From NCBI RefSeq assembly GCF_900537175.1, contig NZ_LS999833.1, positions 1,612,001 to 1,676,000 on the forward strand: a stretch of DNA of 64,000 bases, in the 5' to 3' direction. Numbering within the stretch: position 1 is the stretch's first letter; each line of letters opens with the position of its first letter. The notes under the pieces are model-generated. The model was not told the origin of the DNA. It saw only the letters and a list, made by a program, of their open reading frames with translations, and searched no databases. The stretch is from Lentilitoribacter sp. Alg239-R112. Lineage in GTDB: Bacteria; Pseudomonadota; Alphaproteobacteria; Rhizobiales; Rhizobiaceae. Below are positions 1 to 64,000 of this stretch, one piece after another. Position numbers and translations under genes: made by a program.

Positions 1-4
1 AAAA

Positions 5-1114
5 TTACACTATATTGATCGACATCGCTAAAGGACAATGATCCGAAGCTTTCGGCCTATCCCAACCGACACGTGGATAACGCTCTACGTCCTGCCCATC
101 GGGAAATACTGTACGCCAAGGCTGGCCGGCGCGAATTATATCCGGCTTTATGCTTGCAGACGATTTTGCGAGGGCTGGAGATAATAAAATGTAATCAAGT
201 TGACACAAATGCTGCACATCTGGTCCACGTGTATGGTAAACTGTCCAACGGTCCAATTCATTTCTACGTAGCATTACATTTTCTGTAAAACCATCAGATA
301 GAAAAACATCTATTGCACTGTGTTTTTCGTGCTCAACCTTAAAATCATAACCTGTTCTTCGATCACCAGTTACGACAACACGCTCATCGTAGTCATTCAT
401 GTCCCCACAAATGATAAAGCGTTTACTGTCAGTCTTCCCCTTACCAAAACGCTTTTCAATGATTTTGCGAACTGCCTTTGCCTCCGCCGCCCTCACTGGC
501 ATCGTATAGGTTTTTCCATCCAACCCATTTCGTGAAGATCCCATTGATTTAAAATGGACGACATAAATGGTCAACGGTTTACCACCAACTAGCACGTCAA
601 TCTCTAGGCAATCACGTTTAAAAATGCGATCCTTAGGATTATATCTTTCTGACAATTCTTCGGTAAATAGATCAAAATCTTCATAGGTTACATGGGCATG
701 GCTTTGCATACGTACAAATTCTATGTCCTGCCCGTCTCTGGTTTGCTCGCGCATCATAACACCAACATCGATGCCCCGACGGTCATTGCCTTCCGCTAGG
801 TATTTCTGGCGATAACCTTCACCAACCATCTTATAGAGATAGCCACGCTCAAATGCACTCAATGTATCGATATCTTCAACTTCTTGCAGGCAGACAATGT
901 CAGCGTCAGTATCTGCTATAGCAAGCGCAGTGAGTTGTCGTGTATCATCTGTTAGAGAAACAATCCGAGCAATCTCCATCTGCTTATATTGTTCTTTGTC
1001 TTTCGGATCATACAATTGATTGACACGATCTTGACGATGATCTCGTTCGAAACCGGAAAAATCAAAACGACTTAATAGATTTTCAGCGTTAAACGTCGCT
1101 ATTCTCAATACCAT
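5..1114 (-). CDS. Endonuclease/exonuclease/phosphatase (EEP) family protein
   Basis: A protein of about 369 residues with the DNase I-like metal-dependent hydrolase fold. Visible EEP motifs, in order, are the N-terminal TFNAENL, the metal-binding glutamate in CLQEVED, VHFKSMGSS, GDMND and the C-terminal SDHCPL. There is no signal peptide, so it is probably cytoplasmic. The family cleaves phosphodiesters in nucleic acids, lipids or inositol phosphates, and the substrate cannot be read from sequence. An in-frame GTG lies 9 bases upstream. I prefer the ATG at 1114 because it sits about 11 bases after a GAGGGA ribosome site, whereas the GTG is only 3 bases from it. It reads toward the window edge and is complete. 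Confidence 0.85.
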   Translation of the reverse strand: MVLRIATFNAENLLSRFDFSGFERDHRQDRVNQLYDPKDKEQYKQMEIARIVSLTDDTRQLTALAIADTDADIVCLQEVEDIDTLSAFERGYLYKMVGEGYRQKYLAEGNDRRGIDVGVMMREQTRDGQDIEFVRMQSHAHVTYEDFDLFTEELSERYNPKDRIFKRDCLEIDVLVGGKPLTIYVVHFKSMGSSRNGLDGKTYTMPVRAAEAKAVRKIIEKRFGKGKTDSKRFIICGDMNDYDERVVVTGDRRTGYDFKVEHEKHSAIDVFLSDGFTENVMLRRNELDRWTVYHTRGPDVQHLCQLDYILLSPALAKSSASIKPDIIRAGQPWRTVFPDGQDVERYPRVGWDRPKASDHCPLAMSINIV

Positions 1115-1171
1115 ACTGACCACATTCCCTCATTATCCTGAAATGAGGGTTGGGCTTTTTTGCACTCAAGG

Positions 1172-2347
1172 TCAAGTGAAGTTTGATATACATTGACCAA
1201 GTTCAGCTATTCCCGTTTGGATATTCTCAATACTTGGATGCGAAAAATTTAGCCGCAATGTATTTATTCCCTCTCCATTTGCATGAAATGCATGCCCCGG
1301 CACAAATGCGATTTTGTGCTTATGCAATGCATGTTTTAGCAGCTTTGTCGCATCCATTGTCGCTGGCAATTTCAGCCAAATGAACATACCGCCCTCTGGT
1401 TTTGTCCAACTTACGCCGTTTGGCATATTTACATCCAACGCGCCCAACATGGCATCACGTTTTTGGCAATAAACCAACTTGAGACCTTCAACATGTTCAT
1501 TAAAATCATGTTGCACGACCTCATGAACGGCCATCTGATTTATTGTTGGCGAATGTAGATCCGCAGCCTGTTTTATGAGCACCAGCTTTTCGATGATTTC
1601 CTTTGATGCGCAGACCCACCCTACTCGTAAACCCGGACTGAGAGTCTTCGAAAAACTTCCGCAAAATACCGTTCGCGCATCATCGACAGGTTTCCCATCT
1701 TCCATTTCCAACGCCAAAATAGAGGTTTGGTCTGATCCAGAATAACGTAAGGCCTTATAGGGTGCATCCTCGATAATAATTGAATCTGATATCTCGGCAC
1801 TCTCAAGAATTCTGCGCCGCTCCTGTTCACTTAGTGTAACTCCCGTTGGGTTTGCAAAATCAGGCACAGTATAAATAAACTTTGCTCGCCCATTCCGTTT
1901 TTGCTCGATTTGAAGCGGTTCGAATTCAGGCTCATAAGGCCTAAATGCCTGCAATGCTCCAAGATATGTCGGATTATCGACAACGGCTACATCATCCTTA
2001 GAGAGAAACATTTTTCCAAGATAATCTAATGCCTGCTGCGATCCCGACGTTATGAGAATATTATCGACATCACAATCAACATTCAGCTTCGCCATATACT
2101 CAACAAGCCAATGTCTCAGTGGCAAATACCCTTCGCTAACCGAATATTGCAGGCTTTGTTCTGCATTCTTGCCACTAAGAATTTTGCTAAAAGCACTTTC
2201 AAATCGCTTCTTGGGAAACAATGTTGGATCAGGAATCCCGCCTGCAAAAGAAATAATATCATCTTGATCCAAAATTTTCAAAAGTTCACGAATTTCTGAA
2301 GCTTGCATATTCTTCATGCGATTTGCGAATAGGTCTGATATATTCAT
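1172..2347 (-). CDS. PLP-dependent aminotransferase, class I/II (2-aminoadipate / MocR-domain type)
   Basis: 391 residues, a fold-type I aminotransferase. The PLP-lysine motif is GSFSKTLSPGLRVGW (Lys in SFSK). FANPTGVTLS and the EDAPY segment are the usual cofactor-binding blocks, and the C-terminal RLNFSHP carries the substrate-carboxylate arginine. The N-terminal stretch (FAGGIPDPTLFP) and overall length resemble LysN-type 2-aminoadipate transaminases and stand-alone relatives of the MocR catalytic domain. The substrate is not determinable, but an amino acid is expected. It is divergent from a LysE-type exporter across 173 bases holding two copies of a palindromic element, so both may belong to one amino-acid response. 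The start is the ATG at 2347, after GAGAATCCG. Confidence 0.88.
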   Translation of the reverse strand: MNISDLFANRMKNMQASEIRELLKILDQDDIISFAGGIPDPTLFPKKRFESAFSKILSGKNAEQSLQYSVSEGYLPLRHWLVEYMAKLNVDCDVDNILITSGSQQALDYLGKMFLSKDDVAVVDNPTYLGALQAFRPYEPEFEPLQIEQKRNGRAKFIYTVPDFANPTGVTLSEQERRRILESAEISDSIIIEDAPYKALRYSGSDQTSILALEMEDGKPVDDARTVFCGSFSKTLSPGLRVGWVCASKEIIEKLVLIKQAADLHSPTINQMAVHEVVQHDFNEHVEGLKLVYCQKRDAMLGALDVNMPNGVSWTKPEGGMFIWLKLPATMDATKLLKHALHKHKIAFVPGHAFHANGEGINTLRLNFSHPSIENIQTGIAELGQCISNFT

Positions 2348-2361
2348 CGGATTCTCATTAT

Positions 2362-2394
2362 GTCAGTGTTACTGACCTAGTCAGATATATTGAC
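2362..2394. promoter_or_regulatory. Tandem palindromic operator, GTCA-N7-TGAC twice
   Basis: Two 15-base elements, GTCAGTGTTACTGAC (2362-2376, nearly fully palindromic) and GTCAGATATATTGAC (2380-2394), share the form GTCA-N7-TGAC and are spaced 18 bases start to start. They begin 15 bases upstream of the aminotransferase start codon, overlapping its probable -10/+1 region, and lie about 130 bases from the LysE-type gene. This looks like a dimeric repressor site. No regulator gene is adjacent, so the protein is unknown. Confidence 0.45.
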
Positions 2395-2520
2395 GTATTG
2401 AAAATTGCAACACTTTTCTTTTGTTTGATGTGCAGAACTTCCTATTTGGAAAAATAGATATAAGGTTTAACGGAACTCATACACTTTGTTTCATATGAAA
2501 TTGAACTTGCGGAATAACAT

Positions 2521-3120
2521 TTGATTACGTTTATAATTGCAGTGTTTCTTCTTCTAACCACACCAGGTCCCGGTGTTTTGACGCTCGCCGGCGTTGGTTC
2601 AGCATATGGCTACAGACATGGCTTTCGATATCTAATCGGTCTGCTTATCGGTCAAAACATTGTTGCCATTGCAGTTGCTACAGGTCTAGCGGCCATATTG
2701 CTAGCAGCGCCAATCATTCGAAATATTCTACTCGTTTTATCCGTATCTTATATGTTCTTTTTAGCATATAAGATTGCATTCTCAGGTTCAAAAATTGCAT
2801 TTATTGGCGCCAGCAAATCACCTGGAATACGCGGCGGCATTATTCTGCAAATCATCAATCCCAAAGCTTATGTCGTTAATACAAGCCTATTTACGGGCTT
2901 CTCAATTTGGCCTGATAGTTTCACTACAGAGATTACATTCAAATTCTTTGCATTAAATCTAATTTGGCTATGTATCCACATATTGTGGTTAGCTATGGGG
3001 GTAACGATACATAGGCTTAGTTTATCCGCGAGAATTCAGCATTTTATCAATATAAGCATGGCCATAGCGCTCATAGCCGTTGTAGGGTTAGCATTATGGG
3101 CACAATTCTACGCCAACTAA
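2521..3120 (+). CDS. LysE family translocator (amino-acid exporter)
   Basis: 199 residues, almost entirely hydrophobic, with about six predicted membrane segments. The family signature near the N-terminus is TTPGPGVLTLAGVGSAYGYRHG, of which PGP and the following GxxxGxxxG spacing are typical of LysE/RhtB exporters of amino acids or their analogues. The start is TTG, forced by an in-frame TAA two codons upstream and preceded by a CGGA ribosome site. It is divergent from an aminotransferase, suggesting disposal of an amino acid or by-product. Its TAA stop interlocks with the TAG stop of the convergent transhydrogenase gene. The exported substrate is unknown. Confidence 0.87.
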   Translation: MITFIIAVFLLLTTPGPGVLTLAGVGSAYGYRHGFRYLIGLLIGQNIVAIAVATGLAAILLAAPIIRNILLVLSVSYMFFLAYKIAFSGSKIAFIGASKSPGIRGGIILQIINPKAYVVNTSLFTGFSIWPDSFTTEITFKFFALNLIWLCIHILWLAMGVTIHRLSLSARIQHFINISMAIALIAVVGLALWAQFYAN

Positions 3121-4508
3121 TGTGGCATTTTATTCCAAGCATCCAGCGCGGCAATTTTGTAAGCTTCTGCGAGCGTCGGATAATTGAATGTATTTTCAAC
3201 AAAATATTCAAGCGTGCCACCAAGATTTATTACCGCCTGACCAACATGGATTAGCTCTGTAGCTCCCTCACCCACGATATGACAACCAAGCAATCGACGT
3301 GTTTTCAATGAAAATATCATTTTTAACATGCCTGTTTCCAGACCCATAATATGTCCGCGCGATGTCTCACGAAAACGCGCTATGCCACACTCATAGGGAA
3401 TATTACGTTCGTTAACTTCTTCTTCCGTCATGCCAATAGTCGAAATTTCGGGCACAGCGTAAATACCATAAGGGAAATATTCTGGCGGTTCATGCGCCTT
3501 TTCTCCAAACGCATGGCACGCAGCAATTCGACCCTGCTCCATTGACGTCGAAGCCAAACTAGGAAACCCGATAACATCACCAGCGGCATATATGCCATTA
3601 ACACTTGTTTCAAAGGTATTTGCATTAACGGAAATACGCCCGCGATGATCGCACTCAATCCCACAATTTTCCAAACCTAGACTATCTGTTGCACCCATCC
3701 GGCCGGCAGCAAATAACACCATATCCGACTTAATTGAGCGTCCATCTTCCATGTCAATCTGACATCCAGCTCCATCGAGTTTCTTCACTTTTTCAACTTT
3801 CTTGCCAAATCGTAGAATCATTCCGCGATCACGCAACTGATAAGTAAAATCGCTGATTAGTTCTTTATCGACAAAATCGAGCATAGAGTCCCTCGGCTCA
3901 ATCAAGGTAACATGCACATCCAGCGCATTAAAAATAGTCGCATATTCAACACCAATCACGCCTGCACCAATAATGGCGATACTACGCGGCAGGTTCACCA
4001 AATCCAAAATCTCATCACTATCCAAGAATGTTTTACCATCGAAAGGATAGTCTTTTGGCCGAAATGGTTTTGTTCCTACTGTGAGAAGAAATTTATCGGC
4101 TGCAAGTTCACTAATTTCGCCATCCTCTCCATGCACCGAGATCTTTTTTTCTTCAATAAACCTTGCTTCACCTTTGATTGTATCCACGTGGTTTCGTGCG
4201 AATTGATGCTCAAGCACCTCAACTTCGTGATTAAGCGTAATATGCAGACGCTCGCGCAAATCATCAGCCGAAAGGTTTTCCTTCACACGATATGCACGAC
4301 CATAAAAACCGCGCTCTCGCCACCCGCTTAAATTCAGCGCGGTTTCTCGTAGAGTTTTTGATGGAATTGTACCAGTATGAACTGAAACGCCACCCACTCG
4401 TCTGCCTTTTTCAACAACACAGACTGATTTCCCCAGTTTAGCGGCTTGAATTGCCGCACGGCGCCCAGCTGGCCCGCTGCCGATAACAATAAGGTCATGA
4501 TGATCCAA
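3117..4508 (-). CDS. sthA: Si-specific NAD(P)+ transhydrogenase (soluble)
   Basis: 463 residues. This soluble flavoprotein moves hydride between NADPH and NAD+ and so balances the two pools. An N-terminal FAD site (IGSGPAGRRAAIQAAKLGK) is followed by GGVSVHTGTIPSKTLRE. Here the redox-active CxxxxC of lipoamide or glutathione reductases is absent, which is the diagnostic difference for SthA. The NAD(P) Rossmann motif is GAGVIGVEYATIF, the second FAD motif is YAAGDVIGFPSLAS, and the C-terminal dimerisation domain carries FNYPTLAEAYKIAALD, closely matching E. coli SthA. It is convergent with the LysE-type gene with interlocked stops, so no intrinsic terminator fits between them. Confidence 0.93.
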   Translation of the reverse strand: MDHHDLIVIGSGPAGRRAAIQAAKLGKSVCVVEKGRRVGGVSVHTGTIPSKTLRETALNLSGWRERGFYGRAYRVKENLSADDLRERLHITLNHEVEVLEHQFARNHVDTIKGEARFIEEKKISVHGEDGEISELAADKFLLTVGTKPFRPKDYPFDGKTFLDSDEILDLVNLPRSIAIIGAGVIGVEYATIFNALDVHVTLIEPRDSMLDFVDKELISDFTYQLRDRGMILRFGKKVEKVKKLDGAGCQIDMEDGRSIKSDMVLFAAGRMGATDSLGLENCGIECDHRGRISVNANTFETSVNGIYAAGDVIGFPSLASTSMEQGRIAACHAFGEKAHEPPEYFPYGIYAVPEISTIGMTEEEVNERNIPYECGIARFRETSRGHIMGLETGMLKMIFSLKTRRLLGCHIVGEGATELIHVGQAVINLGGTLEYFVENTFNYPTLAEAYKIAALDAWNKMPH

Positions 4509-4582
4509 TGCATTCTCCCCAAATAGAATGGATAATTCATCTCATCAAAAACATATTCTAATTGCGTCGGGCTTACCCATAC

Positions 4583-4616
4583 AAAAAGGGTCCGCTTTCA
4601 TAACAGAAGCGAACCC
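4583..4616 (-). terminator. Intrinsic terminator of the unknown gene 4642-5484
   Basis: On the minus strand a 10-bp stem (GGGTTCGCTT with AAGCGGACCC, one G-U pair, 9-base loop) is followed directly by TTTTTGT. It lies 26 bases after the stop of the Ser/Gly-rich gene and before sthA. Confidence 0.8.
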
Positions 4617-4641
4617 AATTATTTACTTGTAGGAATTTGCG

Positions 4642-5484
4642 TCAGTAATCGTTGTAAAATGAGTCAGTAAACAGACTTGGCAACTGCTCGCGCGCATTTT
4701 CTGCAATTGTTTTCATAATTTCAAGCGCGGCTTCCATCTCTAGATCAACAATAGCTTCAGCAGTTAATGGGTTTTGTCCGGCAGGTTGAGGACCGAGAGA
4801 ACCGCTTGGACCACCATCAAACAGGCTCGCCATATCATTTAAACTTGCAGGACCACCGCCAAACCCGAGGCCGCGCTGGTCACCATAGGCCATATAAGAT
4901 GCTTGCGTTACTTCCGACCGCTCGAAAGACAATGTGGAAATTGAATTTCCGTTCTCATCTTCGGTTACAGAGAAACTGATACTAAACGATTGGGTGTTTG
5001 AATAAGAAATATTTTGATATCCACCCGAAGCATTGGAGCCCTCGAACGAGAACGCAGTCGACATCTCAAAATCAAGATTAAAACTTGTTAACTTGCCGTC
5101 GACTTGCTCCATATCGAATGAAAGTCCTGCATAAGACTCCAAATCAAGACCCGCGCTGTTGCCACGGCCATCGCTTTTGGATGCAGATACAGAAAGCGAA
5201 CTCTCAAATTCGGCGCTTGTAAGCTGGGTAAGACTTCCCGCATTATTCCCACCCTTTACAGGTTCATCCGAAATTCGGTTCTGCATACTATCTAGGAAGG
5301 AGGTAAGGATCTGCGACGCAGCTTTATCAAAAGCCTGTCTGGCACCATCAGTATGCCCCTGCAGCGCACCTAATACATTTCTAGGGCCAGGAGGTGCCGA
5401 TTTTTGCTGCCCGCCATTATCACTTCCAGATTGTTGGAGTGATACATTGGCAAACTGTTGGTAACCTGCATATGCTGAAATCAT
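4642..5484 (-). CDS. Hypothetical protein, Ser/Gly/Asn-rich
   Basis: 280 residues, not recognised. There is no clear signal peptide or membrane segment. The N-terminal 60 residues are Gln/Gly/Pro-rich, and residues 55-75 look like an amphipathic helix (AFDKAASQILTSFLDSMQNR). The central part (about 90-190) alternates Ser, Phe and acidic residues in short beta-like repeats (SFSISFSVTEDENGNS, TLSFERSE). The C-terminus is acidic and helical and ends in SFYNDY. It is a single-gene unit: its own terminator lies downstream and a long terminator hairpin separates it from the upstream lipoprotein gene. The low-complexity make-up suggests a structural or surface-associated role, but I assign no function. 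Confidence 0.7.
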   Translation of the reverse strand: MISAYAGYQQFANVSLQQSGSDNGGQQKSAPPGPRNVLGALQGHTDGARQAFDKAASQILTSFLDSMQNRISDEPVKGGNNAGSLTQLTSAEFESSLSVSASKSDGRGNSAGLDLESYAGLSFDMEQVDGKLTSFNLDFEMSTAFSFEGSNASGGYQNISYSNTQSFSISFSVTEDENGNSISTLSFERSEVTQASYMAYGDQRGLGFGGGPASLNDMASLFDGGPSGSLGPQPAGQNPLTAEAIVDLEMEAALEIMKTIAENAREQLPSLFTDSFYNDY

Positions 5485-5789
5485 AATACTTGTCCGTTAC
5501 TCCGTGTCCCCCCGAACACAAATTGAATATGGCATGCCTTAAAAAAACATGCACCATCTACGATCAAGAATACCTCTCTAGTATTAAGTGCGGCTTAACT
5601 TACCATTGCCAGAAATCGCGATATATCGTTAAGATTTGGGAAACCATAACAGCCCCCTTGAGCAAATTTGCACTCAAATAAATAGCAAACTATTCTCATA
5701 AATAATTAAGCCCTGAGCAAATGCACAGGGCTTAATTATTCGACAAACTTGCGAATGACGCAAATAAAATTAACAATCAGACGGCAAGC
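5485..5789. other. 305-base intergenic region without a gene
   Basis: It holds the 5' region of the unknown gene 4642-5484, an imperfect palindrome at 5658-5677 (TTGAGCAAATTTGCACTCAA, with a perfect GCAAATTTGC core) and the terminator hairpin at 5701-5740. One plus-strand open frame of 63 codons crosses it, but it has no ribosome site or recognisable content. I see no RNA gene. Confidence 0.5.
5701..5740 (-). terminator. Terminator hairpin after the lipoprotein gene
   Basis: A perfect 15-bp inverted repeat (AATAATTAAGCCCTG with CAGGGCTTAATTATT, 10-base loop) starts about 50 bases after the stop of the minus-strand lipoprotein gene. The AT-rich outer stem supplies the U-rich end on either strand, so it could act in both directions. 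Confidence 0.75.
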
Positions 5790-6359
5790 CTATCGCGCAT
5801 TTTTGAGCCATTTTTTTAAATTATTAGAAAAGGAAGTAACAATTAAATCAATACGCTTGTCCGTCTTAGCCGTTGAGACATTCTTGATAGCGGAATAAAT
5901 TAAACCAACAGGGATACCATTGATTGAAGAGCCATTATTACTGCCTCGATCCTCTCCTCTAATTTTGTGCGCAGCAATAGTCGCATTAGTGTCCACATCA
6001 ACAATGCTTACGACACCGCTGACATAGGAATCAGAAGCCAGCGCAACGCGACCAACACCAGAAGCTATGCTGGCTTTATCCAAAAGAATAACAAGACGGG
6101 CTGGCTTTTGCCCAGTCATCAAATTTGGTAAATCAGCAGTAACACGCGCTTTGACTTGATCCGAAAATTTTTGTGCCAAAACCTCGGACGACTCATCTCC
6201 GAGTGATTTAACTCCTGTGCTAAACCGCAAAGATCTATTAACGACAACCGACTGGGCGTAGTAATTAGAAACCGCATTCACTGTGGCTGGATCTGGCTTT
6301 GTTTGGCAGGCAGTAATACTAACAAGAACAATAAGTAATACAAAAAAACGTTTAATCAT
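5790..6359 (-). CDS. Putative lipoprotein of unknown function
   Basis: About 189 residues. The N-terminus MIKRFFVLLIVLVSITACQ is a lipoprotein signal peptide with lipobox ITAC, so the mature protein should begin at Cys and be anchored to a membrane. The rest is soluble, with a region of alternating strands (about 90-150, ARLVILLDKASIASGVGRVAL then SYVSGVVSIVDVDT) and a basic C-terminus. I do not recognise the family. The start is the ATG at 6359, seven bases after AGGGA; a TTG two codons upstream is less well placed. Strong terminators lie on both sides, so it is expressed alone. Confidence 0.75.
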   Translation of the reverse strand: MIKRFFVLLIVLVSITACQTKPDPATVNAVSNYYAQSVVVNRSLRFSTGVKSLGDESSEVLAQKFSDQVKARVTADLPNLMTGQKPARLVILLDKASIASGVGRVALASDSYVSGVVSIVDVDTNATIAAHKIRGEDRGSNNGSSINGIPVGLIYSAIKNVSTAKTDKRIDLIVTSFSNNLKKWLKNAR

Positions 6360-6453
6360 CTGCAAGTCCCTAAGATTTTGAAGCCTTTTGGCTTAATAAG
6401 AAATAGATAGTCAAAACTACAAAGTAATGTAGATGCAATGCACCATTTGGCAC

Positions 6454-6508
6454 AAAAAAACCAACCCCATCCAATTATTTAATAAAATCAATAATTGGAT
6501 GGGGTTGG
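6454..6508 (-). terminator. Intrinsic terminator of ilvC
   Basis: An 18-bp perfect inverted repeat occupies 6461-6478 and 6491-6508 (CCAACCCCATCCAATTAT and its complement, 12-base loop). On the minus strand it is followed by seven T. It lies 27 bases after the ilvC stop. The stem is unusually long and fully paired. Confidence 0.92.
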
Positions 6509-6535
6509 CAAAAGAGATCAAAATTGAAAATCGCT

Positions 6536-7579
<1,044 letters not shown>

Positions 7580-7612
7580 TTATGTCTGTTTTTCTATTAA
7601 TTATTTTCTCAC

Positions 7613-8266
7613 TCAGCTCTTTATTGAGCCAAACAACTTGTAAAACTGTTCAACCGCTTGGTTGGCAGTATTCTCTATTTCATCTGCGCTCATATTATTG
7701 TTATCGCCGAGCAACAAACGCACATGAAAATCTGAAACGATAAGCCCGTATAAAACTCGATAAGTTTCATCGACCTTCGCAAATTTTAAAAAGCCTTTAT
7801 CCTTCGCCGAATTGAGAAATGCGTGTGCACGCGCCTCAATCAATCCGCGACCATTCTTCATCAAAAGCGGCCCAAGCTGAGAAGCCTCGTCACTCGCCTG
7901 CCCTATGGCAAGCCGATTTAATGCTAATGAAATTTCACCCGACAAAACCGTAAGCAACTCGGTTGCAAAACGTACGAGATATTCTTTAAATGCAGCCGTA
8001 CTTTTAAAAACATCATTATTCAAAACAGCTCCTACTTTGCTGCCTTGAACCGTCATCATTGCAGCAAGCAAACCATTGCGATCACCAAACCACTTATAGA
8101 GACTTTCTTTGGAACAATTTGAAGCCCGCGCAATGTTTGCAGTCGTCAACGCCTTCCCGCCGCCGGAAACAAGCAAATCCAGAGCGTTTTCCAACACTTC
8201 TTTCTGACGTATTGTCAGTTCGGATTGTCCATAATCTTGGACACCTGAATGATCAGTTTGCAACAT
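7613..8266 (-). CDS. TetR/AcrR family transcriptional regulator
   Basis: 217 residues. An N-terminal TetR helix-turn-helix occupies about residues 20-70 (TTANIARASNCSKESLYKWFGDRNGLLAAMM, where SLYKWFGDR is the recognition helix and its end), followed by an all-helical ligand/dimer domain. The ligand is unknown. The ATG at 8266 follows GGAG. Just upstream lies a perfect 14-base palindrome that is a likely autoregulatory operator. Since ilvC follows after 57 bases with no visible terminator, read-through control of ilvC by this regulator is plausible but unproven. Confidence 0.88.
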   Translation of the reverse strand: MLQTDHSGVQDYGQSELTIRQKEVLENALDLLVSGGGKALTTANIARASNCSKESLYKWFGDRNGLLAAMMTVQGSKVGAVLNNDVFKSTAAFKEYLVRFATELLTVLSGEISLALNRLAIGQASDEASQLGPLLMKNGRGLIEARAHAFLNSAKDKGFLKFAKVDETYRVLYGLIVSDFHVRLLLGDNNNMSADEIENTANQAVEQFYKLFGSIKS

Positions 8267-8277
8267 TAATTTCTCCA

Positions 8278-8291
8278 GTACCGTACGGTAC
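8278..8291. promoter_or_regulatory. Palindromic operator upstream of the TetR gene
   Basis: GTACCGTACGGTAC is a perfect 14-base palindrome 12 bases upstream of the TetR-family start codon, and the motif partly repeats to the right as TACGG. Its size, symmetry and position fit a TetR-dimer site for autorepression. Confidence 0.6.
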
Positions 8292-8405
8292 GGTTCTTCA
8301 ATATTTCAAGTTTATGTCGTCGTCAACCATTTTTGCCAATTAATGAGCGGAATCGTCATCTTGGATCAAAATATATTGACTCCAACGCGCGGCTGGATAA
8401 TAAGG

Positions 8406-8420
8406 TGACTTAATTATTCA
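8406..8420. promoter_or_regulatory. Candidate RirA (iron-rhodo / IRO) box of bfd
   Basis: TGACTTAATTATTCA has the form TGA-N9-TCA, the published consensus for the rhizobial iron-responsive operator bound by RirA. It lies just after a GATAAT -10-like hexamer (8396-8401), 16 bases before the bfd start, so it would overlap the transcription start. Flanking symmetry is poor. Support comes from the much better copy at the ferric-binding gene (37749-37773) in the same promoter position. Confidence 0.4.
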
Positions 8421-8435
8421 TGTTAAATAACGTTG

Positions 8436-8762
8436 ATGCGTATGATTGTTTGTAGCTGCAATATTATTTCCAAACGAGAAATTGAAGAAGTCATAATTGA
8501 GCTTCTCCAAGATGACCCTTGGCGCCTAATTGTCCCCGGTGTTGTATACCATGCGATGAATGCACGTGGGAAATGCTGCGGATGCTTCCCTGGTGTTGTG
8601 GACATCATCGTCGCAACAACTCAAAAATTTCATGAAGAACAACAGACACCTTCAGCAGAGATTATTTGCTTCATGGATAAATTGAAAAAGCATCATGATG
8701 CCTGTGAAACAGCACGTATGATTGCTCGGCATCGTCAACTAAAGACCCGCAAACAAGCTTAG
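8436..8762 (+). CDS. bfd: Bacterioferritin-associated ferredoxin, (2Fe-2S)-binding
   Basis: About 108 residues. Bfd is a small [2Fe-2S] protein that reduces bacterioferritin so that stored Fe(III) can be released. The cluster cysteines are visible as CSC near the N-terminus and CCGC about 37 residues later, in the BFD-like arrangement CxC...CxxC. The last 40 or so residues form a His/Lys/Arg-rich helical extension beyond the usual Bfd length. The start is ATG 8436 or 8442; neither has a good ribosome site. It is followed after 125 bases by bfr, its partner, and preceded by a RirA-like box, which fits induction under iron shortage. Confidence 0.85.
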
Positions 8763-8822
8763 TTTCTTTTTTCTTTAAAAAACCACTCCTTCCCCCTAGA
8801 CAAACTCACGCAAATCACTACT

Positions 8823-8837
8823 TTAGAATTATTCTAA
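8823..8837. promoter_or_regulatory. Irr box (iron control element) of bfr
   Basis: TTAGAATTATTCTAA is a perfect palindrome around one central base and matches the alphaproteobacterial ICE/Irr motif (TTTAGAA-N3-TTCTAA). It lies 50 bases upstream of bfr. In related bacteria Irr represses bacterioferritin genes when haem and iron are low, so repression of bfr under iron shortage is inferred. Confidence 0.75.
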
Positions 8838-8887
8838 TCTGTAGATTCCACTGGAATCCAACCTATGTTAAAGAGAAGGGGTTAGCC

Positions 8888-9373
8888 ATGAAGGGTAGCG
8901 CAAAAGTTATTGAACGATTGAATGAAGCTCTATTTTTAGAACTTGGAGCTGTAAACCAGTATTGGCTACATTATCGTCTAGTTGATGATTGGGGATTTGC
9001 TTTGCTTGCAAAGAAAGAACGCGAGGAGTCAATTGAAGAGATGCAACATGCTGACAAGCTGATCGACCGCATTATTTTTCTCGGTGGACACCCGAATATG
9101 CAAACCATAGCACCACTTAAAATTGGCCAAAACATCAAGGAAGTTTTAGAGGCTGATCTGGAAGGCGAATATGGTGCACGCAAATCCTACTCAGAATCTC
9201 GCAAAATATGCGAAGCTGAAGGTGATTTCGTTTCGATGCGTCTTTTCGATGATCTATTGGCCGATGAAGAAGGTCACATCGACTTCCTTGAAACTCAACT
9301 TGAGCTATTGGAAAATATTGGCGTTGAGAAATACGGCCAGCTAAATGCCGAACCAGCAAACGCTGCGGAATAA
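8888..9373 (+). CDS. bfr: Bacterioferritin
   Basis: 161 residues, the normal length. It is the subunit of the 24-mer haem-containing iron-storage cage that oxidises Fe(II) and stores a ferric mineral. All ferroxidase ligands are at their standard positions: Glu18, Glu51, His54, Glu94, Glu127 and His130. The haem-ligating Met52 is present in EEMQH. The ATG follows GAGAAGGGG. An Irr-type palindrome upstream gives it a promoter separate from bfd, which precedes it. It converges on pdxJ with a hairpin between the stops. Confidence 0.97.
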
Positions 9374-9383
9374 TAATCAATAT

Positions 9384-9419
9384 GTCTGGGTAACGCCTGT
9401 CGTTAAACGTTACCCAGAC
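9384..9419. terminator. Shared hairpin between convergent bfr and pdxJ
   Basis: A 12-bp perfect inverted repeat (GTCTGGGTAACG and CGTTACCCAGAC, 12-base loop) fills the gap between the bfr stop and the pdxJ stop, touching the latter. It has no T-run on either strand, so termination efficiency is uncertain. Confidence 0.6.
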
Positions 9420-10174
9420 TAAGTCGTCGGCCAGCCACTAGCAGACAAAAACCGCTTTACGGTTCCTTCCATCCCAAATTCAAGTGCGTCTGCAATTAAA
9501 CCATTTCCAATTGAAACTTCTAAAAGATTATCAACTGCACCTGCCAATCCTGGCATATTTGCGACGGTTAAGTCATGCCCCGCATTAACATCCATCCCAT
9601 ATTTGGCTGCAAAACCTGCCGTATGAGAAAGATCAGCGAGAGCATTCTCCGCAGCATCCGAATCGTCAAAAGTACTGCCATAGGGACCAGTATAAAGCTC
9701 AATCCGATCAGAACCAGCTTCACTAGCTGCAATAATTTGGGTTTCATCAACATCAGGGTCGCAAAAACACGATACGCGAAATTGCTTTGTTTTTAAGCGC
9801 GTTATTATCGGCACCAAAACATTGTGGTTTGAAATAAAGTCCCATCCATGATCAGATGTCGCTTGAGATGGATCATCTGGCACAAGCGTCACCTGGTCGG
9901 GCTCGTGTTTTTCGACCAACTCCAGAAACTCACCTGTTGGGTAGCCTTCAATGTTCAATTCAGCATCGGGAAATTCATCATCAATAAGCGCACGTAGCGG
10001 GGCCAAATCTGAAAACCTTATATGCCGCTGGTCAGGTCTTGGATGTACCGTCAAACCATGAGCCCCGGCATTTAACGCAATACGCCCTAAACCAACGACG
10101 TCTGGCCAAGGCAGATCACGCCTATTTCGAAGCAAGGCGACCGCATTCAAATTTACAGATAATTTAGCAGGCAT
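9419..10174 (-). CDS. pdxJ: Pyridoxine 5'-phosphate synthase
   Basis: 251 residues. It condenses 3-amino-2-oxopropyl phosphate with deoxyxylulose 5-phosphate to pyridoxine 5'-phosphate, the last ring-forming step of the DXP-dependent vitamin B6 route. It is a TIM barrel that begins [16 protein letters not shown]. Catalytic and phosphate-binding segments include [43 protein letters not shown] and VNAGHDLT, all typical of PdxJ. The frame stays open for 41 more codons upstream, but that extension is not PdxJ-like, and ATG 10174 is preceded by GGAGG, so it is the start used here. Confidence 0.96.
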
Positions 10175-10379
10175 TTCACTAACCTCCACTTCAAACACTA
10201 TCTTAATATACGCTAGTACATTGTCTATGAATACCAATATAAATTGATGTAACCAGTTAAAAAATTCATGTGTGACAGCTTTATTCTGAGATTGCATAAC
10301 GCAAGGCGCTGCAATTTGATACAGTAAACTAAACTGTTCTCAAGTTTCATCACATGTCAGGTTTCATACTCCGACAACA

Positions 10380-12023
10380 TCATTGATGTTCTTCTTCCTG
10401 AACATCTATAAGCGACTGATTAATAAGGTCGATCGCGTTGGTATATTCTGCCCATGCAATGATTTTTCTGTGATCATTTGATCCAACAACAGGCAACCGC
10501 ATCTCACCTGTTTCATCAAACAATTTCAATGCAGTTTCAAAATTATCTGTCGGCTTCAAAACCAAAACATCGCCCTCAGCAAGAACATCATCACCTTGGC
10601 CACTTGCAGATCCATCAAGCTCAATCATGATATCAGAAACCCAAAGATTCCTCAGCATTGCGCGGTACGGCCCGTGTCTTACATCCAACCCACGCAACTC
10701 AAGCTGCCAATGGAAAAAGGAGCGACCATGGATAGCCTGATTTATCCCGTGAGAAACCGCGATTGTAAGAAGCAATGCTATAGAAAGTGTATATCCTCCC
10801 GTCAATTCAAACGCGATCACCGTTGTCGAAATCGGAGCTCCAATGACAGTTGCAGCCACCGCCCCCATGCCTAAAATTGCATATAGACCTGGATCAGAGG
10901 CCATCTCTGGCAATATTCCTGCCGCAGTAATACCGAATACACCACCCGTAAGCGCACCTAAATAAAGAGCTGGTGAAAACACACCACCACCAAATCGGGA
11001 GGCATACGTGAGAGCCGATGCAAATATTTTTAGCGTGATCAAAACGACCATAAGCATAACGGGAATTCTTGTCCAAAGAGCATCATTTGTCGTCTCATAA
11101 CCAATGCCCAATATTTGCGGATAGTAAGTACCGATTATCCCTAATGCTAAACCACCAAGAACGGGTCTGATCCACAACGGAAGGTCAAGCTTTTTCGCCG
11201 AATAGTCCGCGAGGAACAGACTAAATTGGAAGATAATAGCAACAAACGCACAAACCATTCCCAAAAGGAAGAAAGCCGGAAATTCAAAATATGAGATAAT
11301 TTCATAACTTGGAATAGAAAATACCGTATCTTCACCCAACCAAAGTCGGGAAATGACAGTACCTGATACCGAAGACAATACAATTGGAACAAAAGAACGA
11401 GCAGAATAGTGCCCCAGTATGACCTCATGAGCAAATAATACGCCAGCAATCGGCGCATTGAAGCTAGCAGAAACGGCAGATGCAGCTCCCGCAGCCAGCA
11501 ATGTTCTACTCGATTTTTCTGGCAATTTCATCTTGCTTGCAAGTGAACTCGCAAATGATGCGCCAAGATGAATGACTGGCCCCTCACGACCTGCGCTTGC
11601 TCCTGCCCCAAGAGAAATGACAGTTACAATTGCTGACCAAACACCTTCTCGAAAACTCAATTTACGACCAGAAACATGTCGAGCTTCCATAACATCAGCT
11701 ACACTTCCAGCGCGGTGTATTTTCAATACAAACTGCAACAGTAGACCTACAATTAACCCGCCGGCAGCTGGCGTTAGTAAGATAACGAGGAAGTGTACAT
11801 TTTTAAGCTTAGCAAGAAAAATTTCGCTCCGTTCACCTGACCAAACATATTGTACAAAACCGATAAATTCATTGAACAAGACAACAAGGATTGCTGCGCC
11901 AATACCGATTATAATGCCAAGCATCCAAATTAGAGGCTGTCGATGTGTTGTAAAGCTGGATAAGTTAGGCCGTATCCACTGAGAAAAAAGCCCTATGGTT
12001 TTACTGGTGATTTCAAAGAGCAA
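10380..12023 (-). CDS. CLC-family chloride channel/transporter with C-terminal CBS-like region
   Basis: 547 residues with 10-12 hydrophobic helices, followed from about residue 455 by a cytosolic region resembling a degenerate CBS pair (VSDIMIELDG, EMRLPVVGS). CLC hallmarks are the gating glutamate in GAGASAGREGP and the second anion-pore motif GGVFSPALYLG. The first pore motif GSGIP is altered to GSVAD. Aligned without gaps to E. coli ClcA at FNAPLAGILFIIEE, the position of the proton glutamate (Glu203) is Val in FNAPIAGVLFAHEV, as in CLC channels. The start is TTG 12023, supported by GGATGGGGA upstream. Its physiological anion and transport mode are unknown. Confidence 0.88.
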   Translation of the reverse strand: MLFEITSKTIGLFSQWIRPNLSSFTTHRQPLIWMLGIIIGIGAAILVVLFNEFIGFVQYVWSGERSEIFLAKLKNVHFLVILLTPAAGGLIVGLLLQFVLKIHRAGSVADVMEARHVSGRKLSFREGVWSAIVTVISLGAGASAGREGPVIHLGASFASSLASKMKLPEKSSRTLLAAGAASAVSASFNAPIAGVLFAHEVILGHYSARSFVPIVLSSVSGTVISRLWLGEDTVFSIPSYEIISYFEFPAFFLLGMVCAFVAIIFQFSLFLADYSAKKLDLPLWIRPVLGGLALGIIGTYYPQILGIGYETTNDALWTRIPVMLMVVLITLKIFASALTYASRFGGGVFSPALYLGALTGGVFGITAAGILPEMASDPGLYAILGMGAVAATVIGAPISTTVIAFELTGGYTLSIALLLTIAVSHGINQAIHGRSFFHWQLELRGLDVRHGPYRAMLRNLWVSDIMIELDGSASGQGDDVLAEGDVLVLKPTDNFETALKLFDETGEMRLPVVGSNDHRKIIAWAEYTNAIDLINQSLIDVQEEEHQ

Positions 12024-12136
12024 TTATATTCCCCATCCATTTATATTGCTTCAATTTCGTGCACTAAATCACTAAAATCTAGACAAGTTAGACGAACCCT
12101 ATCATAAAGAATCAAAGCTTTTTGGAAGGATAACAT

Positions 12137-13552
12137 ATGCCTGCGGCAAGTTCCGAGCAACGGTCTGAAAAAGTCTCTCTCGTGATAGATGTATTGCGGC
12201 AGCAGTTAGGAGAAAAAATCAACACAGGTGAGAGCGTACGTTCACAGCACTCTCATACAACGACATCTCTCCCTTCCCAACTTCCAGATGCAGTTGTCTT
12301 TGCAGATAATCCTGATGACATTACTATAGTTGTTAACACCTGCGCTAAATATGAAGTACCAGTTATACCGTTTGGAATTGGTACATCTCTTGAAGGACAG
12401 ATAAATGCTGCAAACGGCGGCATCTCAATCGATGTATCCGGCATGAATAAAATCCTTTCAGTTAATTCAGAAGATATGGATTGCACAGTCGAACCCGGGG
12501 TAACCCGCGAACAGCTTAACAGTTACTTAAGGGACACAGGCCTTTTCTTTCCCATCGACCCTGGAGCCAACGCAACAATTGGCGGAATGACTGCCACGCG
12601 CGCCTCAGGCACAAATGCTGTCAGATACGGTACAATGCGCGAGAATGTAATTTCAGTTGAAGCTGTCACGGCAGATGGAAAGAAGATCAAGACAGCGAAT
12701 CGCGCTCGCAAATCATCCGCAGGCTATGATTTAACACGGCTTTTCGTTGGTTCCGAAGGCACCTTAGGTGTAATAACAGCCATAACGCTGAAACTACATA
12801 GTGCCCCGTCAAGTATATTGAGCGGTACTTGCGTGTTTGACGACATTGAAGCAGCTACAAACACGGTGATCATGACCATCCAAATGGGTATCCCTGTTGC
12901 AAGAATAGAGCTTATGGATGCCGTGCAAATTAGAGCTTCAAACATTTATTCTGACATGGATAATCCTGAGAAACCTACGCTCTTTATCGAATTACACGGA
13001 GAGGAGGAAGATGTTGAAAAACAAGCAGAAATGTTCGCTGAAATCGCAAAGGATTTTGGCGCACAAGACCCACAATTTTCGTCTATTTTGGAAGAAAGAA
13101 ACAAACTCTGGAAAGCACGCCATGATGCTTATTGGGCAATGAAAAGCCTTAAACCAAATACTGATATGATTACGACGGATGCATGTGTGCCCTTATCCCG
13201 GTTTTCTGAATGTGTTGTAAAGTCTCAACAAGATCTAGCTGAATTGAACCTGTTCGGCGCAATTATTGGACATGCCGGAGATGGAAATTTTCATACTCAA
13301 GTCATGATCAATCCTGATGATGATGATGAACTTGTTCGAGTAAGAGAATATGCCTCACGCGTAAGTAAGCGGGCAATTGAGATGGATGGAACTTGCACGG
13401 GTGAACATGGCATCGGACAGGGAAAGCAAAAATATTTAGATCTAGAACTTGGAGATAGTGTGGATATTATGCGACAGATTAAAAAAGCACTGGACCCAAA
13501 AAATATAATGAACCCGGGTAAGGTTTTTCAATTGAACGGACAAACAAAATGA
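12137..13552 (+). CDS. FAD-linked oxidase, GlcD / D-lactate dehydrogenase type
   Basis: 471 residues. An N-terminal FAD-binding PCMH domain has the pyrophosphate-binding stretch VIPFGIGTSLEGQ and VEPGVTREQLNSYL, followed by DPGANATIGGMTATRASGTNA. The C-terminal FAD-oxidase domain ends with IGHAGDGNFHT and GTCTGEHGIGQGK, metal- and substrate-binding motifs shared by D-lactate dehydrogenase, GlcD and D-2-hydroxyglutarate dehydrogenases. It should oxidise a D-2-hydroxy acid. D-lactate (cytochrome) is the likeliest but not certain, and no partner GlcE/GlcF genes are adjacent. GGAAGGA precedes the ATG. It is divergent from the CLC gene. Confidence 0.9.
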   Translation: MPAASSEQRSEKVSLVIDVLRQQLGEKINTGESVRSQHSHTTTSLPSQLPDAVVFADNPDDITIVVNTCAKYEVPVIPFGIGTSLEGQINAANGGISIDVSGMNKILSVNSEDMDCTVEPGVTREQLNSYLRDTGLFFPIDPGANATIGGMTATRASGTNAVRYGTMRENVISVEAVTADGKKIKTANRARKSSAGYDLTRLFVGSEGTLGVITAITLKLHSAPSSILSGTCVFDDIEAATNTVIMTIQMGIPVARIELMDAVQIRASNIYSDMDNPEKPTLFIELHGEEEDVEKQAEMFAEIAKDFGAQDPQFSSILEERNKLWKARHDAYWAMKSLKPNTDMITTDACVPLSRFSECVVKSQQDLAELNLFGAIIGHAGDGNFHTQVMINPDDDDELVRVREYASRVSKRAIEMDGTCTGEHGIGQGKQKYLDLELGDSVDIMRQIKKALDPKNIMNPGKVFQLNGQTK

Positions 13553-13663
13553 AACCGTTGCGTTACTTAAATTCACCGCACTTAAGTACTAAAAGTAACA
13601 TCTAGCGCAATCTCATCATATTAAACTTGTCATAGCGAGAACAAAAGAGTGTAACATAGAGCC

Positions 13664-16600
13664 ATGATTTTAGTTCGGTTGTTTATTTTTTTTGGTGGTT
13701 TGCTCGCTCTTGGGCTAATAGCACTTCTCGTCGGCCCGTATTTTATCGATTGGTCAGATTATCGATCAGACTTTCAAAAACAAGCAAGCCGCATATTAGG
13801 GCAAAAAGTCATTGTTAATGGTGATGCTGAGCTCCGGATACTCCCTTTCCCGTCCCTCACATTTAATGACTTAACTGTCGGAGAAAACGCCTCCGGTCAA
13901 CCAATGATGACTGCCAAGCAATTCGAAGCCGATTTAGAAATTACTCCTTTTTTAAGTGGAGAAATTCTAATTTTCGACATGAAGATTGTTGAACCTGATT
14001 TGACAGTTACTCTGCTTGAAGATGGAACTCTTGATTGGGCTTTAAGGAGCGAAAAACAACTCGCGGGCAACACGCTGGTTCTAGAAAATATCATAGTATC
14101 AAACGGTAAGATCACCCTTGTTGATCTACAAAACCAACGTAGAAAACGTGTTTCCGGTATTAACGCGACACTTGCTGCACCAGAAATTTCCGGTCCGTGG
14201 AATATCAACGGTTCAGCTATACTTGAAGATCACACCTTCAACTACACATTAAACACGGGGATAGCCAATGAAGATGGTCATATTCGATTGCGATCCAAAC
14301 TATCAATCGATGGCTTTCCATTGCAGTTAGAAAGTGAAGGCGATGCCAAAATCATTAACAATAAGCCTTCCTACCTTGGTAAATTTTCCGTAGCAAAACA
14401 ATCAGATAAGAATGTTCTTAATACGAGTGCAGAATTCAGATCGTTACTTTCATTAAATATCAAAGGTGAATTCAAAGCCAATAGCGAGCGACTTGATATC
14501 CCCACTTACAGGCTAACATCAGGAAAAACATCCGATCCTTACATTGTCGAAGGTAAGGCGCTTATTGATACCGGCTCCAAGCCTGAATTTTCAATAACGG
14601 CGAAGGGACAACAAATAGATCTAACCCAACTTGCCGCTACAAAAAACCAAGAAAAACCACATACAGATATCACGTCCGGCTTTATTCGATTGAGCGAGAT
14701 CGCCCAAGATATCCCTATCCCAGACATGCCTGGTCAAATAGATCTATCCCTTCCAGCCGTTGTCGCAGGGCAAACCACTATTCGCGAGGTTGAACTACGA
14801 GCAAGACCGATGGACAGAGGCTGGTATCTCGACCGATTTGAAGCGAAATTACCTGGCCGAACGAGCATCGAAGCAAGAGGTAGCCTTCAACTTAGCGAAA
14901 GCCCTAGTTTTGAAGGAAACATGCTGGTCGCTTCTCGCCAACCATCAGGATTTTCATCATGGCTAATCGGAAGTGTGGACCCTGTTATACGAAAAATGGG
15001 CACAGCAGGCTTTTCAGCAAATGTCCTGATCAATGAAAAAATTCAACGCTTGGAAAATCTGGAACTGATACTCGGCACCGCTATCATTAACGGCAAGGCA
15101 GAACGACAAAGTCTTCCTAAACGGAAACCATCACTGACAGTAAATTTGATTGGTGATGAAATTGACTTAGACAGAATAGCTGCCGTAGCAAGACTTATAA
15201 ATTTGGATAAAACAATTGATGAAAGCGGTGGTCTTCTTAACCATGACGTAGCGGTTCAAGTTGATGCAAAAGTCATGAAATATACCCACCTTTCCGCTAA
15301 AGAGGTTGCAGCGATAGCAACTTGGAGGTCGGGAAGTTTAAACCTTGATAAAATTACGTTCGGCAATTTTGCAGGCGCTAAGGGTAGATTGTTTGGCTCG
15401 CTTGAGAACCTGTTTGAAAAACCTACCGGGAGTATCGATTTCAATTTTTCTGCCAATAGTGCAAACGATATCTTCTCACTCGCAGGAAGCATATCAAATA
15501 GACATCCAGTTGTTGAACGGTTGCGAAGAAATCAATCATATTTTTCCAACATGGACTTAACCGGAAATCTTACAATCGCAGACGATCAAATTCCGGAATT
15601 CATACTAAATGGCAAGATCAACGAAAGTGAAATAACTCTCATAGCCAAAGGAGCAGAAAATTTCGGTGCGATATTGGCCAGTCCATCCACCGCATCCTTT
15701 GCAGCAAATGTTACCGCAAGCAATCCACAAAGCGCAAAACTATTATCGCAACTAGGTTTTGAAGTTCTACCGTTTGATTTTGAAGAAAGTGCGGAAATTA
15801 ATCTTGAAATATCTCAACTTAATTCTACTAACACTGATGTAGCAGCAAAACTAACATCCGGCTCTACAAGAGTCGCCCTTGAAGGAACTTTACTATCTGA
15901 CGAGAACGAGGATATTTCTCTTGCTACTGGTGAATTCGCACTCGAAGTAAACTCTGACGACATTGAACCACTCCTACTCTCTTTAGGCCAAAACCCTCCT
16001 GCGATTGGCACCGGACAACCGCTAAAATTTAGTGCAGATATGCAAACCTCTGGTGAGGTCATTGGACTTAAAAACATTCAAGGTAACGCAGACGGAAACG
16101 AATTTAGTGGTGAATTGGTATTCGATAGCAGCAAACGAAATTTGCGCGTAAACGGTCATCTTAATGTAGACCAACTAGAGCTAGAATGGTTCTATGAACT
16201 AGCGCTCGGCGTTCGCATTCAAACCTTGTCTGATGAGACCTGGAATTCAACATCTTTTCTTCCACCATATGAGTTTACACCTCATGCAGAATTGAAATTA
16301 TCTGCAAACAAATTGCTCATACCTAACACTGAAACAGTAGAAAATTTCTCGTCTAAGATAGCCATCGGACCGGGTGATATAGCCATATCGGATATATCCG
16401 GCCAATGGTTTAGTGGAGAGTTTCTTGGAGACCTGTCCATCTCAAACCCAGACGGGAAAGCATTTGCAAGTTTAAAAGGCACCCTCACCGGTGCTGATCT
16501 CAATCATTTCACCTGGATCAATAACGAACAACCGGTGTTTGAAGGCGAGATAGATATTTTAGGCCATATAGAGGGCGCCGGCACAAGCTTATCAACCATC

Positions 16601-17569
16601 ACGGAATCGTTAAATGGAGGAGGGCTTTACAAGATCAGCAATATTAAAATCTCAAATTTCAACCCTGATATTTTAGATGGATTGCTGACCAATGTGGACA
16701 AACAAGGCCTTGAGATTACACCCGAAACAATAGCTGATCTGAGTCGTCAGCTCGTATCGGAGAGCGATTACAACATTGAGAGCCTATCCCTGCCCTTTAC
16801 AATTACTGGTGGACAACAACGGCTTTCAAGCTTCAAAGTTGACGATGCTTTATTTAGTCTCACAGGCGAAGCCAAATTTAACATTCCAACCAGAAAAATG
16901 GATGTAAAAGTAGATGTACTTCACGACCCCCAACTTGAAATACAGACAGGCGCAACCTCTGAACTAACCTACATATTTGACGGTCCCATTGAAGCCCCTT
17001 CGCGTTCGGTGGATGCCAATGCGATGAGTAACTTTCTATCTATTCGCGCCTATGAGCGAGAACGCAGGCGCGTCGAATTGCTTCAAGCCAGCATCTTGGA
17101 AAAACAAAGTCTGCGACGCGAAATTTCACTTGTGAAAGACCAACAGTTCAAACGCGAAGAACAGGCACGTTTAAAAGCAGAGGAAGAAGCTCGTATCTTA
17201 GCCGAGCAAGAAGCTTTGAGATTGGCAAAAGAGAAAGCCGAACAAGAAGCAGAGGAAAAACGTTTGAAGGCCTTGGAGCAAGCACGCATTGCCGAGGAGG
17301 AAAAGAAGGCAAAACGTTTAGCCGAAGCACAAAAACGTGCCGAGGAGGAAGAAAAGGCCGCTGAACTTAAGGCACAGTTAGCTGCAGAAGAGGCTGAAAG
17401 GCTGGCGAAAGAGCAAGAACAAAAAGCTGCTGCCGCAAAAGAAGAGAAGGCTAAGATAAAGACCGAAAACTGGGAAAATTCTGTCGAACGAATTTTAAGA
17501 GGTGATCAAGACTCGGCCACGATTGATGGCATTATTGTCTTACCTTTAAATGCGCCAACCAGTGAGTAA
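13664..17569 (+). CDS. AsmA family protein with coiled-coil tail
   Basis: 1301 residues. One N-terminal transmembrane segment (FIFFGGLLALGLIALLVGPYFI) is followed by the AsmA start (DWSDYRSDFQKQASRILGQKVIVNGDAELRI, given here only as a motif region at residues 26-56), then a very long beta-rich periplasmic repeat region. A conserved AsmA-C block lies near residues 1000-1110. Relatives are large bridge-like proteins implicated in lipid transport and outer-membrane homeostasis. Residues about 1125-1270 are an Ala/Glu/Lys/Arg-rich coiled coil that is not part of the usual family architecture. It stands alone between a flavoprotein gene and convergent DUF4169. Confidence 0.88.
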   Translation: MILVRLFIFFGGLLALGLIALLVGPYFIDWSDYRSDFQKQASRILGQKVIVNGDAELRILPFPSLTFNDLTVGENASGQPMMTAKQFEADLEITPFLSGEILIFDMKIVEPDLTVTLLEDGTLDWALRSEKQLAGNTLVLENIIVSNGKITLVDLQNQRRKRVSGINATLAAPEISGPWNINGSAILEDHTFNYTLNTGIANEDGHIRLRSKLSIDGFPLQLESEGDAKIINNKPSYLGKFSVAKQSDKNVLNTSAEFRSLLSLNIKGEFKANSERLDIPTYRLTSGKTSDPYIVEGKALIDTGSKPEFSITAKGQQIDLTQLAATKNQEKPHTDITSGFIRLSEIAQDIPIPDMPGQIDLSLPAVVAGQTTIREVELRARPMDRGWYLDRFEAKLPGRTSIEARGSLQLSESPSFEGNMLVASRQPSGFSSWLIGSVDPVIRKMGTAGFSANVLINEKIQRLENLELILGTAIINGKAERQSLPKRKPSLTVNLIGDEIDLDRIAAVARLINLDKTIDESGGLLNHDVAVQVDAKVMKYTHLSAKEVAAIATWRSGSLNLDKITFGNFAGAKGRLFGSLENLFEKPTGSIDFNFSANSANDIFSLAGSISNRHPVVERLRRNQSYFSNMDLTGNLTIADDQIPEFILNGKINESEITLIAKGAENFGAILASPSTASFAANVTASNPQSAKLLSQLGFEVLPFDFEESAEINLEISQLNSTNTDVAAKLTSGSTRVALEGTLLSDENEDISLATGEFALEVNSDDIEPLLLSLGQNPPAIGTGQPLKFSADMQTSGEVIGLKNIQGNADGNEFSGELVFDSSKRNLRVNGHLNVDQLELEWFYELALGVRIQTLSDETWNSTSFLPPYEFTPHAELKLSANKLLIPNTETVENFSSKIAIGPGDIAISDISGQWFSGEFLGDLSISNPDGKAFASLKGTLTGADLNHFTWINNEQPVFEGEIDILGHIEGAGTSLSTITESLNGGGLYKISNIKISNFNPDILDGLLTNVDKQGLEITPETIADLSRQLVSESDYNIESLSLPFTITGGQQRLSSFKVDDALFSLTGEAKFNIPTRKMDVKVDVLHDPQLEIQTGATSELTYIFDGPIEAPSRSVDANAMSNFLSIRAYERERRRVELLQASILEKQSLRREISLVKDQQFKREEQARLKAEEEARILAEQEALRLAKEKAEQEAEEKRLKALEQARIAEEEKKAKRLAEAQKRAEEEEKAAELKAQLAAEEAERLAKEQEQKAAAAKEEKAKIKTENWENSVERILRGDQDSATIDGIIVLPLNAPTSE

Positions 17570-17581
17570 TTTCAAATAGAC

Positions 17582-17761
17582 TCAATCTTCAATTTTCTTT
17601 TTATCGATATCTGAAATTGCTTTCTGATTTAATCGGTCGGTCAACTTCTTTTCGCTTTTTGTGCGGCCAAAGCTAATTCTATTCTGCTCAGCGACCTTGT
17701 CTTTGTCCGAGCGCTTCTTTTGTTTTCGAACTAATCTGAGATTAACAACATTATCTGCCAT
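17582..17761 (-). CDS. DUF4169 family small basic protein
   Basis: 59 residues. The pattern VVNLRLVRKQKKRSDKDK...NRISFGRTKSEK matches DUF4169, a short charged helical family confined largely to alphaproteobacteria and often found beside sspB. Its function is unknown. The ATG at 17761 is used; an in-frame TTG lies 12 bases further upstream. It starts 16 bases after the sspB stop, so the two genes almost certainly form an operon. It converges on the AsmA gene with only 12 bases between stops. Confidence 0.85.
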   Translation of the reverse strand: MADNVVNLRLVRKQKKRSDKDKVAEQNRISFGRTKSEKKLTDRLNQKAISDIDKKKIED

Positions 17762-17776
17762 TAGAGTGCTCAATAT

Positions 17777-18304
17777 CTAAGTTTTTTTGCGAAAAGCATC
17801 CAACGACACGACATCTGCGCTGGCATCACCTTGCTCTTTTTCATCATCATCATCGGAAGTTTTATCTTCAATAACAACGGGCTTTGTTTCAAGCGTCTGA
17901 ACATCAGCATCTGCTTGATCTTCACTTGCCTGCTCTTCTTCAGTTATCAAGTTATCAAATTCTAGCTCAAAATTAACCGAAGGATCATAAAACCCTCTAA
18001 TAGCACTGAATGGCACAACCAACTTTTCCGGTTGATCAGAAAACGAAAGCCCGATTTCGAATAATGTGTCCGTAACTTTCAACTCCCAAAATTGATGTTG
18101 AACAACGATAGTCATCTGATCCGGATAACGTTCTTGCAAAGCGCTTGAAATTCGAACACCAGGAGCTGTCGTAAGAAAGGTTATGAAAAAATGATGCTCC
18201 CCGGGCAATTGCCCGGCAGCAGCAGTCTCGATCAGCACTTTTTTTATAACGCCTCTAAGCGCTTCTTGTGCCAAGATGTCATAACGAATTTGATCTTGCG
18301 ACAT
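17777..18304 (-). CDS. sspB: SspB family protein, ClpXP adaptor for tagged substrates
   Basis: About 175 residues. SspB-alpha binds the ssrA degradation tag and hands tagged proteins to ClpXP. The N-terminal substrate-binding domain (about 1-125) has the family blocks IRYDILAQEALRGVI, HHFFITFLTTAPGV, MTIVVQHQFWEL and VPFSAIRGFYDPSVNFELEF. It is followed by an acidic linker (EEEQASEDQADADV, then SDDDDEKEQGDA) and a C-terminal motif SLDAFRKK, the probable ClpX-binding tail. ATG 18304 follows GGGGA. The next gene upstream on the same strand is ssrA itself, so tag source and tag reader are neighbours. Confidence 0.93.
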   Translation of the reverse strand: MSQDQIRYDILAQEALRGVIKKVLIETAAAGQLPGEHHFFITFLTTAPGVRISSALQERYPDQMTIVVQHQFWELKVTDTLFEIGLSFSDQPEKLVVPFSAIRGFYDPSVNFELEFDNLITEEEQASEDQADADVQTLETKPVVIEDKTSDDDDEKEQGDASADVVSLDAFRKKT

Positions 18305-18435
18305 ATTTATCCCCAAACTTGCGCCAACTTATCTCAACGCCACCTAAAATATTTAAAGCGCTATAGAAATAAACCGAGTCGATTTCAACTAAATATACCG
18401 CAATATTACGTTAAACCAAACAATTACCAAAATTT

Positions 18436-18473
18436 TGAAGAAAAAGTGAAGGCTTCTGTTGCCAGGTGCCTTC
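18436..18473 (-). terminator. Terminator-like hairpin at the 3' end of ssrA
   Basis: On the minus strand the stem GAAGGC/GCCTTC encloses a second stem CTG/CAG closed by a GCAA tetraloop, followed by ACTTTTTC. It ends the tmRNA precursor before sspB. Confidence 0.65.
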
Positions 18474-18530
18474 GAACCCCGCCTAGTCGTGCGAACAACT
18501 AGGACTTAATGTGAAACTATCGAACCGCAA

Positions 18531-18572
18531 TTAAGCAGCTAGACGTGCTTCCGCATAGTTGTTATCATTTGC
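18531..18572 (-). other. tmRNA tag reading frame (ANDNNYAEARLAA-stop)
   Basis: The resume codon GCA follows GTAGTT, and the frame reads A-N-D-N-N-Y-A-E-A-R-L-A-A then TAA. The ending LAA is the ClpX-recognised C-terminus and the AND start is the SspB-bound part. It is not a free-standing gene. Confidence 0.92.
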
Positions 18573-18957
18573 AACTACAAGTTTAGTCCGATAACGGTGG
18601 TACAATGCCGAGTAAAAGTACAATCTTTACGCCCTCGTCGATCCTATTTCGCCCCCATCATAATTAGATCTATCTTGATCAGAAGGATCAAATTATGGTG
18701 GAGGCGCCGGGTACCGCCCCCGGGTCCGAATGGTTTATTACACTGCCAATTTATTACCATAGCTACACAAGGTAGCCTCCTATATATAGTGCCTTATGAA
18801 GTTCATGAAAAGGGTCATCAGATTAAAATTCAGAAATCAGGGAGAATTCATCGCAATTTTAATGGTTTTTGCTTGCAAAATTGTCATAAAACATGTGTTT
18901 ATTAGCAGATAGAACAGCAAATAACTTGCGATTATGGGGAATAGGTGAGGAAATTTT

Positions 18958-19272
18958 ATGAGTGATTATCTAGCAGACGTACAAAAATATGATTCCGGTG
19001 CGGACGAAGCCGTTGTAAAGAAGATCGTAAGTCATCTTGGCATTGCGCTTCGCAACAAAGATTCATCAATGGTAGCGTGCTCAGACACAAGTGAACTTGA
19101 TCGCGTTGTTGAAAAATGGTGTGGCAAAAAACTAGGTGTCACAGGTGATAAAGCTGAGGACGCTGTTTCAAAAACTTGCGAAACAATGAGCGATGATCGT
19201 TCAAAATCTCGCGTCACATTTTACTACCTTGTTGCCAAAGAACTTGGCAAACTAGGTGAGTTAGCAAGCTAA
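18958..19272 (+). CDS. DUF2853 family protein
   Basis: 104 residues, soluble and helical, matching DUF2853 from start (SDYLADVQKYDSGADEAVVKKIV) to end (KSRVTFYYLVAKELGKL). The family is small and mainly alphaproteobacterial, and its function is not known. Two cysteine-containing stretches (MVACSDTSELDRVVEKWCGKK) are visible, with no known metal motif. The ATG follows a GTGAGGA ribosome site. It is a single-gene unit with a terminator 26 bases after the stop, divergent from ssrA. Confidence 0.88.
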   Translation: MSDYLADVQKYDSGADEAVVKKIVSHLGIALRNKDSSMVACSDTSELDRVVEKWCGKKLGVTGDKAEDAVSKTCETMSDDRSKSRVTFYYLVAKELGKLGELAS

Positions 19273-19297
19273 TTCGTCCAATTTTGTAACTACAGCA

Positions 19298-19325
19298 AAC
19301 CCTGCCCCAGTGCGGGGTTTTTTGT
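19298..19325 (+). terminator. Intrinsic terminator after the DUF2853 gene
   Basis: A GC-rich stem (CCCC with GGGG, extended by AAACC/GGTTT on the outside, with a bulged TG) is followed by a run of six T. Confidence 0.82.
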
Positions 19326-19404
19326 TGGAAACCAACCATCCTACTTGTTTCAAACATCAATTACCTTAGCTTAACAACAATGATTCTATCCTGATAGGAA
19401 GACA

Positions 19405-20199
19405 ATGCAGCAATATCTCGATCTGTTAAAGCATGTAATGAAAAATGGGCATGACAAGGGTGACCGCACAGGAACTGGTACGCGTTCGGTATTCGGCCAT
19501 CAAATGCGATTTGACCTTTCAGAAACGTTTCCTGTTCTAACGACAAAGAAACTGCATTTGCGCTCAATAATTCATGAACTTTTATGGTTTTTGCAAGGCG
19601 ATACGAACATAAAGTACCTTAAAGACAACGGCGTACGTATTTGGGATGAGTGGGCCGATGAAAACGGCGATCTTGGGCCTGTCTATGGTGCACAATGGCG
19701 ATCTTGGCCCACTCCAAATGGAGAAAGTATCGACCAGATAACAAAACTTATTGATAGCATCAAAAATAATCCAAACTCACGCCGACATATCGTATCCGCA
19801 TGGAATCCAGCTTTGGTCGATGAGATGGCGCTACCACCCTGCCATTGCTTGTTCCAGTTCTATATTGCTGATGGCAAACTGTCTTGCCAGCTCTACCAAC
19901 GATCCGCGGACATATTCTTGGGTGTCCCGTTTAACATCGCCTCTTACGCATTACTGACACTTATGCTTGCGCAAGTCACAGGCCTCAAACCAGGTGAATT
20001 TGTCCACACATTGGGAGATGCTCATATTTATCACAATCATTTCAAACAGACAGAGTTGCAATTAACGCGAACACCAACACAGTTGCCAACGATGTGGATT
20101 AATCCAGACATCACCGACCTTTTTGATTTCAAATTCGAAGACTTCAAATTGGAGAACTACGACGCTGAACCGAATATAAAAGCACCGATTGCTGTTTAG
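19405..20199 (+). CDS. thyA: Thymidylate synthase
   Basis: 264 residues, the same length as E. coli ThyA. It methylates dUMP to dTMP using methylene-tetrahydrofolate, leaving dihydrofolate. The active-site cysteine is in [11 protein letters not shown] at about residue 146. Other family blocks are [51 protein letters not shown] and GDAHIYHNH. The gene is followed after 29 bases by folA, which recycles the dihydrofolate it makes, so the pair forms the usual thyA-folA operon. Confidence 0.97.
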
Positions 20200-20228
20200 T
20201 AAGACATATCAACTGCCGGATCATCTTT

Positions 20229-20747
20229 ATGAATAATATGACGATATCAATGATAGCAGCCGTCTCCAAAAACGGTATTATTGGCCGTGATGGTGATATG
20301 CCTTGGCGGCTCTCAACCGATCTCAAACGTTTTAAGAAGGTAACTATGGGTTGCCCTATTATTATCGGCCGGAAGACTTTTCAGTCCTTTGGTGGTCGCC
20401 CCCTCCCTGGAAGACAAAATATTGTTGTTTCTAGAAGCCCGTTTGAAGCGGAAGGCATTACCAATACGCACTCACTCGAAGATGCTATTGGGATTGCAAG
20501 TTCAACGGCTAAGAAAACCAATAAGAACGAAATCTTTATTGCCGGCGGCGGTCAAATATACGAGCTAGCTCTGGAGTACTCCAGTCGTTTATACATTACC
20601 CACATTGATGCCAAGATTGATGGCGATACGAAATTTCCAAAAATTGATTCGAATATCTGGAAAATATCTCATGAAGAGTATATTCCAACAGGTGAAAAAG
20701 ATAATTACGCGACGCGATATGTGATCTATGATCGCTTAGAGACGTAA
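20229..20747 (+). CDS. folA: Dihydrofolate reductase
   Basis: 172 residues. It reduces dihydrofolate to tetrahydrofolate with NADPH. It shows the N-terminal SMIAAVSKNGIIGRDGDMPW, where the active-site acid and substrate loop lie (D and PW), then IIIGRKTFQSFGGRPLPGR (NADPH-binding) and FIAGGGQIYELAL. The start is ATG 20229, or ATG 20238 which gives a more standard N-terminus; neither has a strong ribosome site, so translation may depend on thyA. It is directly downstream of thyA. Confidence 0.96.
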   Translation: MNNMTISMIAAVSKNGIIGRDGDMPWRLSTDLKRFKKVTMGCPIIIGRKTFQSFGGRPLPGRQNIVVSRSPFEAEGITNTHSLEDAIGIASSTAKKTNKNEIFIAGGGQIYELALEYSSRLYITHIDAKIDGDTKFPKIDSNIWKISHEEYIPTGEKDNYATRYVIYDRLET

Positions 20748-20865
20748 AAAGCTTTATAAAACGACAATAAATTGAAAACACACACTTTGACGCGTTGAAA
20801 GCAGAGGTCGCGATACCTATAAAAAGGGGTAATACGTAACTTTTGACCAACAGAAAGAGATCTGG

Positions 20866-21963
20866 ATGCCTTGGAGCAATCAAAATGGTGGCGGCGGAGG
20901 CCCTTGGGGCGGCGGCGGAAATAATGGCGGCGATGGCGGAGGTCCATGGGGCAACGGTCCCAAACGTCCAAATGGCGGTGGCGGAAACCCACCAGACATA
21001 GAAGAGATGCTGCGCCAAACCCAAGATAAGTTTAACAAAGCAGTAGGCGGCGGCAGCTCGCCCTTTATCTTTATCTTAGCTTTCATAGCTCTTGCTATTT
21101 TTTGGGGAATGCAAGCAATTTACACAGTACAGCCAGATGAACGTGGTGTTGAACTTCGTTTTGGTAAACCCAAAGAAGAAGTCGCAATGCCCGGCTTGCA
21201 TGTAATTTTGTGGCCTCTCGAGACTGTAGAAATTGCGAACATTTCAGAACGTGAAATCACGTCAGGCAGCAAGGGTCGCTCTGGATCGACAGAAGGTTTG
21301 ATGCTTTCCGGTGATCAGAACATTGTAGATGTCGAATTTAAAATTCTATACAATGTGTCAGAACCAGCAGCTTATCTATTTAATGTTGCCCGTCCGGAAG
21401 ATACGCTGCGTCAGATTTCTGAAAGCGCGATGCGTGAAATTGTAGGGCGTCGTCCCGCACAAGATATTTTCCGTGACAATCGTGATGCAATTGCGAACGA
21501 AGTTCAGGAAATTGTTCAAAATAGCATGGATAGTTTCAGTGCTGGTATCTCCATCAACACAGTTTCTATCGAGGATGCCGCTCCACCGCGTGAAGTGGCT
21601 GATGCGTTTGATGAAGTGCAAAGAGCTGAGCAGGACGAAGATCGTTTTGTTGAAGAAGCAAACCAATATGCAAACCAAAAGCTTGGTCAGGCACGAGGTC
21701 AGGCAGCCAAACTTCGCGAGGAAGCTGCAGGTTACAAAGACCGTGTCGTCAACGAAGCTAACGGTGAAGCTGCACGTTTCATTTCCATCTATGACGAATA
21801 TAAAAAAGCGCCTGACGTAACCCGTCAGCGATTGTATCTTGAAACTATGGAAAGCGTTCTAGGGCGTTCAAATAAAGTTATCATCGAGCAAGGTGGTAAT
21901 GCACAAGGTGTGGTCCCTTACCTTCCGCTTAATGAACTTAATTCAAAATCGAGAGGCAACTAA
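20866..21963 (+). CDS. hflK: FtsH protease activity modulator HflK
   Basis: 365 residues. It partners HflC in a large periplasm-facing SPFH-domain cage around the FtsH protease, modulating degradation of membrane proteins. The first 40 residues are extremely Gly/Pro/Trp-rich (repeated GGGG and GPWG). A transmembrane segment follows at about 66-88 (FIFILAFIALAIFWGMQAIY), then the SPFH domain starting VQPDERGVELRFGKP and a helical region with an Ala/Glu-rich stretch (about 245-310). It ends 2 bases before hflC and is clearly co-transcribed with it. Confidence 0.96.
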   Translation: MPWSNQNGGGGGPWGGGGNNGGDGGGPWGNGPKRPNGGGGNPPDIEEMLRQTQDKFNKAVGGGSSPFIFILAFIALAIFWGMQAIYTVQPDERGVELRFGKPKEEVAMPGLHVILWPLETVEIANISEREITSGSKGRSGSTEGLMLSGDQNIVDVEFKILYNVSEPAAYLFNVARPEDTLRQISESAMREIVGRRPAQDIFRDNRDAIANEVQEIVQNSMDSFSAGISINTVSIEDAAPPREVADAFDEVQRAEQDEDRFVEEANQYANQKLGQARGQAAKLREEAAGYKDRVVNEANGEAARFISIYDEYKKAPDVTRQRLYLETMESVLGRSNKVIIEQGGNAQGVVPYLPLNELNSKSRGN

Positions 21964-21965
21964 TT

Positions 21966-22868
21966 ATGGCTAATCGTATTCCTTTCCTTCTTGGTGTTCT
22001 GGCGGTTGTCGCTATTGCGGCATATTCATCCATATTTGTCGTCAATGAGCGAGAACAGGCAATTGTCATTCGCTTTGGTGAAATTCAACGCGTTGAAACG
22101 GATCCAGGTATTTATTTCAAAGTCCCACTTACATTCGCAGACTTCGATAGTGTTCAGTATGTTGAAGATAGAACTTTACGTTTTGATCTTGAGGATATTC
22201 GAGTTCAGGTATCCGGCGGTAAGTTCTACGAAGTTGATGCATTTGTTTTATACAAAATTTCAAATGCAAAAACCTTTAGACAAACAGTGTCTGGTGATGT
22301 GGTTGCCGTCGAATCCCGACTTAGAACACGTCTAAACTCTGCGCTTCGTACAGTTTATGGTCTTCGTGGATTTGAAGCTGCTCTTTCAGCGGAACGCGCA
22401 TCTATGATGCGTGAAGTTCGTGATCAACTTCGCCCTGAAGCTGAAGCGCTTGGTGTGACTATTGATGATGTGCGCATTAGACGGACAGACCTTACGCAAG
22501 AAGTCTCACAGCAGACATATGAGCGTATGAAAGCTGAACGTCTTGCGGAGGCTGAAGCCATTCGTGCTCGTGGTATTGAAGCGGGTCAACGTCTAAGATC
22601 AATTGCTGATCGTCAAGTGGTTGAGTTTGTTTCCGCCGCTGGTAGAGATGCGGAGATTATCCGCGGTGAAGGTGATGCTGAGCGAAATGCAATTTTTGCG
22701 GATGCTTATAATCGTGACCGAGACTTTTTCGAATTCTATCGTTCAATGACAGCTTATGGTAAAGCTATCGATCCTGATGGTACGACAATGGTTTTGTCGC
22801 CAGATTCAGAATTCTTTAAATTCTTCAAAAACTCGCTTGGTGCGCCTAAAACGCCTCCAGCAAATTAA
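21966..22868 (+). CDS. hflC: Protease modulator HflC
   Basis: 300 residues. An N-terminal membrane anchor (about 5-25, IPFLLGVLAVVAIAAYSSIFVV) is followed by an SPFH domain (NEREQAIVIRFGEI) and a charged helical C-terminal half (TYERMKAERLAEAEAIRARG) that assembles with HflK. Together they regulate FtsH at the inner membrane. The gap from hflK is two bases, giving tight translational coupling, and the DUF2065 gene follows within 15 bases. Confidence 0.96.
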   Translation: MANRIPFLLGVLAVVAIAAYSSIFVVNEREQAIVIRFGEIQRVETDPGIYFKVPLTFADFDSVQYVEDRTLRFDLEDIRVQVSGGKFYEVDAFVLYKISNAKTFRQTVSGDVVAVESRLRTRLNSALRTVYGLRGFEAALSAERASMMREVRDQLRPEAEALGVTIDDVRIRRTDLTQEVSQQTYERMKAERLAEAEAIRARGIEAGQRLRSIADRQVVEFVSAAGRDAEIIRGEGDAERNAIFADAYNRDRDFFEFYRSMTAYGKAIDPDGTTMVLSPDSEFFKFFKNSLGAPKTPPAN

Positions 22869-22883
22869 AAAAGGCCCACCGTC

Positions 22884-23069
22884 ATGTCTGAATTTATTGT
22901 GGCGGTGGGTTTATTCTTCGTATTTGAGGGACTTATCTATGCCCTTGCCCCCGGATCTGTGAAAAAACTCGCACAAATGTTACCGGAAATCCCAAACCAA
23001 CAATTGCGCAACTTCGGAGTTATTGCCATCATCTTAGGTGTTGGTATAGTTTGGCTTATTCGCGGATGA
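22884..23069 (+). CDS. DUF2065 family small membrane protein
   Basis: 61 residues with two hydrophobic segments (about 4-24 and 43-59) separated by a short charged loop (KKLAQMLPEIPNQQLRNFG), the standard DUF2065 pattern. Family members repeatedly sit between hflC and degP-like genes in proteobacteria. A role in the same membrane quality-control process is inferred from position only. It lies 15 bases after hflC and 33 bases before the protease gene. Confidence 0.88.
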   Translation: MSEFIVAVGLFFVFEGLIYALAPGSVKKLAQMLPEIPNQQLRNFGVIAIILGVGIVWLIRG

Positions 23070-23102
23070 TCTTCGCTTAAGCGGTTGCAAAAAGGATATG
23101 TA

Positions 23103-24605
23103 ATGAAAGCTCGTGCTATAAATTTTCCCGATATGTCAATCGTTGCGAAAATGGCTACATTATCCTTATCATTGCTCTTCATGTTATTGACGATAAATTT
23201 GGTGCAAGCACAGTCGCCCCCAACAAATGGGCCGGCATCCGTTGCTGACCTTGCTGAAGGCTTAATGGGTGCGGTTGTCAACATCTCAACATCACAATCA
23301 GTCGAAACCCCTTCTCGCAACAAGCCTCCACGCAACAGTCCGGATGGGGCACCATTTCAAGAGTTTTTTGATGACTTTTTCCAAGATCGAGGTGAAGGCG
23401 GGTCTAACCCTTCGAGAAATGTTAGTTCCTTAGGTTCCGGTTTCGTAATAGATCCCGACGGGACGATTGTCACTAATAATCATGTCATTCAAGACGCTGA
23501 TAATATTGAAGTTATTTTCGCAGATGGTCGCCGATTAAAAGCTGAGCTTCTAGGTGCAGATCCAAAAACAGACTTAGCTGTCTTGAAGGTAGAACCAGAA
23601 GAACCGCTTGTATCCGTGCCAATTGGCGATTCCACATCCATGCGCATTGGTGACTGGGTGATGGCTATTGGCAACCCGTTTGGTTTAGGCGGCTCCGTTT
23701 CTATTGGCATCGTTTCAGCCATTGGCCGCGATATCAATTCAGGCCCCTATGATAATTACATACAAACAGATGCAGCCATCAACAGAGGCAATTCAGGCGG
23801 GCCGCTTTTTAATATGAATGGCGAAGTTATCGGCATTAACACTGCAATCATCTCTCCATCTGGTGGATCAATTGGTATTGGTTTTTCTGTGCCTACCGAA
23901 TTAGCCGAAAACGTAATCACACAACTTCGAGACTTTGGCGAAACGCGCCGCGGCTGGTTGGGCGTGCGTATACAGCCTGTAACAGAAGATATTGCTGAAA
24001 GCCTCGGGATGGACAAGGCAAAAGGAGCTCTCGTTGCAGGCGTAATTACAGATGGACCGGTAGACGGCATCATGCAAGCTGGCGATATAATTATAAAATT
24101 CGATAATAAAAATGTAGTTACCGTTCGTGACTTGCCACGTATTGTTGCAGAAAGCCCAGTGGGTAAGGAAGTTAATGTTGAAATTCTTCGCAAAGGCGAG
24201 ATGCAGACTATAAAGGTAGAACTCGGACGCCTTGAAGATGGTGAGAAAAAACTTGCTGAAGCAAATGGGGTAGACGAACCTTTGGCGGAAGAAGACACGC
24301 GTCAGGTTCTTGAATTAATGGGCATGGAATTAACAGAGATTACGGAAGCACTTCGCGAGGAGTTCGGTATTTCTGAAGATGTAAACGGTGTGCTTATTAA
24401 TGCCGTTGATGAAGGTTCTAAAGCCTACAACAAAGAAGTAGAGGCTGGCCAAGTGATCGTTGAGGTCGCACAGGAGGAGGTCAAGAAACCCGAAGATGTT
24501 CAGAAGGTCATAGATAAATTAAAGGCCGATGGTCGCCGAAATGCGTTCTTTATGATCGCAAATCAAACTGGTGAACTTCGATTTGTAACATTACGAATAG
24601 AGTAG
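23103..24605 (+). CDS. Do family periplasmic serine endoprotease (DegP/HtrA-like)
   Basis: About 500 residues. It degrades or refolds damaged envelope proteins. An N-terminal signal sequence ends near VQAQ. The trypsin-like domain carries the catalytic triad His (TNNHVI, near residue 127), Asp (KTDLAVLKV, near 157) and Ser (RGNSGGPL, near 231). Two PDZ domains follow, the first starting RRGWLGVRIQPV and the second weaker, near residues 400-490. ATG 23103 is chosen because AAAGGA precedes it; an in-frame TTG lies 18 bases upstream. It is the last gene of the hflK-hflC-DUF2065 run and convergent with serB. Confidence 0.95.
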   Translation: MKARAINFPDMSIVAKMATLSLSLLFMLLTINLVQAQSPPTNGPASVADLAEGLMGAVVNISTSQSVETPSRNKPPRNSPDGAPFQEFFDDFFQDRGEGGSNPSRNVSSLGSGFVIDPDGTIVTNNHVIQDADNIEVIFADGRRLKAELLGADPKTDLAVLKVEPEEPLVSVPIGDSTSMRIGDWVMAIGNPFGLGGSVSIGIVSAIGRDINSGPYDNYIQTDAAINRGNSGGPLFNMNGEVIGINTAIISPSGGSIGIGFSVPTELAENVITQLRDFGETRRGWLGVRIQPVTEDIAESLGMDKAKGALVAGVITDGPVDGIMQAGDIIIKFDNKNVVTVRDLPRIVAESPVGKEVNVEILRKGEMQTIKVELGRLEDGEKKLAEANGVDEPLAEEDTRQVLELMGMELTEITEALREEFGISEDVNGVLINAVDEGSKAYNKEVEAGQVIVEVAQEEVKKPEDVQKVIDKLKADGRRNAFFMIANQTGELRFVTLRIE

Positions 24606-24607
24606 CC

Positions 24608-24623
24608 CTTAGCGCGCGCTAAG
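24608..24623. repeat. 16-base palindrome between convergent degP-like gene and serB
   Basis: CTTAGCGCGCGCTAAG is perfectly palindromic and overlaps the serB stop codon. It fills the gap between the two convergent genes. With no loop and no T-run it is only a weak terminator candidate. Confidence 0.5.
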
Positions 24624-25509
24624 CTTCAATGAAATCTGACTTACGATAACCTTGAAGGTACAGAAGCGCAGTTAGATCACCATGGTCAATGCGGATTTTA
24701 GCCTGCGCGGCAACACTTGGTTTGGCATGCAACGCCACGCCACTTCCCGCTATACCCAGCATACCCAAGTCATTAGCACCATCGCCCACAGCAATTGCAT
24801 GCGCAGGCGTGATCTTTAACCGATCTGAAATCTCATTCAATGCGTCTACTTTTGCTTGCATCCCCAAGATTGGGTCGGCAACTTGACCAGTAAGAACACC
24901 GTTCTCTTCCAAAAGAACGTTAGCCCTATTTTCATCAAATCCAATGATATCCGCAATTTTCTGCGTAAACACGGTAAATCCACCAGATACTAACGCACAA
25001 TATGCATCATTCTTTTTCATAGTGGCGATAAGTGTCTTACCGCCTGATTTAAGTGTTATTCGACCTGCAATAACGTCATCAACTACACTGATCGGGAGCC
25101 CTGACAACAGCCCTACCCGTTCGCGCAACGCAGCATCAAACTCAATCTCACCATTCATTGCCCGTGCGGTTATACCGGATACTTTTTCTTTGAGTCCAAC
25201 TTCCGCCGCCAGCTCATCAATACATTCCTGATCGATCATGGTCGAATCCATATCTGCAATCAGTATTTTCTTTCGTCTCGTTTCAGCATCTTGAATAGCA
25301 AAATCAATTGGTTGATCAGCTATCGCAAGTTTTATGACTTTCGCACATTCATCTAAATCGGCACCATCCTTCAGCGCCATATCGCACGCTATGTCATCAG
25401 CCAGCCAGTATAGACCAGATACATCAAGCTGCTTGGCAATTGTTTCTGCCAACTGCGGAACAAGAATAGGGTTTGACGGCGGGGCTAGAAGCGTGGCAAC
25501 GAAGGGCAT
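24619..25509 (-). CDS. serB: Phosphoserine phosphatase
   Basis: 296 residues. It performs the last step of serine synthesis, hydrolysing O-phosphoserine, with a HAD-superfamily fold. The nucleophile motif is LIADMDSTMI with Asp86 and Asp88. Motif II is ALVSGGFTVFT and motif IV is AVGDGANDLGMLGIAGSG. An N-terminal region of about 80 residues resembles the divergent ACT-like domain of the family. The ATG at 25509 overlaps the ATG of divergent miaA by two bases, so the 5' ends of the two transcripts must lie inside or against each other's coding region. Confidence 0.96.
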   Translation of the reverse strand: MPFVATLLAPPSNPILVPQLAETIAKQLDVSGLYWLADDIACDMALKDGADLDECAKVIKLAIADQPIDFAIQDAETRRKKILIADMDSTMIDQECIDELAAEVGLKEKVSGITARAMNGEIEFDAALRERVGLLSGLPISVVDDVIAGRITLKSGGKTLIATMKKNDAYCALVSGGFTVFTQKIADIIGFDENRANVLLEENGVLTGQVADPILGMQAKVDALNEISDRLKITPAHAIAVGDGANDLGMLGIAGSGVALHAKPSVAAQAKIRIDHGDLTALLYLQGYRKSDFIEA

Positions 25510-26410
25510 GGAAAAGTCTCTCGAAATAAATAATCAAACTGCCATCCAAATAGCTGGCCCGACCGCAAGCGGCAAGTCTGCACTGGCCGTTAAGTTAGCC
25601 CAATTGCATAATGGTGAAGTTATCAACACTGATTCCATGCAAATATATAAGATTCTAGATGTCCTGACTGCGCGCCCATCTGTGAGCGAACTAAAAAGTG
25701 CACCACACCATCTCTATGGCCATGTAAATCCAGGAGATGAATATTCCACCGGCCATTGGATAAAGGACGTGCAGAAAATACAGACCGATATACAACGCCG
25801 GGGAAAGTTACCAATTTTTGTGGGCGGAACCGGCCTTTATTTCAAAGCCTTAAATGGCGGTCTATCAAACATTCCATCAATACCTACCGAGATCAGAGAT
25901 AAATGGCGTGGCAAACTGGAAACAGACGGCATCGAAACACTTTATAGCGAACTGAAAAGGCTGGACCCTGAAAGCGCTCAGAATTTAAAGCCAGCAGATA
26001 AACAACGTATCACCCGCGCGTTGGAAGTGTATGATGCTACAGGAAAATCCATTAGACACTATTATCAAAATACGGGACCAACTCTCGTTGATACATCCAC
26101 ATCAAAGAAAATTATCTTGCTGCCCGACCGCCCGACCCTTCATGAACGTATAGAAAATCGATTTACGAAGATGTTCGCAAACGGAGCTCTACAAGAGGTG
26201 GAGCATTTGCTCACTCTGGGAATCGATACAAATCACACCAGCATGAAAGCAATTGGTGTAAGAGAATTATCAGCGTATATTAAAGGTCTAATGACTCAAG
26301 ACGAAGCTATTGAGAGATCAATTATAGCGACACGCCAATATGCCAAGCGGCAATCCACATGGTTTCGGAATCAACTCGATAGTGACTGGTTGCGTATTAC
26401 AAATATTTAA
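25508..26410 (+). CDS. miaA: tRNA dimethylallyltransferase
   Basis: 300 residues. It adds a dimethylallyl group to A37 of tRNAs reading UNN codons. The P-loop IAGPTASGKSALA is near residues 12-24, with INTDSMQIYKILDVLTARP next, then IFVGGTGLYFKAL, DKQRITRALEVYDATGKS and ATRQYAKRQSTWFRNQ, all characteristic. The frame is open 58 codons further upstream, but that part is the antisense of serB and not MiaA-like. The start MEKSLEINN at 25508 is preceded by GAAGGG. It is divergent from serB with overlapping start codons. Confidence 0.95.
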   Translation: MEKSLEINNQTAIQIAGPTASGKSALAVKLAQLHNGEVINTDSMQIYKILDVLTARPSVSELKSAPHHLYGHVNPGDEYSTGHWIKDVQKIQTDIQRRGKLPIFVGGTGLYFKALNGGLSNIPSIPTEIRDKWRGKLETDGIETLYSELKRLDPESAQNLKPADKQRITRALEVYDATGKSIRHYYQNTGPTLVDTSTSKKIILLPDRPTLHERIENRFTKMFANGALQEVEHLLTLGIDTNHTSMKAIGVRELSAYIKGLMTQDEAIERSIIATRQYAKRQSTWFRNQLDSDWLRITNI

Positions 26411-26414
26411 CCTG

Positions 26415-28331
26415 CTATTTCCCCAATAAACGCGCTCTCAGTTCGCTCATCTCACGTTGTAGGTCATTGCCACTGGTTGTATTTTCAGTAGCAGGCTTGG
26501 CAAAAGTCTTATCTGATGGTGCAGAGGCTGGTGATGCTATTTTGCGTAGCGTATTCGTAGGAGTGGCCGCGTCTTTTCTCTCACCTGCAAGTTTTGCACT
26601 TCTAAATTGCGCATCGGCGGTAGACTTATTCTGTGCATTTGAAAAGCCATCCATATTCGGAAAATCGAGATCATCAGATGCCTTTTTCCCACCCTCTGTA
26701 GACCGCATTTTCTCGACGATGGAACTCAGGTTAAGCGAAGTTACATTGCTTTCACTTAATCCTGTCGCGCACGGCAACTCATTCTTTGGAATACGTTCAA
26801 ACATCATGCGCATAGGAACAGTCACAGCTTCACCAAAAGCGATTGCTTCCCCGTTACCAATAGATGCAAGAAAACTTGTTGTAGAGCTGGACGAGTTCGG
26901 AAGTGCCGAACGAATAATTTCCTGATCTCGATCATTTGCCAATCGCATAGCAAATACGGTTGAACATTGCGAAAGAATTGTCGGATCAAGTTCACCTGGT
27001 CTTTGTGTAATAATACCAAGACTTACGCCGTATTTGCGGCCTTCTTTCGCAATTCGGGAAATAGCCTGACGCGTTGGTAGGAAACCAATACTCGGGTCGG
27101 ATGAGATATATCGGTGTGCCTCTTCACAAACAACCAATATCTTAACGGCCCCCTCACTCCAAAGCGCAATTTCAAACGCTAAACGACAAAGAACCGATGC
27201 CACTGAATCAACAACTTCAGACGGAATACCAGCAAGTTGAAACGTTGTTAGAGGCTTGCCATCCGCGGGTATTCTGAAAATAGTACCGATGGTTTGCATA
27301 ATTGTGTCGCTAATTGTGCTTGAGGAGAACATAAATCCATAGCGCGGATTATTAATAGCAGATTGGATTCGAACCTTTAACGACATTAGATGCGGTTTAT
27401 CACTTTTGCCATCCAACCGACCAATCCTATCGTCTAACAACGAAAGGAGATCTGCAATTCGATACGGAACAGGTGTATCAGCCGTGAAGGATTTATTTTC
27501 TCTCTTCCGGCTGAGGCCACTGCTGCTATCACCTTTAAATGCTCGTTTGGCTTCACCAATGAGGTCACGCAATGCATTCATTTCGTTGGTGACTTTAGGC
27601 TGTCCGCGGAAAATGACCTCTGCAAATTCTTCAAATTTGAAAAGCCAAAACGGTAAGTCCAAAGTATCAGGCCCAATCGCAACAGATATGCCATTAAAAG
27701 CTGAAGCAAATTCATCATGCAGGTCGAGGATAAGGACTCGCAATTTCGGGTCGCTTTGAATAGCCTTGTTAACGAGCAAAGAGAGAGCCGTTGATTTGCC
27801 AACACCAGTGGTTCCAACAAGTGCAAAATGTCGCGATAACATAGACGGAATGCAAATCGTCGCGTCCATATCCTGATTTTGAGATAGTTTTCCAACGACA
27901 ACAGGATGATCAGTTCCAGCATCATAAATGAGTTTCAAATCTTCCGCACGAATATCATGAGCATCGGCACCTAAATGTGGATAACGAGTTATTCCAGTTG
28001 AGAAAGTTGTGCCTGTCTCATGCTGGCGAACTTCTCCGACAAGTTCGGCGGTAATTTGAAGTGTATTAACACCATTAACATCCCAACTTGCATCCGGTGT
28101 TTCCATAGAGCTTACGAGAGCAACAACCCGATTTTGATCAACAACAATGGTGACGAGACGACCAACAGACCAACCAGCAGCAACCGCCACATCATCAGGG
28201 CCAACGGAAGTTGATATCTCGATCTTCGAACCGGTACATGAAACAACATGACCGAGAAGGCGATCCACTGGTTCGGGCGCACGACGTTCTACAGAATGAT
28301 AATCATAAGTGCTGTTTGTTAAGTCAGACAA
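26415..28331 (-). CDS. HerA-like ATP-binding protein (DUF87 helicase family)
   Basis: 638 residues. An N-terminal HAS-barrel-like beta region (about 15-130) is followed by an FtsK/HerA ATPase core with Walker A ALVGTTGVGKSTALS (about 165-180), LRVLILDLHDEF, Walker B ILVVCEEAHRY (about 395) and the arginine-finger region SLGIITQRPGELD. HerA proteins are hexameric DNA translocases, usually paired with the nuclease NurA. No NurA or SIR2-like partner is adjacent. The last 120 residues are low-complexity. The start is TTG 28331, supported by GGGGG five bases upstream. It is convergent with miaA, with 4 bases between the stops. Confidence 0.87.
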   Translation of the reverse strand: MSDLTNSTYDYHSVERRAPEPVDRLLGHVVSCTGSKIEISTSVGPDDVAVAAGWSVGRLVTIVVDQNRVVALVSSMETPDASWDVNGVNTLQITAELVGEVRQHETGTTFSTGITRYPHLGADAHDIRAEDLKLIYDAGTDHPVVVGKLSQNQDMDATICIPSMLSRHFALVGTTGVGKSTALSLLVNKAIQSDPKLRVLILDLHDEFASAFNGISVAIGPDTLDLPFWLFKFEEFAEVIFRGQPKVTNEMNALRDLIGEAKRAFKGDSSSGLSRKRENKSFTADTPVPYRIADLLSLLDDRIGRLDGKSDKPHLMSLKVRIQSAINNPRYGFMFSSSTISDTIMQTIGTIFRIPADGKPLTTFQLAGIPSEVVDSVASVLCRLAFEIALWSEGAVKILVVCEEAHRYISSDPSIGFLPTRQAISRIAKEGRKYGVSLGIITQRPGELDPTILSQCSTVFAMRLANDRDQEIIRSALPNSSSSTTSFLASIGNGEAIAFGEAVTVPMRMMFERIPKNELPCATGLSESNVTSLNLSSIVEKMRSTEGGKKASDDLDFPNMDGFSNAQNKSTADAQFRSAKLAGERKDAATPTNTLRKIASPASAPSDKTFAKPATENTTSGNDLQREMSELRARLLGK

Positions 28332-28466
28332 GTTCGCCCCCGAACAAATGAAAAAGGTAATATGTTCAGTCTAACCAATGAACGTTAAAAAAAAATGTAG
28401 GCAAAGGGTCTAAATCATAACAAGATACTCACCTTCTCTTCTATACGACGACGCTTGAATTATTCG

Positions 28467-28495
28467 TTGACGCATTATTCAAATAAGGCTAAAAG
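28467..28495 (+). promoter_or_regulatory. Probable promoter of the ilvIH leader
   Basis: A perfect -35 TTGACG (28467-28472), a 17-base spacer and a -10-like TAAAAG (28490-28495). Transcription would begin about seven bases later, at or next to the leader ATG (28502), making the leader peptide leaderless or nearly so. Confidence 0.5.
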
Positions 28496-28501
28496 TTAGC
28501 T

Positions 28502-28558
28502 ATGAAACAAAAAATTGAAATTCTGGTGGTGGGAAAGCGTATGGGCAAGATGGTGTAA
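28502..28558 (+). CDS. ilvIH leader peptide (attenuation), 18 residues
   Basis: The frame reads MKQKIEILVVGKRMGKMV then TAA. The cluster I-E-I-L-V-V puts codons for all three branched-chain amino acids, the end products of the operon, in a row at codons 5-10. The stop codon lies in the loop/right arm of a 7-bp hairpin (28548-28564), and an intrinsic terminator follows before ilvI. This is the classical arrangement of a ribosome-stalling attenuator leader, as known for ilv operons of enterics and for Caulobacter ilvBN. There is no ribosome site, which fits translation from a transcript starting at the AUG. Confidence 0.75.
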   Translation: MKQKIEILVVGKRMGKMV

Positions 28559-28564
28559 CCATCT
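28548..28564 (+). promoter_or_regulatory. Leader pause hairpin of the ilvIH attenuator
   Basis: AGATGGT and ACCATCT pair perfectly over 7 bp with a 3-base loop across the leader stop codon. A second, enclosing pairing of 28537-28545 (GCGTATGGG) with 28576-28584 (CCCATGCGC) has nine pairs including one G-U. These are candidate pause or alternative structures; the exact antiterminator is not resolved. Confidence 0.55.
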
Positions 28565-28590
28565 GGCGAAAGCATCCCATGCGCGATACG

Positions 28591-28615
28591 AAGGCTCCTA
28601 AAGGAGCCTTTTTTT
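28591..28615 (+). terminator. Attenuator terminator upstream of ilvI
   Basis: An 8-bp perfect stem AAGGCTCC/GGAGCCTT with a TAAA loop is followed by five more T. It stands 33 bases after the leader-peptide stop and 44 bases before the ilvI start, so it would stop transcription before the operon. Confidence 0.9.
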
Positions 28616-28658
28616 ATGCCATCAAAATTGACTTAATAGAGTAAAAGAAGACAAAAAA

Positions 28659-30458
28659 ATGACTGGAACTGACAACGAATTGTCCGAGGATGCAAACCAT
28701 ATGACCGGTGCCGAAATGGTACTTAAAGCGCTGGAAGAAAATGGTATCGAGCATATTTTTGGCTACCCGGGCGGTGCAGTATTGCCAATCTATGATGAAA
28801 TTCATCAGCAAGATGCGGTTCAACATATTCTCGTTCGTCATGAGCAAGGCGCTGGCCATATGGCTGAAGGCTATGCTCGCTCAACCGGAAAAACGGGGGT
28901 CTGCCTTGCAACCTCTGGTCCAGGCGCCACTAACGTTGTGACCGCGCTTCAGGACGCCTTGATGGATTCTATCCCAATGGTTTGCATCACTGGTCAGGTG
29001 CCAACCAACTTGATCGGATCTGATGCTTTCCAAGAATGTGATACAGTTGGCATTACGCGCCCATGCACAAAGCACAACTGGTTGGTTAAAGATGTAAACG
29101 ACCTGGCTAAGACCTTGCACGAGGCATTTCATATTGCAAGCAGTGGTCGCCCCGGTCCAGTTGTTGTTGATATTCCAAAGGATGTTCAGTTTGCCACTGG
29201 AACATATGTACCAAAAGCAAAAATGGCCAGTCGAAAAAGCTATAAACATGCAACATCTGGTGATATGAACCAGATTAAGAAAGCTATTGAATTATTGAAA
29301 GGTGCCAAACGCCCAGTCATCTATTCAGGTGGCGGCGTCGTGAATTCTGGTCCGGAAGCGTCAAAATTACTTAGAGATTTGGTATCTTTAACATCGGCGC
29401 CAATTACATCAACGTTGATGGGTTTAGGTTGCTACCCGGCCTCTGGTGAAGCCTGGCTTGGTATGCTTGGCATGCACGGCACTTATGAAGCCAATATGGC
29501 CATGCATGATTGCGATGTTATGCTGTGTGTTGGGGCTCGATTTGATGATCGTATAACAGGCCGCCTTGATGCATTCTCACCCAATTCAACAAAGATTCAT
29601 ATTGATATAGATCCATCTTCAATCAATAAAAATGTATATGTGGACGTCCCTATTATTGGAGATGTGGTGCCTGTACTTGAAGACATGGTCCGTATTTGGC
29701 GCGCAGAAGCAGCCTCACTGGAAAAAAGCAGGTTGGCTAAATGGCATGCGCAAATTGATACATGGCGGGCGCGTAATTCGCTCGCATATGCGGACAATAA
29801 AGATGTGATTATGCCGCAATATGCCGTTCAACGTTTGTACGAGTTAACCAAGGACAAGGACACATATATCACCACCGAAGTCGGTCAACATCAGATGTGG
29901 GCAGCACAATTCTACGGTTTTGAGGAGCCAAATCGTTGGATGACATCAGGTGGCCTCGGTACGATGGGTTATGGCTTTCCAGCAGCCATAGGTGTACAAG
30001 CGGCCCATCCTGATAGTTTGGTAATCGATATTGCAGGCGATGCATCCATACAGATGTGCATCCAGGAAATGTCGTGTGCAGTTCAGCACAATTTACCCGT
30101 TAAAATATTTATTTTGAACAACAATTACATGGGTATGGTTCGCCAGTGGCAACAACTATTACACGGGAATCGTCTATCAAATTCTTACACAGAATCCATG
30201 CCTGACTTTGTCAAACTAGCAGAAGCTTATGGTGGTGTGGGGATACGCTGCTCTAAGCCAGCAGATCTTGATGGAGCCATTAATGAGATGATTTCAATTG
30301 ACAAACCAGTTATCTTTGACTGCAACGTGGCAACTCTTGCCAATTGTTTCCCAATGATCCCGTCTGGCAAAGCACATAACGAAATGTTGTTACCGGACGA
30401 GGCCACTGATGAAGCTGTTGCCAATGCAATTGATGCCACTGGTCGTGGACTGGTATAA
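28659..30458 (+). CDS. ilvI: Acetolactate synthase, large (catalytic) subunit
   Basis: 599 residues. A ThDP- and FAD-dependent enzyme that makes 2-acetolactate or 2-aceto-2-hydroxybutyrate, the first common step of branched-chain synthesis. The N-terminal ThDP-PYR domain shows IFGYPGGAVLPIYDEI with the catalytic Glu in VRHEQGAGHMAEGYAR. The central FAD/DHAP-like domain includes MHGTYEAN and CVGARFDDRITG. The C-terminal ThDP-binding motif GDASIQMC...NNNYMGMVRQWQ binds Mg2+ and diphosphate. It is the first gene after the attenuator, and ilvH follows 12 bases after its stop. Confidence 0.97.
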   Translation: MTGTDNELSEDANHMTGAEMVLKALEENGIEHIFGYPGGAVLPIYDEIHQQDAVQHILVRHEQGAGHMAEGYARSTGKTGVCLATSGPGATNVVTALQDALMDSIPMVCITGQVPTNLIGSDAFQECDTVGITRPCTKHNWLVKDVNDLAKTLHEAFHIASSGRPGPVVVDIPKDVQFATGTYVPKAKMASRKSYKHATSGDMNQIKKAIELLKGAKRPVIYSGGGVVNSGPEASKLLRDLVSLTSAPITSTLMGLGCYPASGEAWLGMLGMHGTYEANMAMHDCDVMLCVGARFDDRITGRLDAFSPNSTKIHIDIDPSSINKNVYVDVPIIGDVVPVLEDMVRIWRAEAASLEKSRLAKWHAQIDTWRARNSLAYADNKDVIMPQYAVQRLYELTKDKDTYITTEVGQHQMWAAQFYGFEEPNRWMTSGGLGTMGYGFPAAIGVQAAHPDSLVIDIAGDASIQMCIQEMSCAVQHNLPVKIFILNNNYMGMVRQWQQLLHGNRLSNSYTESMPDFVKLAEAYGGVGIRCSKPADLDGAINEMISIDKPVIFDCNVATLANCFPMIPSGKAHNEMLLPDEATDEAVANAIDATGRGLV

Positions 30459-30470
30459 GGAGGAGCTATT

Positions 30471-31064
30471 ATGAACGCACAAGAAAAGCCAACAGGCTCA
30501 GCCTATTTTCACCAAGTTGTTGAGCATGAGATCGTCACACGCACACTTTCTGTTGTCGTGGATAATGAACCGGGCGTATTAGCACGCGTTATCGGCCTAT
30601 TCTCTGGCCGTGGCTACAACATTGAAAGCCTCACCGTTTCTGAGACCCAACACCAACGCCATCTGTCTCGCATCACGATTGTTACGCGTGGAACGGAACA
30701 CGTGCTGGAGCAGATTAAAGCACAGCTAGAGCGAATTATTCCTGTTCACCGCGTGATTGATCTGGATGAAACTGCAGCCAAACTAGGCTTTGAAAAACCC
30801 ATCGAACGGGAACTTGCGTTGGTTAAAGTCAAAGGTAAGGGTGAAGCCCGGTCCGAAGCATTACGGATTGCCGATGCTTTTAAAGCAGAAGTTGTTGATG
30901 CGAATACTGAGCATTTTATTTTTGAAATCACAGGACGCGTTTCTAAAGTCGAGCAGTTTATCCAAATTATGCGACACCTTGGTGCTATTGAGATTTGCAG
31001 AACTGGTATCACAGCGATGAATAGAGGTTCCGAAGGCATCTGGGGCAGCGAGCAACCAAGTTAA
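30471..31064 (+). CDS. ilvH: Acetolactate synthase, small (regulatory) subunit
   Basis: 197 residues. It binds valine and gives feedback control to the catalytic subunit. An N-terminal ACT domain (about 22-95) begins RTLSVVVDNEPGVLARVIGLFSGRGYNIESL, of which the GVLARV and GYNIESL blocks are the valine-site signature. A C-terminal ALS-ss domain contains RELALVKVKG and FEITGRVSKVEQFI. A strong AGGAGG ribosome site precedes the ATG, and it is co-transcribed with ilvI. Confidence 0.96.
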   Translation: MNAQEKPTGSAYFHQVVEHEIVTRTLSVVVDNEPGVLARVIGLFSGRGYNIESLTVSETQHQRHLSRITIVTRGTEHVLEQIKAQLERIIPVHRVIDLDETAAKLGFEKPIERELALVKVKGKGEARSEALRIADAFKAEVVDANTEHFIFEITGRVSKVEQFIQIMRHLGAIEICRTGITAMNRGSEGIWGSEQPS

Positions 31065-31117
31065 TGTTCGACTAGGATTAAAATCTTATTGCTAAATCGT
31101 GCGAATCCTGTAACGGA

Positions 31118-32251
31118 ATGGCAATGGATTTTTCACCTCAACAAGATGAAGCTCTTAAAGCCGTTGCAAAATGGCTTAAAGAAGGTTCAACCCCAATTTT
31201 TCGCCTGTTCGGCTATGCAGGAACGGGGAAAACAACGCTGGCACGGCACTTTGCGGAACATGTAGATGGCGATGTTTTGTTTGCCGCCTTTACAGGAAAA
31301 GCAGCTCAGGTATTGCGTTCGCGCGGTGCCTCAAATGCCAATACTATTCACTCCCTCATCTATCGCCCGCGAGGTGAAGAAGAGGTAGAAGACGAAACGA
31401 CCGGTAAAACGACAATCGCTCCTATGTTCTCCGTCAATCGGCAAAGTCCTGTTGCAAAAGCAGCGCTTATTGTCATTGACGAGTGCTCAATGGTAGATGA
31501 AGAACTGGGTCGCGATCTGTTAAGTTTTGGGACTCCCATTCTCGTTTTAGGTGACCCGGGCCAACTGCCGCCGATATCAGGTGGAGGCTATTTCACCGAG
31601 CATGAACCAGATTTTCTCTTAACGGAAATTCATCGTCAGGCGCGAGATAATCCAATCATAGATCTAGCAATGCAAGTTCGTGAGGGACGTGACCTAGCTT
31701 ATGGCGATTATGGCACGACGCAAATCATCTCCAAACAGGATGTTAATCAGGATCTTGTGTTAGATGCCGATCAGGTTTTGGTAGGAACCAACAAGACAAG
31801 AAAACGGTACAATCAACGTCTGAGGATTCTCAAGGGTTTTGACAGGCCTCATCCTCAAAGCGGAGATAAACTTGTTTGCTTGAGAAATGACCCAAGCAAA
31901 GGACTGCTTAACGGTTCGCTATGGCAAGTCATGACATCATCAAAAGAGACCACAAAACCAGGGATAAATCTTCTACTCCGACCAGAAGATGATGATATGG
32001 GGCGTGGTTCTGCAAAGGTCCGCCTTCTAAAAGCCGCCTTTGAAGAGCATGATACTGAAATTCCTTGGTCAACAAAAAAACGGTTCGATGATTTTGATTT
32101 CGGATATGCATTAACCGTACACAAAGCCCAAGGATCGCAGTGGAACAATGTTGTATTGTTTGATGAAAGCTGGGCTTTTAGAGATACTTCAGTGCACTGG
32201 TTATATACAGCAATCACACGTGCAGTGGAAAAATTGACCATTGTTCGATAG
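31118..32251 (+). CDS. RecD-like SF1 ATP-dependent DNA helicase
   Basis: 377 residues, much shorter than RecD or RecD2. Superfamily 1B motifs are present in order: Walker A LFGYAGTGKTTLARHF (motif I), Walker B VIDECSMVDEEL (II), VLGDPGQLPPISGGG (III), LTEIHRQA (IV-like), and the C-terminal UvrD_C_2 block GYALTVHKAQGSQWNNVVLFDESWAF with TAITRAVEKL (V/VI). It lacks RecB/RecC partners and an N-terminal accessory domain, and resembles the compact Dda-like phage and bacterial helicases. Its role in DNA repair or conjugation is not determined. It starts 53 bases after ilvH. Confidence 0.87.
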   Translation: MAMDFSPQQDEALKAVAKWLKEGSTPIFRLFGYAGTGKTTLARHFAEHVDGDVLFAAFTGKAAQVLRSRGASNANTIHSLIYRPRGEEEVEDETTGKTTIAPMFSVNRQSPVAKAALIVIDECSMVDEELGRDLLSFGTPILVLGDPGQLPPISGGGYFTEHEPDFLLTEIHRQARDNPIIDLAMQVREGRDLAYGDYGTTQIISKQDVNQDLVLDADQVLVGTNKTRKRYNQRLRILKGFDRPHPQSGDKLVCLRNDPSKGLLNGSLWQVMTSSKETTKPGINLLLRPEDDDMGRGSAKVRLLKAAFEEHDTEIPWSTKKRFDDFDFGYALTVHKAQGSQWNNVVLFDESWAFRDTSVHWLYTAITRAVEKLTIVR

Positions 32252-32278
32252 AATAATCAGAGCGCTGGAGGTTACCCA

Positions 32279-33019
32279 ATGAATAAATTCAGAATTGCAT
32301 CACTGTCACTTGTACTTTTACTATTTAAATTAAACCATGTAATTGCCGGCGATTTCGCAGAGTTTCACTCATTAGGGTTTTCTGCTGACGGAAAGGTCTA
32401 TGCATTTGAACAGTTTGGCATCATGGACGGCTCCGGTTTCCCCTACGCAGATCGATTTCTTATTAATGTTGAAAGCGATACCTATGTGAAAGGCACTCCC
32501 TTCCGAGTGCGCATTGAAGATGAGGAAGCAGGCGTTTTGCAAGCTCGCAAATTGGTTGCTGAAAAGAGCGATGTAAAAATGAAAGCCTTGGGTATTGGGA
32601 CCAAGCCGGGTCGCTTAGTTGCGTTCAACCCCTCAACGGAAGTTGTCAATGATAGCAAAAGCATCACTTACTTCCCAAATCAGTATAAAGTTAATCTGGG
32701 CGAGCCAATCACAATATCATTAGAAACATTTGAAGCTCAATTACCATCTGGTCATGATTGTCAAAACTATGGTGGTCTAGACATCAATATTTTCAGGCTC
32801 AAGTTACGCCCCTCACCCGACGAAGCATCCGAAACAATTTATGAAGATAAAAGCCTGCCCAAAAGCAGGCGGTGTCCACAAGATTATAATATCGGAGGCG
32901 TCGTGACACTAGACGAATTTGGCGAACCGGCAGTGCATGTTTTTCTTGTCCTTTATGAGAGTTTTGGGTTTGAAGGTCCCGACGGACGATGGATTGCCAT
33001 TCCTAAGGTCATGAACTAG
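32279..33019 (+). CDS. DUF2259 family secreted protein
   Basis: 246 residues. An N-terminal signal peptide (IASLSLVLLLFKLNHVIA then GD) implies export to the periplasm. The mature part matches DUF2259, including GDFAEFHSLGFSADGKVYAFEQFG and YNIGGVVTLDEFGEPAVHVFLVLYESFGFEGPDGRWIAIP as start and end regions (about 24-47 and 205-244). The family is found mostly in rhizobia, with no known function. GGAGG precedes the ATG closely. It starts 27 bases after the helicase gene and is followed by a PAP2 phosphatase gene, so co-transcription is possible. Confidence 0.85.
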   Translation: MNKFRIASLSLVLLLFKLNHVIAGDFAEFHSLGFSADGKVYAFEQFGIMDGSGFPYADRFLINVESDTYVKGTPFRVRIEDEEAGVLQARKLVAEKSDVKMKALGIGTKPGRLVAFNPSTEVVNDSKSITYFPNQYKVNLGEPITISLETFEAQLPSGHDCQNYGGLDINIFRLKLRPSPDEASETIYEDKSLPKSRRCPQDYNIGGVVTLDEFGEPAVHVFLVLYESFGFEGPDGRWIAIPKVMN

Positions 33020-33053
33020 AACAAAACTAGTTCTAACTCATTAGAAAACGTGC

Positions 33054-33827
33054 ATGACCGATCACCCAAATTATTACGCGATCACAATGATATTCGTTAT
33101 TGCGATGACTATCGCTGTGTCTGTCGTTTTCTTAATCTATCCGCAATTAGACATTTATCTGGCAAGTTTTTTCGCTGATGGCAAGAATGGGTTCCCGTTA
33201 AATCAAAGCCAATTCCTCGTTGCTCTCCGCTTTTTGTATAATGTTGAAATTACAGTCCTGTGCGTCACGGCAGTGTCGATGTCACTATATACGCGCCAAA
33301 ATCGGGATATTACTAAAACTCCTCATCAATTTTGGGACTTAATAATCGCAAGCTTTATCGCGGGTCCCCTTGTGCTTGTTAATATGATCTTGAAAAGCTA
33401 CTGGGGCCGCCCACGGCCTGCACATATCGCCGAGTTCGGCGGAACATCAGATTTTGTCCCGCCTTATTATATCTCTGACCAGTGCCAATCAAATTGCTCA
33501 TTTGTATCTGGCGAAGGTAGCGCTATCGCCACATCCGGCATTTTACTTGGCATCATCGCTTGGACAGCACTTCCTCACAAAAGAAAGTTGATTATCACGC
33601 TTATTACAATGCTAAGTGCCTTAGGCATTGGGCTTAGATTTGTCAAAGGTCGACATTTTATGAGCGACTCCCTTTTGGCCGCACTTTTTAGCGCTATTGT
33701 AATCCTGCTGATCTATAAAATATTCAAAATCTCAAATATTCGGGATAAAATCACTCTGGAAAACATCACCCATGACTTCGGTCTCATTGCAACAAGTCTT
33801 CGTTTAAAGCAAAATAGGCGAAAATAG
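33054..33827 (+). CDS. PAP2 family membrane phosphatase
   Basis: 257 residues with about six membrane segments. PAP2 motif C1 is KSYWGRPRP (K-x6-RP). Motif C2, normally PSGH, reads CSFVSGEGS, with Glu in place of His. Motif C3 reads LRFVKGRHFMSD (R-x5-H-x3-D). Relatives include lipid phosphatases such as lipid A phosphatases and undecaprenyl-diphosphatase; the SGE form occurs in an LpxE-like branch, so a lipid-phosphate substrate at the inner membrane is likely but not certain. It lies 34 bases after the DUF2259 gene. Confidence 0.85.
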   Translation: MTDHPNYYAITMIFVIAMTIAVSVVFLIYPQLDIYLASFFADGKNGFPLNQSQFLVALRFLYNVEITVLCVTAVSMSLYTRQNRDITKTPHQFWDLIIASFIAGPLVLVNMILKSYWGRPRPAHIAEFGGTSDFVPPYYISDQCQSNCSFVSGEGSAIATSGILLGIIAWTALPHKRKLIITLITMLSALGIGLRFVKGRHFMSDSLLAALFSAIVILLIYKIFKISNIRDKITLENITHDFGLIATSLRLKQNRRK

Positions 33828-33901
33828 CGACAATTTGAACCTATCTACACCTTGCATCAGCTTAGAGTCTCGATCATCTTCAACCGTCAGAGGAACCTAT
33901 T

Positions 33902-35170
33902 TTGACTATGCAAAATCCAGATGTTGAAACTTTGTGGGCATATCACGACGATCGGCAGGCTGCTATCGATGAAGTCCATGCGCGTCCTGCAATGGAAATT
34001 ATCGCTCCCGCGATTGTATTGCACATCGCATTTACATGCGAAAGTGACACGATTTCAGAACTTTTCACACAAGTTAGCGGTAAAACATCAGCAGAAATTC
34101 GTCGCCACGTCATCAATAAAAACGGAAACATAGACACCAAAATAGAACGCCATACCGAGTTTACCAGTTGTACTTTTGTTGCAAGCAATAACAGTGATGG
34201 CGCAGAACTCATTGAGGCATATAGATCTCTACTCATCAGAAAAAACGTTAAAGTGCTATCAAAGTGTCAGATATCAATTGTCACAACTGCAAAAGAGCTG
34301 GCTAAGAAAAGTGATTTTGGTAAGCGCTTTTATGGCGGGACCATGCGCGGAGAGCTACAAGTCCACTCAACGCTGGAAACCGACGATCAGAGCACGATAA
34401 ATTATACCGTTATGTCCGAGAAAAGTGGCCCTAACGAACTTGGGCGTCGAATTCAGCGCATATATGAACTGGAAACCTATCGTATCATGGCCCTTATTGG
34501 GCTGCCGCTTGCACGACGTCAATCGTCTCGCCTGACCAAACTTGAAGACCAACTCAATCAGATTACATCAAAACTTGAGGCAGCAAGCAGCGATGAAGAT
34601 GTCTCTGACGAAGATCTGTTTAAGGAACTATCTATCTTATCTGGAAAATTGGATAATTTGCGATCTGAGACGCGATTTCGTTTTTCTGCGAGCAATGCCT
34701 ATTTTGATATCGTCGATGCTAGAATAAAAACCCTTGTCGAGCAGGAACGTGGGGACCTCCAAACGATATCCGGTTTTTTAAAATCAAGGCTTGAACCCGC
34801 TCGAGCGACGATCAAGAGCGTTGAGGGTCGTCAAAAAACTCTGACGGAAGATATAAGTCGAGCACTTGCCCTACTGCGAACACGCATAGATATTAAGATG
34901 AATCATGGCAATCAAGCGTTACTGAAATCGCTAGATGGGCGATATAAACAACAATTGCTCATCTCCCAAGCCGTTGAAGGCTTGTCGACGATTGCAATCA
35001 CCTATTATGCTATCGGGTTGTTATCTTATTTTCTCAAGGCTTTCGATAAAGCAGGTCACCTACCGGTGTCATACACGCTTATATTAGCCGCTGCAGTACC
35101 TGTAATTATGTTCACCGTTTGGTATTCTGTTCGAAGACTGCGATTAAAGCTGCATGGAAGCGAAGATTAG
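33902..35170 (+). CDS. DUF3422 family membrane protein
   Basis: 422 residues. It begins with the family signature (DDRQAAIDEVHARPAMEIIAP), followed by a soluble domain and a long charged helical part (about 215-340, with ESRE/KLED-like heptads). Two transmembrane segments sit near the C-terminus (about 355-378 and 386-408), ending in a short basic tail. This is the DUF3422 architecture. Function is unknown; a membrane-anchored coiled-coil sensor or scaffold is one reading. TTG 33902 has the better spacing from GAGGA (7 bases), and ATG 33908 is the alternative start. Confidence 0.85.
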   Translation: MTMQNPDVETLWAYHDDRQAAIDEVHARPAMEIIAPAIVLHIAFTCESDTISELFTQVSGKTSAEIRRHVINKNGNIDTKIERHTEFTSCTFVASNNSDGAELIEAYRSLLIRKNVKVLSKCQISIVTTAKELAKKSDFGKRFYGGTMRGELQVHSTLETDDQSTINYTVMSEKSGPNELGRRIQRIYELETYRIMALIGLPLARRQSSRLTKLEDQLNQITSKLEAASSDEDVSDEDLFKELSILSGKLDNLRSETRFRFSASNAYFDIVDARIKTLVEQERGDLQTISGFLKSRLEPARATIKSVEGRQKTLTEDISRALALLRTRIDIKMNHGNQALLKSLDGRYKQQLLISQAVEGLSTIAITYYAIGLLSYFLKAFDKAGHLPVSYTLILAAAVPVIMFTVWYSVRRLRLKLHGSED

Positions 35171-35227
35171 GCATCATATCTCTCGCCGCCCCTAGCAATT
35201 TGGGCTCGAATCACTAAATTAGTAGGG

Positions 35228-37681
35228 ATGAGTGGATATGACGACGACATACCTTTTTTCGATGATGAAACCCCAACCCCGCCAACATCTGGCGGCTTGG
35301 GTATTGCGGCGCGTGCCATGGCGGCACGTCAGAAACCGACCTATTTAGATGGCCTAAATCCAGAGCAAACTGCAGCTGTTGAAACCATACGAGGACCTGT
35401 TTTAGTTCTTGCAGGCGCAGGTACTGGTAAAACACGTGTTCTTACGACACGAATTGCACATATATTAAACCAAGGACTAGCATATCCATCTCAAATTCTA
35501 GCCGTAACATTTACCAACAAGGCCGCCCGAGAAATGAAAGTTCGTATCGGCGATCTTGTGGGCAATGCTGTTGAAGGCATGCCGTGGCTTGGCACATTCC
35601 ACTCTATTGGCGTGAAGATGCTGCGTAAACATTGTGAGCTTGCCGGCTTACGTTCTGATTTTTCAATTCTCGATACAGACGATGTGATCCGTCTCATTAA
35701 ACAGCTCATCCAAGCCGAAGGCATCGACGATAAGCGCTGGCCTGCACGCCAGTTTGCAATGATGATCGACGGTTGGAAAAACAAAGGCCTTGCGCCACAT
35801 GAAATATCTGAAGGCGATGCGCGATCATTTGCAAATGGAAAAGGGCGCGAGTTATACGCTGCCTACCAAGATCGCCTTAAAACACTCAATGCATGTGACT
35901 TTGGTGACCTCTTGTGTCACCCCATCCGCATTATGCGTGGCCATCCCGATGTTCTAAAAGAATACCAGAGTAAATTTCGCTACATTTTGGTAGACGAGTA
36001 TCAGGATACAAACACATCACAATATATGTGGCTTCGTCTTCTTGCCCAGCGCCCGAACCCGGATGATGGTCCTGCTAACATTTGCTGTGTTGGGGATGAT
36101 GATCAATCCATTTATGGCTGGCGTGGGGCCGAAGTAGAAAATATTCTGCGTTTTGAGAAAGACTTCCCCGGAGCCGCAGTTATTCGTCTTGAGCGCAACT
36201 ATCGCTCAACTGAACATATCTTGGGCGCTGCGGGCCATCTCATCAGCCACAATGAAGGTCGGCTTGGCAAAACGCTTTTCACCGAACAAAAAGACCCTGA
36301 CGATGACAAGGTCAAGGTTCATGCAGCTTGGGATTCAGAGGAAGAAGCTCGCGACCTCGGTGACGAGATTGAACAACTCCAACGCAATGACCACAAACTC
36401 AACGACATCGCAATTCTAGTGCGAGCATCATTCCAAATGCGAGAGTTTGAGGATCGCTTCGTCACATTGGGACTGAATTACCGAGTTATCGGTGGGCCGC
36501 GCTTTTACGAGCGATTGGAAATTCGCGATGCTATGGCGTACTTCCGCGTTGTATGCCAACCAGCTGACGATCTTGCATTTGAACGCATTGTAAATACACC
36601 AAAGCGTGGTCTTGGCGACGCTGCAATTAAGCAACTTCATGATTATGCTCGAAGCAGAAATATTCCAATGTTTGCCGCAGCCGCTGAAATAATATTAACG
36701 GATGAGTTAAAGCCGCGCCCTCGAAAATCCCTAACAGAAGTTGTCCAAAATTTCCAACGATGGCAGGCTGAACTTGATAGGACACCACACACCGAACTTT
36801 CTGAGCAAATCTTAGAAGAATCCGGCTACACAGAAATGTGGCAAAAGGATCGTTCTGCAGAAGCACCCGGCCGTTTGGACAACCTTAAAGAGCTCATCCG
36901 ATCAATGGAAGATGAAGAATCTTTGCGCGGGTTTCTTGAGCGCGTTTCTCTCGTTATGGATGCTGAAAAGAATGAGGATTTGGATGCTGTTAATATCATG
37001 ACACTCCACTCCGCCAAAGGACTTGAATTCGAAACCGTCTTCCTCCCTGGTTGGGAAGAAGGTCTTTTCCCCCACCAGAGATCATTGGACGAAGGTGGTC
37101 GTACAGGTCTTGAGGAAGAAAGACGCCTTGCCTATGTTGGTATAACACGTGCAAAAAGACGTTGTCATATCTGGTTTGTTTCAAATCGGCGAATTCATGG
37201 CCTATGGCAATCCACAATCCCTTCACGCTTCATGGATGAGCTACCCGAAGCCCATGTCGAAGTGGCCGAAATGGACTCATCTTACGGCGGTTATGGTCGT
37301 GGGCAATCAGGTGGTCCCTACGGTTCATCGCGGTTTGATAAACAGGACAATTTTGGATCAAGTAGCTATCAGACACCGGGCTGGAAACGCGCGCAAGCCA
37401 ACAACTCAGATGCGCTGAAAAATAACTGGGGCAGTCGCTCCGGCCATTCAGTCGAACGCATGTCTTATGGGGAAAGTGGACCACGCGCTAAAACCATTGA
37501 AGGCGAACTGGTTGCTAAATCAAGCACAGACACCCCTTCTCCCTTTTCTAATGGTGATCGCGTGTTTCACATGAAGTTTGGCAACGGCAATGTTGTGAAT
37601 ATCGATGGTAATAAGCTTACAATCGAATTTGATCGCGCAGGGCAAAAGCGTGTCCTAGACAGTTTTGTAGAAACCGTTTAA
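35228..37681 (+). CDS. uvrD: UvrD/PcrA-type DNA helicase II
   Basis: 817 residues. An SF1A 3'-5' helicase for nucleotide-excision and mismatch repair. Motifs: Q-motif LDGLNPEQTAAV, Walker A VLAGAGTGKTRVL, Ia AVTFTNKAAREMK, II ILVDEYQDTN, III VGDDDQSIYGWRGAE, IV RLERNYRSTEHIL, V VNIMTLHSAKGLEFETVFLPG and VI RRLAYVGITRAKRR. A Gly/Ser/Tyr-rich linker (about 680-760) precedes a C-terminal Tudor-like domain (DRVFHMKFGNGNVVNIDGNKLTIEF), the RNA-polymerase-binding end of PcrA. No LexA-type box was seen upstream. Confidence 0.96.
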   Translation: MSGYDDDIPFFDDETPTPPTSGGLGIAARAMAARQKPTYLDGLNPEQTAAVETIRGPVLVLAGAGTGKTRVLTTRIAHILNQGLAYPSQILAVTFTNKAAREMKVRIGDLVGNAVEGMPWLGTFHSIGVKMLRKHCELAGLRSDFSILDTDDVIRLIKQLIQAEGIDDKRWPARQFAMMIDGWKNKGLAPHEISEGDARSFANGKGRELYAAYQDRLKTLNACDFGDLLCHPIRIMRGHPDVLKEYQSKFRYILVDEYQDTNTSQYMWLRLLAQRPNPDDGPANICCVGDDDQSIYGWRGAEVENILRFEKDFPGAAVIRLERNYRSTEHILGAAGHLISHNEGRLGKTLFTEQKDPDDDKVKVHAAWDSEEEARDLGDEIEQLQRNDHKLNDIAILVRASFQMREFEDRFVTLGLNYRVIGGPRFYERLEIRDAMAYFRVVCQPADDLAFERIVNTPKRGLGDAAIKQLHDYARSRNIPMFAAAAEIILTDELKPRPRKSLTEVVQNFQRWQAELDRTPHTELSEQILEESGYTEMWQKDRSAEAPGRLDNLKELIRSMEDEESLRGFLERVSLVMDAEKNEDLDAVNIMTLHSAKGLEFETVFLPGWEEGLFPHQRSLDEGGRTGLEEERRLAYVGITRAKRRCHIWFVSNRRIHGLWQSTIPSRFMDELPEAHVEVAEMDSSYGGYGRGQSGGPYGSSRFDKQDNFGSSSYQTPGWKRAQANNSDALKNNWGSRSGHSVERMSYGESGPRAKTIEGELVAKSSTDTPSPFSNGDRVFHMKFGNGNVVNIDGNKLTIEFDRAGQKRVLDSFVETV

Positions 37682-37748
37682 TCAATTTTCCGAATTTAAA
37701 CTTGAGTATTTAAGGAAAGTATTTGACTTGCGATTCAAGTTGGTATTT

Positions 37749-37773
37749 AAACATGATAAATTAAGTCATGTTT
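37749..37773. promoter_or_regulatory. RirA-type iron-responsive operator of the ferric-binding protein gene
   Basis: Arms AAACATGA and TCATGTTT are perfect complements separated by nine bases, containing TGA-N9-TCA (37754-37768), the iron-rhodo/IRO consensus. It lies 20 bases before the gene start and just after TTGACT (37723-37728) and TTTAAA (37746-37751), so a bound repressor would cover the transcription start. Confidence 0.65.
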
Positions 37774-37792
37774 GTAAAATAAGGAAATTAGC

Positions 37793-38824
37793 ATGCATAT
37801 TCGAGCAAAAAATCTAGTCACTTCAGTTATTGGGGCTTTGGCGATCACATTAAGCGCAAGCGCAGCTTATGCAGATGGCGAAGTAAATATCTACTCATCA
37901 CGTCACTATGACACAGATGATCGCCTTTATTCTGATTTCACAGAAGCAACTGGCATTAAGGTCAACCTTATTGAAGGTAAGATCAACGAATTGATCGAAC
38001 GTGTAAAGGCAGAGGGCACAAATAGCCCTGCCGATATTATGATTACAACAGATGCTGGCCGTCTGTATAAACTGGAGCAAGAACAACTTTTGCAAAAAGT
38101 CGAATCTATGACATTGAGCAAAGAAGTTCCCGCAAATCTTCGCCACCCAGAAGGTTATTGGTACGGTGTTTCAAAACGCGCGCGCGTCATTTTTTATGAC
38201 AAAGCGAAAGTCACTGAACCACCAATGACATACGCTGATCTAGCTGACCCTAAATATAAAGGTATGGTTTGCGCACGTAGCAGCACAAACATCTACATGC
38301 TTTCATTACTAGCGTCACAAATCGCACATAATGGCGAAGCTGCAGCCAAAACATGGGCAGAAGGCCTTCTTTCAAACCTTGCACGCGAACCACAAGGTGG
38401 CGACACAGATCAACTTCGTGGAATTGTATCCGGCGAATGCGCTATTGCCGTTGGTAATACGTACTACTTTGCTCGCGCACTCCGTAAAGATGTCAAAAAC
38501 CTTTCTGGTAGCACGGATAAGATTGGCTGGGTGTTCCCAGATCAAGAGGGCAATGGTACGCACGTAAACATCTCAGGTGCAGGTGTTACGAAAAATGCTC
38601 CAAACAAAGAAAATGCAGTAAAATTGCTTGAATATCTAACGAGTGAATCAGCACAAAACTATTTTGCTGCTGGTAATGACGAATACCCGGTTGTTGAAGG
38701 TGTTGCACTTTCATCATCCGTACAACAACTTGGTACTTTCAAAGAGGATAATTTGGGTCTTGAAGAGCTCGGCAAACACCAAGCAGCAGCGCAAAAAATC
38801 TATAATGAAATTGGCTACAAGTAA
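37793..38824 (+). CDS. Fe(3+) ABC transporter substrate-binding protein (FbpA/FutA type)
   Basis: 343 residues. A periplasmic binding protein that captures ferric iron for import. The signal peptide ends ...SASAAYA before DGEVNIYSSRHYDTDD. The YSSRHY start, RARVIFYDKAKV, and the adjacent tyrosines of GNTYYFARAL are the iron-coordinating signature of FbpA-like proteins. The C-terminal part (EYLTSESAQNYFAAGNDEYPVV) is also typical. AAGGAAA precedes the ATG. A near-ideal RirA-type operator covers the promoter, implying induction under iron limitation. A strong terminator follows, and the permease gene converges on it. Confidence 0.95.
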   Translation: MHIRAKNLVTSVIGALAITLSASAAYADGEVNIYSSRHYDTDDRLYSDFTEATGIKVNLIEGKINELIERVKAEGTNSPADIMITTDAGRLYKLEQEQLLQKVESMTLSKEVPANLRHPEGYWYGVSKRARVIFYDKAKVTEPPMTYADLADPKYKGMVCARSSTNIYMLSLLASQIAHNGEAAAKTWAEGLLSNLAREPQGGDTDQLRGIVSGECAIAVGNTYYFARALRKDVKNLSGSTDKIGWVFPDQEGNGTHVNISGAGVTKNAPNKENAVKLLEYLTSESAQNYFAAGNDEYPVVEGVALSSSVQQLGTFKEDNLGLEELGKHQAAAQKIYNEIGYK

Positions 38825-38859
38825 CCCCCAAAGCTTCTAAATTACTGAAGCTTCTTCTG

Positions 38860-38893
38860 ACTGGCTCTGATAACGTCTCAGAGCCAGTTTTTT
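38860..38893 (+). terminator. Intrinsic terminator of the ferric-binding protein gene
   Basis: An 11-bp perfect stem ACTGGCTCTGA/TCAGAGCCAGT with a 7-base loop is followed by a run of six T. Confidence 0.93.
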
Positions 38894-38924
38894 ATTGCCT
38901 TACAAAGAGGGAGCAGTCGATTAC

Positions 38925-40565
38925 TTATCGCGATCGATTAATGGTTGTGCAAAGCAGAATAACTGGCAACAACCCAAAGAAAACAATCATCAGTGATGGA
39001 ACGGCGGCAGCTTCCAATCTTTCGTCAGAGGCCAATCGATATGCTTGAACAGCAAGCGTATCAAAGTTAAATGGCCTCATGATCAATGTTGCAGGCAATT
39101 CTTTCATCACATCAACAAAGACAATCAACAGCGCTGTTAAAAGGCTTGGCCTCAAAAGCGGGAGATGGATTTGCCATAGCATTTTTTTAGGGGTTCGTCC
39201 CAAAACGCGCGCTGCCGCATCTATATTGACTTTAATCCCTGATATTCCACTATCAAAAGCATTAAGCGCGGCAGCCATATAACGAACCATATATGCTACG
39301 ATTAAAAGCGTGATGGAACCTGTAAAGAACAGTCCTGTTGAAAATCCTAAATGCTCCCTAGCCCAAGCATCTATAATATTATCAAGATGAGCGAACGGCA
39401 CAAGAAGCCCCACAGCGATAACTCCGCCGGGAACTGCATATCCAATACCTGCTATTATCGTTGCAAAACGGGACGCCAAACTTGGTGCTATTCTGGCACA
39501 AAAGCCAATGATTGTCGCCCCAATCACTGTCACCGCCGCCGCTGTTCCAGCAAGTATTCCAGAATTTTCCATAAAGTTCATATAGCGCTTTGAGAATGGA
39601 GAATGATCCCCCGTTAGTGCCATGTTACCCAGAACAATTAGCGGAATAATAAAACCAACAAGAACAGGTACCAAACACACAACTGTCGCACCCCATGCCT
39701 TGGCTCCATGAAGTATTTCGCGCTGATGGCGCTCGAGCTTTGCTCCCGCTGAATGCCGTTTTGCTGCACCGCGCTGAATTCGCTCAAGGCCAGCAAATAA
39801 AAGAGCAACGGTTAAAAGGCAAAGCGCTAATTGAGCAGCAGCGGCACGATCACCCAATCCAAACCATGCTGCATAAATTCCTGTAGCAAAAGTTTGAACA
39901 CCAAAATGCGCAACTGTCCCAAAATCCGCAATTGTTTCCATCAATGCTAACAAAACACCACCAGCTATTGCCGGCCGTGCAATTGGTATGGATATTCGCA
40001 AAAACGCAGAAATTGACGATGAACCTAAGGTTCGCGCAGCGAAATATGCTGTGGCGGATTGCTTTGCAAATGCTGTTCGCGCAAGTAAATAAACATAAGG
40101 GTACAATACAAATATCAACATCGTAGCACCACCACCAAGTGATCGTATCTCTGGGAAGTAATAGTCACGTGGGCCCCACCCCATAAAATCCCGTAAAGCT
40201 GTTTGCACAAAACCGGGATGATCCAGCAGATCTGTATAGGCATATGCAAGAACAAATGCGGGAAAAGCAAGCGGCAAAGCCAGCAGAATTTCCAAAACTC
40301 GGCGGAACGGAAATTTATAGGCGACGGTTAACCAAGCAGTCGCGGTTCCAATAATTGCGGTTCCAATACCAACAAATACAACCAGCAGAACCGTATTCCA
40401 TATAAACCCCGGAAGCACCGTTGCAAATAGGCTCCCCCATGTCTCCAACGTACCATTAGCGGCCGCTATAACAGCAGCAATCATTGGCAACACGCATATA
40501 GCGGATACAGCCCATGCGGCAGATTTTAACGTACGATGTTGCAAATAAACCCCAGCACTAAACAA
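38925..40565 (-). CDS. Iron ABC transporter permease, fused double domain (FbpB/AfuB type)
   Basis: 546 residues with about twelve membrane segments, made of two BPD-type permease domains in tandem. EAA-like cytoplasmic loops are visible in each half (TLGSSSISAFLRISIPIARPAIAGG and VLGRTPKKMLWQIHLPLLRPSL, at about 180-205 and 460-480). This architecture is standard for ferric-iron importers. It converges with the ferric-binding protein gene instead of following it, and no ATPase gene is nearby. The start is uncertain: TTG 40565, bounded by an upstream TGA, or TTG 40544, which has GGGG at good spacing. Confidence 0.9.
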   Translation of the reverse strand: MFSAGVYLQHRTLKSAAWAVSAICVLPMIAAVIAAANGTLETWGSLFATVLPGFIWNTVLLVVFVGIGTAIIGTATAWLTVAYKFPFRRVLEILLALPLAFPAFVLAYAYTDLLDHPGFVQTALRDFMGWGPRDYYFPEIRSLGGGATMLIFVLYPYVYLLARTAFAKQSATAYFAARTLGSSSISAFLRISIPIARPAIAGGVLLALMETIADFGTVAHFGVQTFATGIYAAWFGLGDRAAAAQLALCLLTVALLFAGLERIQRGAAKRHSAGAKLERHQREILHGAKAWGATVVCLVPVLVGFIIPLIVLGNMALTGDHSPFSKRYMNFMENSGILAGTAAAVTVIGATIIGFCARIAPSLASRFATIIAGIGYAVPGGVIAVGLLVPFAHLDNIIDAWAREHLGFSTGLFFTGSITLLIVAYMVRYMAAALNAFDSGISGIKVNIDAAARVLGRTPKKMLWQIHLPLLRPSLLTALLIVFVDVMKELPATLIMRPFNFDTLAVQAYRLASDERLEAAAVPSLMIVFFGLLPVILLCTTINRSR

Positions 40566-40720
40566 TCAATCAGATAATGAACCTATCAAAAGAACCCAAC
40601 AGGTTTTAATACTTGACTATTCTATGCATGTTTTAGCGTCAACTGATATGATTGTCACTAAGAGTTGTTGTTGACCTTCTCCAGCTGACATTCTAATAAA
40701 ACGGAAACAAAGGATGCATT

Positions 40721-41056
40721 ATGGATATTCGTCAAGTTACCGAAAATTATGCTGTTTCAGAGCAGATCACTGTTGAAGATATTGCCGAAATCAAAGCACA
40801 AGGCTTTAAATGCATTGTCTGCCATAGACCAGACGATGAAGAGCCAAATCAACCTCGTTTTGATGACATCAAACATGCGGCAGAAGCGGCGGGACTGAAA
40901 ATCCGCCATATCCCAGTAACAAGCGCCGGCCTAACAATGGAAGCCGTTCTTGAGATGGTGGATGCAATTGAAGAGATGGATCAACCAATGCTTGGTTACT
41001 GTCGTTCAGGAGCCCGCTCGACTGTAATATTCAAAAATGCCGAAGCCAAAATGTAG
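40721..41056 (+). CDS. TIGR01244 family sulfur transferase / phosphatase-like protein
   Basis: 111 residues. A compact dual-specificity-phosphatase-like fold (DUF442) with the phosphate-binding loop CRSGARS (C-x5-R) near residue 93 and the N-terminal NYAVSEQITVEDIAEIKAQGF typical of the TIGR01244 family. The same domain is fused to a metallo-beta-lactamase domain in Blh-type persulfide dioxygenases. Here it stands alone, so rhodanese-like or phosphatase chemistry are both possible. It is divergent from the iron permease gene, and its stop is two bases from the convergent gene's stop. Confidence 0.85.
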   Translation: MDIRQVTENYAVSEQITVEDIAEIKAQGFKCIVCHRPDDEEPNQPRFDDIKHAAEAAGLKIRHIPVTSAGLTMEAVLEMVDAIEEMDQPMLGYCRSGARSTVIFKNAEAKM

Positions 41057-41058
41057 TG

Positions 41059-41574
41059 TCATTGCCAATTGGCATTGATGTTCTTTTTGATGTTCCGAAG
41101 CCTCGCCTTTATGGATGCAGGCTCGGTTTCCATTGCAGAATTTATAACCACATCTAAGCCATCTCGAAATTCGTGATAAAGGTTGGCCAATTCATAAAGT
41201 CCATTATAGCCCCAAGCTCTAACGAATTTATTCTCATCTTCGGTTGCAAATCGGCAAAATTTGGCTAATTTATATCTAAGTTCTTCCGGTACTCTAAGCA
41301 TCGGCATAATCTGTAAAAGATGAAGTCTTGCCTGCCAGGTAGCTAATGCATCAGCATTATTATAAAATTCATATGTTCGGCTTTGATCCAGTAAAGCACC
41401 ATTCTCAAGTGCATGTTTGACCAGCCAAGTCGCTGCAGTTTGAAGGTTTTCTTCGGCAAGCACATCAAATAGCTGATCGACGAAAATCGAATCTGATTTT
41501 ATCAAATCATATAAATTGCCCAGATAGTCCGTTGATTTACCATCCCAATTAGATAATTGTTCTTTCAGATTCAT
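41059..41574 (-). CDS. Hypothetical helical protein
   Basis: 171 residues, not recognised by family. It appears fully alpha-helical and soluble, with HEAT-like pairs (TAATWLVKHALENGALLD; FVRAWGYNGLYELANLYHEF). It starts 6 bases after the stop of the upstream secreted FG-GAP protein gene, so the two are co-transcribed. There is no strong ribosome site, suggesting translational coupling. A HEAT-type scaffold would fit; no catalytic motif is visible. Confidence 0.7.
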   Translation of the reverse strand: MNLKEQLSNWDGKSTDYLGNLYDLIKSDSIFVDQLFDVLAEENLQTAATWLVKHALENGALLDQSRTYEFYNNADALATWQARLHLLQIMPMLRVPEELRYKLAKFCRFATEDENKFVRAWGYNGLYELANLYHEFRDGLDVVINSAMETEPASIKARLRNIKKNINANWQ

Positions 41575-41580
41575 ATCGAT

Positions 41581-42480
41581 CTATTTCCGGTCCAATCTAT
41601 AGACGGCACCATCTGCCGTACCCACAACTAAAGCTTTGTTGGAACTATCAACTAGAACAGCCTTATCTATGCTTGATGAAAAACTGACCGAACTTAGCTC
41701 CAAAACGGCTTCGTTTTTAAAGCTTATAAATCTTAGGTCTCTTCGGTTATTTGACGGCACAGCAAGATCCAAAACCCCATCACCATCAAAATCAGCAGTT
41801 GCAGATAAGCGCATTTCTCGCGAGCCAATAAAATGATTGGAAAAACCGTATACATCACCGACCTGCCTAAATGAACCATTCCGATAACTATAGAAAAATA
41901 ATGTACCGCCAATATGTGGTGTCCGCACAAATGCGATATCCTTGAAGCCTGTCCCACGATAATCGGCAATTCCTGCAATATTCAACCACCTATTTGCTAA
42001 ACCGTGATAACCAGTGGTCGCTTTTTCGATGAGCTTGCCATCATCCAGCCCGTATATCGTAACAGATGCGCCTTGATTGACCGAAGACTTGATTGTAATG
42101 ACCTCAGTCGTGCCATCGCCATCTAAATCTACCAAACGCGGATAACGATCTTCAAAAACCTCACTTTTGGGCAAGTGAAGTATTTGAACTGAACTATCAG
42201 CTGTCTCAACTAACAGCGCACCTGCCTCAATTGCGTCGCCTAAAATGCCATGAGCATAGCGCGTTGTGGGTTCACCGTACCAAGCTGATGAAATGTCAGA
42301 GTCACCTTCACCCGTTGCAATCAATCCATCTGGCAACCCATCAATCGCCTGGGTTCGAGTTTCCTCTACTATCTCGTATGGGAATTTCTCTGCATTAATC
42401 TGCTTAACACTCCACTCCAATGCGGATGCGCCGCTCAAACTCATTAGAAATAACAAAGTGGCTAAGAATATTTTTATCAT
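41581..42480 (-). CDS. Secreted FG-GAP/VCBS-like beta-propeller protein
   Basis: 299 residues. The signal peptide (IFLATLLFLMSLSGASA then LE) implies export. The mature part shows repeated calcium-binding-like loops DLDGDGTTEV and DFDGDGVLDLAVPS, plus IADYRGTGFKDIAF, each followed by a strand. This is the FG-GAP/VCBS propeller pattern. The partner is unknown. It is the first gene of a two-gene unit with the helical protein downstream and is divergent from uvrB. Confidence 0.8.
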   Translation of the reverse strand: MIKIFLATLLFLMSLSGASALEWSVKQINAEKFPYEIVEETRTQAIDGLPDGLIATGEGDSDISSAWYGEPTTRYAHGILGDAIEAGALLVETADSSVQILHLPKSEVFEDRYPRLVDLDGDGTTEVITIKSSVNQGASVTIYGLDDGKLIEKATTGYHGLANRWLNIAGIADYRGTGFKDIAFVRTPHIGGTLFFYSYRNGSFRQVGDVYGFSNHFIGSREMRLSATADFDGDGVLDLAVPSNNRRDLRFISFKNEAVLELSSVSFSSSIDKAVLVDSSNKALVVGTADGAVYRLDRK

Positions 42481-42590
42481 TAAAAAACTCGTTGTTGTTG
42501 AGCAACAAATCTAACAAAATCTACTGATTAGGAAAGGAAAACATTCCTGAACCTCTTCACATTTTTGTCAGTGCATACCATATTGTTCTT

Positions 42591-45074
42591 ATGTCAAAAT
42601 CGAACAAAAATTCACCCAAATCATCCTCTGGATTTGAGGAAGCCCCACAGGCACCTTTTGAGGGCGTTCCGCTTTCGGAAAACGTATCTGATTGGGCCGA
42701 TGAAATGCAAAAACTTGCTGAAGCAGAAACTGTGCCTAACCGGCGCAAAGTCGCATCCGATGCAGGCAAACATCGAAAACGTGCCGCAGCACAGCCAACT
42801 GAATCCAGATCGGCACGCGGAACGTCAATTGGTGGTACCAATGACCCTAAAAAACGCGCCGCCGCAGGTTTAAATCCTGTCGCGGGTTTAGATGTATCGG
42901 TAGAAGAAGCTGGCGTTCTGTCTGAGGGCGCAAATACTGCAACAGTTCAAGCACTCACTGATCTCATTACATCAGGAAATCCGCTCTTTAAAAATGGGAA
43001 ATTATGGGCACCTCACAGACCTGAACGACCAGAAAAGTCCGAAGGTGGTCATTCGCTCAAAATGGAAACTGAGTATGAGCCTGCGGGAGATCAGCCAACA
43101 GCTATCGCCGATCTCGTTGAAGGTATAAATGAAAATGAGCAAACGCAAGTGCTTCTCGGTGTAACAGGTTCTGGTAAAACCTTTACAATGGGCAAGGTTA
43201 TTGAAGAAACGCAGCGCCCCGCTATCATTTTAGCGCCCAATAAAACACTCGCAGCACAACTTTACTCGGAATTTAAAAACTTCTTCCCAAACAACGCTGT
43301 TGAGTATTTCGTATCTTACTACGATTACTACCAGCCAGAGGCTTACGTTCCGCGCACGGACACCTTCATAGAAAAAGAATCAACAATTAACGAACAAATT
43401 GACCGAATGCGTCACTCTGCGACACGAGCGCTTTTAGAGCGCGATGACGTTATCATTGTCGCGTCAGTTTCTTGTATTTATGGTATTGGTTCAGTTGAAA
43501 CATACTCAGCCATGAGCTTTGAACTCTCCGTTGGTGAGCAGATTGATCAGCGGCAGTTATTGGCAGATTTAGTTGCACAACAATACAAGCGGCGAGACAT
43601 GGATTTCCAACGTGGCTCATTTAGAGTACGCGGTGATACGGTAGAAATTTTTCCTGCTCACTTGGAAGATGCTGCTTGGCGCATATCCATGTTTGGTGAC
43701 GAGATTGAAACCATCACAGAATTCGATCCGCTTACGGGCAAGAAATTTGGTGATCTAAAATCCGTTAAGATGTATGCGAATTCACACTATGTGACACCGC
43801 GCCCGACGTTGAATCAAGCTATAAAGTCCATCAAAGATGAACTTAAGCATCGATTGCAAGAGCTTGAAAATGCTGGACGATTACTCGAAGCACAAAGACT
43901 TGAACAACGTACACGTTTTGACGTTGAAATGATGGAAGCCACTGGTGCATGCCAGGGGATTGAAAACTATTCTCGTTACCTAACCGGGCGCGAACCAGGC
44001 GAACCGCCGCCAACATTATTCGAATATATTCCAGATAATGCATTGGTTTTCATTGATGAGAGCCACGTTACAATCCCACAGATTGGTGCGATGTACCGAG
44101 GGGATTTTCGCCGCAAAGCAACTCTTGCAGAATATGGTTTTCGCCTTCCAAGCTGCATGGATAATAGACCATTGCGCTTTGAAGAATGGGATGCGATGCG
44201 CCCTCCTACGATTGGTGTATCGGCTACGCCGGGCAACTGGGAGATGGAGCAGTCGGGAGGTGTTTTTGCCGAACAGGTTATTCGTCCCACCGGCCTGATT
44301 GATCCGCCAGTTCAAGTTCGCCCAGCAACAAATCAAGTTGATGACGTTCTTGATGAAATTCGCAAAACAGCGGACGAGGGTTATAGAACCCTTGTAACCG
44401 TGTTGACCAAACGTATGGCAGAGGACTTAACGGAATATCTTCATGAGCAAGGCGTTCGCGTTCGGTATATGCACTCTGACATCGATACTCTTGAGCGTAT
44501 CGAAATCATCCGTGATCTTCGTCTTGGTGCTTTTGACGTTCTTGTCGGTATCAATTTGCTTCGCGAAGGCTTGGATATTCCCGAATGTGGTTTTGTCGCT
44601 ATTCTTGATGCAGATAAAGAAGGTTTTCTCAGATCGGAAACATCACTTGTACAAACAATTGGCCGTGCCGCACGTAATGTCGACGGCAAGGTTGTTCTAT
44701 ACGCAGATAAAGTGACTGGCTCCATGACGCGAGCCATGGAAGAAACCGGTAGACGCCGCGACAAACAAGTTGCCTATAACGAAGCCAATGGGATTACACC
44801 GGAAAGTGTAAAATCAAAAATCTCGGACATTTTGGACAGCGTTTACGAAAAAGATCATGTGAGTGCGGATGTTACCGGAAAAGACGGCAAAGGATTTGCA
44901 AAAGAAGGCCATATGGTTGGAGCGAATCTCAAAACCCACCTTGAAGCGCTTGAAAAGCAAATGCGTGACGCAGCTGCGGACCTTGATTTTGAAACAGCAG
45001 CACGTCTTCGCGACGAGATCAAACGTCTAAAGGCAAAGGAGCTTGATATTCTGGAAAATCCGACAGCAAAGTAA
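42591..45074 (+). CDS. uvrB: Excinuclease ABC subunit B
   Basis: 827 residues. The damage-verifying helicase-like subunit of nucleotide-excision repair. The conserved protein begins near residue 160 ([18 protein letters not shown]) with Walker [14 protein letters not shown], the beta-hairpin [29 protein letters not shown] (motif II region), GVSATPG, and helicase motifs [13 protein letters not shown] and [11 protein letters not shown]-terminal UVR domain ([20 protein letters not shown]) contacts UvrC. The first 155 residues are a charged, low-complexity extension absent from E. coli UvrB (673 residues) but seen in rhizobial relatives. It is divergent from the FG-GAP gene. Confidence 0.97.
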
Positions 45075-45092
45075 TATAAACCTGAAAATTAC

Positions 45093-45830
45093 TTAAATTA
45101 GACAGCGAAAAAGTACTTTCAGACCGGGATCTGTGCGGCGAACTGTTATTCTCGGCAACGAAAACCTTTCGTCACCGGTGCGAACATGGCTTTTCTTTGT
45201 AGTTGTTGCGCTGGTATATTCAGCGTTTTCAACCAGGGTTCGAATGTTGGTATTATGAGAACCATGAGGGTAGCAAAAAGCTTTCACAGGTGCGCCAGCT
45301 GCGTCTTCAATTACCTTTTTACAATCGGTAATTTCTTGCTGTGCCGCTTCATGCGACAAGTCAGCTAAAACCGGATGGGATATCGTATGGGCACCAGCTT
45401 CATGGCCATTGTCAACCCATTCACGCATTTCCAACTCTGTCATTAGTGGTAGTTTAGGAATTTTTCGGGGGACATCCCACTGATTGCACCCTCCAATTTG
45501 GCCTGACACAAAATAATTGGTGGCCGTAAAGCCAAGATCGCCGAGTATCGGAGCCGCATTTTGCAAAACATTACGATAACCATCATCAAAAGTCAGGCCG
45601 AAAACGCGCCCTGCTTTCTTCCCCTCAAGATAAGGCATTAGATCGCAAATCGACAACCCCTGATAGCCAAACGCTTTCAGCCAGCGCATCTGCGATTCAA
45701 ACCGCTTGGGATGAACACTAAGGCTTCTCGACGGCGTTCCGGTAGGCGCGGGAGGTTCAATTTTATGGTAAAGAAGAATCGGAATGGCTGACGATGGTTT
45801 AATCAACTCGTTATTTTTTTTGTCCATCAT
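45093..45830 (-). CDS. Polysaccharide deacetylase family protein
   Basis: 245 residues. A NodB-homology (carbohydrate esterase 4) domain with the metal-binding motifs FGLTFDDGYRN (catalytic Asp and metal Asp) and AGAHTISHPVLADLS (H-x3-H). The downstream AFCYPHGSHN block is also typical. These enzymes remove acetyl groups from N-acetylated polysaccharides such as peptidoglycan, chitin-like or exported polymers. No signal peptide is seen, so it may act on a cytoplasmic or lipid-linked precursor. It lies 125 bases downstream of a glycosyltransferase gene on the same strand, suggesting an envelope-polysaccharide role. The start is the ATG at 45830. Confidence 0.88.
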   Translation of the reverse strand: MMDKKNNELIKPSSAIPILLYHKIEPPAPTGTPSRSLSVHPKRFESQMRWLKAFGYQGLSICDLMPYLEGKKAGRVFGLTFDDGYRNVLQNAAPILGDLGFTATNYFVSGQIGGCNQWDVPRKIPKLPLMTELEMREWVDNGHEAGAHTISHPVLADLSHEAAQQEITDCKKVIEDAAGAPVKAFCYPHGSHNTNIRTLVENAEYTSATTTKKSHVRTGDERFSLPRITVRRTDPGLKVLFRCLI

Positions 45831-45955
45831 TGCAAAGTCTCTTCTATTAAGGTTTACCCCTTTCTAATGTATCTATCATCAAATGTGGATGCTGTTTAGT
45901 AATTAGCCGTACATCAACTATAGATATACAGCTGACGCCCCTCACCCGTTAAACA

Positions 45956-46675
45956 TCACTGTCGCGCTCGAAGCGATATTCTTGAACGATAAATTGGCCG
46001 AAGAATTTCCCGTTTCAGTTTCATCAACCTATCCTTTCGTTTTTCAAGCGTTGTCCCACCGAGTGTATTAGAAATTTCCATAATACCTCCAGGAACAATT
46101 GAGTGGGGATGAACACCAGTTACCCAGTGCATCTGTAGCAAAGTATCTACCGGACGATCGAACTGCTCTGTTGTACGCAGTAATTGTTCTGCGGTGCGCC
46201 TATCGATCAGTTGCGCAACCATACCAAGACCTGTGCAGTTTGGCTTAATCAGTTGAGCCGTACCATCTTTATTGATCACTTCACCTCGTTCCCGTCCATC
46301 ACGAAACGGAAAACGAATAAAGCCAGCCTCTTCAATATGTTTAACAGCTAAATCAAGGCTATCGTGAAAACTGCTTGCAGGTTGAGCATCATCTTCCATC
46401 ACAAGCGCAGCATCAAGATTACTCTCTAATATTTCTCGCCATACTTTGCGGTGAGAAAGAAAACAGGAAATTTCATTGCGACTCATCACAAAGGGATATG
46501 ACGGCCTGTGCAGTTTACGTCGATAGTGCGGCTCTATCTCATCCACGGTAATCGTCTGCCCATCCACAGCATCAACGATGCGCCCTTCAAAAGGCAAACC
46601 AGAGATGACATTTTTTACATGAGCACATCTTTGTTCAGCGCGCTTGAGATGAATGATAAGTGTTTCTATACGCAT
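45956..46675 (-). CDS. Glycosyltransferase family 25 protein (LPS-type)
   Basis: About 239 residues. The start ETLIIHLKRAEQRCAHV, the central SCFLSHRKVWREILES, the metal-binding VMEDDAQP and the AQLIDRRTAEQLL stretch match family 25 glycosyltransferases, which act in lipopolysaccharide or oligosaccharide synthesis. Donor and acceptor are unknown. ATG 46675 is chosen because GGGGGG lies six bases upstream; the frame is open 13 codons further. It is followed on the same strand by a polysaccharide deacetylase gene, and upstream sits a tRNA gene. Confidence 0.87.
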   Translation of the reverse strand: MRIETLIIHLKRAEQRCAHVKNVISGLPFEGRIVDAVDGQTITVDEIEPHYRRKLHRPSYPFVMSRNEISCFLSHRKVWREILESNLDAALVMEDDAQPASSFHDSLDLAVKHIEEAGFIRFPFRDGRERGEVINKDGTAQLIKPNCTGLGMVAQLIDRRTAEQLLRTTEQFDRPVDTLLQMHWVTGVHPHSIVPGGIMEISNTLGGTTLEKRKDRLMKLKREILRPIYRSRISLRARQ

Positions 46676-46798
46676 ACGAAGCCCCCCAGCCCTATGCAAG
46701 TTCATACATACCAATACAGAATGTATTGAGTTGATATGATGATTGCAAGATTGTTACATGGCAAAGGATCTAAAACATTACCTTAATATCAAAAGGAG

Positions 46799-46875
46799 TG
46801 GTGGGCCCGGAGGGATTCGAACCCCCGACCAAGCGGTTATGAGCCGCCGGCTCTAACCAACTGAGCTACAGGCCC
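46799..46875 (-). tRNA. tRNA with CAT anticodon, probably tRNA-Ile2 (lysidine-modified)
   Basis: A 77-base cloverleaf including encoded CCA. The acceptor stem GGGCCTG pairs with CGGGCCC. The D-arm is GCTCAGTTGGTTAGAGC, the anticodon stem GGCGG/CCGCT has loop CTCATAA, and the T-arm contains GGTTCGAATCC. The anticodon CAT fits Met or Ile2. The anticodon arm and variable region (GGCGGCTCATAACCGCTTGGTC) resemble tRNA-Ile2, where C34 becomes lysidine, more than elongator tRNA-Met, but this needs a model-based call. Confidence 0.9.
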
Positions 46876-47031
46876 CACCTTTTACCTTTTAAGGTAGTGA
46901 TGAAAACCGCTTATGCCGCACGTTTGTTCATTCGTCTAGTCCAAAAATGCGATCTTCCAAAAACTTCGCCCTATTCCGTTCACATTCTACTGCCAATTGT
47001 GTAATTGAACGCAAGGAAAACGGAGCATTTC

Positions 47032-47772
47032 ATGACGAAGCAAAACACAACCTTTCTCGCGACAGCACTGCTGGCCAGCCTAGTCGTCGCCTCGCCTGTT
47101 TATGCTGATGAGAAAAAAGATGAGGTCGGCCTTATTAACGTCACAGGCGTTGGCACAGTGAAAACAGCTCCAGATATGGCCACAATAAACCTGACTGTTT
47201 TGCGTGAAGCTGAAACTGCAAAGGAAGCATTGCACGACAATACTCGAGCGATGTCAGATGTATTGACTGCGATGAGGCAATTTGGAATTGAGGATAAAGA
47301 CCTTCAAACATCGAATTTTTCTATCAACCCGCGCTATATTTATCCAAAACATAAAGATGGCATCCAACAAGCTCCCAAAATAGTTGGTTACCAAGTCTCC
47401 AATTCTCTTACAGTCCGTATTCTTGATCTAGACAAAGTGGGTGAGATTTTAGATCAATCAATTACGCTCGGCGTAAACCAAGGTGGTAATATCATCTTTG
47501 GAAATTCAGATATTGCAGAATTGCAAATGCAAGCCCGCGCCATGGCAATGAAGAATGCGCTTAGGAAAGCAGAGGTGCTAACAAAAGCTGTTGGCGTAGA
47601 TATCGGAAACATCAAACAAATAAACGAGAACTCATTTCATGCTGAGCCACAACCAATTATGCGTGCCGAAATGGCAATGGCAAAAATGGCGGATAGCGCA
47701 CCGGTACCAATTGCTGGTGGCGAAAACGCCTATCGTATAACGGTAAATGTGACATTTGAAATTGAACAATAG
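47032..47772 (+). CDS. SIMPL (DUF541) domain periplasmic protein
   Basis: 246 residues. The signal peptide (TFLATALLASLVVASPVYA) is followed by the SIMPL/DUF541 domain: INVTGVGTVKTAPDMATINLTV at the start, KDLQTSNFSINPRY, and the C-terminal AYRITVNVTFEIEQ. Relatives form multimeric periplasmic or outer-membrane assemblies; one is linked to oxidative-stress tolerance and the name-giving mammalian homologue is a signalling protein. Biological role here is unknown. ATG 47032 is supported by GGAG at good spacing. It converges on a small secreted protein gene with a shared hairpin. Confidence 0.88.
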   Translation: MTKQNTTFLATALLASLVVASPVYADEKKDEVGLINVTGVGTVKTAPDMATINLTVLREAETAKEALHDNTRAMSDVLTAMRQFGIEDKDLQTSNFSINPRYIYPKHKDGIQQAPKIVGYQVSNSLTVRILDLDKVGEILDQSITLGVNQGGNIIFGNSDIAELQMQARAMAMKNALRKAEVLTKAVGVDIGNIKQINENSFHAEPQPIMRAEMAMAKMADSAPVPIAGGENAYRITVNVTFEIEQ

Positions 47773-47782
47773 TAAGAAAACA

Positions 47783-47805
47783 CCTCTGGGAGATCATCCC
47801 AGAGG
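47783..47805. terminator. Bidirectional hairpin between convergent genes
   Basis: A 9-bp perfect stem CCTCTGGGA/TCCCAGAGG with a 5-base loop lies between the SIMPL gene stop and the convergent small secreted protein gene stop. There is no long T-run on either side. Confidence 0.65.
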
Positions 47806-47823
47806 CTTGTAAAGCATATAAAC

Positions 47824-48189
47824 TTAACGATATGCAATTAATGGACAACCCTTCCGATTAGCGAACACCAATTTGACTGGGTGTCCATAATTATATCCCC
47901 TAACAACCACCTTACGCTTATTTACACGTGTGATTTCACTATGGCGAACTCCGTATTTATGACGCGCCTTCTTTAGTGCTTTGCGCGGACGACAACGTTT
48001 TCTGCTGTGATGTTTGTATTTATGATATCTAGGCTGTGTGTTGTAGTAGCGGAATTGCGGTGATGAATGATGACCACCGAAATGTAATTCAAATCCAAAA
48101 TTTCCAGCTGAAGCAACGGTTGCGCCTGCAAGCGATGTTGTTGCAGCTATTAAGAGAACAGCTATTGATGATTTAAGTTTAGATTGCAT
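47824..48189 (-). CDS. Small secreted basic protein, unknown function
   Basis: 121 residues. A signal peptide (SSIAVLLIAATTSLAGATVASA then GN) precedes a His/Tyr-rich segment (HFGGHHSSPQFRYYN) and a strongly basic C-terminal module (CRPRKALKKARHKYGVRH, ITRVNKRKVVVRGYNYG, ending CPLIAYR) with two cysteines that could form a disulfide. Similar short modules recur in rhizobial secreted proteins without assigned function. ATG 48189 is used because GGAGG precedes it; the frame is open seven codons further. Confidence 0.75.
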   Translation of the reverse strand: MQSKLKSSIAVLLIAATTSLAGATVASAGNFGFELHFGGHHSSPQFRYYNTQPRYHKYKHHSRKRCRPRKALKKARHKYGVRHSEITRVNKRKVVVRGYNYGHPVKLVFANRKGCPLIAYR

Positions 48190-48295
48190 GACGACCTCCA
48201 TGTGTTTCAATATGAGATCAAATTAACCTTGTTCTTCTGAACCCAATCGGAACCACTTGTTCATATTCCGTTCAGAAAAGTCATTACTTTTATAT

Positions 48296-48712
48296 TCATG
48301 AAATGTGTAAAATCACATCTCTCCGATGAGGCATATTTCTATGCTCAAATAAATAGATTCCCTGCCAGGTTCCAAGGCCAAGCGAACCATTAATAATAGG
48401 GATCGAAAGCGAAACTGGCAGCAATGCAGATTTGATATGCGCGGGCATATCGTCCGGCCCCTCATATGTATGAGTTATCCACGACATCTCTGGGCTATCA
48501 CTACTGGGTACGAGGCGAGAGAAAAACTCCTTCATATCCACCTGCACCTCAGGGTCAGCGTTTTCTTGAATAAGCAACGAGCATGAGGTATGGCGAACAA
48601 AAAGTGTTAGTAACCCAGCTTCAATGTTTCGCTTTCCTACAAAGCTTTTTACATCATCAGTAAACTCGTAAAGTGCTTGTCCATAGGTTTCGATGGTCAG
48701 AACTTGCTGCAT
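48296..48712 (-). CDS. YjbQ / UPF0047 family protein
   Basis: 138 residues, the full family length. Hallmarks are FVRHTSCSLLIQENADP near the middle and GTWQGIYLFEHR at the end, the conserved HTS and EHR residues of UPF0047. Members have been annotated as secondary thiamine-phosphate synthases because some complement thiE mutants, but the physiological reaction is unsettled. The ATG at 48712 lies one base after the stop of the upstream GST-like gene, so translation is coupled. The longer in-frame extension overlaps that gene and is not conserved. Confidence 0.9.
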   Translation of the reverse strand: MQQVLTIETYGQALYEFTDDVKSFVGKRNIEAGLLTLFVRHTSCSLLIQENADPEVQVDMKEFFSRLVPSSDSPEMSWITHTYEGPDDMPAHIKSALLPVSLSIPIINGSLGLGTWQGIYLFEHRNMPHRRDVILHIS

Positions 48713-48713
48713 A

Positions 48714-49424
48714 TCAATCGCTCTTGATGCTCTCTTGGCCGAAAACCGTGATCGCATCCCCTTCCCTCCACAAAGGATATTTAGTCATCACCGACAAAAA
48801 CAATGGAGAGCTAACGAATTGATCGAGGGCAGAAATCAGTTTTGTCCACTTCTGGGCTTCAAACCAATCAAAGTCTACATTGGCAAACTGCCTTACAAAA
48901 GGGAAGATAGCCAAATCAGCAATAGAGAATTTTGATCCCATTAGAAACGGCCCATTCTCAGATAGATGATCATTAAGTTTGAACAGAAAATCGCTAGCGT
49001 TCTGGCGAGATGTCTCTTTATCAACGCTCTCATAACGATTTGAATATTTGTAATGATCCAATTCTGATTTAAACGGTCCGTCATTTTCTGCAATTAACGA
49101 CATGGCATCATCCAATGTGCCTTGTTCTGGCATCAATAAATTCATCGGGTCTGACTGGCCCAGAGCATACAGCACGATGTCAAGGCTCTCATCCACAACT
49201 TGACCATCCGTTAGAATCAAAACAGGAACGGTTCCCTTAGGTGATGCTTGCAACATTGATGGAGGTTTTTCTCGCAATATAATCTCACGCAATTCAACGC
49301 TTCGCCCGCTGGAATACAACGCTAACCGCGCACGCATAGCATATGGGCACCGTCTGAAAGAATAGAGTATAGGTAGCGATTGCAAATCATTCACCTTTGT
49401 TTTTATAACAACAATAATTTTCAA
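48714..49424 (-). CDS. Glutathione S-transferase family protein
   Basis: Up to 236 residues. An N-terminal thioredoxin-like domain has the Cys-type active site SFRRCPYAMRARLAL and the glutathione-binding GTVPVLILTDGQVVDESLDI (cis-Pro and ES pair). A helical C-terminal domain follows (FSIADLAIFPFVRQF). Such Cys-GSTs usually act in reduction or dehalogenation-like thiol chemistry instead of conjugation. Substrate unknown. Start uncertain: TTG 49424, GTG 49394 or TTG 49385; the last has AAGGTG at ideal spacing. Its stop lies one base before the yjbQ start, forming a tight two-gene operon. Confidence 0.87.
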   Translation of the reverse strand: MKIIVVIKTKVNDLQSLPILYSFRRCPYAMRARLALYSSGRSVELREIILREKPPSMLQASPKGTVPVLILTDGQVVDESLDIVLYALGQSDPMNLLMPEQGTLDDAMSLIAENDGPFKSELDHYKYSNRYESVDKETSRQNASDFLFKLNDHLSENGPFLMGSKFSIADLAIFPFVRQFANVDFDWFEAQKWTKLISALDQFVSSPLFLSVMTKYPLWREGDAITVFGQESIKSD

Positions 49425-49561
49425 GCCGTATTCCTGACAGGATCTGCGCTCACGTCAACATTTAAGCGACGCCTCACTATTAAGTGATCTACTGGGGCAC
49501 TTTGCCCTAGGGCGTTTTTCAGCCAGAATACTTATGCCTAATGCTGAGCATGGAGAATAGA

Positions 49562-50161
49562 ATGAAAATATTTCGAATTATATTGTGGTCAGTAACAATA
49601 GCAGTTGTTGTAACTCTGGGAGTGATAAGCTTCGGATGGCAAAAAGAAACAACAACAAATAATGAACCCTATGGAGTTGCTTTTCAGCTCATCGATCAAA
49701 AAAACAACGAAATCACTGAAGCAGCGTTTCGAGAAAAGCCTACCGCTGTATTTTTTGGCTTTACACATTGTCCGGAAATTTGCCCTACCACACTATACGA
49801 ACTAGATTCGTGGCTCGAGCAAGTCGATCCAAATGGTGATAAAATCTCCGCATATTTTGTATCTGTTGACCCTGAAAAAGATACCGCCGAGATTTTGGAC
49901 CTTTACGTAGGTAATGTAACCAAACGCGTGACTGGTATAACCGGTGCGCCGGAAAAAATTTCGAAAATGCTCAAAGGCTTCAACATATACTTCAAAAAAA
50001 TTCCATTGGATGCAAACGAACCAAATGGTGATTATACGATGGATCACACGGCCTCAATATTCCTCCTAAAGGATGGTGGGCGCTTTAAAGGTACGATTGC
50101 ATATGGAGAAAACCCGGAAACTGCAATTCAGAAGCTTAAAAATTTGATCAGCGGCAGCTAG
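49562..50161 (+). CDS. SCO family copper chaperone / thiol protein
   Basis: 199 residues. An N-terminal membrane anchor (IFRIILWSVTIAVVVTLGVISF) holds a periplasmic thioredoxin-like domain with the copper-binding CPEICPTTLYEL (C-x3-C) in FGFTHCPEICPT, the VSVDPEKDT segment, and the third ligand His in DHTASIFLL. SCO proteins help insert copper into cytochrome c oxidase Cu-A or act as thiol reductases. No oxidase genes are nearby. ATG 49562 is chosen on GGAGA spacing; the frame is open seven codons further upstream. Confidence 0.92.
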   Translation: MKIFRIILWSVTIAVVVTLGVISFGWQKETTTNNEPYGVAFQLIDQKNNEITEAAFREKPTAVFFGFTHCPEICPTTLYELDSWLEQVDPNGDKISAYFVSVDPEKDTAEILDLYVGNVTKRVTGITGAPEKISKMLKGFNIYFKKIPLDANEPNGDYTMDHTASIFLLKDGGRFKGTIAYGENPETAIQKLKNLISGS

Positions 50162-50233
50162 TGGTCTATGGGTTTGTGAACTTCAATGACGCAGATGCAA
50201 TTTGCAAATCACTTTCACTCATTCAGGCACAAT

Positions 50234-51121
50234 ATGACCCAAACCAGGCTTTATGTAACGACTGACGAAAAAACGTCCGACTTTCTATCAGATTTATTTG
50301 AAGTAACGTTTGAAGAAGATGGTTTTGCTTCATCAACGACAGAAATTGATGAAGTCAACAAAATCTGGGAAGCGTCCGTTTATGTAAATCCCGAAGATGT
50401 ACAGACCACGATTGAACGCCTTAACGAGATCTTTGCTCAAAACTCGCTTACTTTAGATATCTCGCATGAAGTACTACCAGATATTGACTGGGTTACGCAC
50501 ACGCTCAAAGGTTTAAAACCGGTCACTTCCGGACGTTTCATTGTGCATGGATCACATGATCGAAACTCCGTTCAGCCACATCATATTCCTGTTGAAATTA
50601 ACGCAGCGCAGGCATTTGGTACAGGCCATCATGGAACAACAGCGGGTTGTTTGGAGATGATCGAGCATGTCAGCAAAACATCGCATACAAAGTTGCGTAG
50701 CACTGCACCAATTTTAGATCTAGGCACAGGGTCTGGCGTATTGGCTATTGCCGCAGCTAAATTAGCTCGTACTTATGTTTTGGCGACTGACATAGATCCG
50801 ATTGCCACTAAAATTGCCGAGGAAAATGCCGTTTTAAACAAGGCTGCAAATTACATCGAATTTGCCACGGTCAATGGGTTTGCATCAAAAGTTTTTAACG
50901 AAAGAGGACCATTCGGATTGATTATTGCCAATATATTGGCACGGCCTCTTATGAAAATGGCACCCAAGATCGCAAAAAATCTTCAAACAGGCGGTACAGT
51001 CATTTTGTCGGGAATACTTGCCGAGCAGCGATGGAAGGTTTTGTCCGCCTTCAATAACCAAGGCCTTTATCATCAAAAAACGATCTGGCGAAATGGTTGG
51101 GTAACCATCGTGCTCAAATAA
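50234..51121 (+). CDS. prmA: Ribosomal protein L11 methyltransferase
   Basis: 295 residues. It trimethylates ribosomal protein L11 using S-adenosylmethionine. The N-terminal substrate-recognition domain begins TQTRLYVTTDEKTSDFLSDLF. The methyltransferase domain shows AFGTGHHGTTAGCLEM, motif I PILDLGTGSGVLAIAAAK, DIDPIATKIAEENA and the NPPY-like LIIANILARPL. A start 48 bases upstream (50186) is possible, but ATG 50234 gives the family-typical N-terminus. It lies 72 bases after the SCO gene. Confidence 0.94.
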   Translation: MTQTRLYVTTDEKTSDFLSDLFEVTFEEDGFASSTTEIDEVNKIWEASVYVNPEDVQTTIERLNEIFAQNSLTLDISHEVLPDIDWVTHTLKGLKPVTSGRFIVHGSHDRNSVQPHHIPVEINAAQAFGTGHHGTTAGCLEMIEHVSKTSHTKLRSTAPILDLGTGSGVLAIAAAKLARTYVLATDIDPIATKIAEENAVLNKAANYIEFATVNGFASKVFNERGPFGLIIANILARPLMKMAPKIAKNLQTGGTVILSGILAEQRWKVLSAFNNQGLYHQKTIWRNGWVTIVLK

Positions 51122-51143
51122 AAAGCGGCCCGAAAGGACCGCT
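51116..51143 (-). terminator. Intrinsic terminator of the DUF1127 gene
   Basis: On the minus strand AGCGGTCC-TTTC-GGGCCGCT forms an 8-bp stem with one U-G pair, followed by TTTTATTT. On the plus strand the same pair would be a C-A mismatch with no T-run, so it serves the leftward gene. Confidence 0.8.
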
Positions 51144-51175
51144 CATCATACATTGTCAAATCAGATTGATTTGCC

Positions 51176-51349
51176 TTATACACCGTAAGGCTGATAGCCT
51201 TCTTTACGGATTTGATCACGTGTACGGCCAATAGACTTCAATGTGTCATCATCAAGTCCGATTAGAGTACCATTGACATAGCGACGAACTTGACGTTCAC
51301 GTGCTGAGATCATGCTTTCGAATGCAGATTTGAATATTGAATTTGCCAT
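51176..51349 (-). CDS. DUF1127-type small protein, 57 residues
   Basis: A short gene reading MANSIFKSAFESMISARERQ..., with VRRYVNGTLIGLDDDTLKSIG in the middle and EGYQPYGV at the end. The Arg-rich helix followed by LxxLDDxTLKxIGRTR is the DUF1127 (YjiS-like) pattern of small alphaproteobacterial proteins, some of which are thought to bind RNA and influence its turnover. GGAAAAG precedes the ATG at 51349 and a terminator follows the stop. It is divergent from the aminopeptidase gene and convergent with prmA. The specific target is unknown. Confidence 0.85.
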   Translation of the reverse strand: MANSIFKSAFESMISARERQVRRYVNGTLIGLDDDTLKSIGRTRDQIRKEGYQPYGV

Positions 51350-51534
51350 TTTATCTTTTCCTTTGTGTGGATTTTGCTAACCACTGCTTACAAATTCAAT
51401 ATAGTGCATAATGAAAATATTTGGAGCGCTATCTCGTCAATAGAGCTATGCATAGAGAACATAGGTAGGTAAGTTGCGCCATAAGAAAACTTTTGAATGA
51501 GTCTATGAGCTTTTTCATCGCCTGAGGAATATTC

Positions 51535-53364
51535 ATGTTTCAGAAATTTGTTACCGTCTCCAAACCAGAAACAGCATCAGCGCGTGTTGTAAAACTCCGC
51601 AACCTATTTGATGAACTGGATGTCGATGCCATCCTAGTTCCGCGCAGCGATGAATATCTGGGAGAATATGTGCCTACCTGTGCCGAACGACTAGCATGGC
51701 TCACCAGCTTTACCGGCTCTGCAGGAACAACACTTGTACTGCGAGACAAGGCGATAATCTTCACAGACGGACGGTATACATCTCAAGTCAGCAAACAATG
51801 TGATCTGGATATATTTTCAATTGAGGACCTGATAACAAATCCACCATCTAAATGGATTGAAACAAATACGTCAGGTTTAAGATTAGGGCTTGATCCTTGG
51901 ACGCTTCCAGGTTCGAGCATTAAAAACCTCGAAAAAGCATTAAACGCCACCCAAGGTGAAATCGTAACTCTACGCTCAAACCCCGTGGATCAAATTTGGA
52001 ATAATAAGCCAGAGGAACCTTCTGCAAAAATATCAATTCAACCAGAAAAATATTCAGGGCAATTGGCGAAGGATAAAATCGCGACAATTCGTTTAGATTT
52101 AAAAACAAAAGAATCAGATGCCGTTATTATCGCTGATCCACTATCTGTATGCTGGATTTTTAATATCCGAGGGCAAGATGTCGCCCATACGCCCCTCACC
52201 CTGTCTCGCGCGATCATATATAAGGATTCTGAATGTAAAATATTCATAGATGCAAAAAAATTAGATATGCAGACCGAAGCCTATTTAACTCAGCTTGCAG
52301 AAATCCATCCAATCGATGAGTTTGAAATAGCTCTCAAACATCTAGGCAAAGACAATGCTCATGTTCTGCTTGACCAACAGATTTCTTCACACGCTATATC
52401 AACGATACTTACTGGTAGCGGCTGCAAGGTCATAAATAAATCAGACCCCGCATTAAAACCTCGTGCCATCAAAAACAAAGCAGAAATTGATGGAGCCATC
52501 GAAGCACACAAAGTAGATGGCGCGGCACTTGTATACTTCCTAGCCTGGCTGGATGCTCAAACCCCAGAACAACTCGATGAAATTAAGGTCGCAACAAAAC
52601 TTGAAAATACAAGAGAAGAAATAGGTCAGAAATTTCAAATGCCGCTCAGAGAAATTTCATTTGATACTATTTCCGGTTCAGGCCCCCATGCAGCAATCAT
52701 TCACTATCGTGTGGATGAGACTAGCAATCGACAACTCAAAAGTGGTGAAATGATGCTGATTGATTCCGGTGGCCAATATGAAGCCGGTACAACAGATATC
52801 ACAAGGACAATCGGGTTCGGAAACGTACCAGAAGAGCAAAAGCGCTTCTTTACGCTTGTACTGAAGGGCATGATCAATATTTCGCTTCTAAAATTCCCTA
52901 AAGGCACACGTGGTGTTGATATCGATGCTTTTGCGCGCATAGCTCTTTGGAAAGCTGGTGTGGATTATGCTCACGGAACAGGCCATGGTGTTGGCAGCTA
53001 TCTATCTGTCCACGAAGGTCCACAATCAATCTCCAAGCGATCAATGGTAGAGCTTGAAACAGGCATGATTGTATCAAACGAACCTGGCTACTACCGTGAT
53101 GATGCTTTTGGCATACGCATTGAGAACCTAGTTACGGTCGATGCCCCTCAGGATATTGACGGTGGCGAGATAGCTATGCTTGGCTTCAATACACTTACTC
53201 TTTGCCCAATTGACCGCAATCTAATTTTACCAAATCTGTTGAGTTCGGATGAATCGGAGTGGTTAAACAGCTATCATCAAACGGTATATGATGAACTATC
53301 CCCACTCATTGAAAATAATAAAACATTAGAATGGCTAAAGTCAGCTACAGCTAAAATTCATTAA
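51535..53364 (+). CDS. Aminopeptidase P family (Xaa-Pro) metallopeptidase
   Basis: 609 residues, the long three-domain form. Two N-terminal creatinase-like domains (LRNLFDELDVDAILVPRSDEYLGEY, given as a region near residues 22-46, and SDAVIIADPLSVCWIFNIRG near 197) precede the pita-bread catalytic domain. The dinuclear-metal ligands are visible in LIDSGGQYEAGTTDITRTIG (two Asp), YAHGTGHGVGSYLSVHEGP (His), SNEPGYY (Glu) and IRIENL (Glu). It cleaves N-terminal residues before proline. TGAGGA precedes the ATG. Its stop interlocks with that of convergent azlD. Confidence 0.94.
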   Translation: MFQKFVTVSKPETASARVVKLRNLFDELDVDAILVPRSDEYLGEYVPTCAERLAWLTSFTGSAGTTLVLRDKAIIFTDGRYTSQVSKQCDLDIFSIEDLITNPPSKWIETNTSGLRLGLDPWTLPGSSIKNLEKALNATQGEIVTLRSNPVDQIWNNKPEEPSAKISIQPEKYSGQLAKDKIATIRLDLKTKESDAVIIADPLSVCWIFNIRGQDVAHTPLTLSRAIIYKDSECKIFIDAKKLDMQTEAYLTQLAEIHPIDEFEIALKHLGKDNAHVLLDQQISSHAISTILTGSGCKVINKSDPALKPRAIKNKAEIDGAIEAHKVDGAALVYFLAWLDAQTPEQLDEIKVATKLENTREEIGQKFQMPLREISFDTISGSGPHAAIIHYRVDETSNRQLKSGEMMLIDSGGQYEAGTTDITRTIGFGNVPEEQKRFFTLVLKGMINISLLKFPKGTRGVDIDAFARIALWKAGVDYAHGTGHGVGSYLSVHEGPQSISKRSMVELETGMIVSNEPGYYRDDAFGIRIENLVTVDAPQDIDGGEIAMLGFNTLTLCPIDRNLILPNLLSSDESEWLNSYHQTVYDELSPLIENNKTLEWLKSATAKIH

Positions 53365-53678
53365 AGGCCCAGCGCTCTTAGAAAAACAATTGATACCCAC
53401 CCAATAAAGAATACCTGCAACAATGAGAATCGTAGGCTTGCAAGCCCTGCGATGAGAAGCGTAATGGTTTCTGCCCAGCCTCCTGTTACAAGTGAAGGTA
53501 TGACTATTGCTGTTATAACAGCAATAGGAACTGCGTTAAGTCCTGCTTCAACACGCGGGTGGATAGTATCAAATCGTGACAAGATGATATGCCCGCCTAT
53601 ACGCGTAAGATAGGTTACGATCGCTGCAAAAATGATAATCCAAAAGTTGGTCGAGAAAAGAAACTCGTGCTCCATCAT
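53361..53678 (-). CDS. azlD: AzlD family protein (branched-chain amino acid exporter subunit)
   Basis: 105 residues with about four hydrophobic segments. AzlD-family features are the N-terminal VTYLTRIGGHIILSRF and the central AGLNAVPIAVITAIV. It forms a two-subunit exporter with AzlC that can remove branched-chain amino acids and some toxic analogues. It overlaps the upstream azlC by four bases (ATGA), so translation is coupled. Its stop is interlocked with that of the aminopeptidase gene. Confidence 0.9.
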   Translation of the reverse strand: MMEHEFLFSTNFWIIIFAAIVTYLTRIGGHIILSRFDTIHPRVEAGLNAVPIAVITAIVIPSLVTGGWAETITLLIAGLASLRFSLLQVFFIGWVSIVFLRALGL

Positions 53679-54376
53679 TCAACCTCACTCTGATCTATAT
53701 TAATAGGCCAGAAAAAAGCGACCAAAACTCCGAAAAGCGCGCCCACTGAAACATGCCAAGGCGACCCAATAAAATGATATGTTGCAGCCGAGCTTAATCC
53801 GCTAATCAAAACAATTGGCAGAAATTTAGAGCGCTTACGAAATGTCATAAGGAGAGCGAAGAAATAGACAGATAAAAGAAAGGTTATTCCAAGTGCATGC
53901 GGATTTTCAATCAAACGGCCGAACAACACACCGATCCATGCTTCTATAATCCAGAATACATATAGCGGCATAGCAACCCCTATATACCACCAAAATGGTA
54001 CAGCGCCCTCCACCTGCCCCTTTTGCTCAGCCATAGCAAACTGCGGATCCGTCATAAAAAATAAGGAAACATACTTCTGTGTAAAGGTCATATTATGAAG
54101 AAACCGACCTAACGTAGCCGAATAAAGAACATGACGAAAGTTAACTGCAAAAATAGAAAAAACGATTATCCAAGGTGCAATGGATTGCCCAAACAGTTCT
54201 ATACCAACCATCTGACTGGCACCGGCAAAAACGAAGGCACTCATCGACACAGCCTCAAGCGCAGAAAGCCCATTATCCGAAGCAAGAGCTCCGAAAAGCA
54301 AGCCAAAGGGAGCCGCTGCCACAACGACAGGAAAGCCTTCTTTCAAACCTGTTAAAAATTGAGAAGAGTTAGACAA
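53675..54376 (-). CDS. azlC: AzlC family protein (branched-chain amino acid exporter subunit)
   Basis: 233 residues with six or seven membrane segments. Signature regions are GFPVVVAAAPFGLLFGAL near residues 14-31, SAFVFAGASQMVGIELFGQ, and FAVNFRHVLYSATLGRFL, all characteristic of AzlC. Together with AzlD it exports branched-chain amino acids. The start is TTG 54376, weakly supported by GGTG. The pair adds an efflux route to a window that also carries ilvC and ilvIH. Confidence 0.9.
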   Translation of the reverse strand: MSNSSQFLTGLKEGFPVVVAAAPFGLLFGALASDNGLSALEAVSMSAFVFAGASQMVGIELFGQSIAPWIIVFSIFAVNFRHVLYSATLGRFLHNMTFTQKYVSLFFMTDPQFAMAEQKGQVEGAVPFWWYIGVAMPLYVFWIIEAWIGVLFGRLIENPHALGITFLLSVYFFALLMTFRKRSKFLPIVLISGLSSAATYHFIGSPWHVSVGALFGVLVAFFWPINIDQSEVE

Positions 54377-54459
54377 ATAATCACCGAGTAAACAAGCAGA
54401 ATCGCTTCTAGCGCTATGAGTCTACCTCACGTTATTATGTCAAACCAGAACCATATTTA

Positions 54460-57317
<2,858 letters not shown>

Positions 57318-58991
57318 CTATCCAGTATTTGACAAAAGTTTAGCCGCAGCCGCCCGCGCTTCGTCTGTAACCGTCGCGCCGGCCAACATCCGCGCAATCT
57401 CTTCCTGGCGTTCTTGCAAATCAATATCCCTTACATTCGTCGATAAAAGAACACTATCTTCGCTCGATTGGGATTTAGATATTAACAAATGGGTTTTGGC
57501 ACGCGCTGCAACTTGCGGCGCATGGGTAACTGAAAGCACTTGGATTGATTTAGAAAGTGTTTCCAAGCGTGCTCCGATAGCATCAGCAACTGCGCCACCC
57601 ACACCCGTATCAATCTCATCAAACACAAGCGTTGGGGCTGACCCTCGATCTGCGAGAGCAACTTTTATGGCGAGAAGAAAGCGAGATAATTCTCCGCCGG
57701 AAGCAACTTTCATGATTGGGCCTGCTCGCGTACCGGGATTTGTGCGTACATGAAACTCAATCTGATCAATGCCGTTGGCACCAGCAATTTCTTCATTAGT
57801 TTGAATATCGACAATAAATTCCGCGCGCTCCAACTTAAGCGCAGGCAATTCGGCCATAACGGATTGTGTTAATGCTTGTGACGCGTGGATACGCTTTTCC
57901 GAGAGATTACGGCTGGCAGCAAAAAAATCTGCACGTATCTGCTGAACATTATGCTCCAGCTCGTGAAGTTTATCTTCTCCCGCATCAATCGCTGCAAGAT
58001 CCGAAATCATTGTTGATGCAAGTTCTGAAAGATTTGCGACCGGAACATTATATTTTCGGCTAGCTGCACGCAATGCAAAGAGCCGTTCTTCTGTATCTTC
58101 TAGCTCTTTGGGGTTAAACTCACTGTCTCGTAATGCGGCATCAACTGAGTTTTGCGCATCCGACAGTCCATCCAGCGCGCGACCAAGCGCCTCGATCGTA
58201 TCATCAAGCATTCCAGGCACTTCAGCAGCTTTACGTTCCAAACGTCTTAGCAGTTGGTTCAGAGATGGTATGGGAGAATGGTGTCCACTTAGCGAATCCT
58301 GTGCCTCGGCGATATCAGAAACTATTTTTTCAGCCTTCATCATATGACTGCGGCTTTCGGCCAATTCTTCTTCTTCTCCATCCTGAGGAGAAAGCACTTC
58401 TAACTCATCGACAGACGCACGAAGCCAGTCCGCCTCCTTTGCGGCAGTCTCAATTTTTTGTCGGTGCTCCTTTAGCTGCCTATCTGCCACCTTCATGGAA
58501 GAAAACAGGCTGGCAACATCCTCACAGTCTTTCTCCAAACCCGCAAAAGCATCAAGCAGCAGACGGTGTGCATCAACATCAATAAGAGCACGATCATCGT
58601 GCTGTCCGTGAATTTCAACAAAATGTGGCCCTATGGAGCGAAGCAGGGAAATACTACAAGGTTGGTCATTTATAAAAGCACGTGATCTACCATCAGCTGA
58701 TTGAACTCTGCGGATGATGATATCACCTTCATCTTCAATATCATTCTGCTTTAAAATATCACGTACGTGATGGTTTGCCGCTAGATCAAATACAGCAACT
58801 ATTTGCCCTTTATCGCAACCCTGACGAACCAGATCTCCATCACCACGCCCGCCGAGAGCGAGAGCTAAACTATCTAGCAATATAGATTTACCTGCACCAG
58901 TCTCGCCCGTTAACACAGACAAACCTTCGTTAAATGATAAATCCAACCGTTCGATTAAAACGATATCACGGATCGAAAGCTGTGCAAGCAT
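57318..58991 (-). CDS. recN: DNA repair protein RecN
   Basis: 557 residues. An SMC-like ATPase for double-strand-break repair. The N-terminal half has LSIRDIVLIERLDLSFNEGL and Walker A VLTGETGAGKSILLDSLALALGG, a central coiled-coil region (about 150-360) and the C-terminal half with the signature KVASGGELSRFLLAIK and Walker B PTLVFDEIDTGVGG. An H-loop-like VLSVTHAPQVAARA follows. It lies between bamD (18 bases upstream) and ligA (3 bases downstream), so it is probably part of one transcript. No LexA-type box was visible upstream. Confidence 0.96.
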   Translation of the reverse strand: MLAQLSIRDIVLIERLDLSFNEGLSVLTGETGAGKSILLDSLALALGGRGDGDLVRQGCDKGQIVAVFDLAANHHVRDILKQNDIEDEGDIIIRRVQSADGRSRAFINDQPCSISLLRSIGPHFVEIHGQHDDRALIDVDAHRLLLDAFAGLEKDCEDVASLFSSMKVADRQLKEHRQKIETAAKEADWLRASVDELEVLSPQDGEEEELAESRSHMMKAEKIVSDIAEAQDSLSGHHSPIPSLNQLLRRLERKAAEVPGMLDDTIEALGRALDGLSDAQNSVDAALRDSEFNPKELEDTEERLFALRAASRKYNVPVANLSELASTMISDLAAIDAGEDKLHELEHNVQQIRADFFAASRNLSEKRIHASQALTQSVMAELPALKLERAEFIVDIQTNEEIAGANGIDQIEFHVRTNPGTRAGPIMKVASGGELSRFLLAIKVALADRGSAPTLVFDEIDTGVGGAVADAIGARLETLSKSIQVLSVTHAPQVAARAKTHLLISKSQSSEDSVLLSTNVRDIDLQERQEEIARMLAGATVTDEARAAAAKLLSNTG

Positions 58992-59009
58992 TTGTCCCCC
59001 TGCAGGCGA

Positions 59010-59882
59010 CTAGGTTTTAAATCCGGCTGCACGTCGCGCAGCACGAGATATCCAGGAACCTCTGTTTTCCCTCGGCTCAAGACCACCAGATTGCAATAAT
59101 TTGTATGAATCCGCATACCATTCGCTATCCGGGTAGTTGTGCCCAAGTACCGCAGCCGCTGTTTGCGCTTCACCTGTAAGGCCAAGGGCGAAGTAACTTT
59201 CAACCAACCTGGAAAGCGCTTCCTCAACTTGCCGCGTGTTACCATACTCCTGAACAACAACTTTATATCGGTTCACTGCTGCAACATATTCACGTCGTTC
59301 CTGATAGTAACGCCCAATTTGCATTTCTTTTCCGGCCAGCTGATCGCGAGCCTTGCGCAATTTTGCCTGTGCATCATCCACATATTCTGAATCAGGATAG
59401 CGATCTATAACTTCCTGCATAGCGCTAATTGCACGACTTGAAGCCCTCTGATCGCGCGTAACATCAGGTATCTGTCTGAAATAAGCGAGACCAATGATGT
59501 ATTGAGCGTATGCGGCGTCTTGATCGTTGGGATATAAATTTAAGAAACGCTTCGCGTCGGTTATGGCCTCTTGATTGCGACCAGAGCGGTACTTCGTAAA
59601 TGCATTGAGAACCAATGCTTTGCGCGCAAATTCCGAAAACGGGTGCTGCTGATCAATCTTATCAAACTTATTAGAAGCTTCTCTAAGTTTACCTGCATCC
59701 AAATTTGCTAACGCTTGATTGTATAAAAGATCAGCAGGTTCAACCGAATCAACAAGTGAATTAATGTCTATATCTGGGTCAGATTGACATCCAGCTAAAG
59801 CCATCATCAACAAAGACATGGTAATTATGCCAATAACGCGGCCTTTTTCAACGCAATGATTTAGCGTGGCTTTAAACAACAT
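59010..59882 (-). CDS. bamD: Outer-membrane protein assembly factor BamD
   Basis: About 290 residues. The lipoprotein component of the BAM complex that inserts beta-barrels into the outer membrane. The signal ends in lipobox MALAGCQ (L-A-G-C). TPR-like pairs follow: DLLYNQALANLDAGKLREASNKF, RKALVLNAFTKYRSG, YAQYIIGLAYFRQIPDVTRDQ, then YVDDAQAKLRKARDQLAGKEMQIGRYYQ, with YFALGLTGEAQTAA near the end. Start is ATG 59882, or TTG 59888 with slightly better ribosome-site spacing from AGAGG. It lies between lpxC and recN, the normal order in Rhizobiales. Confidence 0.95.
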   Translation of the reverse strand: MLFKATLNHCVEKGRVIGIITMSLLMMALAGCQSDPDIDINSLVDSVEPADLLYNQALANLDAGKLREASNKFDKIDQQHPFSEFARKALVLNAFTKYRSGRNQEAITDAKRFLNLYPNDQDAAYAQYIIGLAYFRQIPDVTRDQRASSRAISAMQEVIDRYPDSEYVDDAQAKLRKARDQLAGKEMQIGRYYQERREYVAAVNRYKVVVQEYGNTRQVEEALSRLVESYFALGLTGEAQTAAAVLGHNYPDSEWYADSYKLLQSGGLEPRENRGSWISRAARRAAGFKT

Positions 59883-60058
59883 ATTCAAAAAGACCTCTTT
59901 CCGCCCTAGGACTTAAAACCTTGAAAGCAATGTCTAACGGGTTTTACCAATAAAATCCATACATCAACGCTGTCATCTGCCAGCATTATTGCTTTTTTGT
60001 GGCAAAATTAGATTATCACCTGAAAGTGTTTTTATATATTGTTTTAGTAACGAGGGTT

Positions 60059-61012
60059 TTAAATAGTCCAAGGTGAAAAAACAGGTGCATTTACTGCAAC
60101 CAATTCACCATATCCACCCTTACGGTACGATTGCGTTGTTTCAACAATCTCATAAGCATCTGTTTGTGCAAGGAGCTTACGTAAAGCGATAGAATTAAGC
60201 TTGTGCCCCCCCCGATATGATCGATAACAACCAATGAACTGAGCACCGGCGAGCGCCAAATCACCAACGGCATCTAATGTTTTATGACGAGCAAATTCAT
60301 CCTTAAAACGAAGGCCTTCCATATTAATGACGTTGTCATCTTCACCAATAACCACAGAATTTTCTAATGATGAACCCAATGCATGACCGGAAGCCCATAA
60401 AAACTCAACGTCTCTCATGAAGCCAAATGTACGGGCCCGCGCAAGCTCATTGCGAAAACTATCTGATGTTACTTCACCACACCATGACTGACGACCAATA
60501 ACATCCGAATTAAAATCGATATCAATTTCAAATCGTGTTCCTTCATGTGGGACAAACTCAGCCCAGGAACCGCCCATCTCTGCACGAACATGCTTCTTCA
60601 CTCGAATATAACGGCGTTTTTCATCAAGATAGATTGTTCCTGTTGCATCGAGTAAATCAATAAAGACCGCCGAACTGCCATCCATAATAGGCACTTCACC
60701 GCCATCAATTTCGACAACAACATTGTCGATACCCATTGCATACAAAGCAGCCATCAAATGCTCAACTGTCGCCACAGAGCGATCAGGAGCATCACCTAAT
60801 AACGTACAAAAATCCGTGGAGCCAATTTGAGAAGCAACGGCGCGAAGCGTAACAACCTCACCGCCTTCGCAAATACGGTGAAATACAATACCGGTATTCG
60901 CTTCCGCTGGGTTAAGAGTAATGGTTACATTTTGTCCAGAATGTACACCTACGCCAGACAATTTTGCAGTTTTTGCAATTGTTGCCTGAAATTCATACAA
61001 ATCATTCTGCAT
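60059..61012 (-). CDS. lpxC: UDP-3-O-acyl-N-acetylglucosamine deacetylase
   Basis: 317 residues. The zinc deacetylase that commits UDP-GlcNAc to lipid A synthesis, showing the cell has an LPS outer membrane. Zinc ligands are visible in TVEHLMAALYAMGIDN (first His) and ARHKTLDAVGDLALAG (second His and Asp). The general base Glu is in the adjacent VEHL. The start IAKTAKLSGVGVHSGQ matches the family. Between ftsZ and this gene lies a terminator, so it has its own promoter in the 200-base gap upstream. Confidence 0.97.
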   Translation of the reverse strand: MQNDLYEFQATIAKTAKLSGVGVHSGQNVTITLNPAEANTGIVFHRICEGGEVVTLRAVASQIGSTDFCTLLGDAPDRSVATVEHLMAALYAMGIDNVVVEIDGGEVPIMDGSSAVFIDLLDATGTIYLDEKRRYIRVKKHVRAEMGGSWAEFVPHEGTRFEIDIDFNSDVIGRQSWCGEVTSDSFRNELARARTFGFMRDVEFLWASGHALGSSLENSVVIGEDDNVINMEGLRFKDEFARHKTLDAVGDLALAGAQFIGCYRSYRGGHKLNSIALRKLLAQTDAYEIVETTQSYRKGGYGELVAVNAPVFSPWTI

Positions 61013-61207
61013 TTATTCACACTCGCTTCAGCCTAAACGCAACGCGCTTTTAGCGAAACACCTTGTCACTGAGTTGCCGCTTACAATATCCAAGGCGTCC
61101 CCTGCCTTAAGCTAAAAATAAGCCTTATTTCGATTCTTTCCAAATCACGCTTTATTTCGAATTGTAACGCAACTGTAACATTGCATCAGAATTTCCGAAT
61201 TATGCTT

Positions 61208-61243
61208 TAAAAACAAAACGCAACCGCTCGTAAGCGGTTGCGT
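61208..61243 (-). terminator. Intrinsic terminator of ftsZ
   Basis: An 11-bp perfect stem ACGCAACCGCT/AGCGGTTGCGT with a CGTA loop occupies 61218-61243. On the minus strand it runs into TTTTGTTTTT. It lies 25 bases after the ftsZ stop and separates ftsZ from lpxC. Confidence 0.9.
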
Positions 61244-61267
61244 CATTTCACTGAACATTTCAGTAAT

Positions 61268-62986
61268 CTATCTCACTTGCCTTCTAAGAAAGGCAGGAAT
61301 TTCAAGTTGCTCGTCTTCCGTCATTGGCGCTGGTTTTGGAGCCGCACGACCATGATCATCCATTTGAGTTGACTTTGCGGCCAAATGAGCTGGATCTTGT
61401 GTCAATGGACGACGAGGCTGAGGAGCAGCCTGTTCAACAGCCTGTTGCGCCGCAGAACCGAGATCTTCATCTCCCATTCCCAAACTTGAGCTAATGCGCT
61501 TAAACAAGCCTTTTGCACCTTTTTCCTCAGTTGGTTCAGTTCTTACAGATGCTCTCTCATTCATCTCAGCCTTCACAGTTGCTGGAAAGTCCTCTATTTG
61601 AGGCATGCGAGTTGGAGCCATCGGCATTTCTTCTGAAACTTGCGCAGCCACAGTTGGTGCCGGAGCAACAGGAGATGGTGCAACAGGTTCAGGAGCACGT
61701 AAAACAGAAGGTGTTTCAGCTACTTTCACTACAGCCTCTGTTGCCATTTCAGTTTTAGCTTCAGGCGAGAACAAACGATTACGCGGCATTTCTTCAGCTG
61801 GTGTTGCAGCCACTTCTAGCTCACGTTCAATTTTAGCCTCAGCATCGGATAGCATGCTATCCAAAGAACTTGCTTCAGATGTTTTCTCAGAAACCGTTGG
61901 AGCAGGTGCAACAACAGGCGCAGGCTCTTTCGCCTCAGTTTTCAACTGATTCATTTGAGCTTGCATTGATGCCATTGCCGGACGCATATCTGTTTCCGGA
62001 CGTCCCGCCATTTGCGTGGCTGTAACATCAATACCAGTTGCAACAACAGAGACCCGAATAACACCTTCAAGTGACTCATCAAACGTCGCACCAAGTATAA
62101 TATTTGCTTCCTGATCGACTTCCTCACGAATGCGCGTTGCAGCCTCATCAACTTCAAACAGCGTCATATCTCTACCACCAGTGATGGAGATCAACAGACC
62201 GCCCGCACCGCGCATTGATGTTTCATCAAGCAGCGGATTTGCAATCGCAGCTTCTGCCGCTGCCATTGCGCGACCTTCACCCGAAGCTTCACCGGTTCCC
62301 ATCATGGCTTTGCCCATTTCGCGCATCACAGAGCGAACATCGGCAAAGTCTAGGTTAATTAGTCCTTCTTTGACCATCAAGTCGGTGATGCAAGCAACAC
62401 CGGAATAAAGGACTTGGTCAGCCATCGAAAACGCATCGGCGAAAGTTGTGTTTTCATTGGCTATTCTGAATAGATTTTGGTTTGGAATAACAATCAGAGT
62501 ATCAACATTTTTCTGAAGCTCATCAATCCCTTGATCAGCTAGACGCATGCGTCGCTGACCTTCAAAATGAAATGGTTTGGTCACAACTCCAACGGTCAAG
62601 ATACCTTTTTGACGAGCAGCTTTGGCTACAACTGGTGCAGCACCAGTACCGGTACCACCACCCATTCCGGCAGTTACAAAGCACATATGCGTACCATTGA
62701 GGTGATCATTGATCTCATCAAAACATTCTTCTGCGGCTGCAGCGCCAATTTCAGGCTGTGAGCCAGCGCCCAAGCCTTCAGTCACTGCAACACCAAGCTG
62801 AATGATGCGTTCTGATTTTGACATCGTCAATGCTTGCGCATCGGTATTTGCTACAACGAAGTCAACGCCTTCTAATCCAGCAGTGATCATATTGTTAACA
62901 GCGTTTCCGCCGCCACCGCCGACACCGAACACGGTAATGCGTGGTTTAAGTTCTGTGATATCCGGCTTCTGTAAATTGATGGTCAT
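61268..62986 (-). CDS. ftsZ: Cell division protein FtsZ
   Basis: 572 residues. The tubulin-like GTPase that forms the division ring. The globular core (about 1-320) carries the nucleotide loops [17 protein letters not shown] and [17 protein letters not shown], plus [15 protein letters not shown] with the GTP-contact residues. A long Pro/Ala/Glu-rich linker (about 330-555) is typical of alphaproteobacteria. The C-terminal anchor peptide [11 protein letters not shown] binds FtsA and other partners. GGAAGGGACGG precedes the ATG. It starts 52 bases after the ftsA stop, and a strong terminator follows. Confidence 0.97.
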
Positions 62987-63037
62987 GATAGCCGTCCCTT
63001 CCTTAGTTAATACTGCTTCGCCGCAGCAGTTTCAAAA

Positions 63038-64000
63038 TTAAAAACTCTCTTTAAGCCAGTGCCCAACCCGAGCTAGCCGTCCGCCTGCCCCGCTTGCTGC
63101 TGACATATATGAATGAGAAGCATGAGCTTCAAAATCAGCAACTTGCGGGTAAATCATTAATCCTACTGCTGCAGAAAAGGCGGGGCCTTTTACCGCAGCA
63201 GGAAGACCTGAAACGCCAAGTGGTCGACCAATACGTACACTGCGCGCTAATATTCTTCGCGCTGTTTCCGACAAACCAGTCAACTGACTTGCGCCACCCG
63301 TTAACACTATTCGCTTCCCCACTATGGAGGCGTAACCTGACTGTTGAATACGATCGCGAACCAATTCAAGCGTCTCTTCAACACGTGCTCTAACAATCTT
63401 GGCAACCATAGCTTTTGAAACTTGTGCGGAGTGATCGTTAGAACCATCACCAATTGGCGGTATTGAAATCATATCTCGATCTTCACAAGCCGATGGAAGC
63501 GATGAACCATGCATAACTTTAATGCGCTCAGCATCTTCAAACTTAGTCGTTAAACCACGCGCCAAGTCCATTGTGACATGATGCCCACCGAGGGCAATTG
63601 CATCTGCGTGGATAAATTTACCTTCGTTGAAGACAGAAATCGTTGTCGTCCCACCGCCAAGATCGACCGCAGCACAACCCATTTCAGCTTCATCTGCAAC
63701 AATTGACGCAAGACCAGAGGCATAGGGTGTGGCAACCATAGCTTCAACAGTCAAATGAGCGCGATTAATACAGAGCTCCAAATTTTTAAGAGGCGAACGA
63801 TCACCACTTAATACGTGCAGATCAACACCAAGCTTATCGCCAAACATCCCTTCAGGGTCATTTATACCGCGCTCGCCATCCAGCGCATAACTTGTTGGCA
63901 ATGAATGTAGTATGGATCTTTCATGACTTAGTGTGCGCTGCGTTACAAGATTGACGACATTTGAAATGTCACTTTGTGAAATCTCATGGCCACCTAAATC
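63038..64000 (-). CDS. ftsA: Cell division protein FtsA, 3' part (continues beyond the window)
   Basis: The last 320 residues of FtsA; the 5' end lies off the right edge. The frame is open to the last base, starting DLGGHEISQSDISNVVNLV. FtsA is the actin-like membrane tether of the FtsZ ring. Visible parts are ILHSLPTSYALDGERG, the phosphate-loop GCAAVDLGGGTTTISVF, and VLTGGASQLTGLSETARRIL (the second nucleotide-binding motif). The C-terminal amphipathic helix GGRLARVGHWLKESF would bind the membrane. It precedes ftsZ in the division cluster. Confidence 0.95.
   Translation of the reverse strand, partial: DLGGHEISQSDISNVVNLVTQRTLSHERSILHSLPTSYALDGERGINDPEGMFGDKLGVDLHVLSGDRSPLKNLELCINRAHLTVEAMVATPYASGLASIVADEAEMGCAAVDLGGGTTTISVFNEGKFIHADAIALGGHHVTMDLARGLTTKFEDAERIKVMHGSSLPSACEDRDMISIPPIGDGSNDHSAQVSKAMVAKIVRARVEETLELVRDRIQQSGYASIVGKRIVLTGGASQLTGLSETARRILARSVRIGRPLGVSGLPAAVKGPAFSAAVGLMIYPQVADFEAHASHSYMSAASGAGGRLARVGHWLKESF

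What the first reader, a model, noticed from the sequence alone, without database searches (positions are those of the whole stretch)
28467..28615. ilvIH attenuator with a leaderless branched-chain leader peptide
Upstream of ilvI lie, in order, a TTGACG -35 with 17-base spacing to TAAAAG, an 18-codon frame MKQKIEILVVGKRMGKMV starting where transcription should begin, a 7-bp hairpin spanning its stop codon, a nine-pair longer-range helix (28537-28545 with 28576-28584), and an intrinsic terminator before ilvI. The I-E-I-L-V-V run would stall ribosomes when any branched-chain aminoacyl-tRNA is scarce. Attenuation is established for ilv operons in enterics and Caulobacter. The leaderless start resembles rhizobial trpL. 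By analogy, the roughly 115-nt terminated RNA and the peptide could act in trans, which is inference.
Basis: partly seen in the sequence, partly recalled or inferred. Interest (0 to 1): 0.7.

Follow-up and report, generated by a model that had tools for sequence, protein, structure and literature searches.

The report
Leaderless ilvIH attenuator, known RNA family
This is a known type of RNA switch in front of branched-chain amino acid genes; its tiny leader gene seems to start at the very first base of the RNA, and the usual base-paired antiterminator could not be found, so how it switches is still open.

Summary
Promoter, 18-codon leader MKQKIEILVVGKRMGKMV, stop-codon hairpin, nine-pair helix and terminator lie as described upstream of ilvI-ilvH. 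The element is not new: it matches Rfam RF02502 "Rhizobiales sRNA Atu_C8" (102 bits, cut-off 50), found in 146 of 151 family genomes. A S. meliloti ilvIH cis-regulatory element was listed in 2008, citing Vitreschak 2004.

Comparison supports the leaderless start. Of 172 unique elements with one possible ATG, the TTGAC-to-ATG distance is 34-39 nt in 143, 53-75 nt in 25 and 40-52 nt in none; Shine-Dalgarno-like motifs mark 26 of 33 long-distance but 4 of 171 short-distance elements. Both helices covary.

One part of the attenuator reading fails. Pairing of the terminator's 5' arm upstream is worth at most -2.3 kcal/mol in the window; E. coli trp (-9.3), his (-10.5) and this genome's own trpL (-8.5) have it. 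So it probably works like an attenuator, without a detectable pairing antiterminator. Action in trans was not tested and has no support here.

Side finding: copies precede a Bcr/CflA-like MFS gene in Rhizobium and Mesorhizobium.

The parts
28467..28472 (+). -35 element TTGACG
   Evidence: at about the same distance from the ATG in most relatives
28490..28495 (+). -10 element TAAAAG
   Evidence: TA at this place is common in leaderless relatives; not flagged by the generic scan
28502..28558 (+). leader ORF MKQKIEILVVGKRMGKMV, start codon at the expected transcript 5' end; I/L/V codons between 28514 and 28531
   Evidence: relatives
28504..28624 (+). Rfam RF02502 Atu_C8 match, 102 bits
28537..28584 (+). 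helix A, 28537-28545 paired with 28576-28584, enclosing the stop codon
   Evidence: 98.8% of cells paired, 7 of 9 pairs with changes on both sides in 56 sequences
28548..28564 (+). hairpin across the stop codon (28548-28554 with 28558-28564)
   Evidence: 86.2% of cells paired, 7 of 7 pairs with changes on both sides; its lowest pair is unpaired in 27 of 56
28590..28616 (+). intrinsic terminator with T-run
   Evidence: helix 4 (91.7% of cells paired)
28659..30458 (+). ilvI, acetolactate synthase large subunit
   Evidence: NF006581 1180.9 bits (cut-off 974)
30471..31064 (+). ilvH, acetolactate synthase small subunit
   Evidence: NF008864 220.4 bits (cut-off 119)

Best explanation
An ilvIH transcription attenuator of the Rfam Atu_C8 family. 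The promoter starts transcription at or within a base or two of the AUG, so ribosomes load on a leaderless RNA and read Ile, Ile, Leu, Val, Val. With enough charged tRNA the ribosome runs to the stop codon inside helix A, leaves, and the terminator yields an RNA of about 115 nt. When charged tRNA is short the ribosome stalls with its front edge close to helix A and more polymerases read through into ilvIH. Shown by sequence and comparison: anatomy, conservation, covariation, leaderless geometry. Inferred: transcription start, response to amino acids. How stalling defeats the terminator is not shown; pairing of an antiterminator is not supported, so steric or kinetic interference by the stalled ribosome plus helix A is the working guess.
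For: RF02502 at 102 bits, in 146 of 151 family genomes. 210 of 235 classified elements precede ilvI. Helix covariation score 0.375 against 0.173 shuffled, 0 of 500, and at most 0.112 when slid. Distance and Shine-Dalgarno contrast. 151 of 171 unique leaderless leaders hold Ile, Leu and Val codons together. Val codon GTA is 60% of leader Val codons against 2.2% in ilvI. In Caulobacter a leader CDS with transcription attenuation of ilvIH is reported (PMC4117421, passages).
Against: No antiterminator by folding in the window or in most relatives. A/T-ending codons are enriched in the leader for other amino acids too (48% against 23% in the gene; I/L/V 58% against 15%), so codon choice is only partly specific. 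The loci were picked by a scan that asked for at least four I/L/V in seven, so I/L/V content is biased upward. Nine leaderless-class loci have a Shine-Dalgarno energy below -4 kcal/mol. No expression data.
Confidence: 0.75

Rival explanations
1. Classical attenuator with a pairing antiterminator that simple folding misses (pseudoknot, protein-assisted, or species-specific).
For: A minority pass: 7 of 150 unique leaderless, 7 of 33 SD-led and 3 of 7 other elements have a best value at or below -6 kcal/mol. In L269, from another order, the test reaches -9.7 and helix A abuts the terminator. In the all-pairs list the columns 28544 and 28596 score 0.119 with 89% pairable cells.
Against: Window at most -2.3; the pairings seen in 19 inspected cases differ from species to species. 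The pair 28544-28596 sits in a stretch where lineages that change helix A do not keep it pairable by my reading of alignment A1. Complementarity to the terminator arm is below shuffles, though that scan is weak.
Confidence: 0.2
2. The terminator acts constitutively and the main product is the small RNA Atu_C8, acting in trans; ilvIH is expressed by constant leak-through.
For: Rfam files it as an sRNA. By analogy rnTrpL of S. meliloti acts in trans (PMC7298713, passages).
Against: The place upstream of ilvI is kept across families. No target or trans effect was tested.
Confidence: 0.12
3. The leader peptide itself is a functional product.
For: peTrpL precedent only (PMC7298713, passages).
Against: The N-terminal part varies and the C-terminal part changes with helix A (endings RMGKMV, RTRVAV, RIGNVG, RSAGEA).
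Confidence: 0.05

Closest known systems
Rfam RF02502 Atu_C8 (Rhizobiales sRNA)
   Same: Full-length match, same helices and terminator; in two Agrobacterium tumefaciens contigs (L140, L141) the match lies upstream of ilvI.
   Different: The output seen describes an sRNA and names no leader peptide or ilvIH link.
ilvIH attenuators of alphaproteobacteria (Vitreschak 2004 as cited for S. meliloti in PMC2573895, passages; Caulobacter ilvIH leader, PMC4117421, passages)
   Same: A cis-regulatory element or leader CDS before ilvIH.
   Different: The 2004 paper was not held, so its proposed structures could not be compared. No Caulobacter sequence was compared directly.
Rhizobial trpL / rnTrpL
   Same: Leaderless leader ORF in S. 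meliloti (PMC7298713, passages). This genome's own trpL has TTGCAT 36 bases before its ATG, by my count on the sequence printed.
   Different: The own trpL passes the antiterminator test (-8.5 kcal/mol); the ilvI element does not.
E. coli trp and his attenuators
   Same: Control codons in a leader ORF and a terminator.
   Different: Both have a strong antiterminator in the same test.

Membership tests
Rfam RF02502 Atu_C8 | covariance-model score at or above 50 bits | tested here: met
   102 bits, full model 1-122
Rfam RF02502 Atu_C8 | discrete small RNA in the cell | not testable with these tools
   no RNA data for this genome
classical ribosome-mediated attenuator | short leader ORF with control codons of the pathway's amino acids | tested here: met
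   (relatives selected in part by this feature)
classical ribosome-mediated attenuator | intrinsic terminator before the first structural gene | tested here: met
classical ribosome-mediated attenuator | antiterminator mutually exclusive with the terminator, freed by stalling | tested here: not met
   window at most -2.3 kcal/mol over masks 0-78; trp -9.3, his -10.5 within its leader, own trpL -8.5; pseudoknots not covered
classical ribosome-mediated attenuator | readthrough rises on starvation for the amino acid | not testable with these tools
   needs an experiment
leaderless leader peptide (trpL type) | transcript starts at the AUG, no Shine-Dalgarno | tested here: inconclusive
   strong comparative support, no 5' end mapping
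dual-function attenuator (rnTrpL/peTrpL) | RNA or peptide acts in trans | not testable with these tools
   variation of the peptide outside the codon run speaks against the peptide

The most novel reading that the evidence does not exclude
A ribosome-stalling attenuator that needs no antiterminator pairing: helix A folds about 48 nt into a rod, so a ribosome stalled on the I/L/V codons sits close to the polymerase and hinders the terminator hairpin, which begins 0-8 nt after helix A, by bulk or timing. The same module, with no pairing partner to re-evolve, could be moved intact in front of other genes, as seen for an MFS exporter gene, where anything that stalls ribosomes could also trigger it.
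Probability: 0.22. Interest if true: 0.75.

Novelty: new member of a known kind. Interest (0 to 1): 0.4.

Why it matters
It links an Rfam "sRNA" family to ilvIH leaders across many Hyphomicrobiales. It offers a natural comparison of leaderless and Shine-Dalgarno initiation on one attenuator. It also points to a well-conserved attenuator-like element without a detectable textbook antiterminator, which makes the switching step testable.

Tried and rejected
Antiterminator search: masking sweep, single-case inspection of 19 loci (72), all-pairs covariation (45), duplex scan (88). Nothing conserved was found. In the duplex scan the known attenuators do not stand out either (27, 4 and 15 of 100 shuffles as strong for trp, his and own trpL), so it is a weak discriminator; the masking test separates them. 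In the his control the lowest value, -13.8, falls at a mask past the leader's stop; within the leader it is -10.5.

Rare-codon argument: GTA enrichment looked specific at first, but other amino acids are A/T-biased too, so I downgraded it.

Phe_leader (20.5 bits, cut-off 55) and antisense Histone3 (18.5 bits, cut-off 34) matches are below cut-off. A pattern search of the own genome for further leaderless attenuators used too short a gap, found nothing and was uninformative. Upstream of two leuA-like genes of the own genome, both below the leuA cut-off, the scan showed no leader.

Class-wide look: 55 of 77 genomes had an IlvI match. Of the 54 loci other than the window's (L254-L307, one of them of the same order), 12 had a candidate leader, 3 of these a terminator, and only L269 looked alike. 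The filter was strict and two loci were cut near the gene start, so absence elsewhere is not shown.

Script faults, superseded: minus-strand loci L002-L031 not turned; column shift lost plus-strand hits, redone in 41; 8 rows were wrong upstream ORFs, and where several ATGs existed the one nearest 35 nt was chosen; 43 cleans and 93 gives the unbiased table; unturned loci, redone in 66; the own-trpL row took the wrong T-run; redone from its own ATG in 93. The leaderless class is defined by TTGAC at 34-39 nt. L056 is in it but may be SD-led by another start. The counts 171, 150 and 149 of unique leaderless elements differ by how much flank was compared.

Papers: Wilms 2012 and Vitreschak 2004 are not held; the link of Atu_C8 to Wilms 2012 is recalled.

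Full report
What is there. The stretch 28504-28624 is a full-length match to Rfam RF02502 Atu_C8. The downstream genes are ilvI and ilvH by NCBIfam equivalog models. The generic promoter scan did not flag the promoter.

How common. RF02502 matches at E <= 0.001 occur in 76 of 101 genomes of the near-relative sample, 60 over the cut-off, 168 of 297 of the order sample, 56 over the cut-off, and 146 of 151 of the family sample, 142 over the cut-off; the window's genome is in each. The five family genomes without a match are 1.2-2.0 Mb. None of 14 control genomes matched. The window's genome has one match.

What it precedes. I scanned 242 fetched loci (L002-L243) for leader ORF, T-run and a downstream IlvI or MFS match; 8 gave none. 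Keeping the leader nearest each gene left 235 elements: 210 before ilvI and 25 before an MFS gene. Loci overlap in part, since the same genomes were reached twice; unique elements are 171 leaderless (149 ilvI, 22 MFS) and 40 others. G337 has two ilvI copies, each with its own element (L224), and L032 and L090 have it before a diverged acetolactate synthase.

Leaderless or not. Of 211 unique elements, 172 have a single possible ATG. Their TTGAC-to-ATG distance is 34-39 nt in 143, 53-75 in 25, 40-52 in none, under 34 in one, and no TTGAC in 3. If every ATG candidate is counted, 17 fall at 40-52, from the 28 elements with more than one ATG. Shine-Dalgarno-like four-mers occur in 4 of 171 unique leaderless and 26 of 33 SD-led elements. 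Median Shine-Dalgarno energy is -1.4 against -6.2 kcal/mol, but nine leaderless-class loci lie below -4. On a quick IlvI tree of 112 rows (75 leaderless, the first 75 of those in a list of 182 distinct proteins, plus 31 SD-led and 6 other), leaderless needs 5 changes against 31.3 shuffled, at least 3 forced by starred branches. It dominates the window's family; SD-led forms lie in a few other branches of that family and in other families. Leaderless-class rows outside the family (L063, L070 in the tree; L210-L220 among loci not in it) suggest more than one switch. The root of that tree is not inferred.

Structure. On 56 sequences under 84% alike, helix A is paired in 98.8% of cells with 7 of 9 pairs changed on both sides, and the stop hairpin in 86.2% with 7 of 7, its lowest pair being unpaired in 27 of 56. 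The whole structure scores 0.375 against 0.173 for shuffles (0 of 500) and at most 0.112 when slid. The structure was taken from the window's own fold, which favours it over slid versions in the cells-paired measure. By MFE all 189 unique elements have a helix enclosing the stop codon; the next helix begins 0-8 nt after it in 188.

The missing antiterminator. I truncated each RNA before the terminator's 3' arm, masked the 5' side as a ribosome would, and measured the free energy gained by pairing the terminator's 5' arm upstream. E. coli trp reaches -9.3 and his -10.5 within the leader (-13.8 at a later mask); the window never goes below -2.3 at masks 0-78. This genome's own trpL, MNIQMQNGMWWWAR before trpE(G), reaches -8.5 at the mask that fits a stall on its Trp codons. 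At seven masks (18-54), of 150 unique leaderless elements the median best value is -2.75 and 7 reach -6; of 33 SD-led -4.3 and 7; of 7 others -5.5 and 3. Of 19 cases inspected the pairings differ. Complementarity of the leader to the terminator arm is below that of shuffles in the window (59 of 60 shuffles as strong or stronger; median z +1.3 in 150 leaderless, +0.56 in 33 SD-led), but this scan does not separate the known attenuators well. A pseudoknot or protein-assisted antiterminator is not excluded.

Codons. All 171 unique leaderless leaders have at least 4 I/L/V codons, 151 with all three amino acids; the scan required four in seven, so this is partly by selection. In 84 ilvI elements under 90% alike (73 genes read), GTA is 58% of Val codons at positions 2-12 against 2.2% in ilvI, 60% at positions 2-10. 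A/T-ending codons make up 58% for I/L/V against 15% in the gene, and 48% against 23% for other amino acids.

Mechanism. A stalled ribosome reaches about 12 nt past the start of its A-site codon (general knowledge). Helix A starts 0-9 nt after the start of the last I/L/V codon in 183 of 189, so stalling there brings the ribosome against or several bases into helix A; stalling on the earlier codons leaves it free. With no pairing antiterminator found, either bulk or timing must carry the effect, or the effect on the terminator is absent. I put 0.75 on an amino-acid-responsive attenuator and leave the last step open.

MFS copies. In Rhizobium and Mesorhizobium contigs (L086, L096, L107, L108, L110, L111, L114, L117, L120, L125, L127, L133, L135 and others; names) and in G177 of another family (L229), a leaderless-class element with leaders such as MNTALVLVVVGRRMGRMV precedes an MFS gene. 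The L107 protein's best model is TIGR00710 Bcr/CflA efflux, 186.9 bits, below its cut-off of 200.9. Of 151 family genomes 67 had a match at E <= 1e-60, but only G231 at 60% identity or more; the rest were at most 46%. The MFS search of papers listed five, none of them on this by title and abstract start.

Literature. S. meliloti ilvIH is listed as a cis-regulatory element citing Vitreschak 2004 (PMC2573895, passages). A Caulobacter ilvIH leader CDS with attenuation is reported (PMC4117421, passages). The S. meliloti Ribo-seq paper has no word starting with 'ilv' in its main text (PMC10117765). A search for 'Atu_C8' found one unrelated paper.

Noticed in passing
L107:6887-7007, L110:3944-4064, L127:5625-5745, L229:1242-1362: RF02502 elements upstream of a Bcr/CflA-like MFS exporter gene instead of ilvI, in Rhizobium, Mesorhizobium and one genome of another family.
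   Followed up: partly
L224: Tandem ilvI-ilvH-ilvI with an attenuator of the same leader sequence before each ilvI.
   Followed up: partly
L032, L090: Attenuator before a second, diverged acetolactate synthase gene (58-67% identical to the window's IlvI).
   Followed up: partly
L246: This genome's own trpL (MNIQMQNGMWWWAR) before trpE(G) looks leaderless and passes the antiterminator test.
   Followed up: partly
alignment A1 columns 83 and 96: The terminator keeps a U-G wobble in 38 of 56 sequences; reason unknown.
   Followed up: no
window 18445-18815: Alphaproteobacterial (permuted) tmRNA on the minus strand.
   Followed up: no
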